A program made the translations under genes and the position numbers. Shown in pieces: positions 1 through 64,000 of a stretch of 64,000 nt of DNA. The DNA is taken from positions 1 to 64,000 of the forward strand of contig JACRPN010000022.1 of NCBI GenBank assembly GCA_016223145.1, in the 5' to 3' direction. The stretch's first letter is position 1, and every line of letters starts with the position of its first letter. Source of the DNA: Armatimonadota bacterium. GTDB lineage: Bacteria; Armatimonadota; Fimbriimonadia; Fimbriimonadales; Fimbriimonadaceae. Under the pieces are notes generated by a model. The model was given only the letters and a program-made list of their open reading frames with translations. It did no database searches and had not been told where the DNA came from.

Positions 1-30
1 CCGCCCCTACGGGGCTTTCTGGGCACCCCC

Positions 31-162
31 TTAGGCGCCGTTCACCTTGGCCACGTCGCCGGCGACGATGCCCGCCGTGCCGACATACACGTTGATCTTG
101 AGGGCGAATTGTGGCAGCCAGGTCAGTCGTTCAGCTTCGCGCAAAGGTACCCAAGACGGCAT
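31..162 (-). CDS. Short ORF, probable N-terminal fragment of a hypothetical family
   Basis: A 43-residue reading frame begins at an ATG preceded by GGGAGA and ends at TAA. The peptide opens MPSWVPLREAERLTW and then has a short hydrophobic stretch. This resembles the opening of longer hypothetical proteins with an R-E-A-D/E-x-x-x-W motif, which would normally continue for well over 100 residues; here it stops after 43. It may be a truncated gene or pseudogene. No function can be assigned, and the ORF could be fortuitous. Confidence 0.3.
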   Translation of the reverse strand: MPSWVPLREAERLTWLPQFALKINVYVGTAGIVAGDVAKVNGA

Positions 163-523
163 GGGTTCATTCTCCCTGGGATGCATGGGACATCCCTTTT
201 GAGGAGACGTTTCGACGCGTGGATAAGCCGTTCCTGCTGGCTGAGGAGCCATAGGTTCGGGCTGAGCTGAGGTTTCTTCGTGCTGAGGAACGACAGATCA
301 AGTCTGGAAAATGGTTAGTCCGAACAGAGGAGGAGGGCCGGATGGACGCAAACAGTTTTTCCGTCTACAAAGGTCGAAGGGAATTGGGAAGAGCGCGTCC
401 GCGCATCAGCCAGGGCTCGAACTTGACGCTGAAGATGAGGAAATCGAATAGCGACTATCCGACATGGGCCCGGGCGGCATCAAGCTGGGCCAGCCGGAAA
501 CCTCGCCCTCCACTATGCAGGTC
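163..523. other. Gene-poor stretch
   Basis: About 360 bases between the short ORF and the 3' end of the esterase gene. Reading frames here are short and have no recognisable motif. I see no convincing promoter, hairpin or RNA gene. Confidence 0.5.
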
Positions 524-2476
524 CTACTTCCTGCCGAACGTCACGCCTTTCCAGTCGTCGGTGCGGAAGGGGAATGCCGGAAGACCCGCGCCGTTGTAAA
601 GCGAGACCTCGGGGTTCGTGGCCCAGGCATAGCGGACCGCCACCGGCTCGCGGATCTGAGGTGAGGACACGACCACCGTGTCGCCGTCGATTCTGGCGTC
701 GGCCCAAACAAACTTCCTATCCTTGCCCGCGATCGAAAAGCCCTTGAGCCAGTACGCCAGGCCTTTAAGGCCCCCGTCCGTGTGATTGAACTTGAGGCGG
801 ATGGTGTTGCCCTCGACTTTCATGCTCTTGTAGGTCGGGCCGGAGTAGCTTACGTTCTGGCGATAGGCGACCTTGAGCGCCGAGAGCGCCAAGCGGTAGC
901 CCACGTCCTGTTTGTTTCGGGGGTGGATGTCGTTCGCTTCGCCGATGTCTATGGCCGTTCCGATGCCGACGTTCTTCAGCTTCTGGGTCGCCATGAACTG
1001 GGCCTCGCGGAGCTCGGCCCAATCGCTTTCGCCCGGGTCGGGAAGGCGCGCCGTGAAGTTGGCGAGCTGCACAATGAAGAAGGGCAGGTTGGGCTGGCCG
1101 AAGAGTCTGCGCCAGTCGTTGATGAGCATCGGCATGAGCTCGCGGTACTGATAGGCTCTGCCGGCGTTCGATTCGCCTTGGTACCAGATCGCCCCCTTGA
1201 TGGCGAGCGGCACGATAGGATGGATCATGGCGTTGTAAAGCACGGTCGGGACGTTGGGATTGCCGGACACCTGCTGAGGATAGGGAGGCAGGGCGCTCAT
1301 CGCCGCGCCGGCCTGGAATCGCCACTTGCCCTGGCTCAACGGCGCCTTAGTCCCATCCGAGAAGGTGATGCCCATGTCGGCCACGGCGCTTGTGAAGCCG
1401 CCTGCGCCTCCGGTATCCAGCACACGAACTGCAATCACGTTCTTGCCCGGCTTTAGGGTGCCGGCAGGCACCGTGTACCTTCGCGCGGCGTCCCAGACAC
1501 TCATTGAGCCCACGCGGACCCCGTTCACATAAGTCACATCGGCGTCGTCAATCGCGCCCAGGCTAAGAGTGGCTGTGCCCGAAGCGCCCGCAGGGACATC
1601 GATTTCAGCTCGGTAGAACCCAAAGCCATCGAAGGCTTCGAGACCCATGTCCTCAAAGCGCTTCGGGCGATCGATGGACTTCCATCCTTGGGCGTCGAAC
1701 TCGGGCTTTTCCCAACCCGCCGCAACCTTGGAAGCGCCCTCGGCTTTGGCGTTCCAGGCCTCAACCTGCTTCTCGAAAGGCTCGCCCATGTTTGCCTTTT
1801 GCCGGTCGATCTGATCGAGCAGGGCCCCAAAGTCGCCTTGTTTGGTTACGGACGCGCGGCTGGCCCAAGCCTCGATGATGGTGCCGCCCCAGCAGTCCTC
1901 CACCAGGCCGATCGGCACGTCCAGCCGCTTATGAAGCTCCCGCCCAAAGAAGTAGGCCACGCCAGAAAAGCCGCCCCAACCTCCTTTGTCGATGGTTTCC
2001 GGCGAGCAAACTGACCACCCGGTCGGCACCGTGGGCTGCGGATCGAAGGCCGTAACCTTGGGCACCATGGCCAGGCGAATCTTGGGGTAATTGGCGGCGG
2101 CGATCTCGTTTTTCGGGTTTAGGCAGGCCGCGATCCCCTGCTCCATGTTCGATTGGCCCGAGCAGATCCAGACGTCCCCAACGAGCACGTCGTCGAGCAC
2201 GACTTTCTGCTCTCCCACGACAGCCACTTTGTAAGGACCACCCACCGGCGGAGGCGTAACTTTGACTACCCACTTTCCATCGGCGCCAGTCGTTCCTGAG
2301 GCGTTCTTGCCGGCGATGGTGATAGAGACCTTGGAGCCAGGCTTCGCCCAGCCCCAGAAAGTGTTCGGCATGCCCCGCTGCAGGACCATGTGGTCCGAAA
2401 AGATCGGGTTGAGGAAGGGAAGCGGGCTTTGTGCCGACGCGGGAGCGAGCGCGAGAACGAGAATGGAAAGCGTCAT
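524..2476 (-). CDS. Sialate O-acetylesterase-like SGNH hydrolase (secreted)
   Basis: A 650-residue enzyme of the SASA/DUF303 family (carbohydrate esterase 6-like), expected to remove O-acetyl groups from sialic acid or other glycans. I chose the ATG at 2476 because the peptide then starts with a signal sequence (MTLSILVLALAPASAQ); a longer frame upstream adds only a non-hydrophobic leader. The SGNH block with the nucleophile serine is GQSNM near residue 109. WYQGESN lies in the second half, and the D-x-x-H pair is seen in DIHPRNKQ. A jelly-roll-like segment (about residues 280-400) interrupts the catalytic halves, as is common in the family. It is the only sugar esterase here and faces the PEP-CTERM gene upstream on the same strand, which is separated by a hairpin. 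Substrate is unknown. Confidence 0.85.
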   Translation of the reverse strand: MTLSILVLALAPASAQSPLPFLNPIFSDHMVLQRGMPNTFWGWAKPGSKVSITIAGKNASGTTGADGKWVVKVTPPPVGGPYKVAVVGEQKVVLDDVLVGDVWICSGQSNMEQGIAACLNPKNEIAAANYPKIRLAMVPKVTAFDPQPTVPTGWSVCSPETIDKGGWGGFSGVAYFFGRELHKRLDVPIGLVEDCWGGTIIEAWASRASVTKQGDFGALLDQIDRQKANMGEPFEKQVEAWNAKAEGASKVAAGWEKPEFDAQGWKSIDRPKRFEDMGLEAFDGFGFYRAEIDVPAGASGTATLSLGAIDDADVTYVNGVRVGSMSVWDAARRYTVPAGTLKPGKNVIAVRVLDTGGAGGFTSAVADMGITFSDGTKAPLSQGKWRFQAGAAMSALPPYPQQVSGNPNVPTVLYNAMIHPIVPLAIKGAIWYQGESNAGRAYQYRELMPMLINDWRRLFGQPNLPFFIVQLANFTARLPDPGESDWAELREAQFMATQKLKNVGIGTAIDIGEANDIHPRNKQDVGYRLALSALKVAYRQNVSYSGPTYKSMKVEGNTIRLKFNHTDGGLKGLAYWLKGFSIAGKDRKFVWADARIDGDTVVVSSPQIREPVAVRYAWATNPEVSLYNGAGLPAFPFRTDDWKGVTFGRK

Positions 2477-2522
2477 TGGGGAACCTCGTATCCGACCCGT
2501 CGAGATTACCCATCCCAAAGAA

Positions 2523-2550
2523 ACGATGCCGGCGCGAGCGCCGGCATCGT
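2523..2550 (-). terminator. Terminator hairpin after the PEP-CTERM gene
   Basis: A perfect dyad: ACGATGCCGGCGC pairs with its complement across a GA centre (2523-2535 with 2538-2550). Read on the minus strand it follows the PEP-CTERM gene stop at 2571 and is followed by TTTCTTT, as expected for an intrinsic terminator. It would insulate the esterase gene from its upstream neighbour. Confidence 0.75.
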
Positions 2551-2570
2551 TGGTCCCAGCGGGGCGGACT

Positions 2571-3197
2571 CTATCGCTTTCGGCGAAGGAGCGCCAGCCC
2601 ACCGATGGCGAGCGCCGCGAGGGTCGCGGGCTCCGGCACCGGTGTGTCGGTTCGGATGTTGTCGAGATAGAACACTCGGTTCTGAGCGTTGTTGGCGTTG
2701 ATCGAGAAGCCCAGGCGGTAGGGTTGCCCTGCCACCATGACGCTGGTCAGCGGCGAAATGTTGAAGGTGACCGTGCGTTGTCCGGCCAATCCGCCGTTGC
2801 CTGGTCCATAGGTGATCTGGCCGATCTCTCGCCAGCTCCAGCCTCCAAACATCTCCTGCATAAAGGCCTTTCCGTTGAACCAGCCGTCCTGAAAGTCAAC
2901 CGGCAAGTACATGTCGATCATCAGTTGGGTGGCCAGCATCAGATCGTCGGCCCTGGCGCCGGACACGTTGTCGACCATCAGCCATCGGAAGCCGGCGCCG
3001 GCCGGGTAGTCCACTCGGGCAGAATGAGACCCGTCAGTCACGCCAACGGTGTCCTGAGTGAGAGTCACGTCGCCACCGCTCCACGAGGGGTTGTACCAGC
3101 CCTCGGTTCCGGTTTCGAACGAGTAGAGCAGACCGGCTTGGCTTTGAGCGGCAAGCGTCAGCAGCCCCAGTGCCAAAAGAACACTTCTATTCCTCAT
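2571..3197 (-). CDS. PEP-CTERM domain protein
   Basis: A 208-residue exported protein. The start at 3197 is set by an excellent ribosome binding site (GAGGAGGAATTCG then ATG) and gives a clear signal peptide (MRNRSVLLALGLLTLAA). The C-terminus carries the sorting signature VPEPATLAALAIGGLALL followed by RRKR: a PEP motif, a transmembrane helix and a basic tail. In known systems such tails are handled by an exosortase during export with exopolysaccharide. The middle has a jelly-roll-like composition (FETGTEGWYNPSW, YLDNIRTDT), as in carbohydrate-binding modules, but no catalytic motif. Function beyond a surface or matrix role is not evident. A divergent TlpA-like gene lies upstream. Confidence 0.85.
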   Translation of the reverse strand: MRNRSVLLALGLLTLAAQSQAGLLYSFETGTEGWYNPSWSGGDVTLTQDTVGVTDGSHSARVDYPAGAGFRWLMVDNVSGARADDLMLATQLMIDMYLPVDFQDGWFNGKAFMQEMFGGWSWREIGQITYGPGNGGLAGQRTVTFNISPLTSVMVAGQPYRLGFSINANNAQNRVFYLDNIRTDTPVPEPATLAALAIGGLALLRRKR

Positions 3198-3413
3198 CGA
3201 ATTCCTCCTCAAATTACCGGCAGGCCCTAGCATAATTCCCGGGCCAAGCCAAATCCAGTGTACGGGAACTGTCCTTCCGAAACTACTGGCAAAAATGCCA
3301 ATTTAGCTGGCTTTGAACTTGCATGAAAGGATACAAAAACGTCGTGAATGGCCACCTTCGTGCCGACCGGAGATCGGGAGGCTCTCCAAGGAATCTCAGC
3401 GCATAATGAAGGC

Positions 3414-4013
3414 ATGAAGACGCTCCGCATTTTCGCCATCGGACTGCTCGCCACCGCCGGATTCGCTCAGACCACCGGGTCTCAGGCGACGGTCCCGGCC
3501 GCCAAGATCAAGCCTGTCCAGGCGCAGACAGCCCAACCCAGCCTTGAGGAGCGCATCAAGATCGTCAAAGAGGCCGAAGGCAAGCCGCTGCCGAGCTTCC
3601 TGATGAAGCGGCTGGACGACAAGGTGCTTGCCAACAAGGACGTAATGGGAAAGGTGGTGGTCATCGATTTCTGGGCGACCTGGTGCGGGCCTTGCAAGGC
3701 CGCGGCGCCCAAGCTGGACCGGCTCTACAAGGAGTTCCATGACCGCGGGCTGGAAATCATCGGGGCGAACCTCGCCGAACGAGGCGAAGGCGGCGCCAGG
3801 ATTCAGACCAAGGACAATGCCGTGGCCTATGTCAAGGAGCACGGCTACGGCTACACCTTCACCTATGCCAACGACGAGCTTGGCAAGAACTGGAAGGTCC
3901 CTGGGTATCCCACGTTCTTCATCGTGGGCCGCGACGGCGTGGTGAAGGAAGTGATGGTGGGCTTTAACGAAGGGCGCATGAAAGAGCTTGTGGCCGAGCT
4001 CCTCGGAAAGTGA
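3414..4013 (+). CDS. TlpA/ResA-like thioredoxin-fold protein
   Basis: A 199-residue exported thiol-disulfide oxidoreductase. Start at 3414 gives a signal peptide (MKTLRIFAIGLLATAGFAQ). The redox motif is WCGPC (Cys91, Cys94) within VVVIDFWATWCGPCK, and the cis-proline loop is GYPTFF (Pro166). The AhpC/TSA-Redoxin form is supported by the insert after the active-site helix (AERGEGGARIQTKDN). The family reduces or relays electrons to periplasmic proteins such as apocytochromes. No cytochrome-maturation gene is adjacent, so the partner is unknown. It is monocistronic, with a strong hairpin just downstream. Confidence 0.85.
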   Translation: MKTLRIFAIGLLATAGFAQTTGSQATVPAAKIKPVQAQTAQPSLEERIKIVKEAEGKPLPSFLMKRLDDKVLANKDVMGKVVVIDFWATWCGPCKAAAPKLDRLYKEFHDRGLEIIGANLAERGEGGARIQTKDNAVAYVKEHGYGYTFTYANDELGKNWKVPGYPTFFIVGRDGVVKEVMVGFNEGRMKELVAELLGK

Positions 4014-4064
4014 CGGGGGAAGTCGATTCCTCTGGTTGTCCACATTCGCGTCTGTGATTTCGCG

Positions 4065-4084
4065 GCCTGCGCCTAAGCGCAGGC
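4065..4084 (+). terminator. Hairpin after the thioredoxin gene
   Basis: GCCTGCGC (4065-4072), loop CTAA, GCGCAGGC (4077-4084): a perfect 8-bp stem 51 bases after the stop codon. There is no T-run after it, so it may be a Rho-assisted terminator or mRNA end-stabiliser. A second perfect 8-bp dyad, GTGCGGAC/GTCCGCAC, follows at 4104-4111 and 4130-4137. Confidence 0.5.
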
Positions 4085-4203
4085 TGGAAGCCCTCGGACC
4101 GGGGTGCGGACGGGGATGTCCGCGCTCCGGTCCGCACACCTATCACCTTGGACCTCGGACCTCCCCCTGTGAATAACCCCGAGAATATTCCGGCAAATAT
4201 TCC

Positions 4204-4265
4204 TTCCGTTTTTGAAAAGTCTGTGATATAGTGTTTGAGAATACGTATTCTGAATACGAATTCTC
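4204..4265 (+). promoter_or_regulatory. lacI promoter with 29-bp dyad operator
   Basis: A -10-like TATAGT (4227-4232) has a weak -35 (TTCCGT, 4204-4209) 17 bases upstream. Directly after it, 4237-4265 is an almost perfect dyad: GAGAATACGTATTC, a central T, then GAATACGAATTCTC (13 of 14 positions pair). The left arm is itself built around the perfect 12-bp palindrome GAATACGTATTC (4239-4250), with the central CG typical of LacI-family sites. Its place over the expected transcription start argues for autorepression of the downstream lacI operon. Derived from sequence symmetry; binding is inferred. Confidence 0.75.
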
Positions 4266-4277
4266 GAAGAGGAGTTC

Positions 4278-5330
4278 ATGCCAAAGGGGGCAGATCAGAA
4301 GCCTGCGGGGGTCACCCAGCAGGATATCGCGAGGATGGCCAGCGTTTCGCAGGCCACCGTGTCCCGCGTGTTGGCGGGTGACACCCGAGTCGAGAGCACG
4401 ATCCGAGACCGCGTCTCCGCGGTGATCAAAGAGCACAACTATCGCCCCGACGTTCGGGCACGCTCGCTCCGAAAGCAGCTCACCGGTTTGGTGGGGCTAG
4501 TTGTGAAGCGCCCCACTCCCAACCTCGCCGAAGAGCCCTTCATCGCCGACCTGATCGCGGGGATCATGACGCAGCTCGCCGGGACGGGCTACCACCTTTG
4601 CCTCGATTTCGCGACCTCCGAGGTGGGCCAGGCTGCGGTTTATGACGAAATGCTCCGGACCCGGCGCGTCGACGGGCTCATCCTCGTGGAGTCGGAGGCC
4701 TGCGACGACCGCGTCCGGCTCCTGCAAGAGGACCGTTTCCCATTTGTGCTCGTGGGCAATCCCATGGAGCACGAGGAGATCGTCTCGGTCGACAACGACA
4801 ACGTTGACGGTGGCTATGTCGCGACCCGGCACCTGCTGAGCCAGGGCTATCGCAAGGTTGGGATCATCGCCGGGCCCCAGGGCCTGACGGTCAGCGAAGA
4901 CCGTATCACGGGCTATCGAAGGGCCGTGAGAGAGTTCGGAAAGGACTCGCGAATCTGGTACTCAGAGTTTGGCTCGACGGCGGCCCGGGTCCTTGCCGAG
5001 GAACTGCTTGAAAGGCCGAACAGCCCCGACGGCCTGGTCGTGTTGGACGACAACATGGCGTTCGGCGTGATTTTGGCGGCGAAGACGGCGGGCAAGCGCA
5101 TTCCTGAGGACCTGGGGGTCGTGGGCTTCAACGATTCGAGCCTCTGCGACCTCCTCGACGGAGGGCTGACCTCCGTCAGCCTCAACATCCCGCTGATCTC
5201 CTCGCACGCGACGGAACGTCTCCTGCAAACCGTTCAGGGCCAGCCGATCGACGGTCCCAAGCGCCTGATCGTGCCGATCGAGCTGCATGTCCGGGGTTCA
5301 TCGGCCCGTCCCAAAGGGGGAGCCCTATGA
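4278..5330 (+). CDS. LacI-family transcriptional regulator (locus 1)
   Basis: A 350-residue repressor. The N-terminal helix-turn-helix (about residues 12-31: VTQQDIARMASVSQATVSRV) is followed by the hinge region RPDVRARSLRKQ, then a periplasmic-binding-protein-like sugar sensor domain with the usual closing block LGVVGFNDSSLCDLL. GAGGAG lies 7 bases before the ATG. The gene heads an operon whose next cistron overlaps it by ATGA and encodes a GH13 enzyme, so the effector is probably a maltooligosaccharide or a galactan fragment. The dyad immediately upstream is the likely binding site. Confidence 0.92.
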   Translation: MPKGADQKPAGVTQQDIARMASVSQATVSRVLAGDTRVESTIRDRVSAVIKEHNYRPDVRARSLRKQLTGLVGLVVKRPTPNLAEEPFIADLIAGIMTQLAGTGYHLCLDFATSEVGQAAVYDEMLRTRRVDGLILVESEACDDRVRLLQEDRFPFVLVGNPMEHEEIVSVDNDNVDGGYVATRHLLSQGYRKVGIIAGPQGLTVSEDRITGYRRAVREFGKDSRIWYSEFGSTAARVLAEELLERPNSPDGLVVLDDNMAFGVILAAKTAGKRIPEDLGVVGFNDSSLCDLLDGGLTSVSLNIPLISSHATERLLQTVQGQPIDGPKRLIVPIELHVRGSSARPKGGAL

Positions 5331-7495
5331 TTTTCTGGGCGCCCTTCGTCGACCTGCAGGTCAAGGAAATCGCGCACGAATTAGTGTACCGGGCGGACCG
5401 TGAGCATCGTAGCGTCTTTCTCGCGGGGAGCTTTAACGGCTGGAGCCCGTCGTCCTGGCCGATGAAAGGCGACGCCGACGCGCGCACTTGGCGCTATGCC
5501 GCAAAGCTCGCGCCGGGCAGGCACTTTTACAAGTTTGTGCTCGACGGTTCGACTTGGATCACCGACCCCAAGGCCGTCCGCAACGAGGACGACGGCAACG
5601 GAAACACGAATTCGGTGTTGGACCTCCTGCCGAACGGCATGGCACGGCCCGGGAAGACCGGAGACGGCAGCGTCAACACCGCTGCGCTGAAGCACGTGCA
5701 GGAGGCGCCGTGGGTGAACTGGGATCAAGGGCGGCTCACGCTGCAATTCCAGACGTTGGCTCAGGATGCGAAGCGCGTGTTCGTCGTGATCCAGGGCAAA
5801 CGCACTCCGATGCGCCGGGTTGGCACAGACGGGCTCTTCGACCGCTATTCAGCCGACGTGCCTTGGGATCGCAAGGGGGCTGTTCGCTACTCCTTTGCTA
5901 TAGAAGACGGCGGCGCAACGGAGACCTGGGTCGCCAAGGGCGGCAGCAAGGACTCCCCCTTCACCCTGGACCCCAAGTTGTTCCGCCCGATCTTGGTCCC
6001 CAACTGGGTTGAGAAGACGGTGCTCTACCAGATCTTCCCAGAGCGATTCGACAACGGTGACCCATCCAACGACCACTCCAACAAGGTCGCTTGGGACGCC
6101 AAACCGGAGTACTACACCTTCCACGGCGGCGATCTGGCGGGGGTGCGGAAGCACCTTGGCTACCTCAAGAGCCTGGGGATCGGGACCGTCTACTTCAACC
6201 CAATCTTCGAGGGGCCAAGCAACCATCACTATGAGACGTTTGATTATTTCAAGGTCGATCCGCACCTCGGCACGAACGCAGAACTGGCTGGCCTGACTAG
6301 GGACCTTCACGCCGGCGGCATCAAGGTGATTCTGGACGGCGTGTTCAACCATTCCGGAACCGGATTTGCGCCGTTCAAAGACGTGATCGCTCGCGGAGAG
6401 GCTTCCAAGTTCAAGAACTGGTTCTTCATCAACAGCTTCCCGGTTATGGTGAAAGACCCGCCGAACTATCGGGCGTTCTACAACTTCCCGTCGCTTCCAG
6501 CAGTCAACCTGCTCGATCCCGATGCCTCGGCCTACATGCTGAAGGTGCCTGGCTTCTGGGAGCGCACCGCGAAGATCGACGGCTGGCGGCTGGACACGGC
6601 GCAGGACGCCCCGATGGAGTTCTGGCGGCGGTTCCGCAAGGCGGTCAAGGGAATCCGCAACGACAAATGGATTCTAGGTGAGAATTGGGGCGACTCGTCC
6701 CCGTGGCTGAAGGGCGACCAGTGGGACGCGGCGATGAACTACCCGTTCCGGGACGCCGTGCTGCACTTCGTGGCGCAAGGGGACATCCGTGCAACGGACT
6801 TTTTGCGGCGGCTCCAGGCGAATTACGAACTTTATGTGCCGCAGGTCTCGCGGAACATGATGAACCTGCTCTCCAGCCACGACACACCGCGGTTCTACAC
6901 CTTGTGCAAGCGTGACCCGAAGCTGGCGACGATGGGTGCAGTGGTTCAGTTCGCCTGGGCGGGAACCCCGAGCGTCTACTACGGCGAAGAGCTAGGCATG
7001 GAAGGGGAGCGCGACCCGGACAACCGAAGGGGGATGGTCTGGAATCTGGCCAAGCCCGACAATCCCTTGCTCCAGACCTACCGGAAGCTGATCGCGGCCC
7101 GGCGGAATACGCCCGTGCTTCAGAGCGGCGCACCCGTTCCTCTCGAAGCCAACGACGCCAACGGCACGGCGTCGTTCGGGCGCGTCCTGGGTGAGGACCT
7201 CGCGGTCGCCATCGTGAACCGGTCTGACTCGCCCAATGAGGTTTCGGTTCCCCTCTCAAAGGTCCCCGCGAGGACCTTCAAAGGCAAACAGTTTCAAGAC
7301 GTCCTCAGCGGCAGGCGGTATGCGCCCTCCGCCCGAGGAACGCTTTCCATCAACTTGGAAGCCAAGGGCTCCGCGCTCCTGGTTCCCACTCGTCCACACA
7401 CCGCGGTCCGAGCCAATTCGGTCCGCCACGACCGGCTCGGCTCGGACTTGCGGAGTCGCAATATCCGCAAATCTCGTTCCTTGGAGGCCCAATGA
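5327..7495 (+). CDS. GH13 alpha-amylase family enzyme, no obvious signal peptide
   Basis: A 722-residue glycoside hydrolase of the cyclomaltodextrinase/neopullulanase/maltogenic amylase type. Residues about 15-100 form a CBM48/E-set module ([10 protein letters not shown]), a second beta-module follows to about 220, and the catalytic TIM barrel begins near residue 225 ([15 protein letters not shown]). Catalytic residues: nucleophile Asp in GWRLDTAQD (about 423), acid/base Glu in ILGENWGD (about 452) and transition-state Asp in SSHDTPR (about 519). The start overlaps the lacI stop (ATGA) and the end overlaps the pseudopilin start (ATGA), so translation is coupled. There is no clear signal peptide, in contrast to its paralogue at 8834. 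It probably hydrolyses short alpha-glucans in the cytoplasm. Confidence 0.9.
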
Positions 7496-8439
7496 AGAAG
7501 CAGATAAGAATGGGCTTTACGCTCATTGAACTCCTCGTCGTGATCGCGATCATCGCCATTTTGGCGGCGATCCTCTTCCCCGTCTTCGCGCAAGCGAAAA
7601 CCGCAGCCAAGAAGGCCGCGGACCTTTCGAACGTCCGGCAGTTCGTGACTGCGACGCTTATGTATGCGACCGACTATGACGATCGGATTCCGCACTACAA
7701 CTGGCCGGAGGGCTACATCTTCGCAGCCAGGCTAGAGCCCTACATCAAGAACCGCGGCATCATGAAGAACCCGGCCGTAACGTCCCCTCAGGGAAACATG
7801 CAGAAAAAGCAGGCCGACAACGGTTCAGGCGACTACATGCTGGATCCCAACGATCCTTGCGTCGGCCTTGGAGTCTCGACCCGTGGCCCCAAGCCGAACT
7901 ATTACGACGACAAATATCCGCCGTTGGACTACGAAATCAACCCGACCCTGTTCAGCTACGTGGATGCGCCCTCGAGCCACCCATGCTCGAGCGGCCGTTA
8001 CGGCTACTACCATCCCGGTACAGACGCCACCTCGGGTGGCACGTCGGGTGACGGTAACGTCGGCATTGGCGGCGGCTATCCCATGTCGTTCACGAGCGTT
8101 GCCAAAGTCGGTTTGATTATCGACTTCCCTGGCAACGGCATGCAGTGGCCGGGCGGCTCCGGACTCAACTTCTGGGGCGTCAAGACCGGCATCTTTGCGG
8201 ACGGCAGCAACGTGGGACACATGGACGGACACGCCAAGTTCTACAAGGGCGTCAAGCTCTTCCCGAACTTGAAGGCAGACGGAACGCTGGTCTACGGCGA
8301 CACCTGGTGTGGCGGCGAAGGCGGCACCTGCCCGTGGGGCGGTTCCGTTGGATGGGCGGCAGGCGCTCCTCACAACGAACAGAACGGCAAGGGCTGGATC
8401 TGGTGGGGTACGAACTACGCCGATCCGAGCAACCAGTAA
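7492..8439 (+). CDS. Type II/IV pseudopilin-like protein (DUF1559/H-X9-DG type), locus 1
   Basis: A 315-residue protein with a class III prepilin leader, [15 protein letters not shown], where cleavage is expected after Gly8. The helix then runs into [12 protein letters not shown]. The C-terminal part contains [12 protein letters not shown], the H-x-DG motif seen in large sets of such proteins in Planctomycetota and Armatimonadota. The body is rich in Gly, Tyr, Trp and Asn. It is translationally coupled to the GH13 gene (ATGA overlap). No prepilin peptidase, assembly ATPase or secretin gene lies nearby, so assembly would use machinery encoded elsewhere. A pilin inside a sugar operon suggests a surface fibre or pseudopilus that binds or handles polysaccharide, which is inference. 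Confidence 0.85.
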
Positions 8440-8448
8440 GCGATCGAT

Positions 8449-8473
8449 TCGGAGGCGGCTTTGCCGCCTCCGA
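8449..8473 (+). terminator. Intra-operon hairpin after pseudopilin 1
   Basis: TCGGAGGCGGC (8449-8459), loop TTT, GCCGCCTCCGA (8463-8473): an 11-bp perfect stem 10 bases after the pseudopilin stop. No T-run follows and the next gene starts 28 bases later, so partial termination or 3'-end stabilisation of a highly expressed pilin message is more likely than full termination. A similar hairpin follows the second pseudopilin. Confidence 0.55.
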
Positions 8474-8500
8474 TTGACCTATGAACATGGAGGAAACCAG

Positions 8501-8821
8501 GTGAGACAGTTGTGGCTAGTAGGGATTGTCGCCGCCCTTGGAATCATGGCGACGGGCTGTAATGTCGGGAATGCTCCCGAACCTATGTCGGAGAACCAAG
8601 TCAAGGATGAGGTAGCCAAGCTAACCCCAGAGCAGCAGATCGATTGGATCAATCGCAGTCCGATGCCACCTGAGGAGAAGCAAAAGAAGATCGACGAGAT
8701 CAAGGCCAAATACGGCATTTCGGGTGCGGTAACGGGCGCCAGTGGCGTGCCGGGAGCTGCTGGCGGTGGCGCCGCTCCGCCTGCGGGTGGTTCGGACGGT
8801 TCCGGCAGGACCCCGAACTGA
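8501..8821 (+). CDS. Small lipoprotein, 106 aa (locus 1)
   Basis: The GTG start at 8501 is fixed by GGAGGAAA just upstream and gives a lipoprotein leader ending in MATGC. The mature part is short and helical (LTPEQQIDWINRS, PPEEKQKKIDEIKAKYG), followed by a low-complexity tail of Gly, Ala and Pro ending SGRTPN. There is a second protein of exactly the same length, also with a GTG start, at 33084, again next to a lacI and a pseudopilin gene. The two differ greatly in sequence but share layout: lipobox, charged helical core, Gly/Pro tail. Function is unknown; a partner or anchor for the pseudopilin is a reasonable guess. Confidence 0.8.
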   Translation: MRQLWLVGIVAALGIMATGCNVGNAPEPMSENQVKDEVAKLTPEQQIDWINRSPMPPEEKQKKIDEIKAKYGISGAVTGASGVPGAAGGGAAPPAGGSDGSGRTPN

Positions 8822-8833
8822 CTTCCGTGAGCC

Positions 8834-11008
8834 ATGCTGGCTAGCTTGACCTTCTTGCTGGCAATCGCGCCTTGGCACGAACGCCCTCAAGGGGCCTGGT
8901 TCGAGCCAAGGTCCGTTGCGTTTGCCCATGCGCCGTCGATGCACCTTGAAAGCGTGTCGGTGGTCGGCGGATTCAATGATTGGGACCGAGCACGGAACCC
9001 CCTTGAGCTGAGCGCTGACGGTAAAACCTGGCGCGGGACCTTCGACATCCAGCCTGGCGTCTACCCGTATCTCTTTGTGGAGGACGGCAGTCGCTGGGTG
9101 CCGGATCCCAAGGCGCCGCCCTTCCCGGATGCCAACGGCAACGTGAACTCCAAGCTGGTGGTGCTGCCGCTCGATTACGACAAGCAGCCAGGAAGAGTGG
9201 GCGACGGGAAGGTCACCGCCAGCGCCGCGCTGCACTGGCCAAATCCCGAAAACACGGTCCGGCTGGATGAGAACAGGGCCTACGTCAAGCTGCTGACCCG
9301 GGCGCGCGACGTCGCCAAGGTCTGGGTGGTGCTGGAGGGCGGGGAGCGGTTTCCGATGCAGCGGGTGGCTGGAGACGAGCTCTTCGACACCTGGCGTGGG
9401 GAGTTTCAGATTCCCAGGGGCCCGGTGACCCGGTACTCGTTCTTGCTGGAGGATGGGGGGAAGGGCTATTGGCTTGGTGAGAGTGGGCTCTCCTCAGAGC
9501 TGTCCGGCGTGTCGGACAGGTCGGCCAAGTCGGCCAATTCCGACTTGAATAAGCCCCAGACCCCAAACCCCACACCCCGCACCCCCTTTGCCCAGGCGCT
9601 TCGCTCCTACCCCCTTCCCAGAGAGCCGGACTGGGTTCAGGATGCCGTTTTCTACCAGATTTTCCCTGAGCGATTCGACAACGGCGACCCGACAAACGAC
9701 GGACCTGGCGTGGAGCCTTGGGGCAGCAAGCCTACCGGCCGAAACCGGATGGGCGGCGATCTCGCCGGCATCCGCAAGCGTCTGGACTACCTCTCCGAAT
9801 TGGGCGTGAACGCCCTCTACCTGAACCCGGTCTTCCAGGCGAACTCGAACCACGCCTATGACACCGTGGACTACAAGACCGTGGACGCGCGGTTCGGGAC
9901 GAACCAGGAACTAGGTAGCCTGGTGAAAGCCCTGAAAGGCAAGGGCATCAGAACGCTGCTCGACGGCGTGTTCAACCATTCGAGCCCCGACTTCTTCGCG
10001 TTCAAAGATGTCATCGAGAACGGCTGGTGGTCGGCATATAGGAGGTGGTACTTCCTGATTCAGCCGCAAGTGGAGGTGAGGGAGGGCCAGAAGACGTATC
10101 GGACCTTCGCGGGTGTGCCCTCGATGCCCAAGTTGAACCAGGACGACCGGGAGTGCGCGGAGTATTTTCTGGGGATAGGGGAGAGGTGGATCAGGGATAT
10201 GGGGATCGCGGGTTGGCGGCTCGATGTCGCTGACCAGGTGAGCCAGGAGTTCTGGAGGGCGTTCCGAAAGAGGGTGAAGCAGGCCGACCCGGAGAGCTAC
10301 ATCGTCGGCGAGGTCTGGGGGGACGCGCACGAGTATCTTCAGGGCGACCAGCACGATGCGGTGATGAACTACCGCTGGCGCGAGGCGGTGCTGAACTTCC
10401 TGAAGGCCAAGGACCCCAAGCCTTCGGTGCTCGATCGCGACCTTGCCCGCATTCGCCAGGACTATCCAAGGGCGACACTCAATGCGATGTACAACCTGCT
10501 CGGAAGCCACGACACCGAGCGGCTGAGGACGGTGTTGAAGGGCGATCGCGCCAAAGAGCGGCTGGCCGTGGCGCTGCAGTTCTGCTATCCGGGCGTGCCC
10601 AGCATCTACTATGGCGACGAGATCGGCATGGAAGGGGGCAAGGACCCCGATGAGCGCCGGTGCATGATCTGGGACCGCTCGAAGTGGGACGGGAAGCTGC
10701 GCGAGGTGTACCGGCGGCTCATCCGGATTCGGAAGGAACGGCCTTCGCTGCGCCGTGGAGACTTTCGGGTGATCGCTGCGGACGATGCGCGCGGGCTTTT
10801 CCGATTCGAAAGGCGTCTGGGCAAGGAGAGGACACAGCTTGTGGCCAATATCAGCGGCGGGTGCCGAGACGTCAAGGTGGAAAAGGGGTTTGAGATGATC
10901 TACGCGTCTCCCGGCCTCGAACTGAGAAAGGACCGGATGTGCGCCGTGGGTCCGATGAGTTTTGCGATCGTGGGGAACGTCGTGAAGCCGCTTAGGGGAC
11001 AGAAATGA
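8834..11008 (+). CDS. GH13 alpha-amylase family enzyme, exported
   Basis: A 724-residue paralogue of the enzyme at 5327, with a short hydrophobic leader (MLASLTFLLAIAPW) suggesting export. It has the same order: CBM48-like module (VVGGFNDWDRA), second beta-module, and TIM barrel from about residue 270 ([16 protein letters not shown]). Catalytic residues: Asp in GWRLDVAD (about 464), Glu in IVGEVWGD (about 493) and Asp in GSHDTERL (about 559). Between the beta-module and the barrel it has about 30 extra residues (SSELSGVSDRSAKS and KPQTPNPTPRT) that the paralogue lacks, encoded by low-complexity DNA. It ends with an ATGA overlap onto the GH53 gene. Likely role: extracytoplasmic alpha-glucan hydrolysis feeding the cytoplasmic paralogue. 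Confidence 0.88.
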   Translation: MLASLTFLLAIAPWHERPQGAWFEPRSVAFAHAPSMHLESVSVVGGFNDWDRARNPLELSADGKTWRGTFDIQPGVYPYLFVEDGSRWVPDPKAPPFPDANGNVNSKLVVLPLDYDKQPGRVGDGKVTASAALHWPNPENTVRLDENRAYVKLLTRARDVAKVWVVLEGGERFPMQRVAGDELFDTWRGEFQIPRGPVTRYSFLLEDGGKGYWLGESGLSSELSGVSDRSAKSANSDLNKPQTPNPTPRTPFAQALRSYPLPREPDWVQDAVFYQIFPERFDNGDPTNDGPGVEPWGSKPTGRNRMGGDLAGIRKRLDYLSELGVNALYLNPVFQANSNHAYDTVDYKTVDARFGTNQELGSLVKALKGKGIRTLLDGVFNHSSPDFFAFKDVIENGWWSAYRRWYFLIQPQVEVREGQKTYRTFAGVPSMPKLNQDDRECAEYFLGIGERWIRDMGIAGWRLDVADQVSQEFWRAFRKRVKQADPESYIVGEVWGDAHEYLQGDQHDAVMNYRWREAVLNFLKAKDPKPSVLDRDLARIRQDYPRATLNAMYNLLGSHDTERLRTVLKGDRAKERLAVALQFCYPGVPSIYYGDEIGMEGGKDPDERRCMIWDRSKWDGKLREVYRRLIRIRKERPSLRRGDFRVIAADDARGLFRFERRLGKERTQLVANISGGCRDVKVEKGFEMIYASPGLELRKDRMCAVGPMSFAIVGNVVKPLRGQK
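9490..9582 (+). repeat. In-frame low-complexity insertion in the second GH13 gene
   Basis: The DNA carries a CGGCCAAGTCGGCCAA duplication next to the small dyad GTCCG/CGGAC, then a run of CCCCAGACCCCAAACCCC type. It adds about 30 residues at a domain boundary and is absent from the paralogue at 5327. The CCCCA-rich part matches runs at about 11161-11200 and 36953-36983. Confidence 0.65.
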
Positions 11009-12321
11009 CGACGATTCTTCTGACCTTGGTCTCTCTGGGGACTCTGGGCATCAGCCACATTGCGGGTATGAGCGATGCACGGCTGGAGGCCGGCGAAGGG
11101 CGAAGGGCGAAGGGCGAGGTTCGATACGCTATGCGCGATGCGCGATGTGGAATGGGCCCTGTCCCCCAGACCCCAGACCCCAGACCCCAAACCCCAGACT
11201 CCGCACCCTCAACCTTCCTCTCCGGCGGCGACGTGTCCGAGATTCCTCAGATCGAAGACGAGGGCGGCAAGTTCTATTGGAAAGGCAAGCAGGAAGACCC
11301 GTTCGTCATCATGCGCAAAGCCAGGTGGAACTGGGTGCGGTTCCGCATCTGGAATCAGCCGCGAGATGGCTATTGCGATGTGGCGCACACGCTGGCCCTG
11401 GCAAAGCGGGCGGCTGCGCAGGGATTGCAAATCAGCCTGGACTTCCACTATTCGGATTGGTGGGCCGACCCCGCCAAGCAGAACAAACCCAGCGCGTGGA
11501 AGGACCTGAGCTTCGCCGCGCTCACAAAGGAGGTCTACCGCTTCACGCACGACACGGTCCGGGCGATGATCGCCCAAGGCACGCCACCCAACATGGTGCA
11601 GGTGGGCAATGAGATCATCGGCGGGATGCTCTGGCCCGAGGGCAAAGTGAACAGCAACGAGCCGGAATCGTGGAAGCGGTTCGCGGTCCTGCTGAAGGCG
11701 GGGCTGAGGGCGGTGAGGGACGCGGAGAAGGGAATTGGTGAGAATGGTGAGAGTAGTGAGAATGGTGAGAGTAGTGAGAATGGTCCGGAACAACCCTCAC
11801 AATTCTCACCATCCTCACCACCCTCACGAGTTCTGACGATGCTCCACATCGACCGTGGAGGCGACAATACCGCTTCAGTCTGGTGGCTGGACCACGTGGT
11901 GAAAGAGGGCGTCGAGTTTGACTGTATCGGCCAGAGCTACTACCCGTTCTGGCATGGCACGCTGGCTCAGCTTGAGTTCAATCTTAACGACTTGGCGCGG
12001 CGCTACGGCAAAGATGTGTATGTGGTCGAGACCGCCTATCCTTGGACCATGGACCACAAGCGGCGATCGCTGATGAACGAGAAAGACAAGCTGACGCCCG
12101 GCTTCCCGGCGACTCCCGAGGGCCAGGCGGCGTTCCTGAAGAAGGTCACGGAGATTCTGAAGGCGGTCCCAGGCGGCCGCGGCAAGGGCCTGCTCTATTG
12201 GGCGCCGACCTATCTGCTGACTCCCAAGAACAAGGACCGCTACCCTTATGAGAACCTGGCGACGTTCGACACCTCGGGCAGGGCTCTGCCGGCGGTGAGG
12301 GAGTTGGGCGTTAGGCGTTAG
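11005..12321 (+). CDS. GH53 endo-beta-1,4-galactanase (arabinogalactanase)
   Basis: A 438-residue secreted enzyme that should cleave beta-1,4-galactan (EC 3.2.1.89). Family hallmarks are FLSGGDVSEIPQIE at the start of the barrel, DFHYSDWWADPAKQ, acid/base Glu in QVGNEIIGGMLWPEG (about residue 202) and nucleophile Glu in VYVVETAYPW (about 342). The start overlaps the GH13 stop. Two stretches are foreign to the family: about 45 residues between signal peptide and barrel (with GEGRRAKGE and PQTPDPRPQTPD), and about 32 residues with GENGESSENGESSENG placed just before VLTMLHIDRGGDN. Both come from tandem-repeat DNA but keep the frame, so the enzyme may still fold with extra surface loops. It closes the locus-1 operon, which therefore targets galactan as well as alpha-glucan. 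Confidence 0.88.
   Translation: MTTILLTLVSLGTLGISHIAGMSDARLEAGEGRRAKGEVRYAMRDARCGMGPVPQTPDPRPQTPDSAPSTFLSGGDVSEIPQIEDEGGKFYWKGKQEDPFVIMRKARWNWVRFRIWNQPRDGYCDVAHTLALAKRAAAQGLQISLDFHYSDWWADPAKQNKPSAWKDLSFAALTKEVYRFTHDTVRAMIAQGTPPNMVQVGNEIIGGMLWPEGKVNSNEPESWKRFAVLLKAGLRAVRDAEKGIGENGESSENGESSENGPEQPSQFSPSSPPSRVLTMLHIDRGGDNTASVWWLDHVVKEGVEFDCIGQSYYPFWHGTLAQLEFNLNDLARRYGKDVYVVETAYPWTMDHKRRSLMNEKDKLTPGFPATPEGQAAFLKKVTEILKAVPGGRGKGLLYWAPTYLLTPKNKDRYPYENLATFDTSGRALPAVRELGVRR
11090..11210 (+). repeat. In-frame low-complexity insertion 1 in the GH53 gene
   Basis: Consists of short direct repeats: GGCGAAGGGCGAAGGGCGA, GCGATGCGCGATG, and a CCCCAGACCCCAGACCCC array. It lies between the signal peptide and the mature GH53 domain. 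The last part is of the same type as at about 9555-9582 and 36953-36983. Confidence 0.7.
11737..11827 (+). repeat. In-frame inverted array (GGTGAGAAT family) in the GH53 gene
   Basis: The left arm (11737-11784) is tandem GGTGAGAATGGTGAGAGTA units. The right arm (11794-11827) reads CCCTCAC, TTCTCACC and CCTCACC, which is the same unit type inverted, so the RNA could fold into a long imperfect hairpin. The array preserves the reading frame within a conserved barrel. The same unit forms a 110-base array at 50157-50268. Confidence 0.8.
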
Positions 12322-12591
12322 GTGCCAGGTGCTGCTTTGGGAGTGCGCTGACTTGTCAGCGCTTTGACTTGCGGGGCCACCGCTGCTGTAGCTCTTGGGA
12401 TCGCGTTGTGGCCACCGTCCCCCACTCAACGTCGGCGTGAATCCGAGCAGCAAGCAAGAATGCGAGGATTTGTGTCTGCTGAATCGGCGGCGAAAATTCA
12501 GACGAATCTGTCAAGAAACATAAACCGGGGTCGGGACTAAACTGGAACGATGAGGCTGCCTCAGAGATTTTCTGCGGCCAGGTGGATTGAC

Positions 12592-13665
12592 ATGAAGCGT
12601 TCTTTGCTCTCTTCTGCGGCCTTGGCCGCGCTGTTCGCGGTAGCGTCCGGGCAGTCGCCATGGGATCCGGTGAACCAAGTCTCCCAAGCGCAATACACGC
12701 AGTACCAGCAGACGATCCAGAACTCAGGACTCGGGCTCTATGGCGGCTCGGCCTACGATCAGTGGTACCGAAACCGCTGGAACACGGGAGGTTCCGCGAC
12801 CGAGTCTTTAGGCTTCAAGGAGGCCAACCTGTTTCTGCGCGATCAACTCGGCGGGATGGGGTTGGACGTCTCCGAGCAGAGCACCTATCGCAACGTGATC
12901 GGAGAGCTTCGGGGCACGCAGAACCCCGAGCGGATCTGGATCATTTCGGGCCATTTCGATCACCCGGAGAGCGGATTCGAGGCGCCGGGTGGGGATGACA
13001 ACGCAAGCGGTACAGCTGGGATGCTCGAAGCCGCGCGGGTGCTCAGTCAGTATCGCTTTCGCGACACGATCCGGTTCATTGGTTGGGGCGGAGAAGAGGG
13101 CTGGATGCTCGGCAGCTGGGATTACGTGAACAACGTGGTGAAGCCGCGAGGCGAGAACATCGTCGGCATGCTCAACCTCGACATGATCTTGCGGCCCGGT
13201 TGGGATAGCGACCCGAGCGCGCCACGCGACCTCGACCTCTCGACGGGCGATAATCCGGCCTGCATGGCGCTAGCCCAGGGATTCATGGGCGCAATGGGAA
13301 CCTACGCTCCCGGCATCTTGCTTGATCCGCGAAACCCCCAAACGGAGGATTGGTACCCCAGCGACCAGGGACCCTTCATCCAGGAGGGCTATGCCGGGCT
13401 GATGATCGCCGAAAATACGGCACACGAGATCTGGTACCAGGGCACGAACTGGTACTACCACACGGCCAACGATGCCAGCGACCGGGCGGCGAACGACCCA
13501 TTTCACGGGTCGGGTGTCACCTACGAATACGATTGGGCGACGGACGTGGTGCGGGGCTCGGTGGGGTTTCTGGCCGACAGCGCGGGCATCGTTCCCGAGC
13601 CAAGCGGTCTGCTGGGACTGGGCGTGGGGATGTTGTCGTTGCTTCGTAGGCGCGGCCAGGGCTAG
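12592..13665 (+). CDS. M28-family zinc peptidase with PEP-CTERM tail
   Basis: A 357-residue exported aminopeptidase-like protein. The start at 12592 has AGGTGG upstream and yields the signal peptide MKRSLLSSAALAALFAVASG. Metal ligands of the M28 fold are visible: His121 in SGHFDHPES, Asp in GGDDNASGTAG (about 135), the Glu pair in GWGGEEGWMLGS (168-169), Asp197 in LNLDM, and the late His in YYHTANDASD. The C-terminus has VPEPSGLLGLGVGMLSLL followed by RRR, a PEP-CTERM sorting signal. An M28 peptidase carrying such a tail implies anchoring or export with the exosortase pathway. It stands alone, with about 270 bases of repeat-like DNA upstream. Confidence 0.87.
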   Translation: MKRSLLSSAALAALFAVASGQSPWDPVNQVSQAQYTQYQQTIQNSGLGLYGGSAYDQWYRNRWNTGGSATESLGFKEANLFLRDQLGGMGLDVSEQSTYRNVIGELRGTQNPERIWIISGHFDHPESGFEAPGGDDNASGTAGMLEAARVLSQYRFRDTIRFIGWGGEEGWMLGSWDYVNNVVKPRGENIVGMLNLDMILRPGWDSDPSAPRDLDLSTGDNPACMALAQGFMGAMGTYAPGILLDPRNPQTEDWYPSDQGPFIQEGYAGLMIAENTAHEIWYQGTNWYYHTANDASDRAANDPFHGSGVTYEYDWATDVVRGSVGFLADSAGIVPEPSGLLGLGVGMLSLLRRRGQG

Positions 13666-13829
13666 CCCTTCGGCTCTGTCTCGTTGGGAGTCTCCGCACC
13701 CCTGTAACGTATGGGCTTGCCTTCGATTCGGGCTGACTCCATTACGGAAAGTGTGAGGGCGACAAGTGTCCTCTCGATGCCGGTTCTCGCCGCCAACTCA
13801 ATGCGCTGCCGATCATTGCCCCAGCCCAT
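13662..13829 (-). pseudogene. C-terminal remnant, Gfo/Idh/MocA-oxidoreductase-like
   Basis: A 55-residue frame reads LAARTGIERTLVALTL, then SVMESARIEGKPI, and ends RYRGAETPNETEPKG. The middle matches the closing helix of Gfo/Idh/MocA sugar oxidoreductases (x-A-L-x-x-x-x-S-A-R-x-G-x-P-I). The tail instead resembles the end of the PhyH protein at 16249 (FRGAETYHEAEPKGG), and the DNA is about 75% alike over roughly 60 bases (shared GTCTCCGCACCCCTG). No N-terminal part exists, because the upstream DNA belongs to the ankyrin gene in another frame. It is probably a decayed gene end left by a deletion or recombination. Confidence 0.55.
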
Positions 13830-15162
13830 CCCTCCAGTGGACCTTCCTATTGGTCTTCGCAGCCTTCAGAAACCATGCCCAGACCTGGCGATCGACAGGA
13901 TGCTGGACTTGTTCAGTAAGGTCCAGAGGGGTCTTGCCTTCACGGTTCTTCGCGTCTATTTTGGCGCCATTCTGAATCAACCATTCAGCTGATAGAGCTC
14001 GCGATCGGATTACGGCGAAGTGAAGCGGAGTGTTACCGGTGGTCGGATCCGCATCGTTGATGTCAGCGCCCAACTTCCTTAGAAGGGGCAGCATAGTCGG
14101 ACGATTCATGCCGAGGACGAAGGGAGAAGCTCCTGAGCGGTCGTATGTCTTGAAGGACGCTCCGGCGGCGACTAGGGCCTTGACGCAATCCCCCGAACCG
14201 CTTTCAGTGGCGTAGTGAAGCGCCGTCATGCCCATCACATCTCCAGCATTGATTTCAGAACTGTCGGCTCCGAGCGCTGGAATCACCTTTGGGTTGTCCT
14301 GCTGAACGGCGATGATGTATGGATTGAGGAGCGTATTTGCCAAAGGGGGCCCCTTGATTCCCCTCTTCGAAACGTAGCTTGCCATAGCAGGAGTGCTGAG
14401 AGCCGCCAAGTGTAGGGCTGTATAGCCTCCGGCACTTGGCTCCGAGATAAGGTGTCCGGAGAGCTTCTCCAGCTTCTCTAGAAGGGGGATGTCACCTCGG
14501 ACCACGGCATAGAGGAGAGGAGGAATGGAGCCAAATGTGACAACGTCGAAAAGCTCTGGCCGCTCTTTGAAGGTCGCGAGGATCTTGTCCGGCGACTCAG
14601 TCATCACGAATGCGAAAAGGCAGTTGCAGTTCCGAAGATCGAACTGCGTGTCGAGCTTCTCGGCGCTCTCGAAGCTGGCCGAGAAGTTCATGTCCCGTCT
14701 CCAAGCGTTCGCTGGAAGCGAGAAGTCGAGAGGGCCGGGAAGGGACCGTTGTCCGGGTGACAGCTCGTTGACTGTGAACCTCCCGACGTTCCAGAAGTTC
14801 GCATCCACCGTCCGTTCTATTTTGGGGTCTCCGTTGTCAAAGGTGAGGGTGATCTTCACCTTTGGCCTAATGAGGGCGAGCTTTCCAACATTTTTCAGAG
14901 AGACTGTCGCTCTCCAAGGCATGTTGCCGTTTGGGTCCGGGCTGGTCGTGACAGGACTTGCGCCATAGAAGTTCAGCTCAACGCCCGTCTTGACGCTCTC
15001 ACCCTTTGGAGGATTCGTGTTGGGGGGCGGCTGGTAGTTTGGGTCTTTAGGCGCTGAAGCAAAGGGGTTTGGCTTCACGCGGCCCTTCGGCGGATTTGGC
15101 TCACCGCAACCCACGGACATCAGTACGACACATGTGGCCGCTGATAAGTACAAGGCCTTCAT
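13813..15162 (-). CDS. Lipoprotein with ankyrin repeats
   Basis: A 449-residue protein. Start at 15162 gives a lipoprotein leader (MKALYLSAATCVVLMSVGC). A Pro/Asn-rich linker follows (PNPPKGRVKPNP, PPPNTNPPKG), then a beta-rich domain to about residue 180, then ankyrin repeats: GGYTALHLAALS, MGMTALHYATESG, SGASPFVLGMN and TGNTPLHFAVIRSRA. Ankyrin arrays bind protein partners. Anchored in a membrane, the repeats would face the periplasm or outside, which is less usual than cytoplasmic ankyrins. It stands alone on the minus strand. Partner unknown. Confidence 0.8.
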   Translation of the reverse strand: MKALYLSAATCVVLMSVGCGEPNPPKGRVKPNPFASAPKDPNYQPPPNTNPPKGESVKTGVELNFYGASPVTTSPDPNGNMPWRATVSLKNVGKLALIRPKVKITLTFDNGDPKIERTVDANFWNVGRFTVNELSPGQRSLPGPLDFSLPANAWRRDMNFSASFESAEKLDTQFDLRNCNCLFAFVMTESPDKILATFKERPELFDVVTFGSIPPLLYAVVRGDIPLLEKLEKLSGHLISEPSAGGYTALHLAALSTPAMASYVSKRGIKGPPLANTLLNPYIIAVQQDNPKVIPALGADSSEINAGDVMGMTALHYATESGSGDCVKALVAAGASFKTYDRSGASPFVLGMNRPTMLPLLRKLGADINDADPTTGNTPLHFAVIRSRALSAEWLIQNGAKIDAKNREGKTPLDLTEQVQHPVDRQVWAWFLKAAKTNRKVHWRDGLGQ

Positions 15163-15306
15163 GTCGCCATTATAGGCCAATCCACTGAGAGGCGCCAATC
15201 CGGCTGTCACACGCCAATCTAGGTTGGAGCGGTTCGCAGACGATGAGTTACGACACGTGCAATGGGTTTGGGTGTGCCTTAGGCGTGCGGTGGCCCATCG
15301 AGAACC

Positions 15307-16242
15307 TCAGTTGCGATAGGAAGTCATAAGCGCCTCTTCGTCTTTCGGAAGATCGCGTACCTTCCGAAGCCCCTTGCCCTCGGAACTCACCTTCCACCTG
15401 GAGCGTTGGCCCGAATCATCTTCCCGAGTGAAGTTCAATTGCCTGCCGTCGCCACTCCACTCGCTACAGTAATAGGATGCCGTCTTTGAACTTGCGAGAC
15501 GGCGACGCCTAAGGCCGTCGGCGTTCATGACCCATACCTCGCTTTGGGCACCGCTCTCAAAGCTCTTCGCGTCGTTGTCGGCAATCATCGTGTAGGCGAT
15601 CGTTCGGCCATCCGGCGACCACTCGGGCCAAATGCAAGTCTGGCCCTCGGCCGTTAGCCATCTGCCTTTGCCTGTCCTGTAGTCAAGGCGTCGAATGCGC
15701 TTGTGGTCATACCAAAATCGCGAACCGCCCACGACTATTAGGACAACTTCTCCGTTTGGAGAGAACTGGATGAGCTCGGGCCACTGTAGCACGAAGCTGT
15801 GAACCTTTCCACCAGGGAGTTTGGAGAGCTCTCTTCGCTTCTTTGAACGGATGTCGACATCCCAAAGCGGGTTCCCGTCCGCGTTCACCGACACCGCCCC
15901 AAACACGTTGCTCCAGTAAAGGACATGCCGGCTGTCTGGCGCCCATTTGGCGATTTCTGGCGACCGGTCCCACCTTGGGCCGCCCTCGACGATCCGACGT
16001 GCGCCGGATCCGTCGGCACGAGCGACGCACAACGTCTCTCGAACCCAGTCGGTGTTGCTTTGGGAATTCGGGTTTTGCTCGCGCAGGATGTAGGCGATCC
16101 GCTTGTGATCAGGGCTCCAAGTCCTGTCGGTGATGGAGCCCACCGCTTTGGGGCCCCAGCGTGCAGCTTCGGATAGAAGGCCATCGGGAGGGACCGATTG
16201 CTCAAGGCTCGACATCCAAAGACCGATCAGCAGCCCAATCAC
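15307..16242 (-). CDS. TolB-like beta-propeller (PD40) protein
   Basis: A 311-residue exported protein with repeated PD40/WD40-like blades: RTWSPDHKRIAYIL, AKWAPDSRHVLYW, IQFSPNGEVVLIV, PEWSPDGRTIAYTM and SEWSGDGRQLNFT. The N-terminus is a short hydrophobic leader. The GTG start lies 6 bases after the PhyH stop with GGAGG ahead of it, so the two are cotranscribed. The sequence shows only the repeat scaffold. Such propellers bind proteins or ligands and give no specific function. Confidence 0.75.
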   Translation of the reverse strand: MIGLLIGLWMSSLEQSVPPDGLLSEAARWGPKAVGSITDRTWSPDHKRIAYILREQNPNSQSNTDWVRETLCVARADGSGARRIVEGGPRWDRSPEIAKWAPDSRHVLYWSNVFGAVSVNADGNPLWDVDIRSKKRRELSKLPGGKVHSFVLQWPELIQFSPNGEVVLIVVGGSRFWYDHKRIRRLDYRTGKGRWLTAEGQTCIWPEWSPDGRTIAYTMIADNDAKSFESGAQSEVWVMNADGLRRRRLASSKTASYYCSEWSGDGRQLNFTREDDSGQRSRWKVSSEGKGLRKVRDLPKDEEALMTSYRN

Positions 16243-16248
16243 TCGCCG

Positions 16249-17055
16249 TTAGCCTCCTTTCGGTTCTGCCTCGTGGTACGTCTCCGCACCCCTGAACGGC
16301 ATGTGCCTTCCCTCGACGTACCTTGGCCAGGGGTTGTAGTCGTTGATTCCCGGGACGGGCGAGCCGCGCAGCATCAGGCAGCTTGGCCAGTTCTCTTCGG
16401 TCAGGATTCTGGTGGTCGCTGGGATGTAGCGGATGGTGAGACCGGCGCGGCGGTGCGGCGAATGGTTCGCGTGCGAACCGTGCACGATCTTGGGGTTGTG
16501 CACCGAGACGTCTCCCGGCGCGAGCACGAAGTCCACGGCCTTGCTTTCATCGACGAACTCATCCGGCACCTTTCGATCGAGCACGGCCTCCTGGCCGGCT
16601 TCCTCCATCTCCTGGAGCTCCAGATTCTGAGTGCCTGGGATCACCTTCATGCAGCCGTTTTCGGGGGTGGAGTGGTCCACCGCCAGCCAGAGGGTGACCA
16701 CCTCCATCGGCTCCAGGGGCCAATACGCGCCGTCCTGATGCCACAGCACCGGCTGGCCGTCGAACGGCGGTTTGCTGATGAAGTGGCTGGCGAACAGCGC
16801 GACGTTCGGCCCGACGAAGGTCTCGGCGATGTCGAGCAGGCGCGGGTCGGCGATGAGGCGCGTCCAGAACGGGTTGTCCTTCATCAGCCAGTGGTGAAGC
16901 TGCTCGGGCCGCAGTTCGGGATTGCGCTCCAAAAGCCAAGCGATGTGGCGGTCGGTCTCGGCGATGAGCTCGGCGTCGAGCACGTTGCGAAAGATGGTGT
17001 AGCCCTCTCGGTCGTATTCGGCCTTGTGCGCGGCGAAATCGGCGGCGGTGGTCAT
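16249..17055 (-). CDS. Phytanoyl-CoA dioxygenase (PhyH) family protein
   Basis: A 268-residue Fe(II)/2-oxoglutarate-dependent oxygenase. The start at 17055 (MTTAADFAAHKAEYDREGY) is chosen because residues further upstream are Pro-rich translation of repeat DNA. The iron triad is visible: HQD in VLWHQDGAYWPLE (His106, Asp108) and the distal His in NPKIVHGSHANHS (about 192). The 2OG-binding Arg follows in HRRAGLTIRY. Substrate cannot be told; family members hydroxylate diverse small molecules. It is followed by the PD40 gene in the same transcript. Confidence 0.85.
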   Translation of the reverse strand: MTTAADFAAHKAEYDREGYTIFRNVLDAELIAETDRHIAWLLERNPELRPEQLHHWLMKDNPFWTRLIADPRLLDIAETFVGPNVALFASHFISKPPFDGQPVLWHQDGAYWPLEPMEVVTLWLAVDHSTPENGCMKVIPGTQNLELQEMEEAGQEAVLDRKVPDEFVDESKAVDFVLAPGDVSVHNPKIVHGSHANHSPHRRAGLTIRYIPATTRILTEENWPSCLMLRGSPVPGINDYNPWPRYVEGRHMPFRGAETYHEAEPKGG

Positions 17056-17394
17056 TGGGGGATTATGGGCGAAGAGAAGAGGGTTGGTGTTCAGGTTTTC
17101 AGGTGTTGGGGGGGTTAGGCATTGGGGCATTGGGGCATTGGGCGGCGGAGTCTCCACCCCCAACCCCCTCCTCAGTTTCGCTTCGCAAAACCAAGGAGGG
17201 GGCTCCATTCGCGCGTCGCCCGTTGCTCAGCGCGCAAGTGGCGTTCCACTTTCCAATGCCCAATTGCCCAAATTCCCAGATGCCCCCCACCCTTCGCATT
17301 TGCGCACTCATGCCCCTAATGCCTTAACGCCCCAATACCTTCACGCCCCAATGCCTTCATGCCCCAATGCCTTCACGCCCTATGCTCTTCGCCT
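17056..17394. repeat. Intergenic block of nested inverted repeats
   Basis: 339 bases without a credible gene. Contents: GGCATTGGGGCATT-type units (about 17119-17143), whose complement recurs as four tandem 16-base GCCCCAATGCCTTCAC-type units (about 17311-17375). Between them lies a hairpin with a 9-bp stem CCCCCTCCT/AGGAGGGGG (17164-17172, 17194-17202). The hairpin belongs to a family also found at 24157-24192 and 36678-36740, with shared flanks GTTGGGG and GAGACTCC (read on the other strand). Confidence 0.75.
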
Positions 17395-18837
17395 CTACTT
17401 TTTCCTTCCGCCGCCGATCTGGCCCTTGAGTGGGGGGATCTTCTGATCTGGTGGCGGTTTGGTGCCGCCGCCTTTCGTGGGGCGTTCCTCATCCTCGTTC
17501 ACCACCAATGAGCCCTTGGCTTTGAAGCCCTCCCAGATGTCCTCGTCCCCCTTCTTGGTGGAGACCTGGAACCACTCGCACTGCATGTCGTCGCCGACCG
17601 AAGTTTGGAACCGTACCTCCTGCTTGCCCTCGCCGCCGGCCAGCCTGAGCGTCTCCTTCTCGGCGTCGTAGAGTGCCTTGGGGCCCCAAGCGCGCCGCCA
17701 CCCGATCTCCCCGATCGACTGGTACGCCTCGGGCGAACCGGTGACCTCGGCATGCCGCGAGCCCTTGGCGTACCAATACTCGATGCGCTGGGCGTGGATC
17801 ACCACGGGGTATTGCCTAAGGTTCTTGGTCGAGCGGATCTCTTCGTCCTGCTTGCGCTTCTTCTCGTCGGCGCTGTCGGTGGCTTTGGGCCTGTCTTTGG
17901 CAATCTCCTCTGGCACCGTCGGCGTGTAGGGAGGGATTTCGACTTCCTCCAGCTTTTGGTTCTCTTCGGGCTTGATGAGCATGGTCACATTGCCCTCCAG
18001 CACCGCGCGTTTTTCCTTGCGGTAGATCGTCACCTTGTCGGCGATCACGTTGGCGTCCACCCCAAAATAGCGCACCCGCCCGGTGGCTTCGATGACGTCG
18101 GTTTTGCGGTTTTGTCTCGCTGTGGGGGCCTTAATCACCACCTCGCCGTCGGTGGCGTCGATGTCGGTGTAGTCGATGAAGTCCTTGGTGCTCTTGGAGC
18201 TGCCAGATTGCCGAATGGTCCAGGTCGAGGTCTTGCCCTGGGGCTTCTCGCCCTCGGCGAGCGTAGCCTTGCCGGTCCACACACCGGGCCCGGTGCTGAA
18301 GGTGTCGGAAGAAGGGAAATACTCCAGCTTCTCCGCCTTCAGTACCCCGCCATAGAACCTTCCCTCGACGAACCCAGGCACGAACAGACGCCCAGGGGTC
18401 TGCTCAAAGTCGAAAGCGTCGACTTGCAGGTCCATTTCGGCGTTCCAGACGCGGGCCCCGTCGTTCCCCTGAAACTTCCGTGCGCCACTGTCGTACTCCC
18501 CACCTTCGCTGGAGAAATGAAGGTTGGTGTCTTTGCCGTAGTACACGCCATCCCGAACGTTTGCCAGCCGAAAGTGGTTGCGGTCCTTTCGGATGTCGAT
18601 TCGCCCGACATGGAAGCTGGCAACGAGCTTGCCCATCTCGTAGCCCTTCACCTGAACGTCTTCCATTCGAATGCCGATCTCGCCCCCCAAACCGCTGGAC
18701 TGGGGCCGGAACCGCGCGAACGGATCAAGCGTGAGGAACCAGCGCAGGTAAACCGAGACGGCAAGGAACCCGACGATGGCGGCCACCGTCAGAAGGGCCC
18801 GTTTGAAGGGGCTCGGCTTACTGGAGATGAAAGTCAC
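17395..18837 (-). CDS. LptC/OstA-like LPS-transport-type membrane protein
   Basis: A 480-residue protein with one N-terminal transmembrane segment (ALLTVAAIVGFLAVSVYL), followed by a long beta-jellyroll-type region. Phrases such as VRYFGVDANVIADKVTIY, RAVLEGNVTMLIKPEE and GSRHAEVTGSPEAYQS look like OstA/LptA-LptC repeats, which form a groove carrying lipopolysaccharide across the periplasm. It ends in a Lys/Pro/Gly-rich tail (PPLKGQIGGGRKK). It begins with GTG and overlaps the upstream lipoprotein gene by 20 bases. At more than twice usual LptC length, it may be a fused LptC-LptA form. It indicates an outer membrane with LPS or a similar lipid. Confidence 0.65.
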   Translation of the reverse strand: MTFISSKPSPFKRALLTVAAIVGFLAVSVYLRWFLTLDPFARFRPQSSGLGGEIGIRMEDVQVKGYEMGKLVASFHVGRIDIRKDRNHFRLANVRDGVYYGKDTNLHFSSEGGEYDSGARKFQGNDGARVWNAEMDLQVDAFDFEQTPGRLFVPGFVEGRFYGGVLKAEKLEYFPSSDTFSTGPGVWTGKATLAEGEKPQGKTSTWTIRQSGSSKSTKDFIDYTDIDATDGEVVIKAPTARQNRKTDVIEATGRVRYFGVDANVIADKVTIYRKEKRAVLEGNVTMLIKPEENQKLEEVEIPPYTPTVPEEIAKDRPKATDSADEKKRKQDEEIRSTKNLRQYPVVIHAQRIEYWYAKGSRHAEVTGSPEAYQSIGEIGWRRAWGPKALYDAEKETLRLAGGEGKQEVRFQTSVGDDMQCEWFQVSTKKGDEDIWEGFKAKGSLVVNEDEERPTKGGGTKPPPDQKIPPLKGQIGGGRKK

Positions 18838-19714
18838 GTCGCAGCACCTCGTTCGCCTGCGTCAGGGTCACGTCCTGGCCCGGGGCCGTCAGGGCGCCCT
18901 TGGACGCGGTGATCGTATAGGACCCGGGGCTCACGAAGAAAAAGTACCTTCCATCGGCCCCTACGTTGTACACCCGAACGTCGTTTCCACCCTGTTTGAG
19001 CCGAATAATGGCGCCCTGCGCTCCGCCTGCCGCCGTCACCGATCCCCAAATGTTGTAGGGCGGGCCGGGGGGGTTGGGGTCGCTTGTAGGCGAGACGAAG
19101 ATGTCGCCCACGTCCACGATGCCGCCGGAAGCAGTGAACGGCTGGGTGGAGAACTCGGTCGTGAAATAGCCGCCGGCGCGGATCGTGCCCACGATGCCCC
19201 AGAAGGCGGTCTGCGTGGCGCTGGAATAAGCCACGTTCGAGAGGGTGAATAGGCCGTTCGCGTCGCTGAGCGCCGACCGCCCCGCAAAGAGCACCGCCGC
19301 GCCCGAAATCGGGTTCGAATTGGTCGAGTCGCGCAGCGTCCCGCGGACCGTCACCTTTTCAGTGCCTATCCAGAGGTCTCCGACGTCGGTGACGCCGCTG
19401 GCGGCCGCCACGGTGAACTGCCACACCCCTGTGGAAGCCGAGTGGGTGTCGACGGTCAGGCTCGTGGCCCCTGCCTTAGCGGGAACCTGGAACGAGCCGT
19501 CGCTGGCGTTGGTCAGCACACCGGTGGAGCCCGATTGAACCGTGGACTGCGGGTTGGTGGGGCCACCGGTCACGACGCTGAGGACCCGGCCCACGAAGGT
19601 GGCCGTGGCCGGGGTTCCGCCACCCCCGCCGCAGCCCAGGAACGTGGCCGCAAGCAAGAGCAGGGACGCTTTCGCCCAGAGGCGCAGGCTCCGGAAGCTG
19701 TTCAAGCGCTTCAA
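18818..19714 (-). CDS. Lipoprotein with carboxypeptidase-regulatory-like repeats
   Basis: A 298-residue lipoprotein. It starts at a TTG one base after the stop of the upstream gene; leader LLLLAATFLGC, then GGGGG. The mature chain contains at least three beta-sandwich modules of the carboxypeptidase-regulatory type: VRGTLRDSTNSNPISGAAV, then ALSDANGLFTLSNV, and NIWGSVTAAGGAQGAIIRL with ADGRYFFFVSPGSY. These domains are structural and common in bacterial surface proteins. It is cotranscribed with the large surface protein upstream and the LptC-like gene downstream. Confidence 0.75.
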   Translation of the reverse strand: MKRLNSFRSLRLWAKASLLLLAATFLGCGGGGGTPATATFVGRVLSVVTGGPTNPQSTVQSGSTGVLTNASDGSFQVPAKAGATSLTVDTHSASTGVWQFTVAAASGVTDVGDLWIGTEKVTVRGTLRDSTNSNPISGAAVLFAGRSALSDANGLFTLSNVAYSSATQTAFWGIVGTIRAGGYFTTEFSTQPFTASGGIVDVGDIFVSPTSDPNPPGPPYNIWGSVTAAGGAQGAIIRLKQGGNDVRVYNVGADGRYFFFVSPGSYTITASKGALTAPGQDVTLTQANEVLRRDFHLQ

Positions 19715-19715
19715 T

Positions 19716-22478
19716 TCAGTTGCCTCCCGGGGTCACGCGGACCTCAAACGTGCGCGTCGCCGATTTGGCTTTGAAGGAGTAGGTGGTTGTGCCCGTGGTT
19801 CGGACCGCGAAGAAGCCCTCCGGATCACGAAACTCATAGCGTTTGAGCTTGCCTCTGGGTAGGGTCAATGTCATCGTGTAGGTCTTGCCGGGGATGAGGC
19901 CCACAGCGTCGATCTTGTAGCTGCTCCAGGAGTTCAGGGGCCGGGTGTCTCGGAACAAGGGCTCGGCGCCTCTGGCTGCGAGCTGAAGGCCACCCATGCT
20001 GGGGGGCAACCCGCTGTCGAAGGCGTCGTCGAGGCCGAACGTCGCGCCTGGCTCCTGGCCGATGTACGATTCCGCCCTGAACTTGCCTTGGCTCAAGGAG
20101 AGTTTCATGGTCCAGCCGCTTGAACTTGATCCCTGGATGCCTGACTTCGCCCAAGAGGGAGATCGGCCCTGCGGGCCAAAGGTCGAGGCAGGCTCAAACA
20201 TGAGAGACACGCCTTCCGAACTCAGAACGCGAACAAAGTAGGCTTTTCCAGGCTCGAAAATCGTGGCTTTGAGCATCGTTCCCGTTTCCGGCGCGCCTGT
20301 TGCGGCGTCGTTCGGGCCGGGGACGAACTCAAAGAAGTCCACGCCCAGCTCTGCGCCGAGCGCTTCGCCGAAGGTCTTGGGGAAGTCGATCGAGTGGATC
20401 ACGGAGACGCGGGTCGTGGGCACGGCCTCGGCCAACGGGTTGGCGATCAGGTTCCAGCCAGGGCGAAGCGCGATCGATGCAGGTGTGCCGGGAACCGCAC
20501 GGCCCGCCACAGCCGCCGAGGGCAGCGCAGCGTCCAGCCGGACGAAATAGCCGTTGCCGTGAATCGGTCCGCCGCCGTCCGGATAGATGTCGTATCGGGC
20601 TTTCGAGCCGTTCCAGCGCGCCGCCAGCACGGTTGAATCCGAAACGCCAATCACGTCGCCGAAGAGGGAATCGAACGGGTCCACCGGGAACCCGATCGCC
20701 GACAGTCCCTTGGGCAAGCCTCCTGTGTAGCCAAACGTCGTTTCGCCGCCTCCGCCGATAAGGTCGAGCGCGAGCGGGCCAGGCCCCTTGTTCACGGTTC
20801 GCGAAAGCACCACGGTCTGGCTTGCGCCGGACGTTTTCACAAGCTCCACGATGAGCTTCTGATAGCCCAAGTACTCGCTGGTGTTGATCCGCTTGCCAAA
20901 CGCGCCAAAGGTGACGGCGATGTTGTCTACTACGGTCGCGCCCATGGTCACGCGCACCCTGAGGGTGTCGCCGGAGCCCAGCTGGACGCCGCTGACCGTG
21001 CCGTAGAAGTCGTTTGGCGTCGGGTTCGAACCGGTTGCGACGCCCCCCGCCGGCACGAAGCAGCGGACGTTGCGATCCTGCACCGGGATGTCGATTTCGC
21101 AGCGGTAGGGGTTTCCTGCGTGGAGATCTGGGAGGTTCGGCACCACCGCGCCGTAAGCACCCGCGATGTCCATCCGGTCCTCCTGGGCGCTAGGGAAGAT
21201 GCGGTCGTAAGCCTCGGACCAGAAGATCGGGTAGCTCACGCCGCTGAGCAGGGTCTCATTGCCGCCGGCGAGGGTCTCGAAGAAGGTGGCTTGCACCAAA
21301 AACACGCCGAAGTCGCTCGTGCCCGAATCCGGCGCGAGCGGAATCGGCTCGACGAGGAGCTTTCTGCCGAGCGTGAGGCCGGTTTCCAGGATGAACTGGC
21401 GCCGCGCCCAACTGGCGAAGGGCAGGCCCTCGACCTGGGCGTTGCTCGTGCCGGAAATCGTGTCGAGCACCGTTTGGCCGAGCGCGAAGAGCGCCGCCCG
21501 GTCGCTTGCGATGCTGGTGTCGGCATAGAACGCTTGATTGAACTGCTTGATGAAGGCCGGATATTCCGCGATGACCTTTTGCCAGGCTGAGCCCGCCATC
21601 TTGTAGCGGAGCAGGTAGATGCCTCCGATGCTCCCCCCGGGAGGAAGGTCCACGGAAACCAGGTTCGGCGCGATGAAGGCCGGTCCGCCCAGCGCGCGCT
21701 GGTTGTTCCATTCGTACCACGTGCCCACGTCGTAGGTGTTTTCGAGTACTTGGGCGATCAGGTCGGCATCGAGCGTCGCGGGCATCGCGCCAGGGGTTCG
21801 AACCACGCGCATCGCCGCCGCCCGGACCAGACCCTCCTGAAAGGCGTCGAAACCGTAGCTCTTGGGGCCAAGGTACGCCAGCAAAAGGCAATGGACGAAG
21901 TTGACGGCGGCGGCCTCTTGGTTCTGGTAGACCGGGAATCGGATTTCGCGCTCGCCGGAGCCGTTGTTGTCCACGTAGTAGCCGCCCGAAACGGCATGGC
22001 GGTCGCCAATATCGGCATCGTAGCTGCGGATGTGGACGGTTCCATTGACTGAGGGCGCACCAAAGACGGCGTTCAGGGTGGATTCACATTGGGTGAAAGT
22101 GTCGATGAGGAGCTGCTGGTAGACCGGTGGAAAGGTGCGCGCACCCGAGGCATCGAACTCGAGGGTCAAGCCTCCCGCGCGCCCGCTGGGACCCGCCGGG
22201 GGAAGGTCTTTGCCGCCGGAAGTTAGGCGGACGGCCGAGGGAAGGGAGAAGGGTGCGATCCTGTGCCATCGGCCGACTCTCGCAAGCGTGTCGATCGGCA
22301 AAGACATGCGGGCTGCCACGTTGCGCGTGAGCTTCCTAACGGCGGAGTCGGCCAGCTCCATGGCGGCGCCGCTCGCCCGCGAGCTGCCAACTTCGACGCG
22401 CAGGACGCCGGTCTGCGCGGCGCCAAGGCAGGCAAGGGCGGAAAGGGACAAGAGGCCAATCGATCGAATCCACTTCAT
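19716..22478 (-). CDS. Large exported surface protein, degenerate metallopeptidase-like N-half
   Basis: A 920-residue protein. Start at 22478 gives the signal peptide MKWIRSIGLLSLSALACLGA. At about residues 190-230, VNFVHCLLLAYLG followed by FQEGLVRAAAMR recalls the gluzincin layout (His helix, then downstream Glu), but no HExxH is present, so activity is doubtful. The C-terminal half has beta modules including SIALRPGWNLIANP and PGKAYFVRVLSSEG, as in surface proteins of the WNLI-N-P type. The final segment (GKTYTMTLTLPRGK) looks like a beta-sandwich. It sits between two lipoprotein genes in one minus-strand cluster. Function unknown. Confidence 0.7.
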   Translation of the reverse strand: MKWIRSIGLLSLSALACLGAAQTGVLRVEVGSSRASGAAMELADSAVRKLTRNVAARMSLPIDTLARVGRWHRIAPFSLPSAVRLTSGGKDLPPAGPSGRAGGLTLEFDASGARTFPPVYQQLLIDTFTQCESTLNAVFGAPSVNGTVHIRSYDADIGDRHAVSGGYYVDNNGSGEREIRFPVYQNQEAAAVNFVHCLLLAYLGPKSYGFDAFQEGLVRAAAMRVVRTPGAMPATLDADLIAQVLENTYDVGTWYEWNNQRALGGPAFIAPNLVSVDLPPGGSIGGIYLLRYKMAGSAWQKVIAEYPAFIKQFNQAFYADTSIASDRAALFALGQTVLDTISGTSNAQVEGLPFASWARRQFILETGLTLGRKLLVEPIPLAPDSGTSDFGVFLVQATFFETLAGGNETLLSGVSYPIFWSEAYDRIFPSAQEDRMDIAGAYGAVVPNLPDLHAGNPYRCEIDIPVQDRNVRCFVPAGGVATGSNPTPNDFYGTVSGVQLGSGDTLRVRVTMGATVVDNIAVTFGAFGKRINTSEYLGYQKLIVELVKTSGASQTVVLSRTVNKGPGPLALDLIGGGGETTFGYTGGLPKGLSAIGFPVDPFDSLFGDVIGVSDSTVLAARWNGSKARYDIYPDGGGPIHGNGYFVRLDAALPSAAVAGRAVPGTPASIALRPGWNLIANPLAEAVPTTRVSVIHSIDFPKTFGEALGAELGVDFFEFVPGPNDAATGAPETGTMLKATIFEPGKAYFVRVLSSEGVSLMFEPASTFGPQGRSPSWAKSGIQGSSSSGWTMKLSLSQGKFRAESYIGQEPGATFGLDDAFDSGLPPSMGGLQLAARGAEPLFRDTRPLNSWSSYKIDAVGLIPGKTYTMTLTLPRGKLKRYEFRDPEGFFAVRTTGTTTYSFKAKSATRTFEVRVTPGGN

Positions 22479-22492
22479 CGCATTCAAACACG

Positions 22493-22524
22493 GCAAGGGG
22501 GCCCGAACGCTCGAGCCCCCTTGC
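22493..22524 (-). terminator. Hairpin between two surface-protein genes
   Basis: GCAAGGGGGC (22493-22502) and GCCCCCTTGC (22515-22524) form a perfect 10-bp stem with a 12-base loop. On the minus strand it follows the stop at 22552 and is followed by CGTGTTTGAATG, a weak T stretch running to the next ATG. It may attenuate rather than stop transcription. Confidence 0.55.
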
Positions 22525-22551
22525 ACTCTATAGGACTGCTCCGGCGCCGGG

Positions 22552-23898
22552 CTAGTTCGCAATGAACTCTCCGATCCGGCTCAAGGTGCGGCTGTCTTGG
22601 CTGTTCGCAAGCCCGAGCACCACGTAGTAGTACTTTTTCCCCGAGGTCAGGGCGGGCCCGGTGTAGTCGAGCGAGGTCAGGCTCGTCGGGTTGCCGCTGT
22701 TGTCCCAGAGGCTCGCCACATCCAGTCCCGGGTAGCTGGCAAAGAGGAAGACCATGTACTCTTCGGCACCGGCCGCAGCCTGCCAGTGGAACCGGACCGT
22801 TCCGGTCTGTGTGACGGGCAGGGTGATCATGTCTCCGAGCGTGAAGACCCCGTAGCGGTTGCTGAAGTTGCTCTCCGAGTTGAAGGTGTCCGGGTACCGG
22901 ACGTTGAGGCTGGTCACGTCGTAGTAGTAAGCCCGGCCGGGAAGCAACAGGTCGTCTACGTCCGAGTAGAACACGGCCTGGGGATCGCGCAGGAAGTCCA
23001 CCACTGCGGAGGCCCCGTTGGAGGTCGTGGCCCGGTAGATTCCAAAGCCCAGAAGCGAGTCCAGGTATTGCGAGGAGATCGGGTCCCAATAGAGATCGAC
23101 TTCGACGTGGCTGCCGAGTGTGGTCGTGCGGCCCATCGGCTTGGGGATGTAACGCCTGTCGAAAAGGCGCTTGATTCCGTCGTAGGCGTCTTTGTTCTGG
23201 GGCGAGCGTGAGGCTTCGAAGGGAGTGGTCCAGGCGACGGCGCCGAGATTATCTGGCGGCGGGATGGGCGCATCGGTCGGGTCGGAGAGCAGAAAGTCGA
23301 TGTTGCGATCCTCGCCGGCGGCAAAGTTGGCGCTGATCGTGTCCGAGTCAAACCCCAATCCACTGGCTGAGAGCGTGTAGTTCATTCCTGCGGCAAGCTC
23401 TCCCATCGCGTAGTTGCCGTCCTTATCGGAGATGGCGACCTGGCTGGAGAGCCCGCCCATGTTGGCAAAGACGCGGGCCCCGGCGAGCCGGAAACCGTCG
23501 CGATCTCGCACGACACCGTGAATCTGGGCCTGCTGGCTGATGGCGACGACGGTGATGTTGACGCTCTTCGACCGCTCGTTCTTGAAGACCGAGGCGATGT
23601 TGTTGCCCGTGTAGTGGGTGCCGTTCTTCCAGATTTCGGCATGCACGATCTTCTGCCCCGTACCTACGCCGCTCAGCATGTAGATGCCGCCGGAGTTGGA
23701 CTGGGTCTGGTTGTCGTTGCACCAGATCGTCGCCCCTCGAACCACTTCTCCGTTGATGTCGAACACGACGCCGGAGATCTGGGTGAGGGCCGTTCCGCTG
23801 CCTCCACAGCCCACCGCCGCGAAGGTTGCAGCCACGCACAAGAAAAGGGAAATGCGTCTCACGAAACTGAAACGTGTCGGCGAGGTTCGAGTTACCAT
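22552..23898 (-). CDS. Lipoprotein with carboxypeptidase-regulatory and Fn3-like modules
   Basis: A 448-residue protein. The ATG at 23898 has AGGAG ten bases upstream; frames further upstream translate repeat DNA. Leader SLFLCVAATFAAVGC, then GGSG. Modules: ISGVVFDINGEVVRGATIW, IHGVVRDRDGFRLAGARVF with KDGNYAMGELAAG (two carboxypeptidase-regulatory folds), and a fibronectin-like C-half (VDLYWDPISSQYLDSLLG, VRFHWQAAAGAEEYMVFLF). No catalytic motif is visible. With its downstream neighbours it forms a set of exported beta-sandwich proteins. Confidence 0.78.
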   Translation of the reverse strand: MVTRTSPTRFSFVRRISLFLCVAATFAAVGCGGSGTALTQISGVVFDINGEVVRGATIWCNDNQTQSNSGGIYMLSGVGTGQKIVHAEIWKNGTHYTGNNIASVFKNERSKSVNITVVAISQQAQIHGVVRDRDGFRLAGARVFANMGGLSSQVAISDKDGNYAMGELAAGMNYTLSASGLGFDSDTISANFAAGEDRNIDFLLSDPTDAPIPPPDNLGAVAWTTPFEASRSPQNKDAYDGIKRLFDRRYIPKPMGRTTTLGSHVEVDLYWDPISSQYLDSLLGFGIYRATTSNGASAVVDFLRDPQAVFYSDVDDLLLPGRAYYYDVTSLNVRYPDTFNSESNFSNRYGVFTLGDMITLPVTQTGTVRFHWQAAAGAEEYMVFLFASYPGLDVASLWDNSGNPTSLTSLDYTGPALTSGKKYYYVVLGLANSQDSRTLSRIGEFIAN

Positions 23899-24207
23899 GG
23901 CGAGTCTCCTATTGGCGGTCTGCCCGTGCGTGGCAGTTCCTTCTACGCTTTGACGGTCCGCCGACGACGATGGAGAGTAGTGTATCTGGGATTGGGGTCT
24001 GTGGGTTCGCAGGGTCCTAAGGAGATGAGGAGATGAGGAGATGGGGAGAGGACTTGCCTCGATTCCAGGCAGCCTGAGAGTCTCTCTCACGAAAGCTCTC
24101 CGCATGCTGAGTCCCTCCGTCCCTGGGTCCCTTGGCACCAATGTCTCCCACCCCAACCCCTCCCTCATTTACGAACCAAAACGAGGGAGGGGCTCCCCAC
24201 CGTCCCT
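23899..24207. repeat. Intergenic repeats with a G/C-skewed hairpin
   Basis: 309 bases without a gene. It holds GGAGATGAGGAGATGAGGAG (about 24020-24040), a run of CCCTCCGTCCCTGGGTCCC (about 24115-24132), and a hairpin with a perfect 10-bp stem CCCCTCCCTC/GAGGGAGGGG (24157-24166, 24183-24192). The hairpin shares stem type and flanks with elements at 17164 and 36678. Confidence 0.75.
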
Positions 24208-26847
24208 TCACCCCCCAAACGTAAACGACAGCTCAATGTCGAAGCCGCGGGAGCGGTAGGCCCCGCTGGTGGAGGCCGTATCCAGATTGCGGACCTCGCG
24301 CACCTTGTAGCCCCCAATCAAGGCGATGGATCGCCAAATCTGGTAGCGATAGGAGAGCGCCGCATACGATTCGGATTGGCCCGAGTAGCCGTTGGTCTGC
24401 CCATCCAGGAAGTCGAGGGCAAGGGACTGCTTATCGTTGAGCTGATACGTGAGGTTGGCGTCGAAGTGCGTGCCGTTCTGCTTGTAAAGGCTATTGCCGC
24501 CCGTCAGGAGCGAGTTGACCCCAAGCCGGTAGGACCAGGGGCCGATCCGGTCGCCTCGAAACTCCGCAGAGACGTTTGTCGCGTTGGACCGCGTGTTGCT
24601 TCCGGCGTAGCGCGTCTTGCTTTGGCTGAAGTCGAGATCGAAAAAGTGGTTCTTGTCCAGTTGAGCCGTAGCGCCCGCCAGATAGAACGTGGTGTCGGAA
24701 TTGGAGGTGATGGAACCGATATTGCGGGACTGCACATAGTCGGCCCGAAGGTTGATCCGCTCGGTGGGCCGATAGGTCGTTCCCAGGTGCAGCCGCCGGA
24801 CGTTCGTGTTCCCGAGGGAATACGGCTGGCCGTTATAGCCGCCGCTAAAGCCGTTTCCGCCATAGCCGAGGCCCAGGCCGTTGGTGAAGCCCCCAAGCGT
24901 CGCCAGCTTCCCAGAATCGCTTACCGTGTAGTCCAGGACGACCGATTGCCTCTCGCTGGGTGTGTAGCCGGCGCGCGCCATGACGTCCGACCCTACACCC
25001 GATTCCGAGCCGCTCTTGATCGAGCTCACGCTCGCATCCAGACCGAATGCCCAAGCCTCGCCGGCCGTGTAGGAGGTTTTGGCCCGGAGCGTCTGTAGGC
25101 CGATCTTCCGGTTGGAGACCACGTTGTTGAAGGTGGTAGGACCTTCCGCCTGGAGCGCCTCGAAGCCCCAGTTGGTGATGAGGCGCCCGAAGGTCCGCGA
25201 CGTGCCGAGCTCCAGCCCATCGGTCTTGGAATCGGTTCCGGTCGAACGGCTGCGAGTCCGGCGGTACTCCAGATTCCAAGGCTGGCCGGCCGTCTGAAGA
25301 TAGTCTGCGCCGGCGGTGAAGCTGGTCGAGCGCGCCGTGGTGAACTTGAGGTCGCCATTGCTGTCCGTCGTTCGGATCGAGACGGCGCTGTTGGCGTTGC
25401 GAAAGTCCAGCTTCCAGGGGCCCGAACCCTTGTAGGCGGCCCCGATGTCCGCGGCCTTTTCGTTTCGGTTGAAGCCGCGGCTCTCGACGCTCACGAATGT
25501 GCTGGGGACGTCTCGGACGGAGGAGGTCAGCGTCCAGTCGTTGAGCTGGTAGTTGAGGTCGACGCCCCGCGCCGTTCCTTCTAGGGGCGAGACCGGGCTT
25601 TCCAGCCTTCCGGTCGCCTGGCTATAGCGGATGCTCCCACTGTTTTTGCCGTTCCCGATCGGCAGACGGTAGTCGAAACCCCACACTTTCCGGTCTCCAT
25701 CGAGCGCCTGCGTGGGCTTGGGCACGTAGGTCGCCGAAATCGTGCTGGAAAGCGAGATGAACCGCGTAAAGAAGAACACAGTCTTGTTCTGAGAGTCGAA
25801 GTTGTAGTCGGCGCCCTCGGTCTGCAAGATGCCGTCGACCTTGACGACGACGGCATGGGGGTCCAGTGGCTCGAATTGCAGATAGTAAGGCGTCGAAGCA
25901 TCGCCCGCGCCCTGAAAGAGCTCGGTCCGGGAGCTGAGGGTGCTGCTCGCACCGGTGCGCTGCTCGATGGCCGTGAGCCCCAGCGTGCCATATCGCCCAA
26001 AGTTGTAGCTCGCCGAGGCGCCCTGGATCGTGCCGGTCGCGCGGCCCAGCGTGAAAGCCTCGAAGCTGATCGTGATCGTGCTCGTCGGCGCGATGATCCG
26101 TTCGATGAAGGTGATCGCTCCGGTCTCATAGCTGATCACATAGTCCTTGAGAAGCTCCATGGGCTGGCCGTCCACAAGCACGGTTTCGGAGCCCTTCACG
26201 ATCTGGGAGAAGCTGAGATAGTAGGGCCCGGAGGAGTTGTTGCCCTGGAGGGTGACGGTTCTGGCGCTTCCCTTGGCCTGGGTGTAGAGGGCGCGCATCT
26301 GGAACGGCCCTTGGCGATATTCGGCGACTGTGCCTTTCAGGAACTTGTTGAACGCCGCAAAACGGTTGGTGTTGAGCAGGCTGCCGTGAACGTCGCCGGC
26401 GAGGATCTTGAACGGCTTCTTGTCGAGGGTGAGCGTGAAGTCTTGAGATTGCGGGTCCTTGAACCGGTTGGTGTTGATCGTGGACTGGAAGCTCATCGAA
26501 CCCAGCACTTTGTTGCCCGCCACAGTCATGTAGCCGTTGTCGGTGAAGGTCTTGTTCCCCTCGCCGAAGTAGTTCAGCAGGTCGAAAGCGTCGCGATCCC
26601 CCTCGACGGTGTGCTGGTGGTAGCCTAGCGTGCGTCTGCCGCTCACTTGAATCTTGTCGAGGATCTCCCTCTTGAACCACTGAAGGATATCGGCGCCGTG
26701 GGCTTCACCCGGGATAACCAGCAACGCGGCACAGCCAATCAGGGCTGCAGCCTGTGGCGTTCTTGGGGACCTGCGTTGGGACCTGCGATTCAAGCTTCTG
26801 AAGTTCCGACTTCTGAGGGGGCGGTTTGGGTTCGTCGAAGCGCTCAC
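24208..26847 (-). CDS. Outer-membrane beta-barrel-like protein with repeated surface modules
   Basis: An 879-residue exported protein. The GTG start overlaps the csaB stop (GTGA). An Arg-rich n-region is followed by the hydrophobic AAALIGCAALLVIPGEAHG. Two tandem modules of about 65-70 residues are visible: YYLSFSQIVKGSETVLVDG with YVISYETGAITFIERI, and YYLQFEPLDPHAVVVKVDG with YNFDSQNKTVFFFTRF. The C-terminal half alternates short polar/aromatic strands (LRADYVQSRNIGS, HFFDLDFSQSKTRYAG) and ends DIELSFTFGG, a beta-signal-like end for outer-membrane insertion. It is cotranscribed after csaB, which suggests a role in envelope assembly. Exact function unknown. Confidence 0.7.
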   Translation of the reverse strand: MSASTNPNRPLRSRNFRSLNRRSQRRSPRTPQAAALIGCAALLVIPGEAHGADILQWFKREILDKIQVSGRRTLGYHQHTVEGDRDAFDLLNYFGEGNKTFTDNGYMTVAGNKVLGSMSFQSTINTNRFKDPQSQDFTLTLDKKPFKILAGDVHGSLLNTNRFAAFNKFLKGTVAEYRQGPFQMRALYTQAKGSARTVTLQGNNSSGPYYLSFSQIVKGSETVLVDGQPMELLKDYVISYETGAITFIERIIAPTSTITISFEAFTLGRATGTIQGASASYNFGRYGTLGLTAIEQRTGASSTLSSRTELFQGAGDASTPYYLQFEPLDPHAVVVKVDGILQTEGADYNFDSQNKTVFFFTRFISLSSTISATYVPKPTQALDGDRKVWGFDYRLPIGNGKNSGSIRYSQATGRLESPVSPLEGTARGVDLNYQLNDWTLTSSVRDVPSTFVSVESRGFNRNEKAADIGAAYKGSGPWKLDFRNANSAVSIRTTDSNGDLKFTTARSTSFTAGADYLQTAGQPWNLEYRRTRSRSTGTDSKTDGLELGTSRTFGRLITNWGFEALQAEGPTTFNNVVSNRKIGLQTLRAKTSYTAGEAWAFGLDASVSSIKSGSESGVGSDVMARAGYTPSERQSVVLDYTVSDSGKLATLGGFTNGLGLGYGGNGFSGGYNGQPYSLGNTNVRRLHLGTTYRPTERINLRADYVQSRNIGSITSNSDTTFYLAGATAQLDKNHFFDLDFSQSKTRYAGSNTRSNATNVSAEFRGDRIGPWSYRLGVNSLLTGGNSLYKQNGTHFDANLTYQLNDKQSLALDFLDGQTNGYSGQSESYAALSYRYQIWRSIALIGGYKVREVRNLDTASTSGAYRSRGFDIELSFTFGG

Positions 26848-27923
26848 GAACTGCTTTTTTGCGCCAGGAACGGCTTCAAAGTCTCGATATTGACCTGCGC
26901 CAGCTTGACCAGGTCTTCCCGCTTTTTGGCGACGATCTGCACATTGCGCTCGCGCTCCTTGAGGAACCCCATGAAGGCGTCGAAGAGGCGGTCGGCGGTC
27001 AGGTTCTCAATGGGTGGGGCAGTGTGAAGCCCCAGCATCTTGGCGAAGGCGTCCACTTTGGGATCGTAGCTGACCATGAAGGGCGGCACGCCGGCGTTGG
27101 CGGCGAGGATCCCCGCGTGGAGGCGCATGGCGATCACCGTTTCCATGCGCGCGATGCGCGATTGGATGAGCATCGGGGTGTCCAGCTTGCGGATGTCGGG
27201 GACCTTGCCCCCTTGCAGCCTGCCGATTTCGTAGATCATCTTGCCGTCTTCGTTGCGGTCCATCTCGATCAGCACCGGCATGTAGTTGGCCTTGAAGAGC
27301 TTCTGGGAGAGATCGCCAAAGAGCTGGTTGATTTTCTTGACGTTGCCCCAAGGCCTGGGCGCGATACCCACGGTTTTCATGCCACCAACTTGGAACTCGC
27401 CCGTTTCGGCGACCTGGCGGGGCTGCATCAGGAACGAGAGGTCCGCGCCGAGACGAGGCGTTGCCTTCACGCCAAGGTCTTTGAGGGTGTTGACTGATCC
27501 CGGGTCGCGCACGACGATGGCGTCGGCTGCGGTGAAGGCGAAGCGCGCGGCACGTTTTCCGACAAAAGTCTTGAGAGGCCCTACACCCTGGCTCAGGAAG
27601 ACCACCTTCTTCTTGGCCTTCTTGGCGCGGCGCACCAAGTCGCCGTAATAGGCCGCGCTGCGCGCGCTGGTCACGTCCTGAAAGACGCTCCCACCTGGAA
27701 AAACGAGAATGTCGCAGCGGTTCATGGCCTCATTGATCTGGCGCATGTCCTTGCGAGGGACAGAACGGATGCCGTAGTTGCGGTAGGTGATCTCGGGCGA
27801 GCCGCTCAGCAGCTCCATCTCGACGTCTTCTCGGGCGAGGCCCTCTGTCAGCCCAACGAGGATCGCGTCGTCACCAAGATTGCCGCAACCGAAATAGCCC
27901 GCCAGAAGTAGGTTCGTACTCAA
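26844..27923 (-). CDS. csaB: Polysaccharide pyruvyl transferase CsaB
   Basis: A 359-residue enzyme expected to add ketal-pyruvate to a cell-wall polysaccharide, the modification that SLH-domain proteins recognise. I place the start at the TTG at 27923, which overlaps the previous stop (TTGA) and gives LSTNLLLAGYFGCGNLGDDAIL, the usual family opening; the longer frame is only a shadow. Other family blocks: DILVFPGGSVFQD, VFLSQGVGPL and ETVIAMRLHAGILAANAGVP. It lies between DUF5693 and the outer-membrane barrel. The csaB-DUF5693 pairing is widespread. No SLH-domain gene lies in the window. Confidence 0.9.
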   Translation of the reverse strand: MSTNLLLAGYFGCGNLGDDAILVGLTEGLAREDVEMELLSGSPEITYRNYGIRSVPRKDMRQINEAMNRCDILVFPGGSVFQDVTSARSAAYYGDLVRRAKKAKKKVVFLSQGVGPLKTFVGKRAARFAFTAADAIVVRDPGSVNTLKDLGVKATPRLGADLSFLMQPRQVAETGEFQVGGMKTVGIAPRPWGNVKKINQLFGDLSQKLFKANYMPVLIEMDRNEDGKMIYEIGRLQGGKVPDIRKLDTPMLIQSRIARMETVIAMRLHAGILAANAGVPPFMVSYDPKVDAFAKMLGLHTAPPIENLTADRLFDAFMGFLKERERNVQIVAKKREDLVKLAQVNIETLKPFLAQKSSS

Positions 27924-29794
27924 TTTGAACTCTGCGCGCGCTGGTGCCGCCCTCGAAAAGCTGCCCACAGGAGCAGGCCGATTATACCGCCCACAACAGC
28001 GCCGACCCCGATTCTCGTGACGCTGACCAATAGAGGGGTATGGATGTGGCACATGGTGTTGACCACGCTGGTCTGGCCGATCGCACCGAGCGTTAGGGCC
28101 AGCGCCGTCCAGCCGCCCAGCTTCGCGCCCTTGTCGCCAAGCTTGGTCTGCCATGCGAGCAAGAACAGCCCGATGATCAGGGCCGGATGCCCAAAGAGGA
28201 TTTCCTTGGTCCGCGGGCGGACCACGAGGAAGGTCTCCATGATCGAGCGTATCTTGAGCTCGAGGCCCGAAACAGCCTCGGGGTTGTCGTTGCCGGTGCG
28301 AAGGAACATCAGCCCGAGCGCGCCGAGGATCACAACGAAGAGAACGGCTTGATTCCAGGTGATGGCGCTCTTGAGCGAGCCGCGCGCGTTGGTGAGTCGA
28401 GTCAGAAAATAGAAGCCGACGAGGGCCACCGGCAGATAGTGGGCAAGCTTGACACCCAGGAACTGGTCGGCGACCACCAAGTAGTTGGTGCCGTTAAGCA
28501 GCCCGGCGACGCACAGGCCACCAATGAGGCTGGTCACGGTCATGTGAACGTAGGAGACCAGCGGGTTGGCTTCGCGGCGTGTGTCGAGAATGAGGAAGGC
28601 GAGGGTGGGGAACGCCACCGCACATGCCAGGGCAGTATAGGGACGCGCCGAGTCCAAATAAGCTCCAGCGCCGAGGCCCAGCGAGAGCGCCCCGCCAAGG
28701 AGCTGCCATTTCTGGCCGGAAACCAGGCTGCTGAAGACGAAGAACAGCACCGGCGCGGCGGCGAGCCCGATGCCGAGAAACACGACCTTGGGGACCCCGG
28801 GGTCCTCATAGGGCCGAGCTGGGCCGATGCCGAGACCTTCTCTTTGGAGTCCGTTCGAGACTTGTGCCACGAAGTGCGCTAGGGAGTCCAGCGGCGCAGG
28901 CCCCGAGAAGTTGAGGGGGCGGAGAAGGAGGATTCGGATGCCGCGCTCGGCGGCGGCCTTGACATAGCGCTCGACGGCGGCGGAATCGGGCATCTTGTCG
29001 AGCTCGGCAGCCTGCGCCGAGTGAAGTCGGACGGTGAGTTCGGGGGCTTGGTCGAGCACATTGGCAATACCGCCCATCTTGGCGAACTCGGGGTTCGCGA
29101 AGATCATGTTGTTGGCCCTCAGGGCTTCGATCAGCGCCGGGATGTTCTGGCGTCGCCCAAGGACCTGGTCGCCCATCGGAAGGAAGTAGCGGGCCTGAGC
29201 CTCGCGGAGGAGAAAGGCGATGGCGGCCGGGTTCGATCCCTCGGTGTTGGAATAGCGGGCGATGATCTCCAGACCGTGCAACTCCCCGGTGCCGTACATC
29301 GATCTCCGCAGCCCGACCACGACCGATCGCAGCACATCGGGCTGGACCCCTTCGACGCCTGCCGTCTCCCAACCGTTGTCCTTGATCTTCGGGTTGACCG
29401 TCACGGAACCTGGGAATTGGGCATTGAGAGCATTGGCGACTTGGGCAATGTCGAATGCGCTGATTTCGTAGGCATGCCCTCCGTCGGCGGCGTGGTACGC
29501 GTCAGAGACCTCCTCGGGGCTGAACCGGACCATACCCTCGTCCATCAGGTTGCCAACCGTCTTCTCCGACTCCACAATCGCCCGCAACCCCGCCTCTTTG
29601 AGTCGTGGAAGGGCATCGGCCAGATCAAGGCCCTGAGCTGCGGCGATGCGCTCCACAGACTCCAGTTCCAGAGCGATCATCACCGAGCGGTTGTGGCGCT
29701 CGACCTTGAAGCGCTCCAGCAGCGACACGCAGGAGACCGCCGCGCATACCAGCACGGACGCCAAAACCCAAACCGGAACCTTAGGTGAGCTCAT
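27920..29794 (-). CDS. DUF5693 membrane protein
   Basis: A 624-residue protein. Start at 29794 (MSSPKVPVWVLASVLVCAAV) gives one N-terminal membrane segment. A long extracytoplasmic domain follows (ALPRLKEAGLRAIVESEKTV, GIRILLLRPLNFSGP), then about eight to ten transmembrane helices (VVFLGIGLAAAPVLFFVF through VGAVVGGIIGLLLWAAF). This arrangement and the csaB neighbour match DUF5693, a family of unknown function linked to secondary cell-wall polymer pyruvylation. It overlaps rhomboid by 14 bases and csaB by 4, so all three are coupled. Confidence 0.8.
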   Translation of the reverse strand: MSSPKVPVWVLASVLVCAAVSCVSLLERFKVERHNRSVMIALELESVERIAAAQGLDLADALPRLKEAGLRAIVESEKTVGNLMDEGMVRFSPEEVSDAYHAADGGHAYEISAFDIAQVANALNAQFPGSVTVNPKIKDNGWETAGVEGVQPDVLRSVVVGLRRSMYGTGELHGLEIIARYSNTEGSNPAAIAFLLREAQARYFLPMGDQVLGRRQNIPALIEALRANNMIFANPEFAKMGGIANVLDQAPELTVRLHSAQAAELDKMPDSAAVERYVKAAAERGIRILLLRPLNFSGPAPLDSLAHFVAQVSNGLQREGLGIGPARPYEDPGVPKVVFLGIGLAAAPVLFFVFSSLVSGQKWQLLGGALSLGLGAGAYLDSARPYTALACAVAFPTLAFLILDTRREANPLVSYVHMTVTSLIGGLCVAGLLNGTNYLVVADQFLGVKLAHYLPVALVGFYFLTRLTNARGSLKSAITWNQAVLFVVILGALGLMFLRTGNDNPEAVSGLELKIRSIMETFLVVRPRTKEILFGHPALIIGLFLLAWQTKLGDKGAKLGGWTALALTLGAIGQTSVVNTMCHIHTPLLVSVTRIGVGAVVGGIIGLLLWAAFRGRHQRAQSSN

Positions 29795-30467
29795 CTTCAA
29801 ACTCCGCTTCTCGCCCCCTGAGGATCTTCCTGCGGCCACCCATCGCCAAAATGGTCGCCATGCCCGCCATGAACCCGCCCGCGTGCGCCCAGTTCGCCAC
29901 GCCCACCTGGTGCCCGAACACCTGCCATAGGAACCACACACCCAGCAGAATCCACGCGCTGACCTCCAGCGGGAGAAAGATGTAGGGAAGGATGACCTCG
30001 ATCTTGCTGGCGGGGAACATCAGGAAATAGCACCCCAGCACGCCGCCGATCGCCCCGCTGGCGCCAACGATGGGCGTTGGCGAGAGGGGATCCACAAACA
30101 CCTGGCACGCCGAGGCGAACAGTCCCCACCCCAGGTAGTAAAGAGCGAATCGAGGGGCTCCCAGCGCGACTTCGATCGAGGTGCCAAACACCAACAAGAA
30201 GAGCATGTTGCCGGCGAGGTGCATGAAGTTCGCATGCAGGAACATGCTGGTGTAGAGCGTCGTGAGGTTGCTCCACTGGCCGTTCCCACTGAGCGCCTCG
30301 GTAACAAGCTTGGGGCGCATACCGAGGTCCGCAAAGACCACACTCGGGTTGCTGAGGTTCCAGTGCCACTGCCGGTCCCAGAAATAGATGATCACGTTCA
30401 CGGCGAGGAGCGTGTAGGTGACGAGCGGATACGTTCGGCCCGGCTGATTGGCGCGAAACGGGAACAT
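29781..30467 (-). CDS. Rhomboid-family intramembrane serine protease
   Basis: A 228-residue, six- to seven-helix membrane protein. The catalytic dyad is visible: Ser137 in IVGASGAIGG and His195 in NWAHAGGFMAG. The conserved HANFMHLAGNMLFL (with the oxyanion His/Asn) occupies the second helix region. Rhomboids cut transmembrane segments of other proteins within the bilayer. It is first in a coupled operon with DUF5693 and csaB, so it may process a membrane component of the same envelope system, which is inference. Confidence 0.9.
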   Translation of the reverse strand: MFPFRANQPGRTYPLVTYTLLAVNVIIYFWDRQWHWNLSNPSVVFADLGMRPKLVTEALSGNGQWSNLTTLYTSMFLHANFMHLAGNMLFLLVFGTSIEVALGAPRFALYYLGWGLFASACQVFVDPLSPTPIVGASGAIGGVLGCYFLMFPASKIEVILPYIFLPLEVSAWILLGVWFLWQVFGHQVGVANWAHAGGFMAGMATILAMGGRRKILRGREAEFEDELT

Positions 30468-30507
30468 GCGGGGGGGATTGTACCGGGGATAGGCGCGCCC
30501 GGCGGAA

Positions 30508-32889
30508 CTACCGGGTCTCCACCGTCCGTCTCAGGCCCTTGCCGCTTGGCAGGATGGGGCCAGAGTGCGGATTTCCGTCGACGTACAGCGCCTCTGCAGT
30601 GTTTGCAGAGAGGGATATGTCGAACGTGTCCCCGCGGAACGGGCGAACCATCGACACGGGCCCGAGCCCTTGAGGCAGACTCCCCCTGGCCACCAAGCCC
30701 TCTCGCGTTGGCCGGACGCCCAAAATCCAGTGGGTCGCGGTTCTTCGCAGCCATGCGGCGGTGCCGGTGTACCAGGTCCACCCTGCGCGGCCCTCAAAGG
30801 GCGAATCAGGGCCGTCCACGTTGCCGGGCATCACGTAGGGTTCCGCCTGATAGCGGTCGGGGTCGTCGGCGGATCGCAGCGGCGGCAAAAGGCTCCGGTA
30901 CAGGGCGTAGGCGCCGTCGAGGTCCCCGTGTCGTGCCAGGGCTTGGATCGCCCAAGTGGCCGCGTGGCAGTAAACGCCGCCGTTCTCCCTTAGGCCTGGC
31001 GCGTAGCGGGTGATGTAGCCGATGTGCGGATCAGGCGTACAGTAGGCCGGGGCTAGAAGCAACGGCCCGTAGGGCTTGATGAGGCGCCTTCGCACCGAGT
31101 TCATGGCGGCCTCCGCGCGCTCGGGCGAGGCAATGCCGCTGATGACGGCCCAGGTCTGAGGGTTCAAAAAGATGCTGCCGCTGCGGTTCTCTTTGGACCC
31201 GAAGGGGCGCCCCTCGTCATTGGTACCGGCGATATACCAATCGCCGTCCCAGCCGTGCGTTTCGACCGCCCGCTGGAGGTCGCCGGCCTCTTGTTGGAAC
31301 CTCGACGCCGTCGCCCCATCCCCAAGGTCACTTATCACTGGCGCCAAGCGGCGAAGCACGTCATGTAGGAACATCGCCAGCCAGACCGATTCGCCCCGGC
31401 CCTCGAGCCCGGCGTGGCTTAGCCCGTCGTTCCAGTCGCCGGCGCCGATGAGAGGAAGGCCGCGCTTCGAGCGGCGGTCCAGCGCCCTCTCGATGCCGCG
31501 CAGACAGTGGTCGAGCAGCGTGCCTCGGGCGCCCGGCTTCTCCGTTTCGCGTGAGAGATAGGCGAGATCGACGTGGCAAGCGGCAAGGTCGTCGGTCTCG
31601 TCCATGTACTCCAGCAGCGCGTAAGCGGGCCAAAGGCTGGTGTCGGAGTGCTTACTCGCCGCGAAGATCTGGGAGTTGGGGTGCCACCAATGGCGCACAC
31701 CTCCGTCCTCGTACATGGCCTCGGCGTGGATGCCGATCTGGGCGAGTGTCGCGCCAGGCTCGATTTCGAGGAGCATCAGGCTATCTTGAAGCTGGTCGCG
31801 GAACCCGTAAGCGCCGCCCTGCTGGAAATAGGCGCACCTCGCCTTCATGCGCCCCACTTCGGCTTGATAGGGGAGCCAGGCGTTGTTCATGAGGTCGAAG
31901 ACGGGGTCCAGGGTCTCGATGGCGAGAGCGCCGGAGCGATCGGCGTGGAATCGCCGGGTCGCCTCAAGCGCGGATTCAGCTGCCTCCAAGGTTTGAAAGG
32001 GACGAGGCAGGTTCTTGGATTCACCCTGAACCGCCGCGATCACGACGGCAAAGGACTTCGACTCGCCAGGCGCGAGTTCGAGTTCGGCAGTGAAGGCGCC
32101 GACCGGGTCGTCCCAAGATCCTGTGTTCGCGGGCTTTTCGGCGCTGATCAGGGCTTGGGGCTCGGCTTCAAGCCCGGCGCGCCCCAGGAACTGGGACTTG
32201 TCGCAGAACCAATTGGCACCGTCAAGACCGATGGCCTCAAGGCTCGCCGAGAGCGGAGATTCCGGGCGAAAGTCCCGGTCTTCGGGGATGGGCGGCCGCT
32301 TCGTGACGACCAGTCGCCGCCCCTCGACCGACGTGGAGATGAACAGCCGGTGGAACTCGCGGTGCCACTCGCCCTGCTCACCCAAGAACCACTCCAGATA
32401 CGCGCCGACCCTCAGGCGGGCGGGCGTCGGCCGGCGATTGCGGATCCGCACGATCCAACATTCGCAGTCGTGCCCTTCAGGCACGAAGAAGGTGTGGTCG
32501 GATTCGATTCCGTTCTCGGTGCGGCGAAATGTGCTGTAGCCAAGTCCGTGCTCGACCTCGTCACTCTCCGCGCGTTTTCGGGAGGGCCCCAGCGAGGTGG
32601 TGTGGATGGCGCCGGTGTCTCTGTCGGCAACATAGAGCCAACGTCCGTGGGCGTCCCGGGCCAGATCCTGCTCCCAGCGGGTGATGCGTCCAAGCTGCGA
32701 GTTGCCAATCCAGGAAAAGCCGCCGCCGGCCTGGCTGAGCACGAGCCCATAGCTGCCGTTGCTCATGACGTTGATCCAGGGCCTGGGGGTCAGGGGGTCT
32801 TCAATGAGGAATGAGCCCGTTTCGGGAAGAAACCGGCCGTAGCGCGAGCAGGGCAGGTTTTCGCTTCGCGGTAGGGTTTCTTCTGACAT
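30508..32889 (-). CDS. GH94 glycoside phosphorylase (cellobiose/cellodextrin type)
   Basis: A 793-residue enzyme that should phosphorolyse a beta-linked disaccharide or oligosaccharide to a sugar 1-phosphate. Start at 32889 (MSEETLPRSENLP) is chosen over a TTG further upstream. Features: the N-terminal beta-sandwich (YGRFLPETGSFLIEDP, TPRPWINVMSN), then an (alpha/alpha)6 barrel with YFQQGGAYGFRDQLQDSL and the catalytic Asp in IGAGDWNDGL (about residue 485), and RHWWHPNS. The length fits cellobiose, laminaribiose or chitobiose phosphorylases. No signal peptide, hence cytoplasmic. It is divergent from the lipoprotein-lacI-pseudopilin cluster and shares its control region. Confidence 0.88.
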   Translation of the reverse strand: MSEETLPRSENLPCSRYGRFLPETGSFLIEDPLTPRPWINVMSNGSYGLVLSQAGGGFSWIGNSQLGRITRWEQDLARDAHGRWLYVADRDTGAIHTTSLGPSRKRAESDEVEHGLGYSTFRRTENGIESDHTFFVPEGHDCECWIVRIRNRRPTPARLRVGAYLEWFLGEQGEWHREFHRLFISTSVEGRRLVVTKRPPIPEDRDFRPESPLSASLEAIGLDGANWFCDKSQFLGRAGLEAEPQALISAEKPANTGSWDDPVGAFTAELELAPGESKSFAVVIAAVQGESKNLPRPFQTLEAAESALEATRRFHADRSGALAIETLDPVFDLMNNAWLPYQAEVGRMKARCAYFQQGGAYGFRDQLQDSLMLLEIEPGATLAQIGIHAEAMYEDGGVRHWWHPNSQIFAASKHSDTSLWPAYALLEYMDETDDLAACHVDLAYLSRETEKPGARGTLLDHCLRGIERALDRRSKRGLPLIGAGDWNDGLSHAGLEGRGESVWLAMFLHDVLRRLAPVISDLGDGATASRFQQEAGDLQRAVETHGWDGDWYIAGTNDEGRPFGSKENRSGSIFLNPQTWAVISGIASPERAEAAMNSVRRRLIKPYGPLLLAPAYCTPDPHIGYITRYAPGLRENGGVYCHAATWAIQALARHGDLDGAYALYRSLLPPLRSADDPDRYQAEPYVMPGNVDGPDSPFEGRAGWTWYTGTAAWLRRTATHWILGVRPTREGLVARGSLPQGLGPVSMVRPFRGDTFDISLSANTAEALYVDGNPHSGPILPSGKGLRRTVETR

Positions 32890-33027
32890 CTGGCAAACCG
32901 CCGATCCCAGAGGCGACGGCGTAAAGAGTATCGGGGACTCGTGTTCGGGATTGTTACTCAATGGGCGTTCCCAGTACAAGTTGAATCTGCAGCCCAGGAA
33001 CGGCCAAACGGACCATCCTGGAGGAGA

Positions 33028-33062
33028 TTGACTTTACTGAATCGTTTCAGTTAGGCTATTAT
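33028..33062 (+). promoter_or_regulatory. Promoter region with LacI-type operator O1
   Basis: TTGACT (33028-33033) and TATTAT (33057-33062) flank CTGAATCGTTTCAG (33037-33050), whose outer five bases pair perfectly around a central CG. The spacing between hexamers is 23 bases, longer than usual, so the exact promoter is uncertain. The site is shared by the divergent GH94 gene. A near-identical site precedes the lacI at 33464. Confidence 0.7.
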
Positions 33063-33083
33063 GAACCATAGGAGACGTATCCC

Positions 33084-33404
33084 GTGAAGATTTTTGGACC
33101 CATCGCCCTGTTTCTCATCCTTTTTGGAGTTGTCGGCTGCTCCGGAGGGGGCACGCAGTCGATGAACCAGGATTACCTTCAGAACGCCGAAGCGCAAGGA
33201 AAGGCGAAGCGCGCCATTTTTGACCGGGCAGGTGGAGACTGGAACGCGATGTCCGCCGAGGACAAGAAGGAGTTTCTTTCGTACTTCCCCGATGAAGCGA
33301 ATGCCCAGAAATTCTGGGAAATGATGAAGCATCCGCCATCGTCCGGCGGCCCGGGAATCCCGCCCACTGGGGCAGGTACGGGAGCGCCCACTACTGGCAA
33401 TTAG
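33084..33404 (+). CDS. Small lipoprotein, 106 aa (locus 2)
   Basis: The GTG start is set by AGGAGA nine bases upstream. Leader MKIFGPIALFLILFGVVGC is a clear lipobox. The mature part is charged and helical (AQGKAKRAIFDRAGGDWNAM, EDKKEFLSYFPDEANAQKF), then a Gly/Pro/Thr tail (GIPPTGAGTGAPTTGN). It has the same length, start codon and layout as the lipoprotein at 8501, in an equivalent neighbourhood. I do not recognise a family. It is followed by lacI and pseudopilin genes. Confidence 0.8.
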   Translation: MKIFGPIALFLILFGVVGCSGGGTQSMNQDYLQNAEAQGKAKRAIFDRAGGDWNAMSAEDKKEFLSYFPDEANAQKFWEMMKHPPSSGGPGIPPTGAGTGAPTTGN

Positions 33405-33445
33405 CCGAATGCTTTGCGATTTTGCCGAATATGTCGTAAGATGAT

Positions 33446-33459
33446 CTGAACCGTTTCAG
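33446..33459 (+). promoter_or_regulatory. LacI-type operator O2
   Basis: CTGAACCGTTTCAG, differing from O1 at one base (C for T at position 6). It ends 4 bases before the lacI ATG, so bound repressor would block the start of its own gene. A TAAGAT hexamer sits just upstream at 33437-33442. No ribosome binding site separates it from the ATG. Confidence 0.72.
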
Positions 33460-33463
33460 TCCC

Positions 33464-34486
33464 ATGGCTCGAAGAACCACGATCAATGACGTTGCGCGCA
33501 GAGCTGCGGTGGGAAAGGTCACCGTCAGCTACGTGCTCAATGGGCGCGCCACCGAGGTCGGAATCTCCTCCGAGACCTCGGAACGCGTGTTCGCGGCTGC
33601 CAAAGAACTGGACTACAGGCCGAGCGCGATCGCACGGATGCTTGTCGGGAGCAAGGCCGACGCCATCGCCGTCGTGTTCCAGCATGCGAGGTACTTCTCG
33701 ACCAGTTCCATGTTCCTCAGCGAGGTCATGCGCGGCGTTTGCGAGGCGTGCACCGATCAAAACGTCGACCTGCTCCTGCACACGAAGTCGACCGACGATG
33801 CACGGGATGAGGCAAACGCGCTCTCCGATGGGCGGGTCGACGGCGTGCTGATGCTCCGCGACGAGGGCGACCCGACACTGGCGGCGCTCATCGAACGTCA
33901 GTTTCCGGTCGTGCTCTTTTTCTCTCGCTCGTCCGATCCGAACGTGCCGTTCGTCGACAGCGACAACTTCTCCGGCGGCAAACTGGCGGCGGGCCACCTG
34001 CTCTCCCTCGGCCACACGCGGCTTGGCATGGTCGCCGGCTCGCCGAAATCCATCGACTCGTCCGACCGCCTTCAAGGCTTTCGCTCGACGCTGGAAGCTG
34101 CCGGCCAATCGCTGGACCCGGCGCATCTGGTTCACATGCCGAGCCCAACCGCCGATCCAGAAGAATTCCTGAAGATGGTCGATCGTTCGGATCGCCCGTC
34201 GGCTCTGTTCGTCTGGTCGGACGACGTCGCCTTCGAGTGCATGAGGCTCCTTCACGAGAGGGGCATCCAGATTCCCACGGACATGAGCCTTGTGGGTTTT
34301 GACAGCACGTCGGCCTGCCTTCGGGCGGTGCCGCCCTTGACCAGTGTGCGCCAGCCGATCGCCGAAATGGCGGCTTCGGCCACTTCGATTCTCACTTCCA
34401 TCGTGCGGGGCCGGGAGGTCTCAACGCGACAAATCGTGTTCCCGCCCCAACTCGACATCCGAGGTTCGACCTCCCCGATTTTATGA
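33464..34486 (+). CDS. LacI-family transcriptional regulator (locus 2)
   Basis: A 340-residue repressor: helix-turn-helix at residues 4-25 (TTINDVARRAAVGKVTVSYV), hinge block DYRPSAIARMLVGSKAD, then the sugar-sensing core ending MSLVGFDSTSACLRAVPP. No clear Shine-Dalgarno precedes the ATG; the operator O2 occupies that place. It should control itself, the 106-aa lipoprotein and the divergent GH94 gene through the two matching operators. The inducer is probably a beta-glucan oligosaccharide, from the neighbouring enzymes. Confidence 0.9.
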   Translation: MARRTTINDVARRAAVGKVTVSYVLNGRATEVGISSETSERVFAAAKELDYRPSAIARMLVGSKADAIAVVFQHARYFSTSSMFLSEVMRGVCEACTDQNVDLLLHTKSTDDARDEANALSDGRVDGVLMLRDEGDPTLAALIERQFPVVLFFSRSSDPNVPFVDSDNFSGGKLAAGHLLSLGHTRLGMVAGSPKSIDSSDRLQGFRSTLEAAGQSLDPAHLVHMPSPTADPEEFLKMVDRSDRPSALFVWSDDVAFECMRLLHERGIQIPTDMSLVGFDSTSACLRAVPPLTSVRQPIAEMAASATSILTSIVRGREVSTRQIVFPPQLDIRGSTSPIL

Positions 34487-34518
34487 TCAACGCTTGATCC
34501 CGTTCAATGAGGAAATCC

Positions 34519-35325
34519 ATGAATCGTCATAACCGTGCCTTTACGCTCATCGAATTGCTGGTCGTGATTGCGATCATCGCAATCCTGGCCGCAATTCTCT
34601 TCCCGGTGTTCGCTCAGGCGAAAGCCGCTGCAAAGAACACCGTGGCCATCTCCAACATGAAGCAACTCGGAACCGCCTGGTGCATGTATCAGACCGACTA
34701 CGACGACTACTTCTCGCCGCGACGAACCGATGTCGGCCCTCCGGTGGGCCCCGGGCAATACTCCTGGAAGCAGATGCTGATGCCCTACATCAAGAATCAG
34801 CAGCTCTTCTCGGACCCGATGAACCGCGCTGCCCAGTATCCGGACGACTGTTCCGATGCGAACCTCCGCGCAGGGTGGGGCCAAGTGATTGTCGGCGACA
34901 AGCTCGCCCGAGGCTATGCGTACTACGACCAAGCCTGGTTCGTGAACCAGAACTGGAACGCGCAGAGCTACTCGCCGACCCAGCTCGAGCAGCCGGCGAA
35001 CACCATCGCCATCTGCGAGCACAAGCGCGTTTGGGTGGACACCGGCCCCTGGCTGAACTGGGACAAGAACGATTGGGACCCCGTGCTGGGCACGGTCGGT
35101 TCGCTCGGCTGGCCCTGGGGCGGCAACAAGTGGGAGGAGAAGGCGATGGTGGTGGTCTATGTGGACGGCCATGCCAAGCGCGCCGCTCACACCCGGATCT
35201 GCGGCCGCAACGACGAGCTCAACATGTGGAACTATCAGCGAAACAAGCTCGCCACAGGCTATGGCCTTGGTGACCTGACCTGGATGGACACCTACTGTGT
35301 GACGATGCCTCCGCAAGTCAAGTAG
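34519..35325 (+). CDS. Type II/IV pseudopilin-like protein, locus 2
   Basis: A 268-residue protein with the leader [18 protein letters not shown], then [12 protein letters not shown], nearly identical to the locus-1 pseudopilin over the helix. I prefer the second ATG (34519), which has AGGAA five bases upstream; the first ATG (34507) adds four residues. The residue before the cleavage site is Ala, not the usual Gly, which some prepilin peptidases tolerate. The body has [16 protein letters not shown], matching [10 protein letters not shown] of the paralogue. It lies directly after lacI and before a glycoside hydrolase gene. Confidence 0.83.
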
Positions 35326-35347
35326 CTTCGAAACTCAAAGCCCCAAA

Positions 35348-35370
35348 GGTGGCCGGGTTTCACGGCCACC
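35348..35370 (+). terminator. Hairpin after pseudopilin 2
   Basis: GGTGGCCG (35348-35355), 7-base loop, CGGCCACC (35363-35370): a perfect 8-bp stem 22 bases after the pseudopilin stop and 11 bases before the next ATG. No T-run. It parallels the hairpin after pseudopilin 1 and may lower expression of the following enzyme gene or protect the pilin message. Confidence 0.5.
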
Positions 35371-35381
35371 AGCAACCTTCG

Positions 35382-36677
35382 ATGAATGCAACACTTCTGA
35401 TTCCATTGCTATTGAGTGGCCTCGCAGCGCAACAGCCGCTGCGGGGCCAACTTCTTTTGGATGACCTCTCCAAGCGTGCCGTGAACTTCTTTTGGGAGCA
35501 GTCGGACCCAGCAACCGGGCTCACCCGCGACCGTGGCCCAAACACCAAGGGCGGCCCGCAGAACAACGCGAACATCGCCTCCATAGCATCGACGGGCTAT
35601 GCCCTGAGCGCCTATGCGATCGGCGTACAGCGCGGCTGGCTGGAACGGGAGCCGGCGCTCAAGCGGGCGAGACTCACGCTTCGAACGGTCCTCACCAAGC
35701 TGGAGGGTCGGAACGGCTGGTACTACCACTTCGTGGACTGGAAGACCGGCAAGCGCGAGTGGAACTGCGAGCTATCCAGCATCGACTCCGCCCTTCTTTT
35801 TGCCGGCATGACGCTCGCCGAGCGCGGCTTCAAGGACCCCGAATACAGCAACCTTTGCGATCAGGTGCTGGCGCGGGTGGACTGGAACTTCATGCTCACC
35901 GACGACGGCGCCAAGAAGGACAGCCTCACGTTCAACATGGGTTGGAAGCCTGAGGATGGATTTCTGAACGCTCGCTGGGCTTCGTTCTGCGAACTCGGCT
36001 TTCTGTACGTTCTCGCAGCTTCGCATTGGAAGCAGATGCCCGCCGGATGCTGGGAAGCATGGGCCCGGCCGGAGGTGTCGTACAAAGGCATCACGATGCT
36101 CGCCTGCGGACCCTTGTTCACCCACCAGATGAGCCAGGGCTTTTACGACTTTCGCAACCGGCGCGACCGGCTTGGATACGACTACTTTGTGGACGGGCGC
36201 AACGCAACCCTGATGCAAAGGCAGTACTGCACGGACAACCCCAAGGGCTTCAAGGGCTATGGCCCCGACATCTGGGGGCTTTCGGCCTGCGACATCCCGA
36301 CAGGCTACGGGGCGCAGGGCGTCCCGAATCCGGACGAGGATAACGGCACGCTCGCGCCCGCTTCTGCGGTGGCCAGCGTGATCTACACGCCGGACCTGAG
36401 CGTTCGTGCGGCCGAGGCCTTTGTCAGGAAATTCCCGAAGAGCTATGGGCAGTACGGGTTCACTACGGGCTTCGACCCGACCAAGAACTGGTACAGCCCC
36501 GACGTGATCGGCATTGACCTCGGCCAGATGCTCTTGAACATCGAGAACGCTCGTGACGGGCTTTGCTGGAAGTGGATGATGTCGGACTCCAAGGTGCAGC
36601 ACGCTTTTGTCAAGTTCGGGCTCAAGGAGACCAAAGAGGGACCGCTGGAGAAGCGGGCTTTACGATCAAGAAAATAG
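35382..36677 (+). CDS. Glycoamylase-like glycoside hydrolase (PF10091/GH144-like)
   Basis: A 431-residue exported enzyme with an (alpha/alpha)6 fold. Start at 35382 gives the signal peptide MNATLLIPLLLSGLAAQQ. Family blocks: AVNFFWEQSDPATGLTRDR, GWYYHFVDWKTG, SSIDSALLFAG, FTHQMSQGFYDFR and GYGPDIWGLSACDIPTGY. Members of this group include endo-beta-1,2-glucanases (GH144). Together with the GH94 phosphorylase, a beta-glucan pathway is plausible, but the linkage cannot be fixed from sequence alone. It is the last gene of the locus-2 cluster on this strand. Confidence 0.78.
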   Translation: MNATLLIPLLLSGLAAQQPLRGQLLLDDLSKRAVNFFWEQSDPATGLTRDRGPNTKGGPQNNANIASIASTGYALSAYAIGVQRGWLEREPALKRARLTLRTVLTKLEGRNGWYYHFVDWKTGKREWNCELSSIDSALLFAGMTLAERGFKDPEYSNLCDQVLARVDWNFMLTDDGAKKDSLTFNMGWKPEDGFLNARWASFCELGFLYVLAASHWKQMPAGCWEAWARPEVSYKGITMLACGPLFTHQMSQGFYDFRNRRDRLGYDYFVDGRNATLMQRQYCTDNPKGFKGYGPDIWGLSACDIPTGYGAQGVPNPDEDNGTLAPASAVASVIYTPDLSVRAAEAFVRKFPKSYGQYGFTTGFDPTKNWYSPDVIGIDLGQMLLNIENARDGLCWKWMMSDSKVQHAFVKFGLKETKEGPLEKRALRSRK

Positions 36678-37027
36678 CCCCTCCCTTGGTTTTGCGCAGC
36701 GAAACTGCTTCCGAGTCCCGATCCATCGGGAAGGGAGGGGTTGGGGAGGGAGACTCCGAGGCAAGCCCTCTGCCGCCACAGGCTAGGGACCTCTCGCCAA
36801 GACGCGAGCCGCCAAAACTCGCAAAGGCCCCCTCACCCCTGTTCACTTTGTTCACAGGCCCTCTCCCCATTCGGGCGAGGTTGATTGGTTCGCCCTTCCC
36901 TTGCCGCTAAGCGATAGGGGGAGGGCGTTAGGGGGTGGAGGTGCCGGTATTTAGGCCCCAAACCCCGGACCCCAAACCCCGACAAATCATCATCGAGCTT
37001 TCGACTCAAGCGCGGAGGGCTGTGGCT
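36678..37027. repeat. Intergenic repeats with G/C-skewed hairpin and CCCCAAACCCC runs
   Basis: 350 bases without a gene. Contents: stem CCCCTCCCTT/AAGGGAGGGG (36678-36687, 36731-36740) with loop sequence TTTTGCGCAGCGAAACTG, nearly the loop of the 17164 element; flank GTTGGGGAGGGAGACTCC; a CCCTCTCCCCATTCGGGCGAGG unit (about 36862-36882) like the tandem copies at 39910; and a CCCCAAACCCCGGACCCC run (about 36956-36975). Confidence 0.75.
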
Positions 37028-39853
37028 CTACGGATGCTTTACGCCCTTGCGCAGGACCGGCTTCTTGCTTTGCAGCGTCAAGGTGGCGCCCTTCAGGCCC
37101 GGCGAAGACGCCTTTCGCGTAATCGTTCCCGGTTTGTCGGTGGCTTGGACCAACGCCATACAAAGCCCGTTGAATGCCTTGCGTTTGGTGGCCCTATCAG
37201 GGTCGTGGTCGCTCGGGTCGCCGTTCCCGACCCCAGCGATGGCGCCCGGGCCTGAGGTCGAGAACGAAACCTCATTGGAGGCCGTCGGAACCACCCGTCC
37301 CTGGGCATCGAGAATCTCAACCTTGACGACCGCCAGGTCCTCACGGTCCGCGAGAAGCCCCTGCCAGTCGGTGCTCAGTCGGATCGACGCTGGCGCGCCG
37401 GTGGTCGAAACCTCATCGCGCGCGACCTGTTTGTCGCCGTTATAGGCGACGGCCTTGAGGGTTCCTGGAGCAAAGGGGACCTTCCACTCGGCGTGTCCGT
37501 ACTTGGGAACCTTCTTAACGCCCAGGGTCTTGCCGTTCAGAAACAGCTCCACCATCTCCGCGTTGGTGTGGCACCAGACGTCGATCGGCTGCCCTTCCTT
37601 GCCCTGCCAGTTCCAATGTGGCAGGATGTGCACCATCGGCTTGCCCTCGTCCTGGCCGTCGGATCCGTTCCAGTGGGCGCGGTAGTACCACCAGTTGTCT
37701 TTGGGGAAGCCGCAGATGTCCATGATGCCAAAGTGGCTGTTGATGCAGGGCCAGCCATACGGGGTCGGCTCACCCTTGTAGTCGAAACCGGTCCAGACGA
37801 ACGCGCCAAAGTTCCATTCGTGTTCGGCAACGGGTTTCCAAGCTCTCTCGGCGGTTTCGGCCCATTCGGGGTGGTTCACGTCATAAGCGCTGACGTATCC
37901 CTTGCGCCGGTCATTCGCATAGATGCCTCGGGTGGAGACGGTGCTGCCGGTTTCACTGCCAAAGACGGGGGTCCTGGGGTGAGCCTTTCGCATGCGATCG
38001 TACTGCTCGATGTTGTAGTTCACGCCGAGCAGGTCGTTCACGTCCACGATGCCGGTCTCATAGCTGTGGTTGATCGCGCCGGTGCAGGGCCTCGTCCCGT
38101 CCAGTTCGTCGGCGACCTTCTTCATCGCGAGGAAGAGTTGCTTGCCCAGCTCTGAGCCCTGGACCGGCTCCTCGTTGAAGAGCGACCACATGACGATACT
38201 CGGGTGGTTGCGGTCGCGCCGGATCATCGAGCGCAGCTCTGTGAGCTTTTCGGCCTTGGCGTTGGTGCCCGTCTTCGCTGTTGTCACGTCGCCCAAGTGG
38301 CGCGTTTCGTCCATGACGATCATGCCGAGGCGGTCGCAGGCGTCCAAAAGCTCCTCGGCGGGCGGGTTGTGGGCGCAGCGGTAGGCGTTCGAGCCCATCT
38401 CTTTGAGCTTCTTGATACGCCAAGCCAAGAGGCTATCGGGAAGCGCCACTCCAACCCCGGCATGGTCTTGGTGGTTGCAGGTCCCCATCAGCTTCACGGG
38501 TTTGCCGTTGAGGAAGAAGCCCTTGTCGGCGTCGAACCGGAAGCTGCGGATACCGAAGGTCGTTTCGGTGACGTCGGAATAGTCGCCTGAGCGAACGGTT
38601 GTGTGGAGCGTGTAGAGGTTCGGCGATTCGGTGGACCAGAGGTGGGCCTTACCGATCTTGAAGCGGCCCTTGACGGTCTTCTCGCCTGTCGGGATACTTG
38701 TGCCGGAGACGGAGAGCTCGGCGACCTTCTTGCCCTTGGGATCGAGGATGATGAAGGTGACGTCCGCCTCCGCCGCCTTGCTTGAGGCGTTGACCACCTC
38801 GCAAGCCACGTCGATGATCGCATCGGGTCTTGGCAAGCCCTCTTTGCCTTGCGGGGTGGCCTTGACGAACGTGCCCCAAGGTTTGGCGTGGACCGGATCG
38901 ACCACGGTCAGCCAGACGTGACGATAGAGGCCGCCGCCCTCATACCACCAACCTTCGGAAGAGCGCGGGTCGACAAAGACTGCCAGCTTGTTTTCGCCCT
39001 GCCGGAGGTGCTTGGTGACGTCGTAGCGAACGCCGATGTAGCCGCTGGGATGGGTGCCAAGCTTGTGTCCGTTAAGCCATACCGTGGAGTTGCGATAAAC
39101 GCCGTCGAAGTCGAGGTAGACACTCTTGCTCTTCCAGCTCTTGGGGACGTCGAAGGTCTTCCGATACCAGGCAGTGGGCGTCGGAAGGGAGCCGTGCGAT
39201 GCGTCATATCCCGCCTTGAAAGCGCCTTCGACGACGTAGTCGTGCGGGAGGTGGACGGTGCGCCACTTCGTGTCGTCAAATCCGGGCAAGGCCTCTTTGG
39301 GTTCGGGCCTCTTGAGGGGCTCGAGGGAGACGGGACCGGCGATGCCGCCTTCGCCGCCTTGATTCTCGACGAAGACGACGAGCGTGTTGGGTCCGGAAGG
39401 GTTCCAGGCTGACGCGATGGGGACGTCGAAGGGGTCGTTCCAGCCGCTGTGCTCGATGAGCTTGACGCCGTTCAGGAAGACCAGGCAGTTGTCGTCCACG
39501 GCCTCGAAACGAAGGACTTTCTTGGCGTCGGAGGGCTTGGCGCCGAGGTTGGTGCGGAACCAGGCGCAGGTGTTGTTGCGCTGAAGCTCGTTTCGGCGGC
39601 GGACCGGCGCCCAGGCGCCCTCGTGCAGGTCCATTGGCAAGGTGACGTCTTTGAGTGACGAATAACCTTCGGCCATCTTGAATTCCCAGGTGAATTGGCC
39701 GAGGCCGCGGGTGGGTTTGGGGTCTTCTCCTCTCAGAAAGCGCCAATCCGCGTCGAAACGGATGCGCTGGCGGCCGGTGCCTGAGGCTGCGGTGGTTGCT
39801 GCGGAAAGAAGTGCCCAGGTGAGAAGGCACGCCCAAAAGCCGAGCGCTGACAT
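37028..39853 (-). CDS. GH2 beta-galactosidase-type glycoside hydrolase
   Basis: A 941-residue exported enzyme (leader MSALGFWACLLTWALLSAAT). GH2 domain order: sugar-binding jelly roll (DVTLPMDLHEGAW, VDDNCLVFLNGVKL), immunoglobulin-like domain, then TIM barrel with GTCNHQDHAGVG, acid/base Glu in MWSLFNEEPV (about residue 561) and nucleophile Glu in PVFGSETGST (about 632). C-terminal beta modules follow (DUF4982/BIG-like: KAVAYNGDKQVARDEVST). It likely releases galactose or a related beta-linked sugar outside the cytoplasm. It is convergent with the glycoamylase-like gene and separated from it by repeat DNA. Confidence 0.88.
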   Translation of the reverse strand: MSALGFWACLLTWALLSAATTAASGTGRQRIRFDADWRFLRGEDPKPTRGLGQFTWEFKMAEGYSSLKDVTLPMDLHEGAWAPVRRRNELQRNNTCAWFRTNLGAKPSDAKKVLRFEAVDDNCLVFLNGVKLIEHSGWNDPFDVPIASAWNPSGPNTLVVFVENQGGEGGIAGPVSLEPLKRPEPKEALPGFDDTKWRTVHLPHDYVVEGAFKAGYDASHGSLPTPTAWYRKTFDVPKSWKSKSVYLDFDGVYRNSTVWLNGHKLGTHPSGYIGVRYDVTKHLRQGENKLAVFVDPRSSEGWWYEGGGLYRHVWLTVVDPVHAKPWGTFVKATPQGKEGLPRPDAIIDVACEVVNASSKAAEADVTFIILDPKGKKVAELSVSGTSIPTGEKTVKGRFKIGKAHLWSTESPNLYTLHTTVRSGDYSDVTETTFGIRSFRFDADKGFFLNGKPVKLMGTCNHQDHAGVGVALPDSLLAWRIKKLKEMGSNAYRCAHNPPAEELLDACDRLGMIVMDETRHLGDVTTAKTGTNAKAEKLTELRSMIRRDRNHPSIVMWSLFNEEPVQGSELGKQLFLAMKKVADELDGTRPCTGAINHSYETGIVDVNDLLGVNYNIEQYDRMRKAHPRTPVFGSETGSTVSTRGIYANDRRKGYVSAYDVNHPEWAETAERAWKPVAEHEWNFGAFVWTGFDYKGEPTPYGWPCINSHFGIMDICGFPKDNWWYYRAHWNGSDGQDEGKPMVHILPHWNWQGKEGQPIDVWCHTNAEMVELFLNGKTLGVKKVPKYGHAEWKVPFAPGTLKAVAYNGDKQVARDEVSTTGAPASIRLSTDWQGLLADREDLAVVKVEILDAQGRVVPTASNEVSFSTSGPGAIAGVGNGDPSDHDPDRATKRKAFNGLCMALVQATDKPGTITRKASSPGLKGATLTLQSKKPVLRKGVKHP

Positions 39854-39909
39854 GCTTTGAGTTTACGGATTTTGGGGTGGCGGGTGCTGGTGCGGGAGGG
39901 AGGCGTCTC

Positions 39910-40027
39910 GACCCCCTCACTCGGTTCGCTGAAGCTCACCGACCTCTCCCCAAGGGGCGAGGTGGACAGACCCCCTCACCCGGTTCGCTGAAGCTCACCG
40001 ACCTCTCCCCAAGGGGCGAGGTGGGAT
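39910..40027. repeat. Tandem 59-base repeat, two copies
   Basis: Two copies spaced 59 bases apart (from 39910 and 39969), each GACCCCCTCAC, then CGGTTCGCTGAAGCTCACCG, then ACCTCTCCCCAAGGGGCGAGG. They differ at one position in the first 57 bases. Each ends in a stem CCTC(T)CCCC/GGGGCGAGG. They lie between the fhs 3' end and the GH2 5' end, so they could act as terminator or GH2 upstream sequence. Confidence 0.85.
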
Positions 40028-40037
40028 GCTCGGCCGC

Positions 40038-41714
40038 CTAGAACAACCCAGAGATCTTCCCGTTTGCGTCGATGTCGATCTGGAACGCTGTAGGACTCTT
40101 GCCCAGGCCCGGCATCAGCATGATCTCGCCGCACACCGCAACGATGAACCCCGCCCCGGCGGAGAGCCTTAGCTGCCGGACGTGCAGTGTGAAGCCCCTG
40201 GGAGCGCGAAGCAGCGAAGGATCGTCGCTCAGGCTGTATTGAGTCTTGGCGACGCAAACCGGAAGATGTCCGAAACCGTGCTTCTCCAGCCAGTTCAGGT
40301 TCTTTGCGGCCGTTTCGGAGAGCTCGACGGACTCGCCGCCGTAGACCTGCCGCACGATCGTTTCGAGCTTCTCCACCACCGATTCGGCAGGAGACGTGAG
40401 CGAATCGAACTGCGACTTGGCCTCCGAAGCCTCCACCACGGCTCGGGCAAGCTCCTCACAACCCGGACCGCCGGCGTTCCAGGGGTCCGAGGAGATCGCC
40501 TGCACACCCTCGACCGCGCAAAGCTCGATCAACCTGTCATGGTCGGCATCGTCGTCGTCGGCTCGCCGGTTGATTGCCACGATGACGGGCGGCCCGTAGC
40601 TCTGCAGGTGGCGCAGGTGCTGGCGCATGTTCTCAAAACCGAGCTCGAGATTTCCACCGCCGTGGTGCTTGAGCGCGCGGATCGTTGCCACAAGCACGAT
40701 CGCATCAGGCCCCCGTCCGAGCTGCGGACAGACGATGTTCAGAAACTTCTCTGCCCCCAGATCGGCGCCAAAGCCTGCTTCGGTGATGGTGTAGTCGGCG
40801 AGGCCAAGGGCGCACTTGGTACCCAGAATTGAGGAGCAGCCGTGCGCGATGTTTCCAAAGGGACCGCCATGAACAAAGGCGGGGCCGCCTTCAATGGTTT
40901 GAACCAGGTTGGGGCGGATTGCCGAAGCGAGCAGCGCGGCCATCGCGCCGTGGGCGTTGAGTTGTCGCGCAGTGACCGGCTCCTTTTTGTTGTTGTGGGC
41001 CACGACGATGTTGCCGAGACGCTCTTTGAGGTCCTCCAGCGAGGTAGCGAGGCAGAAAATGGCCATGACTTCGCTGGCTGGCGTGATGACGAACCCATCC
41101 TCGCGAACGAACCCGTTGCTCCTTCCCCCAAGCCCCACGATGATGCTGCGCAGAGCCCTGTCATTCATGTCCATCGTCCGCGGCCAAAGGTCGGCGCGGG
41201 TGTCAATATCCAGCTCGTTGCCGTGGTGCAAATGAGCGTCCAGCATCGCGCTCAACAGGTTGTGTGCGGCCTGGATCGCGGGGAAGTCGCCCGTGAAGAA
41301 CAGGTTGATATCCTCCATCGGCAGCACCTGGCTATAGCCGCCGCCGCAAGCGCCGCCCTTCACGCCGAAGATCGGACCCAACGCGGGCTCTCTGATCGCA
41401 GGGAGGGCGTTCTTTCCTATGCGACGCAACCCCTGGGCCAGACCGACTGTGACGGTCGTCTTGCCCTCGCCGGCGGGGGTCGGGCTGATGGCGGTCACCA
41501 AGATCAGCCTGCCTCTGTTGGTCTGACCCGAAAGGCGCTTGATCGCCGAGGCGCTGAGCTTGGCCTTGAAGTGCCCAAGTGGCTCGTAATCGGCGAGGGA
41601 AAGACCGGCATCCTTGGCCACGTCGACAATCTCCCGGAGGCTGGCCTCTTGGGCGATGTCGAGGTTGGTCTTTGGTTTGGCGACGCTGCCGGTGTCGGTC
41701 GAACTTGATGTCAT
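40038..41714 (-). CDS. fhs: Formate-tetrahydrofolate ligase
   Basis: A 558-residue enzyme making 10-formyl-THF from formate, THF and ATP (EC 6.3.4.3). Start at 41714 (MTSSSTDTGSVAKPKTNLDI). The nucleotide loop PTPAGEGKTT and the family blocks ALPAIREPALGPIFGVKGGACGG, FTGDFPAIQAAHNLL and HGGPFGNIAHGC are intact and the length is normal. It directly follows formate dehydrogenase genes on the same strand (16-base gap), so the operon links formate oxidation with one-carbon metabolism. Confidence 0.95.
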   Translation of the reverse strand: MTSSSTDTGSVAKPKTNLDIAQEASLREIVDVAKDAGLSLADYEPLGHFKAKLSASAIKRLSGQTNRGRLILVTAISPTPAGEGKTTVTVGLAQGLRRIGKNALPAIREPALGPIFGVKGGACGGGYSQVLPMEDINLFFTGDFPAIQAAHNLLSAMLDAHLHHGNELDIDTRADLWPRTMDMNDRALRSIIVGLGGRSNGFVREDGFVITPASEVMAIFCLATSLEDLKERLGNIVVAHNNKKEPVTARQLNAHGAMAALLASAIRPNLVQTIEGGPAFVHGGPFGNIAHGCSSILGTKCALGLADYTITEAGFGADLGAEKFLNIVCPQLGRGPDAIVLVATIRALKHHGGGNLELGFENMRQHLRHLQSYGPPVIVAINRRADDDDADHDRLIELCAVEGVQAISSDPWNAGGPGCEELARAVVEASEAKSQFDSLTSPAESVVEKLETIVRQVYGGESVELSETAAKNLNWLEKHGFGHLPVCVAKTQYSLSDDPSLLRAPRGFTLHVRQLRLSAGAGFIVAVCGEIMLMPGLGKSPTAFQIDIDANGKISGLF

Positions 41715-41730
41715 TAGAATAGGGGCTCCG

Positions 41731-44406
41731 TTAGTGTGAGTTGTGTGGGATTTTTTCAATGCGGACGGCAGTAACTTTGTACTCGGGCGTGCCGACGTGC
41801 CGGTCCCGGTGTCTGCTGGTGATGCGATTGGTGAAGACTTTGGTGTCGTGAAACGTGGCGAAAAGCTGCCCAGGCTTGACGATGCTTGTGACCCTGGCGG
41901 GCAGCGTGGTTGTGCCATAGCGGCTGGTAACCCGCACCTCCTCGCCGTCGGCGACCTCGAGAGCGCCCGCATCTTGTGGAGAGATTTCGAGGAAGTCCGT
42001 CGGCAAGAGCTGGCGGTTGGGGGTTCGATAGGTCATGGTGCCGGCGTTGAAGTGGACCAACGTCCGCCCGGTGTTGAGCACCATCGGGAACTCGTCCGTA
42101 ACCACCTCTTCCGTCGGGAGATAGGGGATGAGCGAGAACGCCGCCCGGTCACCGATGGGGAAGGTCTTGGTGTGCAGGATGGATGTCCCGGGGTGGTTCT
42201 CGTCGGGGCAGGGCCACTGAATGCCGTGCTCTTCGATCCTCTTGTAGCTGATGCCGGCGCCGGGCTTCCAGACCTTCTGCACTTCCTGCCAGATGCAATT
42301 CGGCGAATCGTAGGCGAAGAACTCGCCAAAACCCATTTCGGCAGCCAGCTCGCATGTGACCTGCCAGTCCGGACGGGTGTTTCCGACCGGCTCGATCGCC
42401 TTCCGCACGCGCTGGACGCGGCGTTCGGAGTTCATGAACGTGCCGTCCTTCTCAAAGTTCGAGGCCACGGGAAGGAACACGTGCGCGAACTCCCTGGCGG
42501 TCTCGTTCATGAAGAGGTCCTGGACGATCAAGAGTTCCAGGTTCTGAAGTGCCGAGCCGGTGGCCTCGGCGTTCGGATTGGAGAAGTACACGTCATAGCC
42601 GATGCAGTAGAGAGCCTTGAGTTTGCCGGCGGCGGCGGCGTCCACCATCTCCATCCAGTTCAGTCCCTTCTGACGCGGCACTGGCGCCTTCCAGACCTCT
42701 TCGAAGAGGTCCGCCGCGGCCGCGATCGGCGTGTAACCGGCGAGGTGGCTCGGCTCGCAGCCCATGTGGGCGGAGCCCTGAACGTTGTTCTGGCCACGGA
42801 GCGGGTTCTCGCCTGAACCGGGTTTGCCGAGGTTCCCCGTCAGCAGCGCCAGGTTAACGAGGCAGCGCACGCCGTCCACGCCCTGCACGTGCTCGGTCAT
42901 TCCCAGGCCGTGAAAGATCATCGCGGGCTTGGCTCCGCCATACACGCGCGCGGCCTTGCGGATGTCTTGCGCGGAAACGCCGACCATCGGGGCGACCCTT
43001 TCCGGCGTGAAATCGCTGAGAAACGCCTTGAACGCTTCGAAGTCGTTCGTTCGCTGCGCGATGAACCCTTCATCGACGAGCCCCTCTTCGATCAACGCGT
43101 AGGCGATGGCATGGCATGTGGGCACGTTCGACCCAGGGTTGATCTGAAGGTGCACGTCGGCCATTCGCGCCAATTCGGTCTTGCGGGGGTCGATCACGAC
43201 GAGCTTCGCGCCTTTCAGGACCTGCTGCTTGATGCGCGCCCCGACGATGGGGTGGTTCTCCGGAGGGTTCGCGCCGCTGACCAGGAATCCCTGGGCCACC
43301 TCGATGTCGTCGAAGCAGTTCGTGGCCGCCCCGGTGCCCAATGTGACCTTAAGCGCCGCCGCGCTGGGGCCGTGGCATACGCGGGCGCAGCAATCCACGT
43401 TGTTGGTCTTGGCTACCACGCGGGCAAACTTCTGCGCCAAGTAGTTCTCTTCGTTCGTCGCCCTCGCTGAGCCAAGCACGCCCACCGAATCGGCGCCGTG
43501 CTTTTCGATGAGGCCCCTCAGCCGGTCTGCCGTAAACCGGTAAGCCTCTTCCCACGAAACGGTCTCCCAATGGCTCCCGCGCCGGATCATCGGCGAGTGC
43601 ACGCGATCTTCTGCATGTACGAAAGCATGGGCGTAGCGGCCCTTGACGCAGAGGTGCCCCTTATTGACGGGCGAATCCTGTACGGGCCTTCCGACGACCA
43701 CATGATCGTCCTTGACTCCGATTTCCAGTTCGCAGCCGACGCCGCAATACGGGCACGTCGTGCGCACCCAACGGTCCGGCACGCCATGGAGCTCGACGGC
43801 AACGTCTGAAAGCGCCCCAGAAGGGCAGGTATCGACGCACGCGCCGCAACTGACGCAGGAACTGTCCATCAGGCGCTCTCCCTTGTCGGGGCGGATGCGG
43901 GTTTGGTCGCCGCGATGCCACGCGCGCCACACGAACTGGCCCTGGACCTCCTCGCAGATTCGAACACAGCGGTAGCAATACACGCACTTGTCCATGTCCA
44001 CGCGGATGTAGGGGTGCGAAGTGTCTTTAAAGGCGCCGGCGTGGGCCGCACCGGAGGGCTGCAAGCCTTCGGCGATTAGGTAACGGTGAAACTCCGAGCG
44101 CTCGTCGATCGGCGAGTCCCCGGGATGTTCCTCGGCTAGCAGCCTGAGGATCGTCTGCCGTTGGCGGACCGCCTTCTTTGAGTGGGATTCGGCCACCATC
44201 CCATCCGAGAGCGGGGTCGTGCAGGAGGCCACAAGCCGCGACTGGCCCTCGACCTCGACCGAGCAAAGCCGGCAGCCGCCGTAAGGCTTCAGCCTTGGGT
44301 CGTGGCAGAGCGTTGGGACCTCGATGCCCACAGAACGCATCGCTTCGAGGAGGGTAAGCCCCTCGGGAAACTCATGGGTTGTGCCGTTCAGGGTTACCCG
44401 CAACAC
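41731..44406 (-). CDS. fdhA: NAD-dependent formate dehydrogenase, catalytic subunit (Mo/W, Cys type)
   Basis: An 891-residue molybdopterin enzyme. It starts at a GTG (44406), overlapping fdhB by 13 bases. Order: N-terminal [2Fe-2S] ferredoxin domain (Cys in CHDPRLKPYGGCRLC), His-Cys cluster region, two 4Fe-4S ferredoxin motifs (CVYCYRCVRIC, CVSCGACVDTC), the CPYCGVGC cluster, then bis-MGD domains. The active-site metal ligand is Cys in CCARVCHGPS, where E. coli FdhF has selenocysteine. It oxidises formate to CO2 or reduces CO2, passing electrons via fdhB to NAD+. It requires molybdenum cofactor genes, none of which is nearby. Confidence 0.93.
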   Translation of the reverse strand: MLRVTLNGTTHEFPEGLTLLEAMRSVGIEVPTLCHDPRLKPYGGCRLCSVEVEGQSRLVASCTTPLSDGMVAESHSKKAVRQRQTILRLLAEEHPGDSPIDERSEFHRYLIAEGLQPSGAAHAGAFKDTSHPYIRVDMDKCVYCYRCVRICEEVQGQFVWRAWHRGDQTRIRPDKGERLMDSSCVSCGACVDTCPSGALSDVAVELHGVPDRWVRTTCPYCGVGCELEIGVKDDHVVVGRPVQDSPVNKGHLCVKGRYAHAFVHAEDRVHSPMIRRGSHWETVSWEEAYRFTADRLRGLIEKHGADSVGVLGSARATNEENYLAQKFARVVAKTNNVDCCARVCHGPSAAALKVTLGTGAATNCFDDIEVAQGFLVSGANPPENHPIVGARIKQQVLKGAKLVVIDPRKTELARMADVHLQINPGSNVPTCHAIAYALIEEGLVDEGFIAQRTNDFEAFKAFLSDFTPERVAPMVGVSAQDIRKAARVYGGAKPAMIFHGLGMTEHVQGVDGVRCLVNLALLTGNLGKPGSGENPLRGQNNVQGSAHMGCEPSHLAGYTPIAAAADLFEEVWKAPVPRQKGLNWMEMVDAAAAGKLKALYCIGYDVYFSNPNAEATGSALQNLELLIVQDLFMNETAREFAHVFLPVASNFEKDGTFMNSERRVQRVRKAIEPVGNTRPDWQVTCELAAEMGFGEFFAYDSPNCIWQEVQKVWKPGAGISYKRIEEHGIQWPCPDENHPGTSILHTKTFPIGDRAAFSLIPYLPTEEVVTDEFPMVLNTGRTLVHFNAGTMTYRTPNRQLLPTDFLEISPQDAGALEVADGEEVRVTSRYGTTTLPARVTSIVKPGQLFATFHDTKVFTNRITSRHRDRHVGTPEYKVTAVRIEKIPHNSH

Positions 44407-45863
44407 GAATCTAGCTCCTTGCCGAACTTGGCGATGACGCTTCGGGCAAATTCCGCGAGCCCGGTTCCGTGCCCGCAAAGGCTGCTCTTGTGGAGGGCGT
44501 CGATGATGTCGAAGAGCTCGTCGCACTCGGCTTCCAATAGATGGACGCCGCTTTCCATCTTCCAGAAGAGCTGCTCCGCCCTGCGGCTTCCCAGCCTACA
44601 GGGAACGCACTTCCCGCAAGACTCGGTGGCGCCGAACGTGAATACGTGCCCGAGCAGCTCGGCGAAGTTGGTGGTCTCGCAGAACGCGACGATACCGCCG
44701 TGGCCGATGCTCGCGCCGATCCCGTGCATCTCGTCGAAACCGAACGGCGTGTCGAACTCCGCCGGACTCACCAGGCCGGCAAGCGGGCCGCCGATGATGA
44801 CGGCCTTGAAGCGCCCGGTGCGGATGCCCCCGCCAAGACCCTCCAATATCTCACGTAGCGGCACGCCGAACTCGACTTCATAGAGCCCTGGCCGCCGGAA
44901 CATCGAGTTCAGCGAAACGGCCTTGGTGCCACGGCTGGTCGAGAACCCCAGCGCCGCATAGGACGCGCCGCCGTGCAACACGATCCACGGGACGCTGGAG
45001 AGCGTTTCCACGTTGTTGACGAGCGTCGGCGAGCCAAAGAGCCCCTTGGCTGTGGGGAAGGGCGGCCTAGCGCGCACCTCAGGCCTTCGGTGCTCGATGG
45101 AGTTGAGCAGCGAGGTCTCCTCGCCGCAGACGTAGCTCCCCTGGCCGATGACGATCTCGACATCGAAAGAGAAATCGGTTCCCGCTACGCGGCTTCCCAG
45201 CCAGCCTGCCGACCTGGATTCTTCGAGCGCTTGGGTCAGCGAATCGAGGCACTTGGGGTACTCCTTGCGAAGGTAGATGTAGCCCTTGCCGGCGCCAATG
45301 GCATAGGCGGAGAGCGCCAAAGCCTCGATGAGCCGGTGTGGCGCGCGCTCCATGATGAAGCGGTCGATGTAGGAGCCGTGGTCGCCCTCATCGGCGTTCG
45401 CGACCACAAACTTGGTCGGCGAGACCTCGCCGAAGACCGCCCGCCACTTCTTGCCGGCGGGAAAGCCTGCGCCGCCCCGGCCGCGCAATTGCGAGACCTC
45501 GACTTCGTGGACGACGCGCTCAGGTTCCTCTTTCAGTGCCTTTTCCAGCGCCTCGTAGCCGCCTGAGGACCGGTAGTCCTCCATGGATCGCACGCTGCCT
45601 TGAGCGATTCCCGCGAGCACGATGGGCTTGCGGCAATGGGTCTCGATAATCGGGTCCTCGTCTTCTTCGGTCGAGGAGGGGCTTTGGTAGCACTTACCCA
45701 AGCAATACACTGGGGGCCACTGCTTCAGAGCTTTCTCCCAGCGCTCTGGGTTTTGAACGCGCGACGCAAAGCAGGAAAGCCCTCGACAATAGCGATGTTC
45801 GAGCTCGATGCCGCTCAAGTGGTAAAAGGAGTCCACTTCCGGGCCGGTAGGGACCTTTCTCAT
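44394..45863 (-). CDS. fdhB: Formate dehydrogenase diaphorase subunit, NuoE-NuoF fusion
   Basis: A 489-residue flavoprotein. The first about 75 residues carry the NuoE-like [2Fe-2S] pattern CRGLSC and CLGKC, but lack the usual N-terminal helical part of NuoE. NuoF follows: FMN loop RGRGGAGFPAGKKW, NADH loop NADEGDHGSYIDR, GQGSYVCGEETSLL, and 4Fe-4S ligands ESCGKCVPCRLG plus a later Cys. It transfers electrons between FdhA clusters and NAD+. The ATG has AGGA upstream. It is the first gene of fdhB-fdhA-fhs. Confidence 0.92.
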   Translation of the reverse strand: MRKVPTGPEVDSFYHLSGIELEHRYCRGLSCFASRVQNPERWEKALKQWPPVYCLGKCYQSPSSTEEDEDPIIETHCRKPIVLAGIAQGSVRSMEDYRSSGGYEALEKALKEEPERVVHEVEVSQLRGRGGAGFPAGKKWRAVFGEVSPTKFVVANADEGDHGSYIDRFIMERAPHRLIEALALSAYAIGAGKGYIYLRKEYPKCLDSLTQALEESRSAGWLGSRVAGTDFSFDVEIVIGQGSYVCGEETSLLNSIEHRRPEVRARPPFPTAKGLFGSPTLVNNVETLSSVPWIVLHGGASYAALGFSTSRGTKAVSLNSMFRRPGLYEVEFGVPLREILEGLGGGIRTGRFKAVIIGGPLAGLVSPAEFDTPFGFDEMHGIGASIGHGGIVAFCETTNFAELLGHVFTFGATESCGKCVPCRLGSRRAEQLFWKMESGVHLLEAECDELFDIIDALHKSSLCGHGTGLAEFARSVIAKFGKELDSCCG

Positions 45864-46062
45864 GACGTGTCCTGCCTCATTCTCGACGAAAGAGTCGAGT
45901 TCGGTTCTGATTCTAATCGGTGATAATGGAGTTTGTTTCCCGAAGGTTGGGGAACGTCGCCCTCATACAGTTTGGCACCGCAAAGAACAGTTCAAGCATG
46001 AGGTTTATGTATAGATTGAAACTGGTAACGTTGGGACGTCTGCAAGGGGGGAGGGAACCCGA

Positions 46063-47352
46063 ATGAGCATGGCCCAGGCGCCTCGCAAAAGCTGGCATGG
46101 ATTCCGGTGGTGGATCGTCGTTCTGCTGTTCTTCGCGACCACTTTCAACTACATCGATCGCCAGGTGATCGGCATTCTCAAAAACACTATCTCGAGTGAC
46201 CTCCAATGGCCCAAGGAGCACGCTGAGGAGTACTACAGTTACATCGCCGCGGTCTTTCAATCCTGCTATGCCCTGGGCTACCTCTTCGGCGGGCGGATGA
46301 TGGACGTCATCGGCCTGCGGCTGGGCTACACGATCTGCATCGCGTTTTGGAGCCTTTTCGCCGCCGCCACCGGTTTCGCTCAATCGCTGTCCGGGTTCTT
46401 TGTGGCGCGCGGCGGTTTGGGACTTTCTGAAGGGGGAAACTTCCCGGCCGCCGTCAAAGCGGTGGGCGAGTGGTTTCCCCGCTCGGAACGCGCCCTTGCG
46501 ACGGGGATCTTCAACGCCGGCTCGAACATGGGCCCGGTGCTCGGCCCCCCTTTGGTGATTTGGCTAAACGAAGCCTACGGGTGGCAGATGGCGTTCATCG
46601 CTACCGGGCTCATTGGCTTGCTCTGGGTGCCGTTTTGGCTGGTGATGTACCGCAAGCCGGCGGAGCACCCCAGGGTCTCTGCCGCGGAGCTTGAGCTCAT
46701 CCAGAGCGATCCTCCCGATCCGGTTGCGCGAATGCCCTGGGGCACGCTGCTTCGGTACCGCGCCACCTGGGCGTTCATCGCGGGAATGGGCCTGAGCTCG
46801 CCGTTTTGGTGGTTCTATCTCTTCTGGGCGCCGGACTTCTTCCAGAAGACCTTCCAGATGGACGTCAAGAACGTCGGCGTCCCGCTCATCACGATTTATC
46901 TGATCGCGGATGTGGGCAGCGTGGCAGGCGGTTGGCTGTCCTCGCACCTGATCCGGTCTGGCAGGAGCGTCGCCTTCGGCCGAAAGACGGCGTTTCTCAC
47001 CTGCGCCTGCTGCATCGTGCCCGTTGTCAGCGCCCCCTATATGCCCAACGCCTGGGCCGCGATCGGCGTGATCGGCCTGGCCATGGCGGCGCACCAGGGC
47101 AACTCCGCGAACCTCTACACGATGGTCTCAGACACCATGCCGCGCTATGCGGTCAGTTCGGTCGTGGGCATGGGAGGTTTTGCGGGTTCAGCGCTAGAGA
47201 TTGTCTTCTCGCTTTGGGTAGGCAAAGTGCTTCAGCAGACCCACAGCTATCAGGTGATGTTCCTGGCGGCGCCGGTGGCCTACTTCACCGCCCTCGGCAT
47301 CATCCACCTGTTGCTTCCGAAGTTCGAGCAGGCGGAGGTCAAGGCGGGCTAA
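46063..47352 (+). CDS. MFS transporter, ACS (ExuT-like) family
   Basis: A 429-residue, 12-helix transporter. Start has GGGGAGGG upstream. Signature features: WWIVVLLFFATTFNYIDRQVIG in helix 1, GGRMMDVIGLRLGY in loop 2-3, GLSEGGNFPAAVKAVGEWFP in helix 4 and FNAGSNMGPVLGPP in helix 5. This matches the anion:cation symporter family, whose best known members take up hexuronates, galactonate or other organic acids with protons. No catabolic gene is adjacent, so the substrate is open. Confidence 0.88.
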   Translation: MSMAQAPRKSWHGFRWWIVVLLFFATTFNYIDRQVIGILKNTISSDLQWPKEHAEEYYSYIAAVFQSCYALGYLFGGRMMDVIGLRLGYTICIAFWSLFAAATGFAQSLSGFFVARGGLGLSEGGNFPAAVKAVGEWFPRSERALATGIFNAGSNMGPVLGPPLVIWLNEAYGWQMAFIATGLIGLLWVPFWLVMYRKPAEHPRVSAAELELIQSDPPDPVARMPWGTLLRYRATWAFIAGMGLSSPFWWFYLFWAPDFFQKTFQMDVKNVGVPLITIYLIADVGSVAGGWLSSHLIRSGRSVAFGRKTAFLTCACCIVPVVSAPYMPNAWAAIGVIGLAMAAHQGNSANLYTMVSDTMPRYAVSSVVGMGGFAGSALEIVFSLWVGKVLQQTHSYQVMFLAAPVAYFTALGIIHLLLPKFEQAEVKAG

Positions 47353-47553
47353 CGGCCCTGAACGTTCACCCCCAAACCCTTCTCCTCCGATGCTGGAGGA
47401 GGGGCCATCCCCTCTACCCCTCATCTTCTCATCCTCTCATCCGCTCTCCCTCCCGCTTCCCTGGTTCACGAGCCTTAACGAAGGGAGAGGCCCTCTCCCG
47501 CTCCCGATGGAGGGCTTTCAAGGGAACGGGCCATCAGCCATACTCCATCTGCC
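47353..47553. repeat. Intergenic low-complexity block before mutS
   Basis: 201 bases with CTTCTCATCCTCTCATCC-like tandem units, and an inverted pair CTTCCCT/AAGGGAG around GGTTCACGAGCCTTAACG (about 47456-47487). It resembles the G/C-skewed hairpins elsewhere in the window. No promoter is obvious. Confidence 0.55.
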
Positions 47554-50130
47554 TTGAACGCCAAGACCCCCATGCTGCGCCAGTACTTCGCCGCCAAGGC
47601 GGACCACCCGGACGTGCTCTTGGCCATGCGGGTGGGCGACTTTTACGAGTTCTATGGCGAAGACGCCGAGATCGCGGCACACGCCCTCGAAATCACCTTG
47701 ACCGCGCGGGAGGACTCAGGCAACAAGGTGCCGATGGCGGGTGTGCCGTTCCATTCGGTTGAGAAGTACTTGGCACGTCTCATCTCACAAGGCATCAAGG
47801 TGGCGCTCTGCGATCAGCTCGAGGACCCCAAACAGGCTAAGGGGCTGGTGAAGCGCGGGGTCACCCGAGTGCTGACGCCGGGCACGGTCCTGGAGGACTC
47901 GATGCTTGAATCGGGGCGCGACAACTTCCTCGCTGCGCTCTGTGTGATCGAAGGGCGGGTAGGGCTGGCGGTTTTGGAGCCCAGCACCGGAGAGTTCGCC
48001 GTCACCGAGATCGCTGGAGAGGAGGTGCAGGAGCGGCTGCTTCAAGAGCTGGCACGGCTGAGGCCCTCCGAACTGCTCGTGGGCGCACAGGCAGAACAGT
48101 ATGGGGAGGTGGCGCGCACCTCACTGGGCGCCAGCGTGACGTCCCTCACTGCCTGGGGTCCCGAGCGCAGCAAGGTCAGGCTTCAAGAGCACCTAAGCGT
48201 CGCCAACCTGGCGGGGTTCGGCTGCGAAGACAAGCCCGGCGCGCAGGTGGCCGCCGCGATGATCCTGGCCTACGCAGAAAAGAACGGGCTTTCGTTGGGC
48301 CACGTGGACACGCTGAGCACCTACACGGTCGACGGCTTCATGCGCCTGGACCTCGCAACCCGCAGGAGCCTTGAGATCACCCAGAACATGCAGGACGGCG
48401 GAAAGCGTCTGACCCTGCTCTGGGTGCTCGATCAGACGCAGACCTCGATGGGCGCGCGCCTCCTGCGACGCTGGCTGGAACAGCCTCTTCTTGATGTTGA
48501 GGTGATTCAAAAGCGCCAGGACGCGGTCGAGCGGCTGCACGGGGCTTCGATGGCTCGTGGAGACCTGCGGGAGGAGCTTAGGCGCGTGCACGACATCGAG
48601 CGACTCGCTTCGAGGTGCTCGACGGGGCTTGCCGGTCCGCGCGATTTGGTGGGGCTCCTTGCTTCTCTGCTGGCGCTGCCAAGGCTCGGCTCACCGCTGT
48701 CCAAGGTCGCTTTCGGCAGGCTTCAGGAGCTCCGCGAGGCGATCCACGACCACAGGGATCTCATCGACGTTTTGAGCGACGGCCTAGTCCAGGAGCCTCC
48801 GCACCACGTGCGTGATGGCGGCGTCATTCGCCCGGGCTGGGACCCCGAGCTGGACAAGCTGCGCGAGCTGGCCAAGGGTGGGAAGCAGTACATCGCCGCT
48901 CTGGAGGCTGCCGAGCGGGTGCGCACGGGTATTTCCACGCTCAAAGTCGGCTTCAATTCGGTTTTCGGCTACTACCTCGAGGTGCCCAAAGCCCAGATCG
49001 CCAAGGTGCCCGAAGACTATATCCGCAAGCAGACCACCGCCAACGCCGAACGCTACATCACCGCCGAACTCAAGGAGCACGAATCGCAGGTTCTCGGCGC
49101 TGAGGAGAAGGCCCAGGCGCTGGAGGTCGAGCTGTTTGGGCAGTTGCGGCAGCGGGTTGCCGACCGATCGCGGGAGCTTTTGTCCACGGCGAGGGCGCTC
49201 GCGGAGTTGGATTGCCTGCTTTCGCTGGCCGAAGTGGCCTCCAGCAAGCGCTTTGTCAAGCCGGAGATCGTCGCCGAGTCGGCGATTCAGATCGTGGGCG
49301 GCAGGCACCCGGTGGTGGAGGAGGCCAGCACCGCATTCGTGCCCAACGACCTGGCTCTTGGGGATGCAGCGGCAGATCCAAGGCTGGTCATCCTGACGGG
49401 ACCGAACATGTCGGGCAAGAGCACGTACTTGCGCCAGACCGCGCTCATCGTGCTGCTCGCCCAGATCGGCTCGTTTGTACCGGCAAAGTCTTGCCGTTTG
49501 GGGATGGTGGACCGCATTTTCGCACGCATCGGCGCGCGGGACGAGTTGGCGCTCGGGCAGAGCACGTTCATGGTCGAGATGGTAGAAAGCGCGAACATCC
49601 TCAACCATGCGACCGGCCGCAGCCTGGTGATTCTGGACGAGGTGGGACGCGGCACCAGCACCTACGATGGCCTTGCGATCGCCTGGGCTATGGTCGAGCG
49701 GCTCGCAGAAATCGGCGCGCTAACTCTCTTCGCGACGCACTATCACCAGCTCAACGCCCTTGCGCAACAGCTTCAGAAGGTGGCCAACTTCAGGGTCAGC
49801 GTCGAGGAGTTCGGCGACGAAATCGTCTGGACGCATCGGGTGCTCGCCGGGGGCACCGACCGAAGCTACGGCATCCACGTGGCGAAGATGGCGGGAGTCC
49901 CGAAAGGCGTTCTGAACCGGGCCGCCGACATCTTGTCCGACTTGGAGGGGAGTGGAAGCGAGCCCAGGCCCGCGCAAAGCGAGACGAAGCGCTTGCAACT
50001 CACCCTTTTCGAAGCCGAGAAGCCCAGAGTGGTTGCCGAGCTGGAGGATCTTGATGTGAACGCGCTCACGCCGGTCCAGGCGCTGATGCTGCTCGACGAG
50101 TGGAAGCGCAAGTTCGGCACGCCGGGATGA
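47554..50130 (+). CDS. mutS: DNA mismatch repair protein MutS
   Basis: An 858-residue MutS1. It begins at a TTG (MNAKTPMLRQYFAAK); an in-frame ATG lies at 47572, six codons later. The mismatch-reading F-x-E motif is in GDFYEFYGEDA, connector and lever/clamp domains follow, and the ATPase has Walker A GPNMSGKSTYLRQ (about 613-625), Walker B LVILDEVGRGTSTYDG and TLFATHYHQL. The C-terminal tail LTPVQALMLLDEWKRK is the dimer/tetramer-type end. Length and motifs are normal. Confidence 0.97.
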   Translation: MNAKTPMLRQYFAAKADHPDVLLAMRVGDFYEFYGEDAEIAAHALEITLTAREDSGNKVPMAGVPFHSVEKYLARLISQGIKVALCDQLEDPKQAKGLVKRGVTRVLTPGTVLEDSMLESGRDNFLAALCVIEGRVGLAVLEPSTGEFAVTEIAGEEVQERLLQELARLRPSELLVGAQAEQYGEVARTSLGASVTSLTAWGPERSKVRLQEHLSVANLAGFGCEDKPGAQVAAAMILAYAEKNGLSLGHVDTLSTYTVDGFMRLDLATRRSLEITQNMQDGGKRLTLLWVLDQTQTSMGARLLRRWLEQPLLDVEVIQKRQDAVERLHGASMARGDLREELRRVHDIERLASRCSTGLAGPRDLVGLLASLLALPRLGSPLSKVAFGRLQELREAIHDHRDLIDVLSDGLVQEPPHHVRDGGVIRPGWDPELDKLRELAKGGKQYIAALEAAERVRTGISTLKVGFNSVFGYYLEVPKAQIAKVPEDYIRKQTTANAERYITAELKEHESQVLGAEEKAQALEVELFGQLRQRVADRSRELLSTARALAELDCLLSLAEVASSKRFVKPEIVAESAIQIVGGRHPVVEEASTAFVPNDLALGDAAADPRLVILTGPNMSGKSTYLRQTALIVLLAQIGSFVPAKSCRLGMVDRIFARIGARDELALGQSTFMVEMVESANILNHATGRSLVILDEVGRGTSTYDGLAIAWAMVERLAEIGALTLFATHYHQLNALAQQLQKVANFRVSVEEFGDEIVWTHRVLAGGTDRSYGIHVAKMAGVPKGVLNRAADILSDLEGSGSEPRPAQSETKRLQLTLFEAEKPRVVAELEDLDVNALTPVQALMLLDEWKRKFGTPG

Positions 50131-50156
50131 AGGCGGTGAAGGGATGAGTAGGTCAG

Positions 50157-50268
50157 GTTGTGAGAATGGTGAGAATGGTGAGAGTGGTGAGAGTTGTGAG
50201 AGTGGTGAGGGTGGTGAGAATGGTGAGAGTGGTGAGAATGGTGAGAGTGGTGAGGGTAGTGAGGATGG
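50157..50268 (+). repeat. GGTGAGAAT tandem array
   Basis: About 110 bases of imperfect 9- to 18-base units, GGTGAGAATGGTGAGAGT and variants, just after mutS. The same unit occurs as an inverted pair inside the GH53 gene at 11737-11827. Here only one orientation is present. Not CRISPR-like: there are no unique spacers. Confidence 0.9.
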
Positions 50269-50319
50269 TTGGCGGTTGACGGCGGGGACGGAGCGCCGGG
50301 TCTGCCCGTCCTACCGCCA

Positions 50320-52107
50320 TTATCGCGTGATCTCGGCGAGCAACTGCTGCACGTTTACCGCACGCTGTGACCCGGGACTGCCAAAGCGCCGCGCCCTGAA
50401 CAGCCTGTTCCTTGCGCCCCGCTTGTTGCCCGACCTGTACTCTGCTCGGGCAAGCTCCAGGTCAATGCTGGCTGCCGAGTTTCCATACTCCCCGTGCCGG
50501 CTGGGGTCCTGCTCGTTGGCGGCGGCGTCGCTCAAATAGCCGGCGGCCACATCTTTGAGCTGGAACTGCAGGGCGCTGTCCCGCTCGATCGAAGCTTGCT
50601 TCAGGTAGATGTCGCCCAGGGCATACGAGATCGCCGAATTGGTCTTGTCATATTCGAGGCCGCGCTGATAAGCCGCGGAAGCCGCCACTAGGTCTCCCGA
50701 CTGAGCCAATTGTGCGCCCTTTTGGGCATAGTCCATCGCCAATTGACGCTCTTCTTCCTCTCTGCTTACGGTGTCGCGCAGCTTGGGAAGGGCGATCTCG
50801 CGCTCTTTGATTCTCTGGTCCACAGGCATCGAACTCATATGCCCAAGATCTCGGCGGACCGAAGCGTCTTTGTCCTGGTCCTGAGAGCGCTGGATGGCGA
50901 CTCCCAACGCCCAAATCCCGACCATCACGAGCCCGAGCACCGAGCCAAGCACCACCACGGTGAGGAAGAGCTTGCCGAGGAAGTCCTTGGTTTCCGGCGT
51001 CATCATCGGCTTGCGCGGCGCCGGATAGTAAAGCGGGGCCTGCGTCATCGGCTGGGGCGGTGGGCCGTAGCTCTGCACTTGGCCGTAAGGCGTGGTCACC
51101 GGCTGTGGCAGACCCGTTTGGGCCTGGGCCTGCTGGTAAGGATCGTAGGGGTAGACCGCCGGCTGGGGAGGCGGCGCGTAGGGTGCAGCTCCGTGGGCCC
51201 CACCCATGTAGGGGTTATTCATGGGCGGCGCGGCCCCATAGCCAGGCATGAAGCCCAAGGTCGGGCCCGGATCGAGCACCACCGAATGCAGCGAATTGGC
51301 CGCCGCCTCCGCGGCGGCGATCATGTCGGCCGAATTTGCATACCGGAGTTGAGGGCTCTTCTCGAGCGCCCGCGACAGAAACTGCCAGACGGTGTGGTTG
51401 GCCTGCGAGGGTTGCACCGGCTGGGTGTTCATGATCGCGTAGGTGATGCTTACCACGCTGTCGCCTTTGAACGGCTTCTCGCCCGCAATCATCTCGTAAA
51501 GCACGACGCCAACGCCGAAGAGGTCGCTGCGAACGTCGATCTCTTTGCCGACCACCTGCTCGGGGGACATGTAGCTCGGGGTGCCGAACACCTGCCCGTC
51601 CATCGTAATGTTGGGCTCGAAGGTGAGCCTTGCGATGCCAAAGTCGGTGAGCTTGACGCGCCCATCGGGCAGGAGCTGGATGTTCTCCGGCTTGATGTCC
51701 CGGTGGATGACGCCGTTGGCGTGGGCGTATTCCAGCGCAGAGAGCACGTCGAGCACGATCGCGAACGCCCGTTCGATGGGGATGAATCCGCTCGTGTCCA
51801 GATCGTTGCGGAGCGTGTGGCCGTCCAAATACTCCATCGCGATGAAGTACTTGCCCGCCTCCTCGCCGCACTCGTAGATCGTGACGATGTTTGGGTGGTT
51901 GAGCGATCCGGCGGCTTTGGCCTCGCGAATGAACCTCTTGACCCGGTCCTCGCGCTGCGTGTCGTTCATGCCCGAGGGCATCGCGAGCTCTTTGAGCGCC
52001 ACGCGCCGATTCATGATCGGGTCGTAGGCCTCGTAGACGATGTCGTTCGACCGCGCGATTTCGCGGATGATCTGGTACTTGCCGATCGCCGTTTGACGGT
52101 CGCTCAT
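50320..52107 (-). CDS. Ser/Thr protein kinase with TPR tail
   Basis: A 595-residue PknB-type kinase. N-lobe VALKELAMP supplies the ATP Lys. Catalytic loop VIHRDIKPENI, DFGIARL, activation segment FGTPSYMSPEQVVG and DVRSDLFGVGVVLYEM are all present. The glycine loop is degenerate: IREIARSNDIVYEAYDP replaces G-x-G-x-x-G. After the kinase comes a Pro/Tyr/Gln-rich linker (about 290-375), one transmembrane helix (LTVVVLGSVLGLVMVGIWAL), and TPR-like repeats (GDLVAASAAYQRGLEYDKT), so the repeats would face outside the cytoplasm. It is a single gene. Target unknown. Confidence 0.9.
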   Translation of the reverse strand: MSDRQTAIGKYQIIREIARSNDIVYEAYDPIMNRRVALKELAMPSGMNDTQREDRVKRFIREAKAAGSLNHPNIVTIYECGEEAGKYFIAMEYLDGHTLRNDLDTSGFIPIERAFAIVLDVLSALEYAHANGVIHRDIKPENIQLLPDGRVKLTDFGIARLTFEPNITMDGQVFGTPSYMSPEQVVGKEIDVRSDLFGVGVVLYEMIAGEKPFKGDSVVSITYAIMNTQPVQPSQANHTVWQFLSRALEKSPQLRYANSADMIAAAEAAANSLHSVVLDPGPTLGFMPGYGAAPPMNNPYMGGAHGAAPYAPPPQPAVYPYDPYQQAQAQTGLPQPVTTPYGQVQSYGPPPQPMTQAPLYYPAPRKPMMTPETKDFLGKLFLTVVVLGSVLGLVMVGIWALGVAIQRSQDQDKDASVRRDLGHMSSMPVDQRIKEREIALPKLRDTVSREEEERQLAMDYAQKGAQLAQSGDLVAASAAYQRGLEYDKTNSAISYALGDIYLKQASIERDSALQFQLKDVAAGYLSDAAANEQDPSRHGEYGNSAASIDLELARAEYRSGNKRGARNRLFRARRFGSPGSQRAVNVQQLLAEITR

Positions 52108-52299
52108 GGGGTGCCCAATGTATTAGAACGGGTTCGAGGCGCTTTCTGTTCGTAAGCGCGACAACTAGATTATCGTCGGACTACGCCACGAATGGACCCC
52201 AAGCCCCGTGTGCAGACCATGTTAGGGTATGCCGCGAGCCTGGCCGAACCCGACAATGTTGCCCGGTAGCCTCGCGCGCCGACTTGGAACAACCAAACC

Positions 52300-53433
52300 A
52301 TGGCAAGGCAGCGCGTGCTACAAGTGGCTCTATGGTGCCTGGCATCGGCTCTTTCCGGACTGGGATCGGCCGATGTCTACGGCGGCGTGGCCACACCCAT
52401 CGACTGCTGCTACTTGGTCAAGCCGGAGATCACCTGGAATGTGTATTCCACCGGCGGCGACAAGATCGTGGGCGGAGAGATCACGATCAACGGTGAGAAG
52501 GTCGAGACGCGCTACGACGAGACGGCGCAGTGCGTGGTCGGCCAGTTGTCCACCCCTTTGGAGCCTGGCAAGTACGTCGTGGTTGCCAAGGCGCTGTTCC
52601 AGCGAGGGTTCTCCTACAAGGTCGACTGGGTGTTCAACGTGATGCCGCAGGCGTACGTCCAGCTTCCCGATCCCAATGACGAGCAGCTGGACGCGATCGG
52701 GATGGTCAACCAGTGGCGCGGGCGCCTGGGTCTCGGGCCCGTACGGGTCGAGCCGAGGCTCTGCGCGGCCGCCCAGAAGCACACCGAATACAACGCCGCC
52801 AACAACACGACCGGCCACTTCCAGCGGCCGCAGCTCGCCGGCTTCTTCGGGGAGGGCCCCGCCGAGAGGCTGCAGGCTTTTGGGTATTGCGGCGACTCCT
52901 ATGAGGCCGTGTGTTACGGGTATCGGAACCTCGCCGAACGCATTCAGTCGCTGATCGACGCCCCCTACCATCGCATTCCGTTTTTCCAGCCGGGAGCTCC
53001 GGCCGCCGGGGCCGGATCGATCGGGGACCGGGTGACCTTCATGTTCGAGATGGGCTCAGCCAAGGCCGTGTCGGTTTATCCCTACGATGGCCAGGAAGGC
53101 GTCCCAATGGCCTGGTGCAAGATCGAGCGGCCCGACCCGCTCAGGGTTCACCCGCAGAAGCCGGGTGTCGCGGGCTACCCGATCACGCTCACCTATTACG
53201 GCAAGGACGTGCGCCTATCAGAGGTGCGGGCCTCGCTGCGCAGTGCGTCAGGTGAGGAGCTCGCGGTTCTGGTGAACACTCCCGACAACGACACCTGGCT
53301 GCGAAACGCGGTGATCGTGTTCCCGGTCAAACCGCTGCGGCCCGGCGAGCGATACACGGCGAACGTCAGCGCTAAGGCGTCGGACGGGACCGAGATCGAC
53401 AGGACCTGGTCGTTCCGAGCCTCGTTGAAGTAG
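52300..53433 (+). CDS. CAP/SCP-domain secreted protein
   Basis: A 377-residue exported protein with leader VLQVALWCLASALSGLGSA. An N-terminal beta domain runs to about residue 125. The CAP domain follows: DAIGMVNQWRGRLGLGPVRV, LCAAAQKHTEYNAANN with TTGHF, EAVCYGYRNLAERIQSL, and FMFEMGSAKAVSVYPYDGQ. The C-terminus is an Ig-like domain (LRPGERYTANVSAKASDG). Bacterial CAP proteins are secreted and of mixed or unknown role. Four to five Cys residues (PIDCCYL, YCGDSYEAVC) could form disulfides. It stands alone. Confidence 0.85.
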   Translation: MARQRVLQVALWCLASALSGLGSADVYGGVATPIDCCYLVKPEITWNVYSTGGDKIVGGEITINGEKVETRYDETAQCVVGQLSTPLEPGKYVVVAKALFQRGFSYKVDWVFNVMPQAYVQLPDPNDEQLDAIGMVNQWRGRLGLGPVRVEPRLCAAAQKHTEYNAANNTTGHFQRPQLAGFFGEGPAERLQAFGYCGDSYEAVCYGYRNLAERIQSLIDAPYHRIPFFQPGAPAAGAGSIGDRVTFMFEMGSAKAVSVYPYDGQEGVPMAWCKIERPDPLRVHPQKPGVAGYPITLTYYGKDVRLSEVRASLRSASGEELAVLVNTPDNDTWLRNAVIVFPVKPLRPGERYTANVSAKASDGTEIDRTWSFRASLK

Positions 53434-53619
53434 CTCCCCTTTGCGAACAACTGGAAACGGTGTAGCCCGGGCGTCCCGCCTGGGTGGATTCGGTTCAGCG
53501 ACTGAAGTCCCCGAGCCTCCCATTAGGACCCTCTTATCCCCAAACTTATCCACCTTTGAAGGGGGGAAAACTCCCCAGAAAATTGCTTGGTTCCGCGGGC
53601 CGTTCCTGATACTATATTC
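53434..53619. promoter_or_regulatory. Leader region upstream of the candidate structured RNA
   Basis: About 186 bases without a gene. An AT-rich patch with TACTAT (53610-53615) and the overlapping TATATT (53613-53618) looks like a -10 element for a rightward transcript. TTGCTT (53583-53588) and TTCCGC (53591-53596) are possible but poor -35 hexamers. Confidence 0.35.
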
Positions 53620-54135
53620 ATGCACTCAGCTCTGGAGGATTCGAGACGGAGCAGCCGCAGCGCCGGCAAAGGTGGAGACGACACTCCTTCCACCAGCGAG
53701 AGCAAAAAACGCCATCCCCGGCGCAGAGGGGATCGCCCGAAAGGGCGGCGGATCGTGACCTTCGGGAATCGACGAGCGGCAGCCGATCGCACCCTCGCGG
53801 GGCGGCTTGGATCAAAGCCCAGCGAGCGTAGCGGCAGAGAGCCAAGCTCCTGTCTGCCGCCAACGTGAGGCAACTGCGGCTTCCGCGCTCTACGGAGCGG
53901 GCTTCGGCCCAATCGGCAGAGCAGGTGGGCAGGAGAGAGCGAAAGCTACCTCCCGCCCACTGGAAAGCCGAATGTAGACTGAAGCGGACCAGTAGCGGAG
54001 CTCTCGGGCTCCTAAACCCAAGCAGGAAGTCTACAAGCCTTGGAGCCAAGGCTCCTTCGGGAGCCCCTCGCACTGAGGTTTGAGACGCGCCGACGCACGA
54101 GGCTTGCCTCACGCGGAGGCGCGTTTCGCTTTGTA
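53620..54135 (+). ncRNA. Candidate structured RNA of about 0.5 kb, family not recognised
   Basis: No protein-like frame, but at least eight strong stems in a row, several capped by stable tetraloops only on this strand. GGTGGA/TCCACC (53671-53694). ATCCCC/GGGGAT (53714-53733). CGCCC-GAAA-GGGCG (53734-53747). GCGGCAGA/TCTGCCGC (53831-53860). GTGGGC/GCCCAC (53925-53960), enclosing GGAG/CTCC and AGC-GAAA-GCT. TGTAGACT/AGTCTACA (53973-54035), enclosing GGAGC/GCTCC (53997-54012). GGCTCC-TTCG-GGAGCC (54050-54065). ACGCGCC/GGCGCGT (54085-54124), enclosing GAGG-CTTG-CCTC. A TTTCGCTTT stretch follows. I looked for RNase P, tmRNA, SRP and group I/II intron signatures and found none. Ends are approximate. 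Confidence 0.6.
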
Positions 54136-54145
54136 AGGAGGCATG

Positions 54146-54181
54146 TAGGACGTATAGGACTTATGGGACCTATACGTCCTA
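54146..54181. terminator. 13-bp perfect hairpin between the candidate RNA and fabH
   Basis: TAGGACGTATAGG (54146-54158), 10-base loop, CCTATACGTCCTA (54169-54181). It lies 9 bases beyond the fabH stop (minus strand) and just after the candidate RNA (plus strand), so it may be a bidirectional terminator. Neither side has a long T-run. Confidence 0.6.
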
Positions 54182-54189
54182 TCCTGCCA

Positions 54190-55176
54190 CTACCACCGGA
54201 TCAGATTTGCGCCCCAGACGACTCCGGCGCCGAACCCCACAGTCATCACGACCATCCCTTCTTTCAGCCGGCCCTGCTCGACGGCCTCGGAGAGCGCGAT
54301 CGGAATGGAAGCGCCGCTCGTGTTGCCATAGCGGTCCACGTTGAGGAACACCTTTTCAGGCGGGAGCTTCAGCCGATGGGCTGCCGACTCGATGATGCGC
54401 AGATTCGCCTGATGCGGCACAAAGAGGTCCACGTCGCTCGGCTGCATGCCCGCTTGATCCAAGGCCTTCATGCAGGCGTCGCCCATAGCCTGGACCGCAA
54501 AGCGATAGACCTCGGCGCCGGCCATGAAAATCGTGTCACGTTCGCCCTTGCTTTTGGGGTTGCACGCCGGATTCATCGAGCCGCCCACCCGAAGGTCGAT
54601 GTGCTTTGCGCCCGAACCGTCGGCCAGCAGCGCCGTTTTGATCACGCCTCGCTCGGTGTTCTCGACACCCTCCAGGACGATCGCCCCCGCGCCGTCGCCA
54701 AATAGCACGCAGGTCGAGCGGTCCTGCCAGTTGACGAAACGCGAAAGCACGTCCGCGCCAATGACCAGCGCCCGTCGAATCTGGCGATTCTCGACCATCG
54801 CGGTGGCCACGGAAAGCGAATAGATAAACCCCGCGCAGGCCGCCCCCACATCGAACGCCCCGGCATTCTTCGCGCCGATCGCCTCCTGAACCAGACACGA
54901 GGTGGAAGGAAAAAGCATGTCCCCGGTGACCGTGCCCATCACGATCATGTCGAGGTCCATCGGGTCCACTGAAGCGCGCTCGATGGCCTTCAGCGCTGCG
55001 CGCGTGGCAAGAGTGCTGCAGTTCTCGTCGTCCGACACGATGCGGCGCTCGCGGATGCCGGTTCGCTGGAGGATCCACTCGTCCGAAGTTTCGACCATCT
55101 TCTCGAGGTCGGCATTGGAAAGGACCTTGTCGGGGACAGAGTGGGCGATGGATCGGACGACGGCTCTTGTGGGCAA
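54190..55176 (-). CDS. fabH: 3-oxoacyl-ACP synthase III
   Basis: A 328-residue condensing enzyme that starts fatty acid synthesis from acetyl-CoA (or branched acyl-CoA) and malonyl-ACP (EC 2.3.1.180). The triad is intact: Cys114 in GAACAGFIYS, His255 in VPHQANLR and Asn285 in YGNTSGAS. The TTG start at 55176 lies one base after the plsX stop, so plsX-fabH are coupled. Typical length. Confidence 0.95.
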   Translation of the reverse strand: MPTRAVVRSIAHSVPDKVLSNADLEKMVETSDEWILQRTGIRERRIVSDDENCSTLATRAALKAIERASVDPMDLDMIVMGTVTGDMLFPSTSCLVQEAIGAKNAGAFDVGAACAGFIYSLSVATAMVENRQIRRALVIGADVLSRFVNWQDRSTCVLFGDGAGAIVLEGVENTERGVIKTALLADGSGAKHIDLRVGGSMNPACNPKSKGERDTIFMAGAEVYRFAVQAMGDACMKALDQAGMQPSDVDLFVPHQANLRIIESAAHRLKLPPEKVFLNVDRYGNTSGASIPIALSEAVEQGRLKEGMVVMTVGFGAGVVWGANLIRW

Positions 55177-55177
55177 A

Positions 55178-56170
55178 CTACTGATCTCCCTTTTGTTCTT
55201 CGATGCTTTCTCGGATCGTTTCGACGAGGCCCCTGTCGACGGCCTTCTGCGCCAGCAGCAGGGCGTTCTTGATCGCCTTTGCGTTGCTTCTTCCGTGGCC
55301 GATCAGACAGATGCCGTTCAAGCCCAGGAGTGGAGATCCGCCCACTTCGGCGTAGTCCACTTTCTTCCAGAGGCCCCGCATGAGGTTCTTCATGGGCAAG
55401 TATGGCAACTGCGCCAGCTTGCTGTCCGGCAGTGCGTCCTTGATCAGCTTGACGATCAACTCGCCAACGCCCTCGGCAGTCTTCAGGACGATGTTGCCGA
55501 CGAAGGCGTCGCACACCACGACGTCCGTGTCTGAATCGAAGATGTCTTTGCCCTCGATGTTGCCCGCGAACCAACCGTACTTTGAGAGCAGCGTGAAGGC
55601 TTGCTTGGCGAACTGGTTGCCCTTGCCGGGCTCCTCACCGATGTTCAGGAGGTGCACCTTCGGGTTGTCCCTGCCCATCACGCGCTGGCAATAGGCCCTG
55701 CCCATGAGGGCGAATTCGACGAGGTGCTCGGGGTCAACGTCCGGGCTCGCTCCGGCATCGAGCAAGAGAAAGTTCAGCTTTCGGCCCGGCAGTTCGCTGG
55801 CGATCGCTGGGCGATGAAAGCCGTGCATCTGCCGCCAGCTTAATAGGCATCCTGCGGTCACCGCGCCGGTATTGCCCGCGCTCACAAAGGCCGCCGCCTG
55901 GCCCCTTTTCACCAGGTCGATCCCTACGCAAAGCGAGGAGTCCTTCTTCTTGCGCAGGGCGTCGAGCGGCTTGTCGCACATGTCAATCGTTTCGCTCGCG
56001 GGGTGAAGCTCGATATTCAGTGGGCAGGGCGAAGGCAGGTGCTTCTGAATCTGCTCGATGTCGCCCACCAAGACGATCGTGTGATGAATCTCGGGGGCTG
56101 CCAAGACCGCGCCCAATACAACTTCCTTAGGAGCGTGATCGCCCCCCATCGCGTCGAGGACGATGTTCAC
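55178..56170 (-). CDS. plsX: Phosphate acyltransferase PlsX
   Basis: A 330-residue enzyme converting acyl-ACP to acyl-phosphate for phospholipid synthesis. The GTG start at 56170 (VNIVLDAMGGDHAPKEVVLG) overlaps the yceD stop (GTGA); the longer frame upstream is a shadow. Family blocks: GDIEQIQKHL, AAAFVSAGNTGAVTAG, GEEPGKGN, and VCDAFVGNIVLKTAEGVGE. Order yceD-plsX-fabH is the classic lipid-synthesis cluster. Confidence 0.95.
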   Translation of the reverse strand: MNIVLDAMGGDHAPKEVVLGAVLAAPEIHHTIVLVGDIEQIQKHLPSPCPLNIELHPASETIDMCDKPLDALRKKKDSSLCVGIDLVKRGQAAAFVSAGNTGAVTAGCLLSWRQMHGFHRPAIASELPGRKLNFLLLDAGASPDVDPEHLVEFALMGRAYCQRVMGRDNPKVHLLNIGEEPGKGNQFAKQAFTLLSKYGWFAGNIEGKDIFDSDTDVVVCDAFVGNIVLKTAEGVGELIVKLIKDALPDSKLAQLPYLPMKNLMRGLWKKVDYAEVGGSPLLGLNGICLIGHGRSNAKAIKNALLLAQKAVDRGLVETIRESIEEQKGDQ

Positions 56171-56712
56171 TTGGGCAGGTCCTTCTTGGGCTTGCCGGCT
56201 TCCTGGATGGTTGCCAGCTTCTGGAATTCCGGCCGCCCGTGCTCGTTGTCGTTGGAGGGCTTCTTGAGGGCTCGCGGGCATTGGCCGTCCCACCCGTACT
56301 GGCAGAGCGGTTGCATCGGAAGGCTGATCATGAGGTCCTGCCGTAGGAGCGAGTCCACCATCAGGCTGTTCTCGTGAAAAAGCTCGAACGGCTCGTCGGG
56401 AACCACTCGCGCGAAGTCGTTCATTCCGTAGCACGCGGCCACCCCTTCGACGGGGAATTGCTCGTCCACCTCGAACTCGATGGGCGTCTCCAAAGGCTCG
56501 CCGCAACGGGCGCATTCGCAAACGGCGACCCCCCGAAAACTGCCTTTGAGGAGCAGCAGGTTGCCGGTGCTAACCGCTTCAAGGCATCCTTCGACCGGTT
56601 CCATGAGCTCAAGGTCGGCGTCTTTGCCGAGGTCGGACTGGATCTCGACCGCTATCTTCTTGCCGGGGTGCTGAAGGACCTCGTTCAAATCCAAAAGGTC
56701 CGAGGATCTCAT
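56167..56712 (-). CDS. YceD/DUF177 family protein
   Basis: A 181-residue protein. The DUF177 core is visible: GSFRGVAVCECARCGEPLETPIEFEVDEQF, with the paired Cys, and a second acidic/hydrophobic block DSLLRQDLMISLPMQPLCQ. In most bacteria this gene (linked to 23S rRNA accumulation) is followed by rpmF for ribosomal protein L32. Here plsX follows directly with a 4-base overlap and rpmF is absent. The tail after CPRALKKPS is long and charged. Confidence 0.82.
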   Translation of the reverse strand: MRSSDLLDLNEVLQHPGKKIAVEIQSDLGKDADLELMEPVEGCLEAVSTGNLLLLKGSFRGVAVCECARCGEPLETPIEFEVDEQFPVEGVAACYGMNDFARVVPDEPFELFHENSLMVDSLLRQDLMISLPMQPLCQYGWDGQCPRALKKPSNDNEHGRPEFQKLATIQEAGKPKKDLPK

Positions 56713-56788
56713 GCTTGGGTTCGAGAGTGTACCAGGAGGTAAAACTATATCGGCGGGATATGCGTCTCATATGTGAGCGCAATGTTGC

Positions 56789-56794
56789 TATACT
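56789..56794 (+). promoter_or_regulatory. -10 element of the lipoprotein-dop-pup-prcB operon
   Basis: TATACT, 52 bases before the TTG start of the lipoprotein gene; no strong -35 is visible. A CTCATATGTGAG dyad (56766-56777) lies just upstream, centred about 20 bases before it, a place typical for an activator or repressor site. It is the only promoter-like sequence before the proteasome genes. Confidence 0.5.
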
Positions 56795-56845
56795 TAGCGC
56801 ACGTTCAAATCCAGGAGACTGGAAGCTACTCGAGGTGAATCTGTT

Positions 56846-58192
56846 TTGAAGCGGTGGGCAATCCTTTTGACAGCGGCTACCATGGCCCTCGTTGGTTGCG
56901 GCGGCGTCGGACCCGGAGGCGGGGATGACGGCGGCGGCGGTGGTGGCGGTGGTGGGGGCGGCGCAACGCGCTCCTCCGTGAACTCGGGCCTCCTCGCCAA
57001 GAGCGGCGTTATTGACCTGACCGTCGACTCCGGCCAAGGACGAGCGCCGGGATCGCTCGTGGCCGTCTGGCGCCATCAAGAGTTCACCGATCTCTACGGA
57101 ACCGAAGAGACACAGCTCCGAGGGGAAGTTCGTATCGGGCTCGATCAATACACGACGAACTCGATGGAAGTTGCGATTCCGTTCAATATGTTCTCGCCGT
57201 GGGCTGCGAGCCGGTCGTTCGACGCTCTGCCCCTGGAAATCCAGAGCCTCAAGGTGGAGAACAACAGCGGTGGCTACGTGACGTACACCGGACCCGGTGG
57301 ACAGCCGTTCTTCATCGACTCTTTTGCGCTTCACGCGACCTCGATGCCTGGCCGCCGAACGGCAATCCAGATTTTCCTCGACGATGCGATGCTCGGAATC
57401 GACACGCAGGCCCAGCCGCCCGCGGCGACCTTCGACCGAGACCGATTTGAGGCCGTCAACTACCATCCGGAAGATCTGAGGATCAACGGTTGGCTGGCGG
57501 ATTACCTCTGCTTCGACATCTCGAACGTGGCCAACAAGCCTGAGTTCTCGGCGAGCGGCCCCTATTCGGGCGAGGATGTGACCAAGGTCTACTTCAGCGG
57601 CGATGCTTATGCCATCAGCGGCGACCCGGTGGTGGGCGGCGGCCCGATGGAGATCCTCACTCAGGGGACCTTCAATTTCGCGGCCAAGGTCTCGCCTCCA
57701 AACGGCACGATTGGCGCCCCGGGCACCTTCACGGTCCGCCAGGTGGACCCCCGCGATCTGAGCGGCATTGCCGAGATCACGGCGATCCAGGGTATCTGGC
57801 GGTTGTGGTTCGATCCGGTGCACCCAAACAAGGGTTACATTCTAAATCCGCAAGCATTCGAAGCCCTTTGTCTTCCGACAACCGAAGATGACGGCATCCA
57901 GGAGCTCATTCTGGTGGCCAGAAACTCAAGCGGTGAGATCACAGACCTCTATTTTGGAGAAATTGACTATACGAACAAACTGAACATGCACTTTTCCGCA
58001 TGGCCGATTGAGAACATAGACGATGGCTCAGATGACAACCGAATAGATGGCACGGTCAGCGGCCTCGTCTATAGAGCCGGCATTCAGGACCCAACAGACA
58101 AGGACATTCGATCAGGAACGATCACGATCACGTCTGGAACGCCCCCTGCGACGTTCCCCTCGATATCGACGTTCCTCGTCGTTCGTCTGTAA
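56846..58192 (+). CDS. Lipoprotein with poly-Gly linker, first gene of the proteasome operon
   Basis: A 448-residue lipoprotein starting at TTG (GAGGTG nine bases upstream): MKRWAILLTAATMALVGC, then GGVGPGGG and an uninterrupted Gly run of eleven. The remainder is beta-rich without a known motif (LVAVWRHQEFTDLYGTEE, GTFTVRQVDPRDLSGIAE, SGEITDLYFGEIDYTNKLN). Its stop overlaps the dop ATG (TAATG), so dop translation depends on this gene being read. I do not recognise a family. The reason for placing a surface lipoprotein in a proteasome operon is unclear. Confidence 0.75.
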   Translation: MKRWAILLTAATMALVGCGGVGPGGGDDGGGGGGGGGGGATRSSVNSGLLAKSGVIDLTVDSGQGRAPGSLVAVWRHQEFTDLYGTEETQLRGEVRIGLDQYTTNSMEVAIPFNMFSPWAASRSFDALPLEIQSLKVENNSGGYVTYTGPGGQPFFIDSFALHATSMPGRRTAIQIFLDDAMLGIDTQAQPPAATFDRDRFEAVNYHPEDLRINGWLADYLCFDISNVANKPEFSASGPYSGEDVTKVYFSGDAYAISGDPVVGGGPMEILTQGTFNFAAKVSPPNGTIGAPGTFTVRQVDPRDLSGIAEITAIQGIWRLWFDPVHPNKGYILNPQAFEALCLPTTEDDGIQELILVARNSSGEITDLYFGEIDYTNKLNMHFSAWPIENIDDGSDDNRIDGTVSGLVYRAGIQDPTDKDIRSGTITITSGTPPATFPSISTFLVVRL

Positions 58193-59694
58193 TGCGGCCG
58201 ATCCTCGCCGGCATCGAGACGGAGTACGGGCTCGAAGTCGAAGGCCAAGGGGCCGAGGATCAGATCGAAAACGCGAAAGCGCTTGTCCGGAGTTTTCCGG
58301 GCAAGCGCTTTTCTGGTTGGGACTACACCTATGAGAGCCCACGGGCCGATCTGCGCGGCTTCCAGGTTGGGCAACTGGCCATCGATCCTCAGGACGCGGC
58401 ATTCGACGTCGGCAAGGACCATGGACCCTCGGCCGACGTCAGGGCGGACCAGGTGCTGCCGAACGGCGCGCGCTTTTATAACGACCATGGCCACCCGGAA
58501 TGGTCTTCGCCCGAGTGCTGGACGCTCAAAGAGCTGGTTCTTCAGGACCTTGCCGGGGAGCAGGCTGCCATCCAAGCGGCCCGCGCCTACGGCGAAGCCA
58601 GTGGGCGAGAAGTACGGCTCTACAAGAACAACACCGACTTCCACGGCGCCTCGTTCGGCTGCCACGAGAGCTACCTCGTGCCGCGCAGGCACCGGTTCGA
58701 GGACCTCTATGCGGCGGTGATGCCGGTGCTGCTCGCCAGGACCCTGCTGTGCGGGGCTGGAAAGGTGGGATCAGAATCCGGGGGCAAGTGCGACTTCCAG
58801 CTCAGCCAGCGCGCCGACTTCATGTCGGTGGACGCGAGCGTGGACACCCTCTTCTGCCGCCCGGTCTTCAACACGCGCGACGAGCCCCACGCCGACGCCG
58901 CCCAGTGGCAGCGGCTGCATGTGATCTCGGGCGATGCCAACATGATGCCGACTTGCACGGCTCGAAAGGTCTGCCTGGTCAAGCTGGCCCTCTGGCTCTT
59001 GGACCTGGGCGAAGCGCCGCAATGGAAGATCAGGAACCCCGCTCGGGCGTTCCAAGAGGTCAGCCGTGACCTCACAGGTGCATGTCGTATTGAGCTCGAA
59101 GGCGGCAGTTGGACCACGGCCATAGAGATTCTGGAGAGCCTCTTCGCTGCGTTCGAGCGGTTCTATTTGGTGGGACACGACGCGAGGACAGTCTGGTCAG
59201 AAGAAGCAGCCCCTATCGTCTCCGAATCGAGAAAACTTCTCGACGCCCTTCAGAGCGATCAGACACAGCTTGTGCGATCCGTCGATTGGGCCGCGAAGAA
59301 GGCGATGCTGGAGGAGTACATGGAGGTCGAGCGTCTGACCTGGAAATCCAGGGACCTTCGCGCCTACGATCTGGCCTATCACCTTCTCGACTCCGACGAG
59401 GGGCTCTATTTCGCCTTGTTGCAGATGGGCCGCGTGGACCCAAGGCCGAGCCACGAGTCGGTGTTGGAACGGCTGGAGCGCTGCCACGAACCCTCGCGCG
59501 CCTTTGTGCGCGGCCAGGCCGTGACGGCGTTTCCAGAAGAACTAAGGGGCATCTCCTGGGGGGCCTTGAGCTTCGAGATGCAAGACGGCAGCCGCGAGGC
59601 GGTGACACTTTCGCCGGGACGGAGCTATTCTTGGGACCTGAAGGACTGCAGCGACGTAAAGAGCTTTATCGACGCTCTGAAGGAACAGCCATGA
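58192..59694 (+). CDS. dop: Pup/UBact deamidase and depupylase Dop
   Basis: A 500-residue enzyme of the glutamine-synthetase-like fold. In the family, Dop converts the C-terminal Gln of Pup to Glu and removes Pup from targets. Motifs: IETEYGLEVEG (metal-binding Glu near residue 9), WDYTYESPRADLRG with the essential Asp, LPNGARFYNDHGHPEWSSPEC, YKNNTDFHGASFGCHESYLVP, and FNTRDEPHADAAQWQRLHVISGDAN (family core, split here). Residues about 61-84 between DLRG and LPNGAR form the loop that distinguishes Dop from the ligase PafA. The start overlaps the lipoprotein stop; the end overlaps pup (ATGA). Confidence 0.93.
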   Translation: MRPILAGIETEYGLEVEGQGAEDQIENAKALVRSFPGKRFSGWDYTYESPRADLRGFQVGQLAIDPQDAAFDVGKDHGPSADVRADQVLPNGARFYNDHGHPEWSSPECWTLKELVLQDLAGEQAAIQAARAYGEASGREVRLYKNNTDFHGASFGCHESYLVPRRHRFEDLYAAVMPVLLARTLLCGAGKVGSESGGKCDFQLSQRADFMSVDASVDTLFCRPVFNTRDEPHADAAQWQRLHVISGDANMMPTCTARKVCLVKLALWLLDLGEAPQWKIRNPARAFQEVSRDLTGACRIELEGGSWTTAIEILESLFAAFERFYLVGHDARTVWSEEAAPIVSESRKLLDALQSDQTQLVRSVDWAAKKAMLEEYMEVERLTWKSRDLRAYDLAYHLLDSDEGLYFALLQMGRVDPRPSHESVLERLERCHEPSRAFVRGQAVTAFPEELRGISWGALSFEMQDGSREAVTLSPGRSYSWDLKDCSDVKSFIDALKEQP

Positions 59695-59879
59695 TCATCC
59701 GATCCGACGACAGACTCCGAAGGGAAGTGGTGCCACAGCCCGGCCCCAAACACGGGGACGATTCGGGCCCGAGCAAGCCCGATGTCCGCAAACCGGGCGG
59801 CGAGAACGAGCTGCTGAAGCGCATGAAGCGGGTTGATCCGGACCGCGCCAAGAAGTACCGCCAAAGGTCGGGACAATGA
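59691..59879 (+). CDS. pup: Prokaryotic ubiquitin-like protein, UBact type
   Basis: A 62-residue, highly polar protein: N-terminal disordered part rich in Arg, Asp, Pro and Gly (PQPGPKHGDDSGPSKPD), then the conserved end GENELLKRMKRVDPDRAKKY followed by RQRSGQ. The end is Gly-Gln without the Gly-Gly-Glu/Gln of actinobacterial Pup, and matches the UBact form described in several diderm phyla. The C-terminal Gln would need deamidation by Dop before ligation. AAGGA lies seven bases before the ATG. It overlaps dop by 4 and prcB by 4 bases. Confidence 0.92.
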   Translation: MIIRSDDRLRREVVPQPGPKHGDDSGPSKPDVRKPGGENELLKRMKRVDPDRAKKYRQRSGQ

Positions 59880-60631
59880 ACGCTCGCCCTTCCAGTTTTG
59901 CCGAGCTTGTGGGGTTTCCTGCCGGCACTTCCGCTGTGGGCGAGGGGGTCCAAGATACTCACGCCACGACGGTGCTTGCCCTCCGCTTCGACCAAGGGGT
60001 TGTGATGCTCGCCGACAGGAGAGCGACGGCAGGGAACTTGGTGATGTTCGACAACGCCGAGAAAATCCTCTCGCTCGACGACTCGACGCTCATTGCGATC
60101 AGCGGATCGTTCGCGCGGTCCGTCGAGATCGGCAGGTTCCTGAAGCACTCACTGAAGTACTACCGGCGTGTGACGCTTGGCGAACTCTCGTTGCAGGGCA
60201 AGCTGCAGGAGATTTCGAGGTCTCTGGTTTCCAATCTTGAAATGGCGATGTCCGGCATCGGGCTATTCCTGCCGATCGTCGCCGCTTACGACGCCTCGGC
60301 CGATAGCTTCGGCCTCTATTTCTTCGATGGCATGGGCGCCCGGTTTGAAAACCACGAATATGCCTGCGCGGGTTCGGGGTCTGAGCGGATTCGCGGCGTG
60401 TTCGAGTATCTCTCACGCGCCAAGGGCCCATGGGACTCGCGGCCCCTCGCCGACGTGCTTAAGGACGGCATGACGATGCTCGACATCGCAGCCGATCTCG
60501 ACTCGGCTACGGGCGGATTCTCAAAAATCCTTCCTGCCGTCAAGGTGCTGGATCGAACGGGGACCTCGCAGCCGTCGGAAGAGGAGATCCGGGCCCTCGC
60601 CGAGTCGGTGCTTTCTGGGCAGAAGGGATAG
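59876..60631 (+). CDS. prcB: Proteasome subunit beta
   Basis: A 251-residue precursor with a 30-residue propeptide; autocleavage before Thr31 (THA-TTVLAL) exposes the catalytic Thr. Supporting residues align with the 20S pattern: Asp47 (Asp17) in VVMLADRRATAGN and Lys63 (Lys33) in FDNAEKIL. AGSGSERIRG and LDSATGG complete the active site. With an alpha ring it would form the proteolytic core. No prcA follows: the gene ends 6 bases before the convergent ftsY. The start overlaps pup (ATGA). Confidence 0.94.
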   Translation: MNARPSSFAELVGFPAGTSAVGEGVQDTHATTVLALRFDQGVVMLADRRATAGNLVMFDNAEKILSLDDSTLIAISGSFARSVEIGRFLKHSLKYYRRVTLGELSLQGKLQEISRSLVSNLEMAMSGIGLFLPIVAAYDASADSFGLYFFDGMGARFENHEYACAGSGSERIRGVFEYLSRAKGPWDSRPLADVLKDGMTMLDIAADLDSATGGFSKILPAVKVLDRTGTSQPSEEEIRALAESVLSGQKG

Positions 60632-60637
60632 TAGGGC

Positions 60638-61507
60638 CTACTCGAAAAGCTGCGCCGCGAACTGGTCCGGTTTGAAGTCCCTCAGATCTTCGGCTTTCTC
60701 TCCCACTCCGATCAGCTTGATGGGCACTCTGAACCGCTCGTAGACTCCGATGAGCGCCCCGCCGCGAGCGGTTCCGTCGAGCTTGGTGAGGACCAGACCC
60801 GTGACCCCAGCGTGCTTGATGAACTCCTCCGCCTGGCGGATGGCATTCTGGCCGGTATTCGCGTCGAGCACGAGAAGCGTCTCGTCAGGCTTGCGTCCAA
60901 GCGCCTTCTCGGTGACGCGGGCGATCTTCTGGACCTCCGACATCAGGTTGGTCTTGCTGTGCTGGCGGCCGGCTGTGTCGGCGAGCACAAAGTCCACATT
61001 GCGGCTCTTTGCGGCGTTCACGGCGTCAAAAACGACCGCACCGGAATCGGCGCCCGGCTGGCTGCGCACAATCTCGACGCCGACCTTGTCGGCCCAGATC
61101 TCAAGCTGATCGATGGCTGCTGCTCGGAACGTGTCGCCCGCTGCGAGCAGAACGGAAAAGCCCTTCTTTCTCAGCACCTGCGCGAGCTTTCCGATCGTGG
61201 TGGTCTTGCCGACCCCGTTCACACCCACGAAGAGGTAGACCGTGGGCCCTTCGTCGGCGACGATCAAGCCCCGCTCCTCCTGACGAAAGCGATCGGCGAT
61301 GGCTTTTTGGAGGCGAGCTTTCATCGCGTGGGGGTCGGTGATTTTCTCCTCGCGCACGAACCGTCGCAGCTCCTCCAAAATCGACCGGGCGGTGCCGATG
61401 TGCGTGTCGGCCTGTAGCAGCGCCTCCTCAAGCTCCTCATAGAGCTGGTCGTCGATGACGCCCCGGCCAAACAGCCGGTCGACTTTCTGCATGAAGGACT
61501 TGAACAT
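60638..61507 (-). CDS. ftsY: Signal recognition particle receptor FtsY
   Basis: A 289-residue SRP GTPase: short N domain without the acidic A domain, then G1 VGVNGVGKTTTIGKL (about 94-108), DTFRAAAIDQL, DTAGRQH, TKLDGTARGG and the closing block GVGEKAEDLRDF. It receives ribosome-SRP complexes at the inner membrane. It is convergent with prcB and divergent from tgt. Confidence 0.95.
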   Translation of the reverse strand: MFKSFMQKVDRLFGRGVIDDQLYEELEEALLQADTHIGTARSILEELRRFVREEKITDPHAMKARLQKAIADRFRQEERGLIVADEGPTVYLFVGVNGVGKTTTIGKLAQVLRKKGFSVLLAAGDTFRAAAIDQLEIWADKVGVEIVRSQPGADSGAVVFDAVNAAKSRNVDFVLADTAGRQHSKTNLMSEVQKIARVTEKALGRKPDETLLVLDANTGQNAIRQAEEFIKHAGVTGLVLTKLDGTARGGALIGVYERFRVPIKLIGVGEKAEDLRDFKPDQFAAQLFE

Positions 61508-61727
61508 GGGATAGGAGAGGGTGAATGGTGGAGCGAGAACGGTGGTTGGTGAACCGTGGAACAGGGGTCACGTGCGTGGCTCAGGCCACCCAGATTGTCG
61601 ACTGACTGTCATTGTGAAGCCTGGGGTTCCGAGAATGCAGGACACTACGCTCTTGACATGAACCATCTGCTGCTCACAGCGTTCCCGTGGCACCGAACAC
61701 CGAACACCTCCCAACACGGTCCACAAT

Positions 61728-62903
61728 ATGCCCGTGGCCGCGCTTCGCTTCGAACTCGTCTCCCAATGTCCGCATACGGGTGCGCGGCGGGGAAGGCTGC
61801 ACACCGCCCACGGGGTCATCGAGACCCCCGCCTTCATGCCCGTAGGCACCCAGGGGTCGGTGAAGACGGTCGGCAGTGATGACCTCGAGGCGCTCGGTTT
61901 TGGGCTGGTTCTCTCCAACACCTATCACCTCGGGCTCCGGCCCGGCGCGGATCTGGTGCAGCAGTTTGGCGGCCTCCACAAGTTCATGAGCTGGCCCGGA
62001 GCGATCCTCACGGATTCCGGGGGCTATCAGGTGATGAGCCTGTCGCAGATGCGCCAGATCGGCGAGGAGGGTGTTCGGTTCAAATCGCACCTCGACGGCT
62101 CGGAGATGTTCCTGTCGCCGGAGCGGTCGATCGAGATCCAGATGCAGCTTGGCGTGGACATCATGATGGCGCTGGATGTTTGCCCGCCGTACCCTTGCTC
62201 GCGCGAGGAGGCGGCCGAAGCGATGGAGCGCACGCACCGGTGGGCGTCGAGGAACCTGGGGGCTAGGGACAAAGGGACGGAGGCACGAGGGGACGGGAGA
62301 ACGGAGGGTGGGTCCCTCTATCCCTTCGTCCCTCCGTCCCTTTGTCCGGCACTTTTCGGCATCGTACAGGGGGGCGTCCACGAGGACCTGCGCAGGGAAT
62401 CGGCGCAGTTCATTTCGAGCTTGCCGTTCGATGGCGTGGCGATCGGGGGCGTCAGTGTGGGCGAACCCACCGAAATGCAGCGGCCGGTGGTGGAGTTCAC
62501 CGCGCCGCTCCTGCCCGCGGAGAAGCCAAGGTATCTGATGGGGGTCGGCCACCCACAGGACATTCTGCACGCGGTCGCTTGCGGCGTTGACCTCTTCGAC
62601 TGCGTACTCCCCACGCGGATGGCACGGCACCACTCGCTCTACACCCTTCAAGGGCGTGTGAACGCGCTCAACGCCAAGTGGGCCGACCACGACGGGCCGT
62701 TCGACGCGGCAAGCGTGTTTCCAGCAACCGAGCGGTATTCGGCGGCGTACCTGCGGCACCTGTTCAAGGCCGGCGAGCCGTTGGGGCCACGCCTGGCAAC
62801 CCTTCACAATCTGGCGTTCTATGCTCGCTTGATGGAGGATATCCGCTTGGCGATTGAGTCGGGGGGATGGGACGCTCTGAGGTTGAAGTACTCCGAAGCG
62901 TAG
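61728..62903 (+). CDS. tgt: tRNA-guanine transglycosylase, unusual form
   Basis: A 391-residue enzyme of the Tgt family, which exchanges G34 for preQ1 in tRNAs. Retained: TDSGGYQVMSLSQ (base-binding Asp; family usually has GGFQVFSL), LFGIVQGG, GGVSVGEP, and nucleophile Asp in DLFDCVLPTRMAR. Two oddities. First, about 28 residues (about 179-207, with RDKGTEARGDG and SLYPFVPPSLC) are inserted before LFGIVQGG by an inverted repeat. Second, the zinc site C-x-C-x-x-C seen before YLRHLFKAGE is absent: the aligned stretch is DAASVFPATERYSAAYLRH, with no Cys. It may be a divergent but active Tgt or a paralogue. Confidence 0.82.
   Translation: MPVAALRFELVSQCPHTGARRGRLHTAHGVIETPAFMPVGTQGSVKTVGSDDLEALGFGLVLSNTYHLGLRPGADLVQQFGGLHKFMSWPGAILTDSGGYQVMSLSQMRQIGEEGVRFKSHLDGSEMFLSPERSIEIQMQLGVDIMMALDVCPPYPCSREEAAEAMERTHRWASRNLGARDKGTEARGDGRTEGGSLYPFVPPSLCPALFGIVQGGVHEDLRRESAQFISSLPFDGVAIGGVSVGEPTEMQRPVVEFTAPLLPAEKPRYLMGVGHPQDILHAVACGVDLFDCVLPTRMARHHSLYTLQGRVNALNAKWADHDGPFDAASVFPATERYSAAYLRHLFKAGEPLGPRLATLHNLAFYARLMEDIRLAIESGGWDALRLKYSEA
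62267..62347 (+). repeat. In-frame inverted repeat inside tgt
   Basis: The left arm 62267-62293 (GGACAAAGGGACGGAGG then CACGAGGGGA) and the right arm 62321-62347 pair at 25 of 27 positions. It has the appearance of a small palindromic element, encodes about 27 residues, keeps the frame, and falls in a surface loop position of a conserved enzyme. Confidence 0.85.
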
Positions 62904-62920
62904 AAAGCACCACAACCCCG

Positions 62921-63343
62921 TCAGTTCTTGACCAAATCGAACTTCCAAACGTCGCCGAAGCGGTCGGGGACCTCGGCGTGGAGCCGCGTCCCCGAGACCA
63001 CTTCGAACTTCGCAGCCGCCGTCCAAGAGGCGCTCTCCGAGGTGCACTCCAGGTTCACCAAGATCGAGCCACCCCTCAGGTCTCCCTCGCCCGTGACCGA
63101 GCACTCCAGCAAAGCTGTACCCAACGTTCCGCGCACCTCCAGCTTGCCATCGGAGGAAGACTCGACGGTGATGCTTGCAGAACGAACCGGATTGTTCGCG
63201 GTCGGGGCATCCTCAAAGCTCCATGTTCCCAGGAAGGCCGCAGGTTCGATGGCTTTCCCAGAGGCAGCGTCTGGCCCGCTGCTGCCGCAGCCGACTGCCA
63301 GGACCAGGAACAGAAGCACCAGCGCCTTCACGGGAGCCATCAT
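62921..63343 (-). CDS. Small lipoprotein of unknown function
   Basis: A 140-residue protein. Two adjacent ATGs (63343 and 63340) precede the leader APVKALVLLFLVLAVGC, then GSSGPDAASGK. The mature domain is about 105 residues, beta-rich (LGTWSFEDAPTANNP, KLEVRGTLGTALLECSV, FEVVSGTRLHAEVPDRFGD), lipocalin-like in length only. TATACT lies about 7 bases upstream of the first ATG on the minus strand, so the message may be almost leaderless. It is divergent from the GH57 gene. No family recognised. Confidence 0.7.
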   Translation of the reverse strand: MMAPVKALVLLFLVLAVGCGSSGPDAASGKAIEPAAFLGTWSFEDAPTANNPVRSASITVESSSDGKLEVRGTLGTALLECSVTGEGDLRGGSILVNLECTSESASWTAAAKFEVVSGTRLHAEVPDRFGDVWKFDLVKN

Positions 63344-63393
63344 GCCTGCAGTATACGGTCCCTCGGGCTGCCCACCTGCCACAATGAACCCAG

Positions 63394-64000
63394 ATGTCTC
63401 TCGGACGCGTGCTGCTTTGCCTTCACTCCCACATGCCCTATGTGCTCTCGCATGGCAAGTCGCCACACGGCACCGATTGGCTCATGGAGTCCGCCGCCGA
63501 GTGCTATTTGCCCATCTTGCGCGCGCTCAAGCGGCTGCACAACGAGGGAATCCGGCCCCGCTGGACCATCAACATGACCCCGATCCTCGCCGAGCAGCTC
63601 GCCGACCCGAGCTTTGCCGATGAGTTCGAGGGCTACTGCCAATCCAAGATTGACTTCGCGATCGAGGATCAGCGCCGGTTCGAGCTTGAGGGCCCGCTGT
63701 GGATGCTGGGGTTGGCGGCGATGTGGCAACGCTTCTATACGCGCGAGCTCGTCGAGTTCAAGCACGAATGGAACAGAAACATCATCGAGGCGTTCAAGTA
63801 CTTCCAGGATGAGGGCTGCATCGAGGTCATCACGTGTTGCGCGACGCACGGCTATTTGCCCCTCCTAAGCACCGAGGAGTCCGTCCATGCCCAGGTCAAG
63901 CTGGGAGTCGACAACTACAAGAAGCACTTTGGCAAGCAGCCGAGGGGCATCTGGCTCCCCGAATGCGCGTACCGGCCTGGGTACGACTGGAAGTCGCCGG
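63394..64000 (+). CDS. GH57 family enzyme (branching-enzyme type), partial
   Basis: Open to the window edge; 202 codons visible. The N-terminus MSLGRVLLCLHSHMPYVLSH is the GH57 opening (H-x-H-x-P). Further blocks: WTINMTPILAEQLADPSF, EVITCCATHGYLPLL and GIWLPECAYRPGY, the last being a conserved GH57 region. This form matches 1,4-alpha-glucan branching enzymes or related DUF1957 proteins, involved in glycogen-type polymer synthesis. The catalytic Glu region lies beyond the window. Confidence 0.85.
   Translation, partial: MSLGRVLLCLHSHMPYVLSHGKSPHGTDWLMESAAECYLPILRALKRLHNEGIRPRWTINMTPILAEQLADPSFADEFEGYCQSKIDFAIEDQRRFELEGPLWMLGLAAMWQRFYTRELVEFKHEWNRNIIEAFKYFQDEGCIEVITCCATHGYLPLLSTEESVHAQVKLGVDNYKKHFGKQPRGIWLPECAYRPGYDWKSP

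What the first reader, a model, noticed from the sequence alone, without database searches (positions are those of the whole stretch)
53620..54135. Unassigned structured RNA of about 500 nt between a CAP-protein gene and fabH
A 750-base gap has no plausible protein yet contains a chain of perfect stems, several closed by GAAA (twice), TTCG and CTTG tetraloops. These are the stable forms only if the plus strand is transcribed. A composite stem at 53925-53960 (6 bp, internal loops, 4 bp, GNRA cap) and the long-range TGTAGACT/AGTCTACA helix enclosing another hairpin look like evolved RNA architecture. It does not match RNase P, tmRNA, SRP RNA or intron signatures I know.
Basis: partly seen in the sequence, partly recalled or inferred. 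Interest (0 to 1): 0.8.

Follow-up and report, generated by a model that had tools for sequence, protein, structure and literature searches.

The report
New large structured RNA in Fimbriimonadaceae
Between two ordinary genes of a little-studied bacterium lies a gene for a roughly 500-letter folded RNA that makes no protein, is conserved by shape in related bacteria, matches no known RNA family, and has its own on-switch and stop signal; what it does is still open.

Summary
Window 53620-54130 (+) encodes a discrete structured RNA of about 510 nt. It has its own sigma70-type promoter (TTGGTT-N17-TACTAT) and an intrinsic terminator. A covariance model of its 90-nt core (53782-53871) finds relatives in 15 Fimbriimonadaceae (Armatimonadota) genomes of 5 genera. 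A model of the 3' domain adds a sixth genus. None were found in the other Armatimonadota genomes searched, in viral contigs, or among 84,980 species by DNA pattern. Across 16 sequences the core pairs in 89.7% of cells and 19 of 30 pairs show two-sided changes (0/500 shuffles). A 5-bp CUUGG:CCAAG loop-loop contact pairs in all 15 sequences that can be scored. Every relative has the same promoter with an exact 17-nt spacer. Most also carry a paired TTATCCACA/TGTGGAAAA-like site upstream, nearly unique genome-wide. Neighbouring genes are not conserved, so it is a stand-alone gene, not a UTR element. RNase P and tmRNA lie elsewhere, and Rfam gives no hit for the window or 14 relatives. I judge it a new family of large bacterial ncRNA, most likely a trans-acting RNP scaffold or regulatory RNA under a dedicated regulator. 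Fold and gene structure are shown; function is inferred.

The parts
53533..53576 (+). Upstream element: TTATCC(C/A)C repeats and G(T/G)GGAAAA; in most relatives a paired TTATCCACA...TGTGGAAAA site just upstream of the -35 box (window copy is degenerate)
   Evidence: Aligned upstream regions; the paired pattern occurs in 231 kb of flanking sequence only at these promoters and about once per genome. The window's own copy fails the strict pattern.
53587..53615 (+). Sigma70-type promoter TTGGTT-N17-TACTAT
   Evidence: Same TTGNNN (once TTTGAA)-N17-TANNNN in all 17 homologous loci, 131-183 nt upstream of the core
53620..53704 (+). 5' domain: closing helix P0 (TGC-CTC / GAG-GCA) around hairpins P1 (53629-53652), P2 (53654-53667), P3 (53671-53694; conserved loop GACGNNANTCC)
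   Evidence: P3: 5 of 6 pairs with changes on both sides across 7 sequences; individual folds
53714..53772 (+). Linker hairpins P4 (53714-53733), P5 with GAAA loop (53734-53747), P6
   Evidence: Matching hairpins in relatives by folding
53782..53871 (+). Conserved core: closing helix P7 (53782-53789 with 53864-53871), hairpin P8 (53794-53826), hairpin P9 (53832-53859), loop-loop contact CUUGG (53806-53810) with CCAAG (53842-53846)
   Evidence: Covariance models R1/R3 find it in 15 genomes; pair counts on 16 sequences
53877..53970 (+).
   Evidence: Same three-way layout with compensatory changes in G002
53974..54034 (+).
   Evidence: Model R2 finds it in G000-G002 and G019; alignment with L019 and L037
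54036..54081 (+). S10 long hairpin with UUCG loop
   Evidence: Folds in window and G002
54084..54133 (+). Intrinsic terminator with CUUG-capped inner hairpin and T-rich tail
   Evidence: Terminator-like hairpin plus T-rich tail in all homologous loci but L024, where none was found (L019's read by eye); consensus scan

Best explanation
A stand-alone gene for a trans-acting, non-coding structured RNA of about 510 nt, the window's member of a previously undescribed RNA family of Fimbriimonadaceae. Shown by sequence comparison: own promoter, terminator, a modular fold of 5' domain, kissing-hairpin core and variable 3' domains, and selection on base pairing. Inferred: RNA polymerase makes a discrete transcript from a promoter controlled by a dedicated DNA-binding protein at the upstream site; the RNA folds into a compact particle held by the CUUGG:CCAAG loop-loop contact; and it acts in trans, most likely as the scaffold of a ribonucleoprotein or as an RNA that binds and controls a cellular protein, with the core as the functional part and the 3' domains as exchangeable modules.
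For: Homologues in 15 genomes of 5 genera with core E-values to 1e-21, plus a sixth genus by the 3' domain. Core covariation: 89.7% of cells paired against 76.8% in shuffles, 19 of 30 pairs with changes on both sides, covariation score 0.40 against 0.17, 0 of 500 shuffles reach it, and slid partners give 28-47%. The kissing pair forms in 15 of 15 scoreable sequences, one by G-U. Hairpin P3 and the g19/g13 3' domain also covary. Same promoter with 17-nt spacing in all 17 loci. Terminators give transcripts of about 480-517 nt in most, 318-406 nt in short variants. Flanking genes differ between genera (CAP/fabH in window, CAP/citrate synthase in G002, CAP/transposase-like ORFs in G001), which argues for a trans-acting gene. 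No Rfam match.
Against: No transcript data. The cellular role is not established by any result here. The kissing pair is nearly invariant, so covariation cannot test it. The promoter scan with standard thresholds does not call the promoter in the window; it rests on conservation. Distribution is patchy even within one genus, so the RNA is dispensable on evolutionary time. Many pairs outside the core are compared in only two effective sequences.
Confidence: 0.85

Rival explanations
1. A cis-regulatory leader (riboswitch-like or attenuator) for a neighbouring gene.
For: Long structured RNA ending in an intrinsic terminator lies in a gap beside genes.
Against: In the window the next gene, fabH, is on the opposite strand; downstream genes differ across genera and are often convergent; the promoter is dedicated.
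Confidence: 0.03
2. A highly divergent version of a known housekeeping RNA (RNase P, tmRNA, SRP RNA, 6S RNA).
For: Stand-alone gene, mostly single copy, length in the range of some of these RNAs.
Against: RNase P and tmRNA of this genome are elsewhere. No Rfam model, including those for SRP and 6S RNA, reports the locus or 14 relatives even at E up to 5-10. Patchy distribution is unlike an essential RNA.
Confidence: 0.05
3. A large ornate RNA that works by self-assembly, like OLE, ROOL or GOLLD.
For: Size, multiple domains, loop-loop contact and unknown function resemble that group (PMC12286853, reports kissing loops and homo-oligomers).
Against: No Rfam match; not in phages or viral contigs, whereas ROOL and GOLLD are found in phages and prophages; no palindromic loop is conserved across the family.
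Confidence: 0.15
4. An mRNA for a small, leaderless protein beginning with the ATG at the transcription start.
For: ATG sits near +1 in about half of the loci; frames of 82 aa (window) and longer in G002 and G063 are open.
Against: ATG is absent at that place in L019, L023, L025, L029 and L033; stop at codon 2 in L020 and L024; substitutions by codon position 9/5/6; no Pfam match; base-pair covariation.
Confidence: 0.03

Closest known systems
OLE, ROOL and GOLLD large ornate RNAs
   Same: Hundreds of nucleotides, stand-alone non-coding, several domains, loop-loop contact, function not obvious from neighbours
   Different: No sequence or covariance-model match in Rfam 15; lineage-restricted and chromosomal; core built from two adjacent kissing hairpins inside one closing helix; oligomerisation untested
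6S RNA, RNase P RNA, tmRNA, SRP RNA
   Same: Stand-alone structured RNA genes with their own promoter, mostly one copy per genome
   Different: No covariance-model match; RNase P and tmRNA present elsewhere in this genome; patchy distribution
Lineage-specific candidate RNA motifs of the kind found by comparative genomics
   Same: Defined by covariation in one bacterial lineage, function unknown
   Different: Not among the 4227 Rfam families; no paper found naming it

Membership tests
RNase P RNA (RF00010) | Covariance-model match and role as the genome's RNase P | tested here: not met
   Genome's RNase P is at C5:341716-342148, E 3.1e-41; no match in window
tmRNA (RF00023) | Covariance-model match with tRNA-like ends and tag | tested here: not met
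   Genome's tmRNA is at C5:298911-299261; ARAGORN finds none near the locus
SRP RNA and 6S RNA | Rfam covariance-model match | tested here: not met
   No match in window or 14 relatives with permissive thresholds; presence elsewhere in the genome not searched
OLE / ROOL / GOLLD | Rfam covariance-model match | tested here: not met
OLE / ROOL / GOLLD | Homo-oligomeric RNA particle | not testable with these tools
   Needs native gel or cryo-EM
Cis-regulatory leader | Conserved co-oriented downstream gene | tested here: not met
   fabH is on the opposite strand; neighbours differ across genera
Structured non-coding RNA | Base pairs kept by two-sided changes across relatives | tested here: met
   core; P3; 3' domain of the g19/g13 relatives
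Structured non-coding RNA | Discrete transcript in vivo | not testable with these tools
   No RNA-seq; conserved promoter and terminator only

The most novel reading that the evidence does not exclude
A lineage-specific, regulated RNA system of Fimbriimonadaceae: one operator (TTATCCACA/TGTGGAAAA palindrome, DnaA-box-like, used almost only here) drives a 500-nt kissing-hairpin RNA in some genomes and, in others of the same genus, tandem arrays of a different RNA of about 230-350 nt. The RNAs would belong to one pathway, possibly tied to the replication or division cycle through DnaA, since the same palindrome also precedes ftsZ in one genome.
Probability: 0.25. Interest if true: 0.85.

Novelty: new member of a known kind. 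Interest (0 to 1): 0.72.

Why it matters
Large structured bacterial RNAs outside the housekeeping set are few, and several proved to have unexpected architecture. This adds a family with strong covariation, a compact core, modular 3' domains and a dedicated operator, in a poorly studied phylum; one relative lies in a complete 5.23-Mb genome (G063), so a cultured host may be available. The one-site-per-genome operator gives a handle on the regulator and hence on the function.

Tried and rejected
Rfam at gathering and permissive thresholds: nothing for the RNA (the tRNA on L037 is a real neighbouring tRNA). BLASTN against plasmids and phages: nothing. The BLASTN hit in G027 (L015) is short, lies in an unrelated region and is rejected. 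R1 hits L031 and L032 (E 0.04-0.09) match each other across an apparent protein-coding region and are rejected; R2 hit L038 is likewise rejected. Extra R3 hits with E 0.09-0.9 are not counted. Identity of the upstream site with a DnaA box: no TTWTNCACA cluster near dnaA at the contig ends of G063 and G002, so left unproven. Conserved neighbour genes as a clue to function: none shared between most genera. Self-complementary GUAC loop in g19 3' domains as a dimer contact: changed to GCAC in L029, so not supported. MAFFT alignment of the whole 5' region across genera is poor; claims there are restricted to hairpins aligned by hand.

Full report
Check of the observation. The plus strand folds at -246 kcal/mol, better than 100 of 100 dinucleotide shuffles (z -4.6), but the minus strand does as well by that measure, so energy alone does not settle the strand.

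Relatives in the genus. BLASTN finds two same-genus genomes, G001 and G002, with the RNA again just downstream of the same CAP gene, while the gene beyond it differs (fabH in the window; citrate-synthase-like in G002; transposase-like ORFs in G001; the last two identified by eye). In G002 the plus strand is far more stable than expected (z -7.2) and the minus less so (z -4.0). The genus alignment gives 35 pairs with compensatory change, and by eye the P3 stem goes from ggTGGA/TCCAcc to ggCGAA/TTCGcc.

Relatives in the family. A covariance model of the 90-nt core (R1) found further loci in the family, with E-values to 1.8e-11 outside the genus. A model from 16 sequences (R3) finds 15 genomes in 5 genera at E below 1e-7 and none in the other Armatimonadota genomes among 291. 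Only a limited number of candidates per genome was scored, so distant members may be missed. A DNA pattern over 84,980 species gave nine contigs, whose lengths match contigs of genomes that the genome search places in the family (one record is titled as an archaeon MAG, with contig length equal to G013:C8). Viral contigs, phages and plasmids gave none. The 3' domain model R2 adds G019, which keeps the promoter and domain S9 next to the same kinase gene but lacks a recognisable core.

Structure. On 16 core sequences 89.7% of cells pair, 19 of 30 pairs show changes on both sides, and no shuffle of 500 reaches any of the five measures; sliding the partner by one to three columns drops pairing to 28-47%. 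The alignment was fitted to the model, which leans towards the structure, but the helices are visible in the raw sequences. The core is a closing helix P7 holding two adjacent hairpins, P8 and P9, whose loops carry CUUGG and CCAAG. These can pair in all 15 scoreable sequences, with one G-U variant. Because they hardly vary, the contact is inferred from conservation and complementarity, not from covariation. Upstream lies a 5' domain whose hairpin P3 covaries across four genera; downstream are exchangeable domains, S8-S9-S10 in the window's genus and another covarying domain in g19 and g13. All relatives but one (L024) end in a GC-rich hairpin with a T-rich tail; predicted transcripts are about 480-517 nt in most genomes, with variants of 318-406 nt.

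Gene control. All 17 loci have TTGNNN (once TTTGAA), exactly 17 nt, then TANNNN at 131-183 nt before the core (for L037 before its S9 match). Just upstream of the -35 box most have a paired TTATCCACA...TGTGGAAAA-like site. In 231 kb of sequence around these loci the paired pattern occurs only at these promoters, and genome-wide about once per genome in ten of the ncRNA-bearing genomes (G076 has one extra). The window's own site is degenerate, and g12, g13 and g15 do not match the strict pattern either. The words are DnaA-box-like, but no cluster was seen near dnaA, so the binding protein is unknown.

A second RNA under the same site. In G067 and G068, which lack the core RNA, the pattern led to tandem arrays of another RNA-like unit of about 230-350 nt, most copies with the palindrome, all with a promoter and apparent terminator by eye; G080 has similar repeats. 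In G078 the palindrome precedes ftsZ (identified by eye from its protein sequence).

Coding and known families. The ATG-initiated frame is not conserved. Rfam has no match; RNase P and tmRNA are elsewhere. No paper found describes it. The nearest in kind are the large ornate RNAs OLE, ROOL and GOLLD, with kissing loops and homo-oligomers (PMC12286853), but membership is not supported.

Most likely mechanism. Shown: a stand-alone RNA gene under selection for structure. Inferred: regulated transcription by a protein at the upstream site, folding into a compact particle locked by the loop-loop contact, and action in trans as a ribonucleoprotein scaffold or protein-binding regulator. I put 0.85 on the stand-alone trans-acting structured RNA; the choice among molecular roles is much less certain.

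Noticed in passing
L103:3500-4690 (G067), L104:5700-6200 minus strand (G068), L106/L108/L111 (G080): Tandem arrays of a different RNA-like unit (about 230-350 nt), most copies with a TTATCCACA/TGTGGATAA palindrome, sigma70-type promoter and terminator-like end; these genomes lack the core RNA.
   Followed up: partly
L086:1501-1524 (G078): The same palindrome plus a third box lies upstream of ftsZ, suggesting a link to the cell cycle.
   Followed up: no
L029 and L033 (G014): One genome carries two diverged copies of the core RNA.
   Followed up: partly
L037:1300-1680 after reverse complement (G019): A 318-nt variant keeps promoter, S9 domain and terminator but has no recognisable core; it lies next to the same kinase gene as in the window.
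   Followed up: partly
G000:C5:341716-342148: The RNase P RNA of this genome scores much lower (129 bits) than those of its relatives (224-323 bits) and spans 433 nt against about 327 nt in the two same-genus genomes.
   Followed up: no
window 58192-59694: A Pup ligase gene (PF03136, E 1e-129), a proteasome-tagging enzyme best known from Actinomycetota.
   Followed up: no
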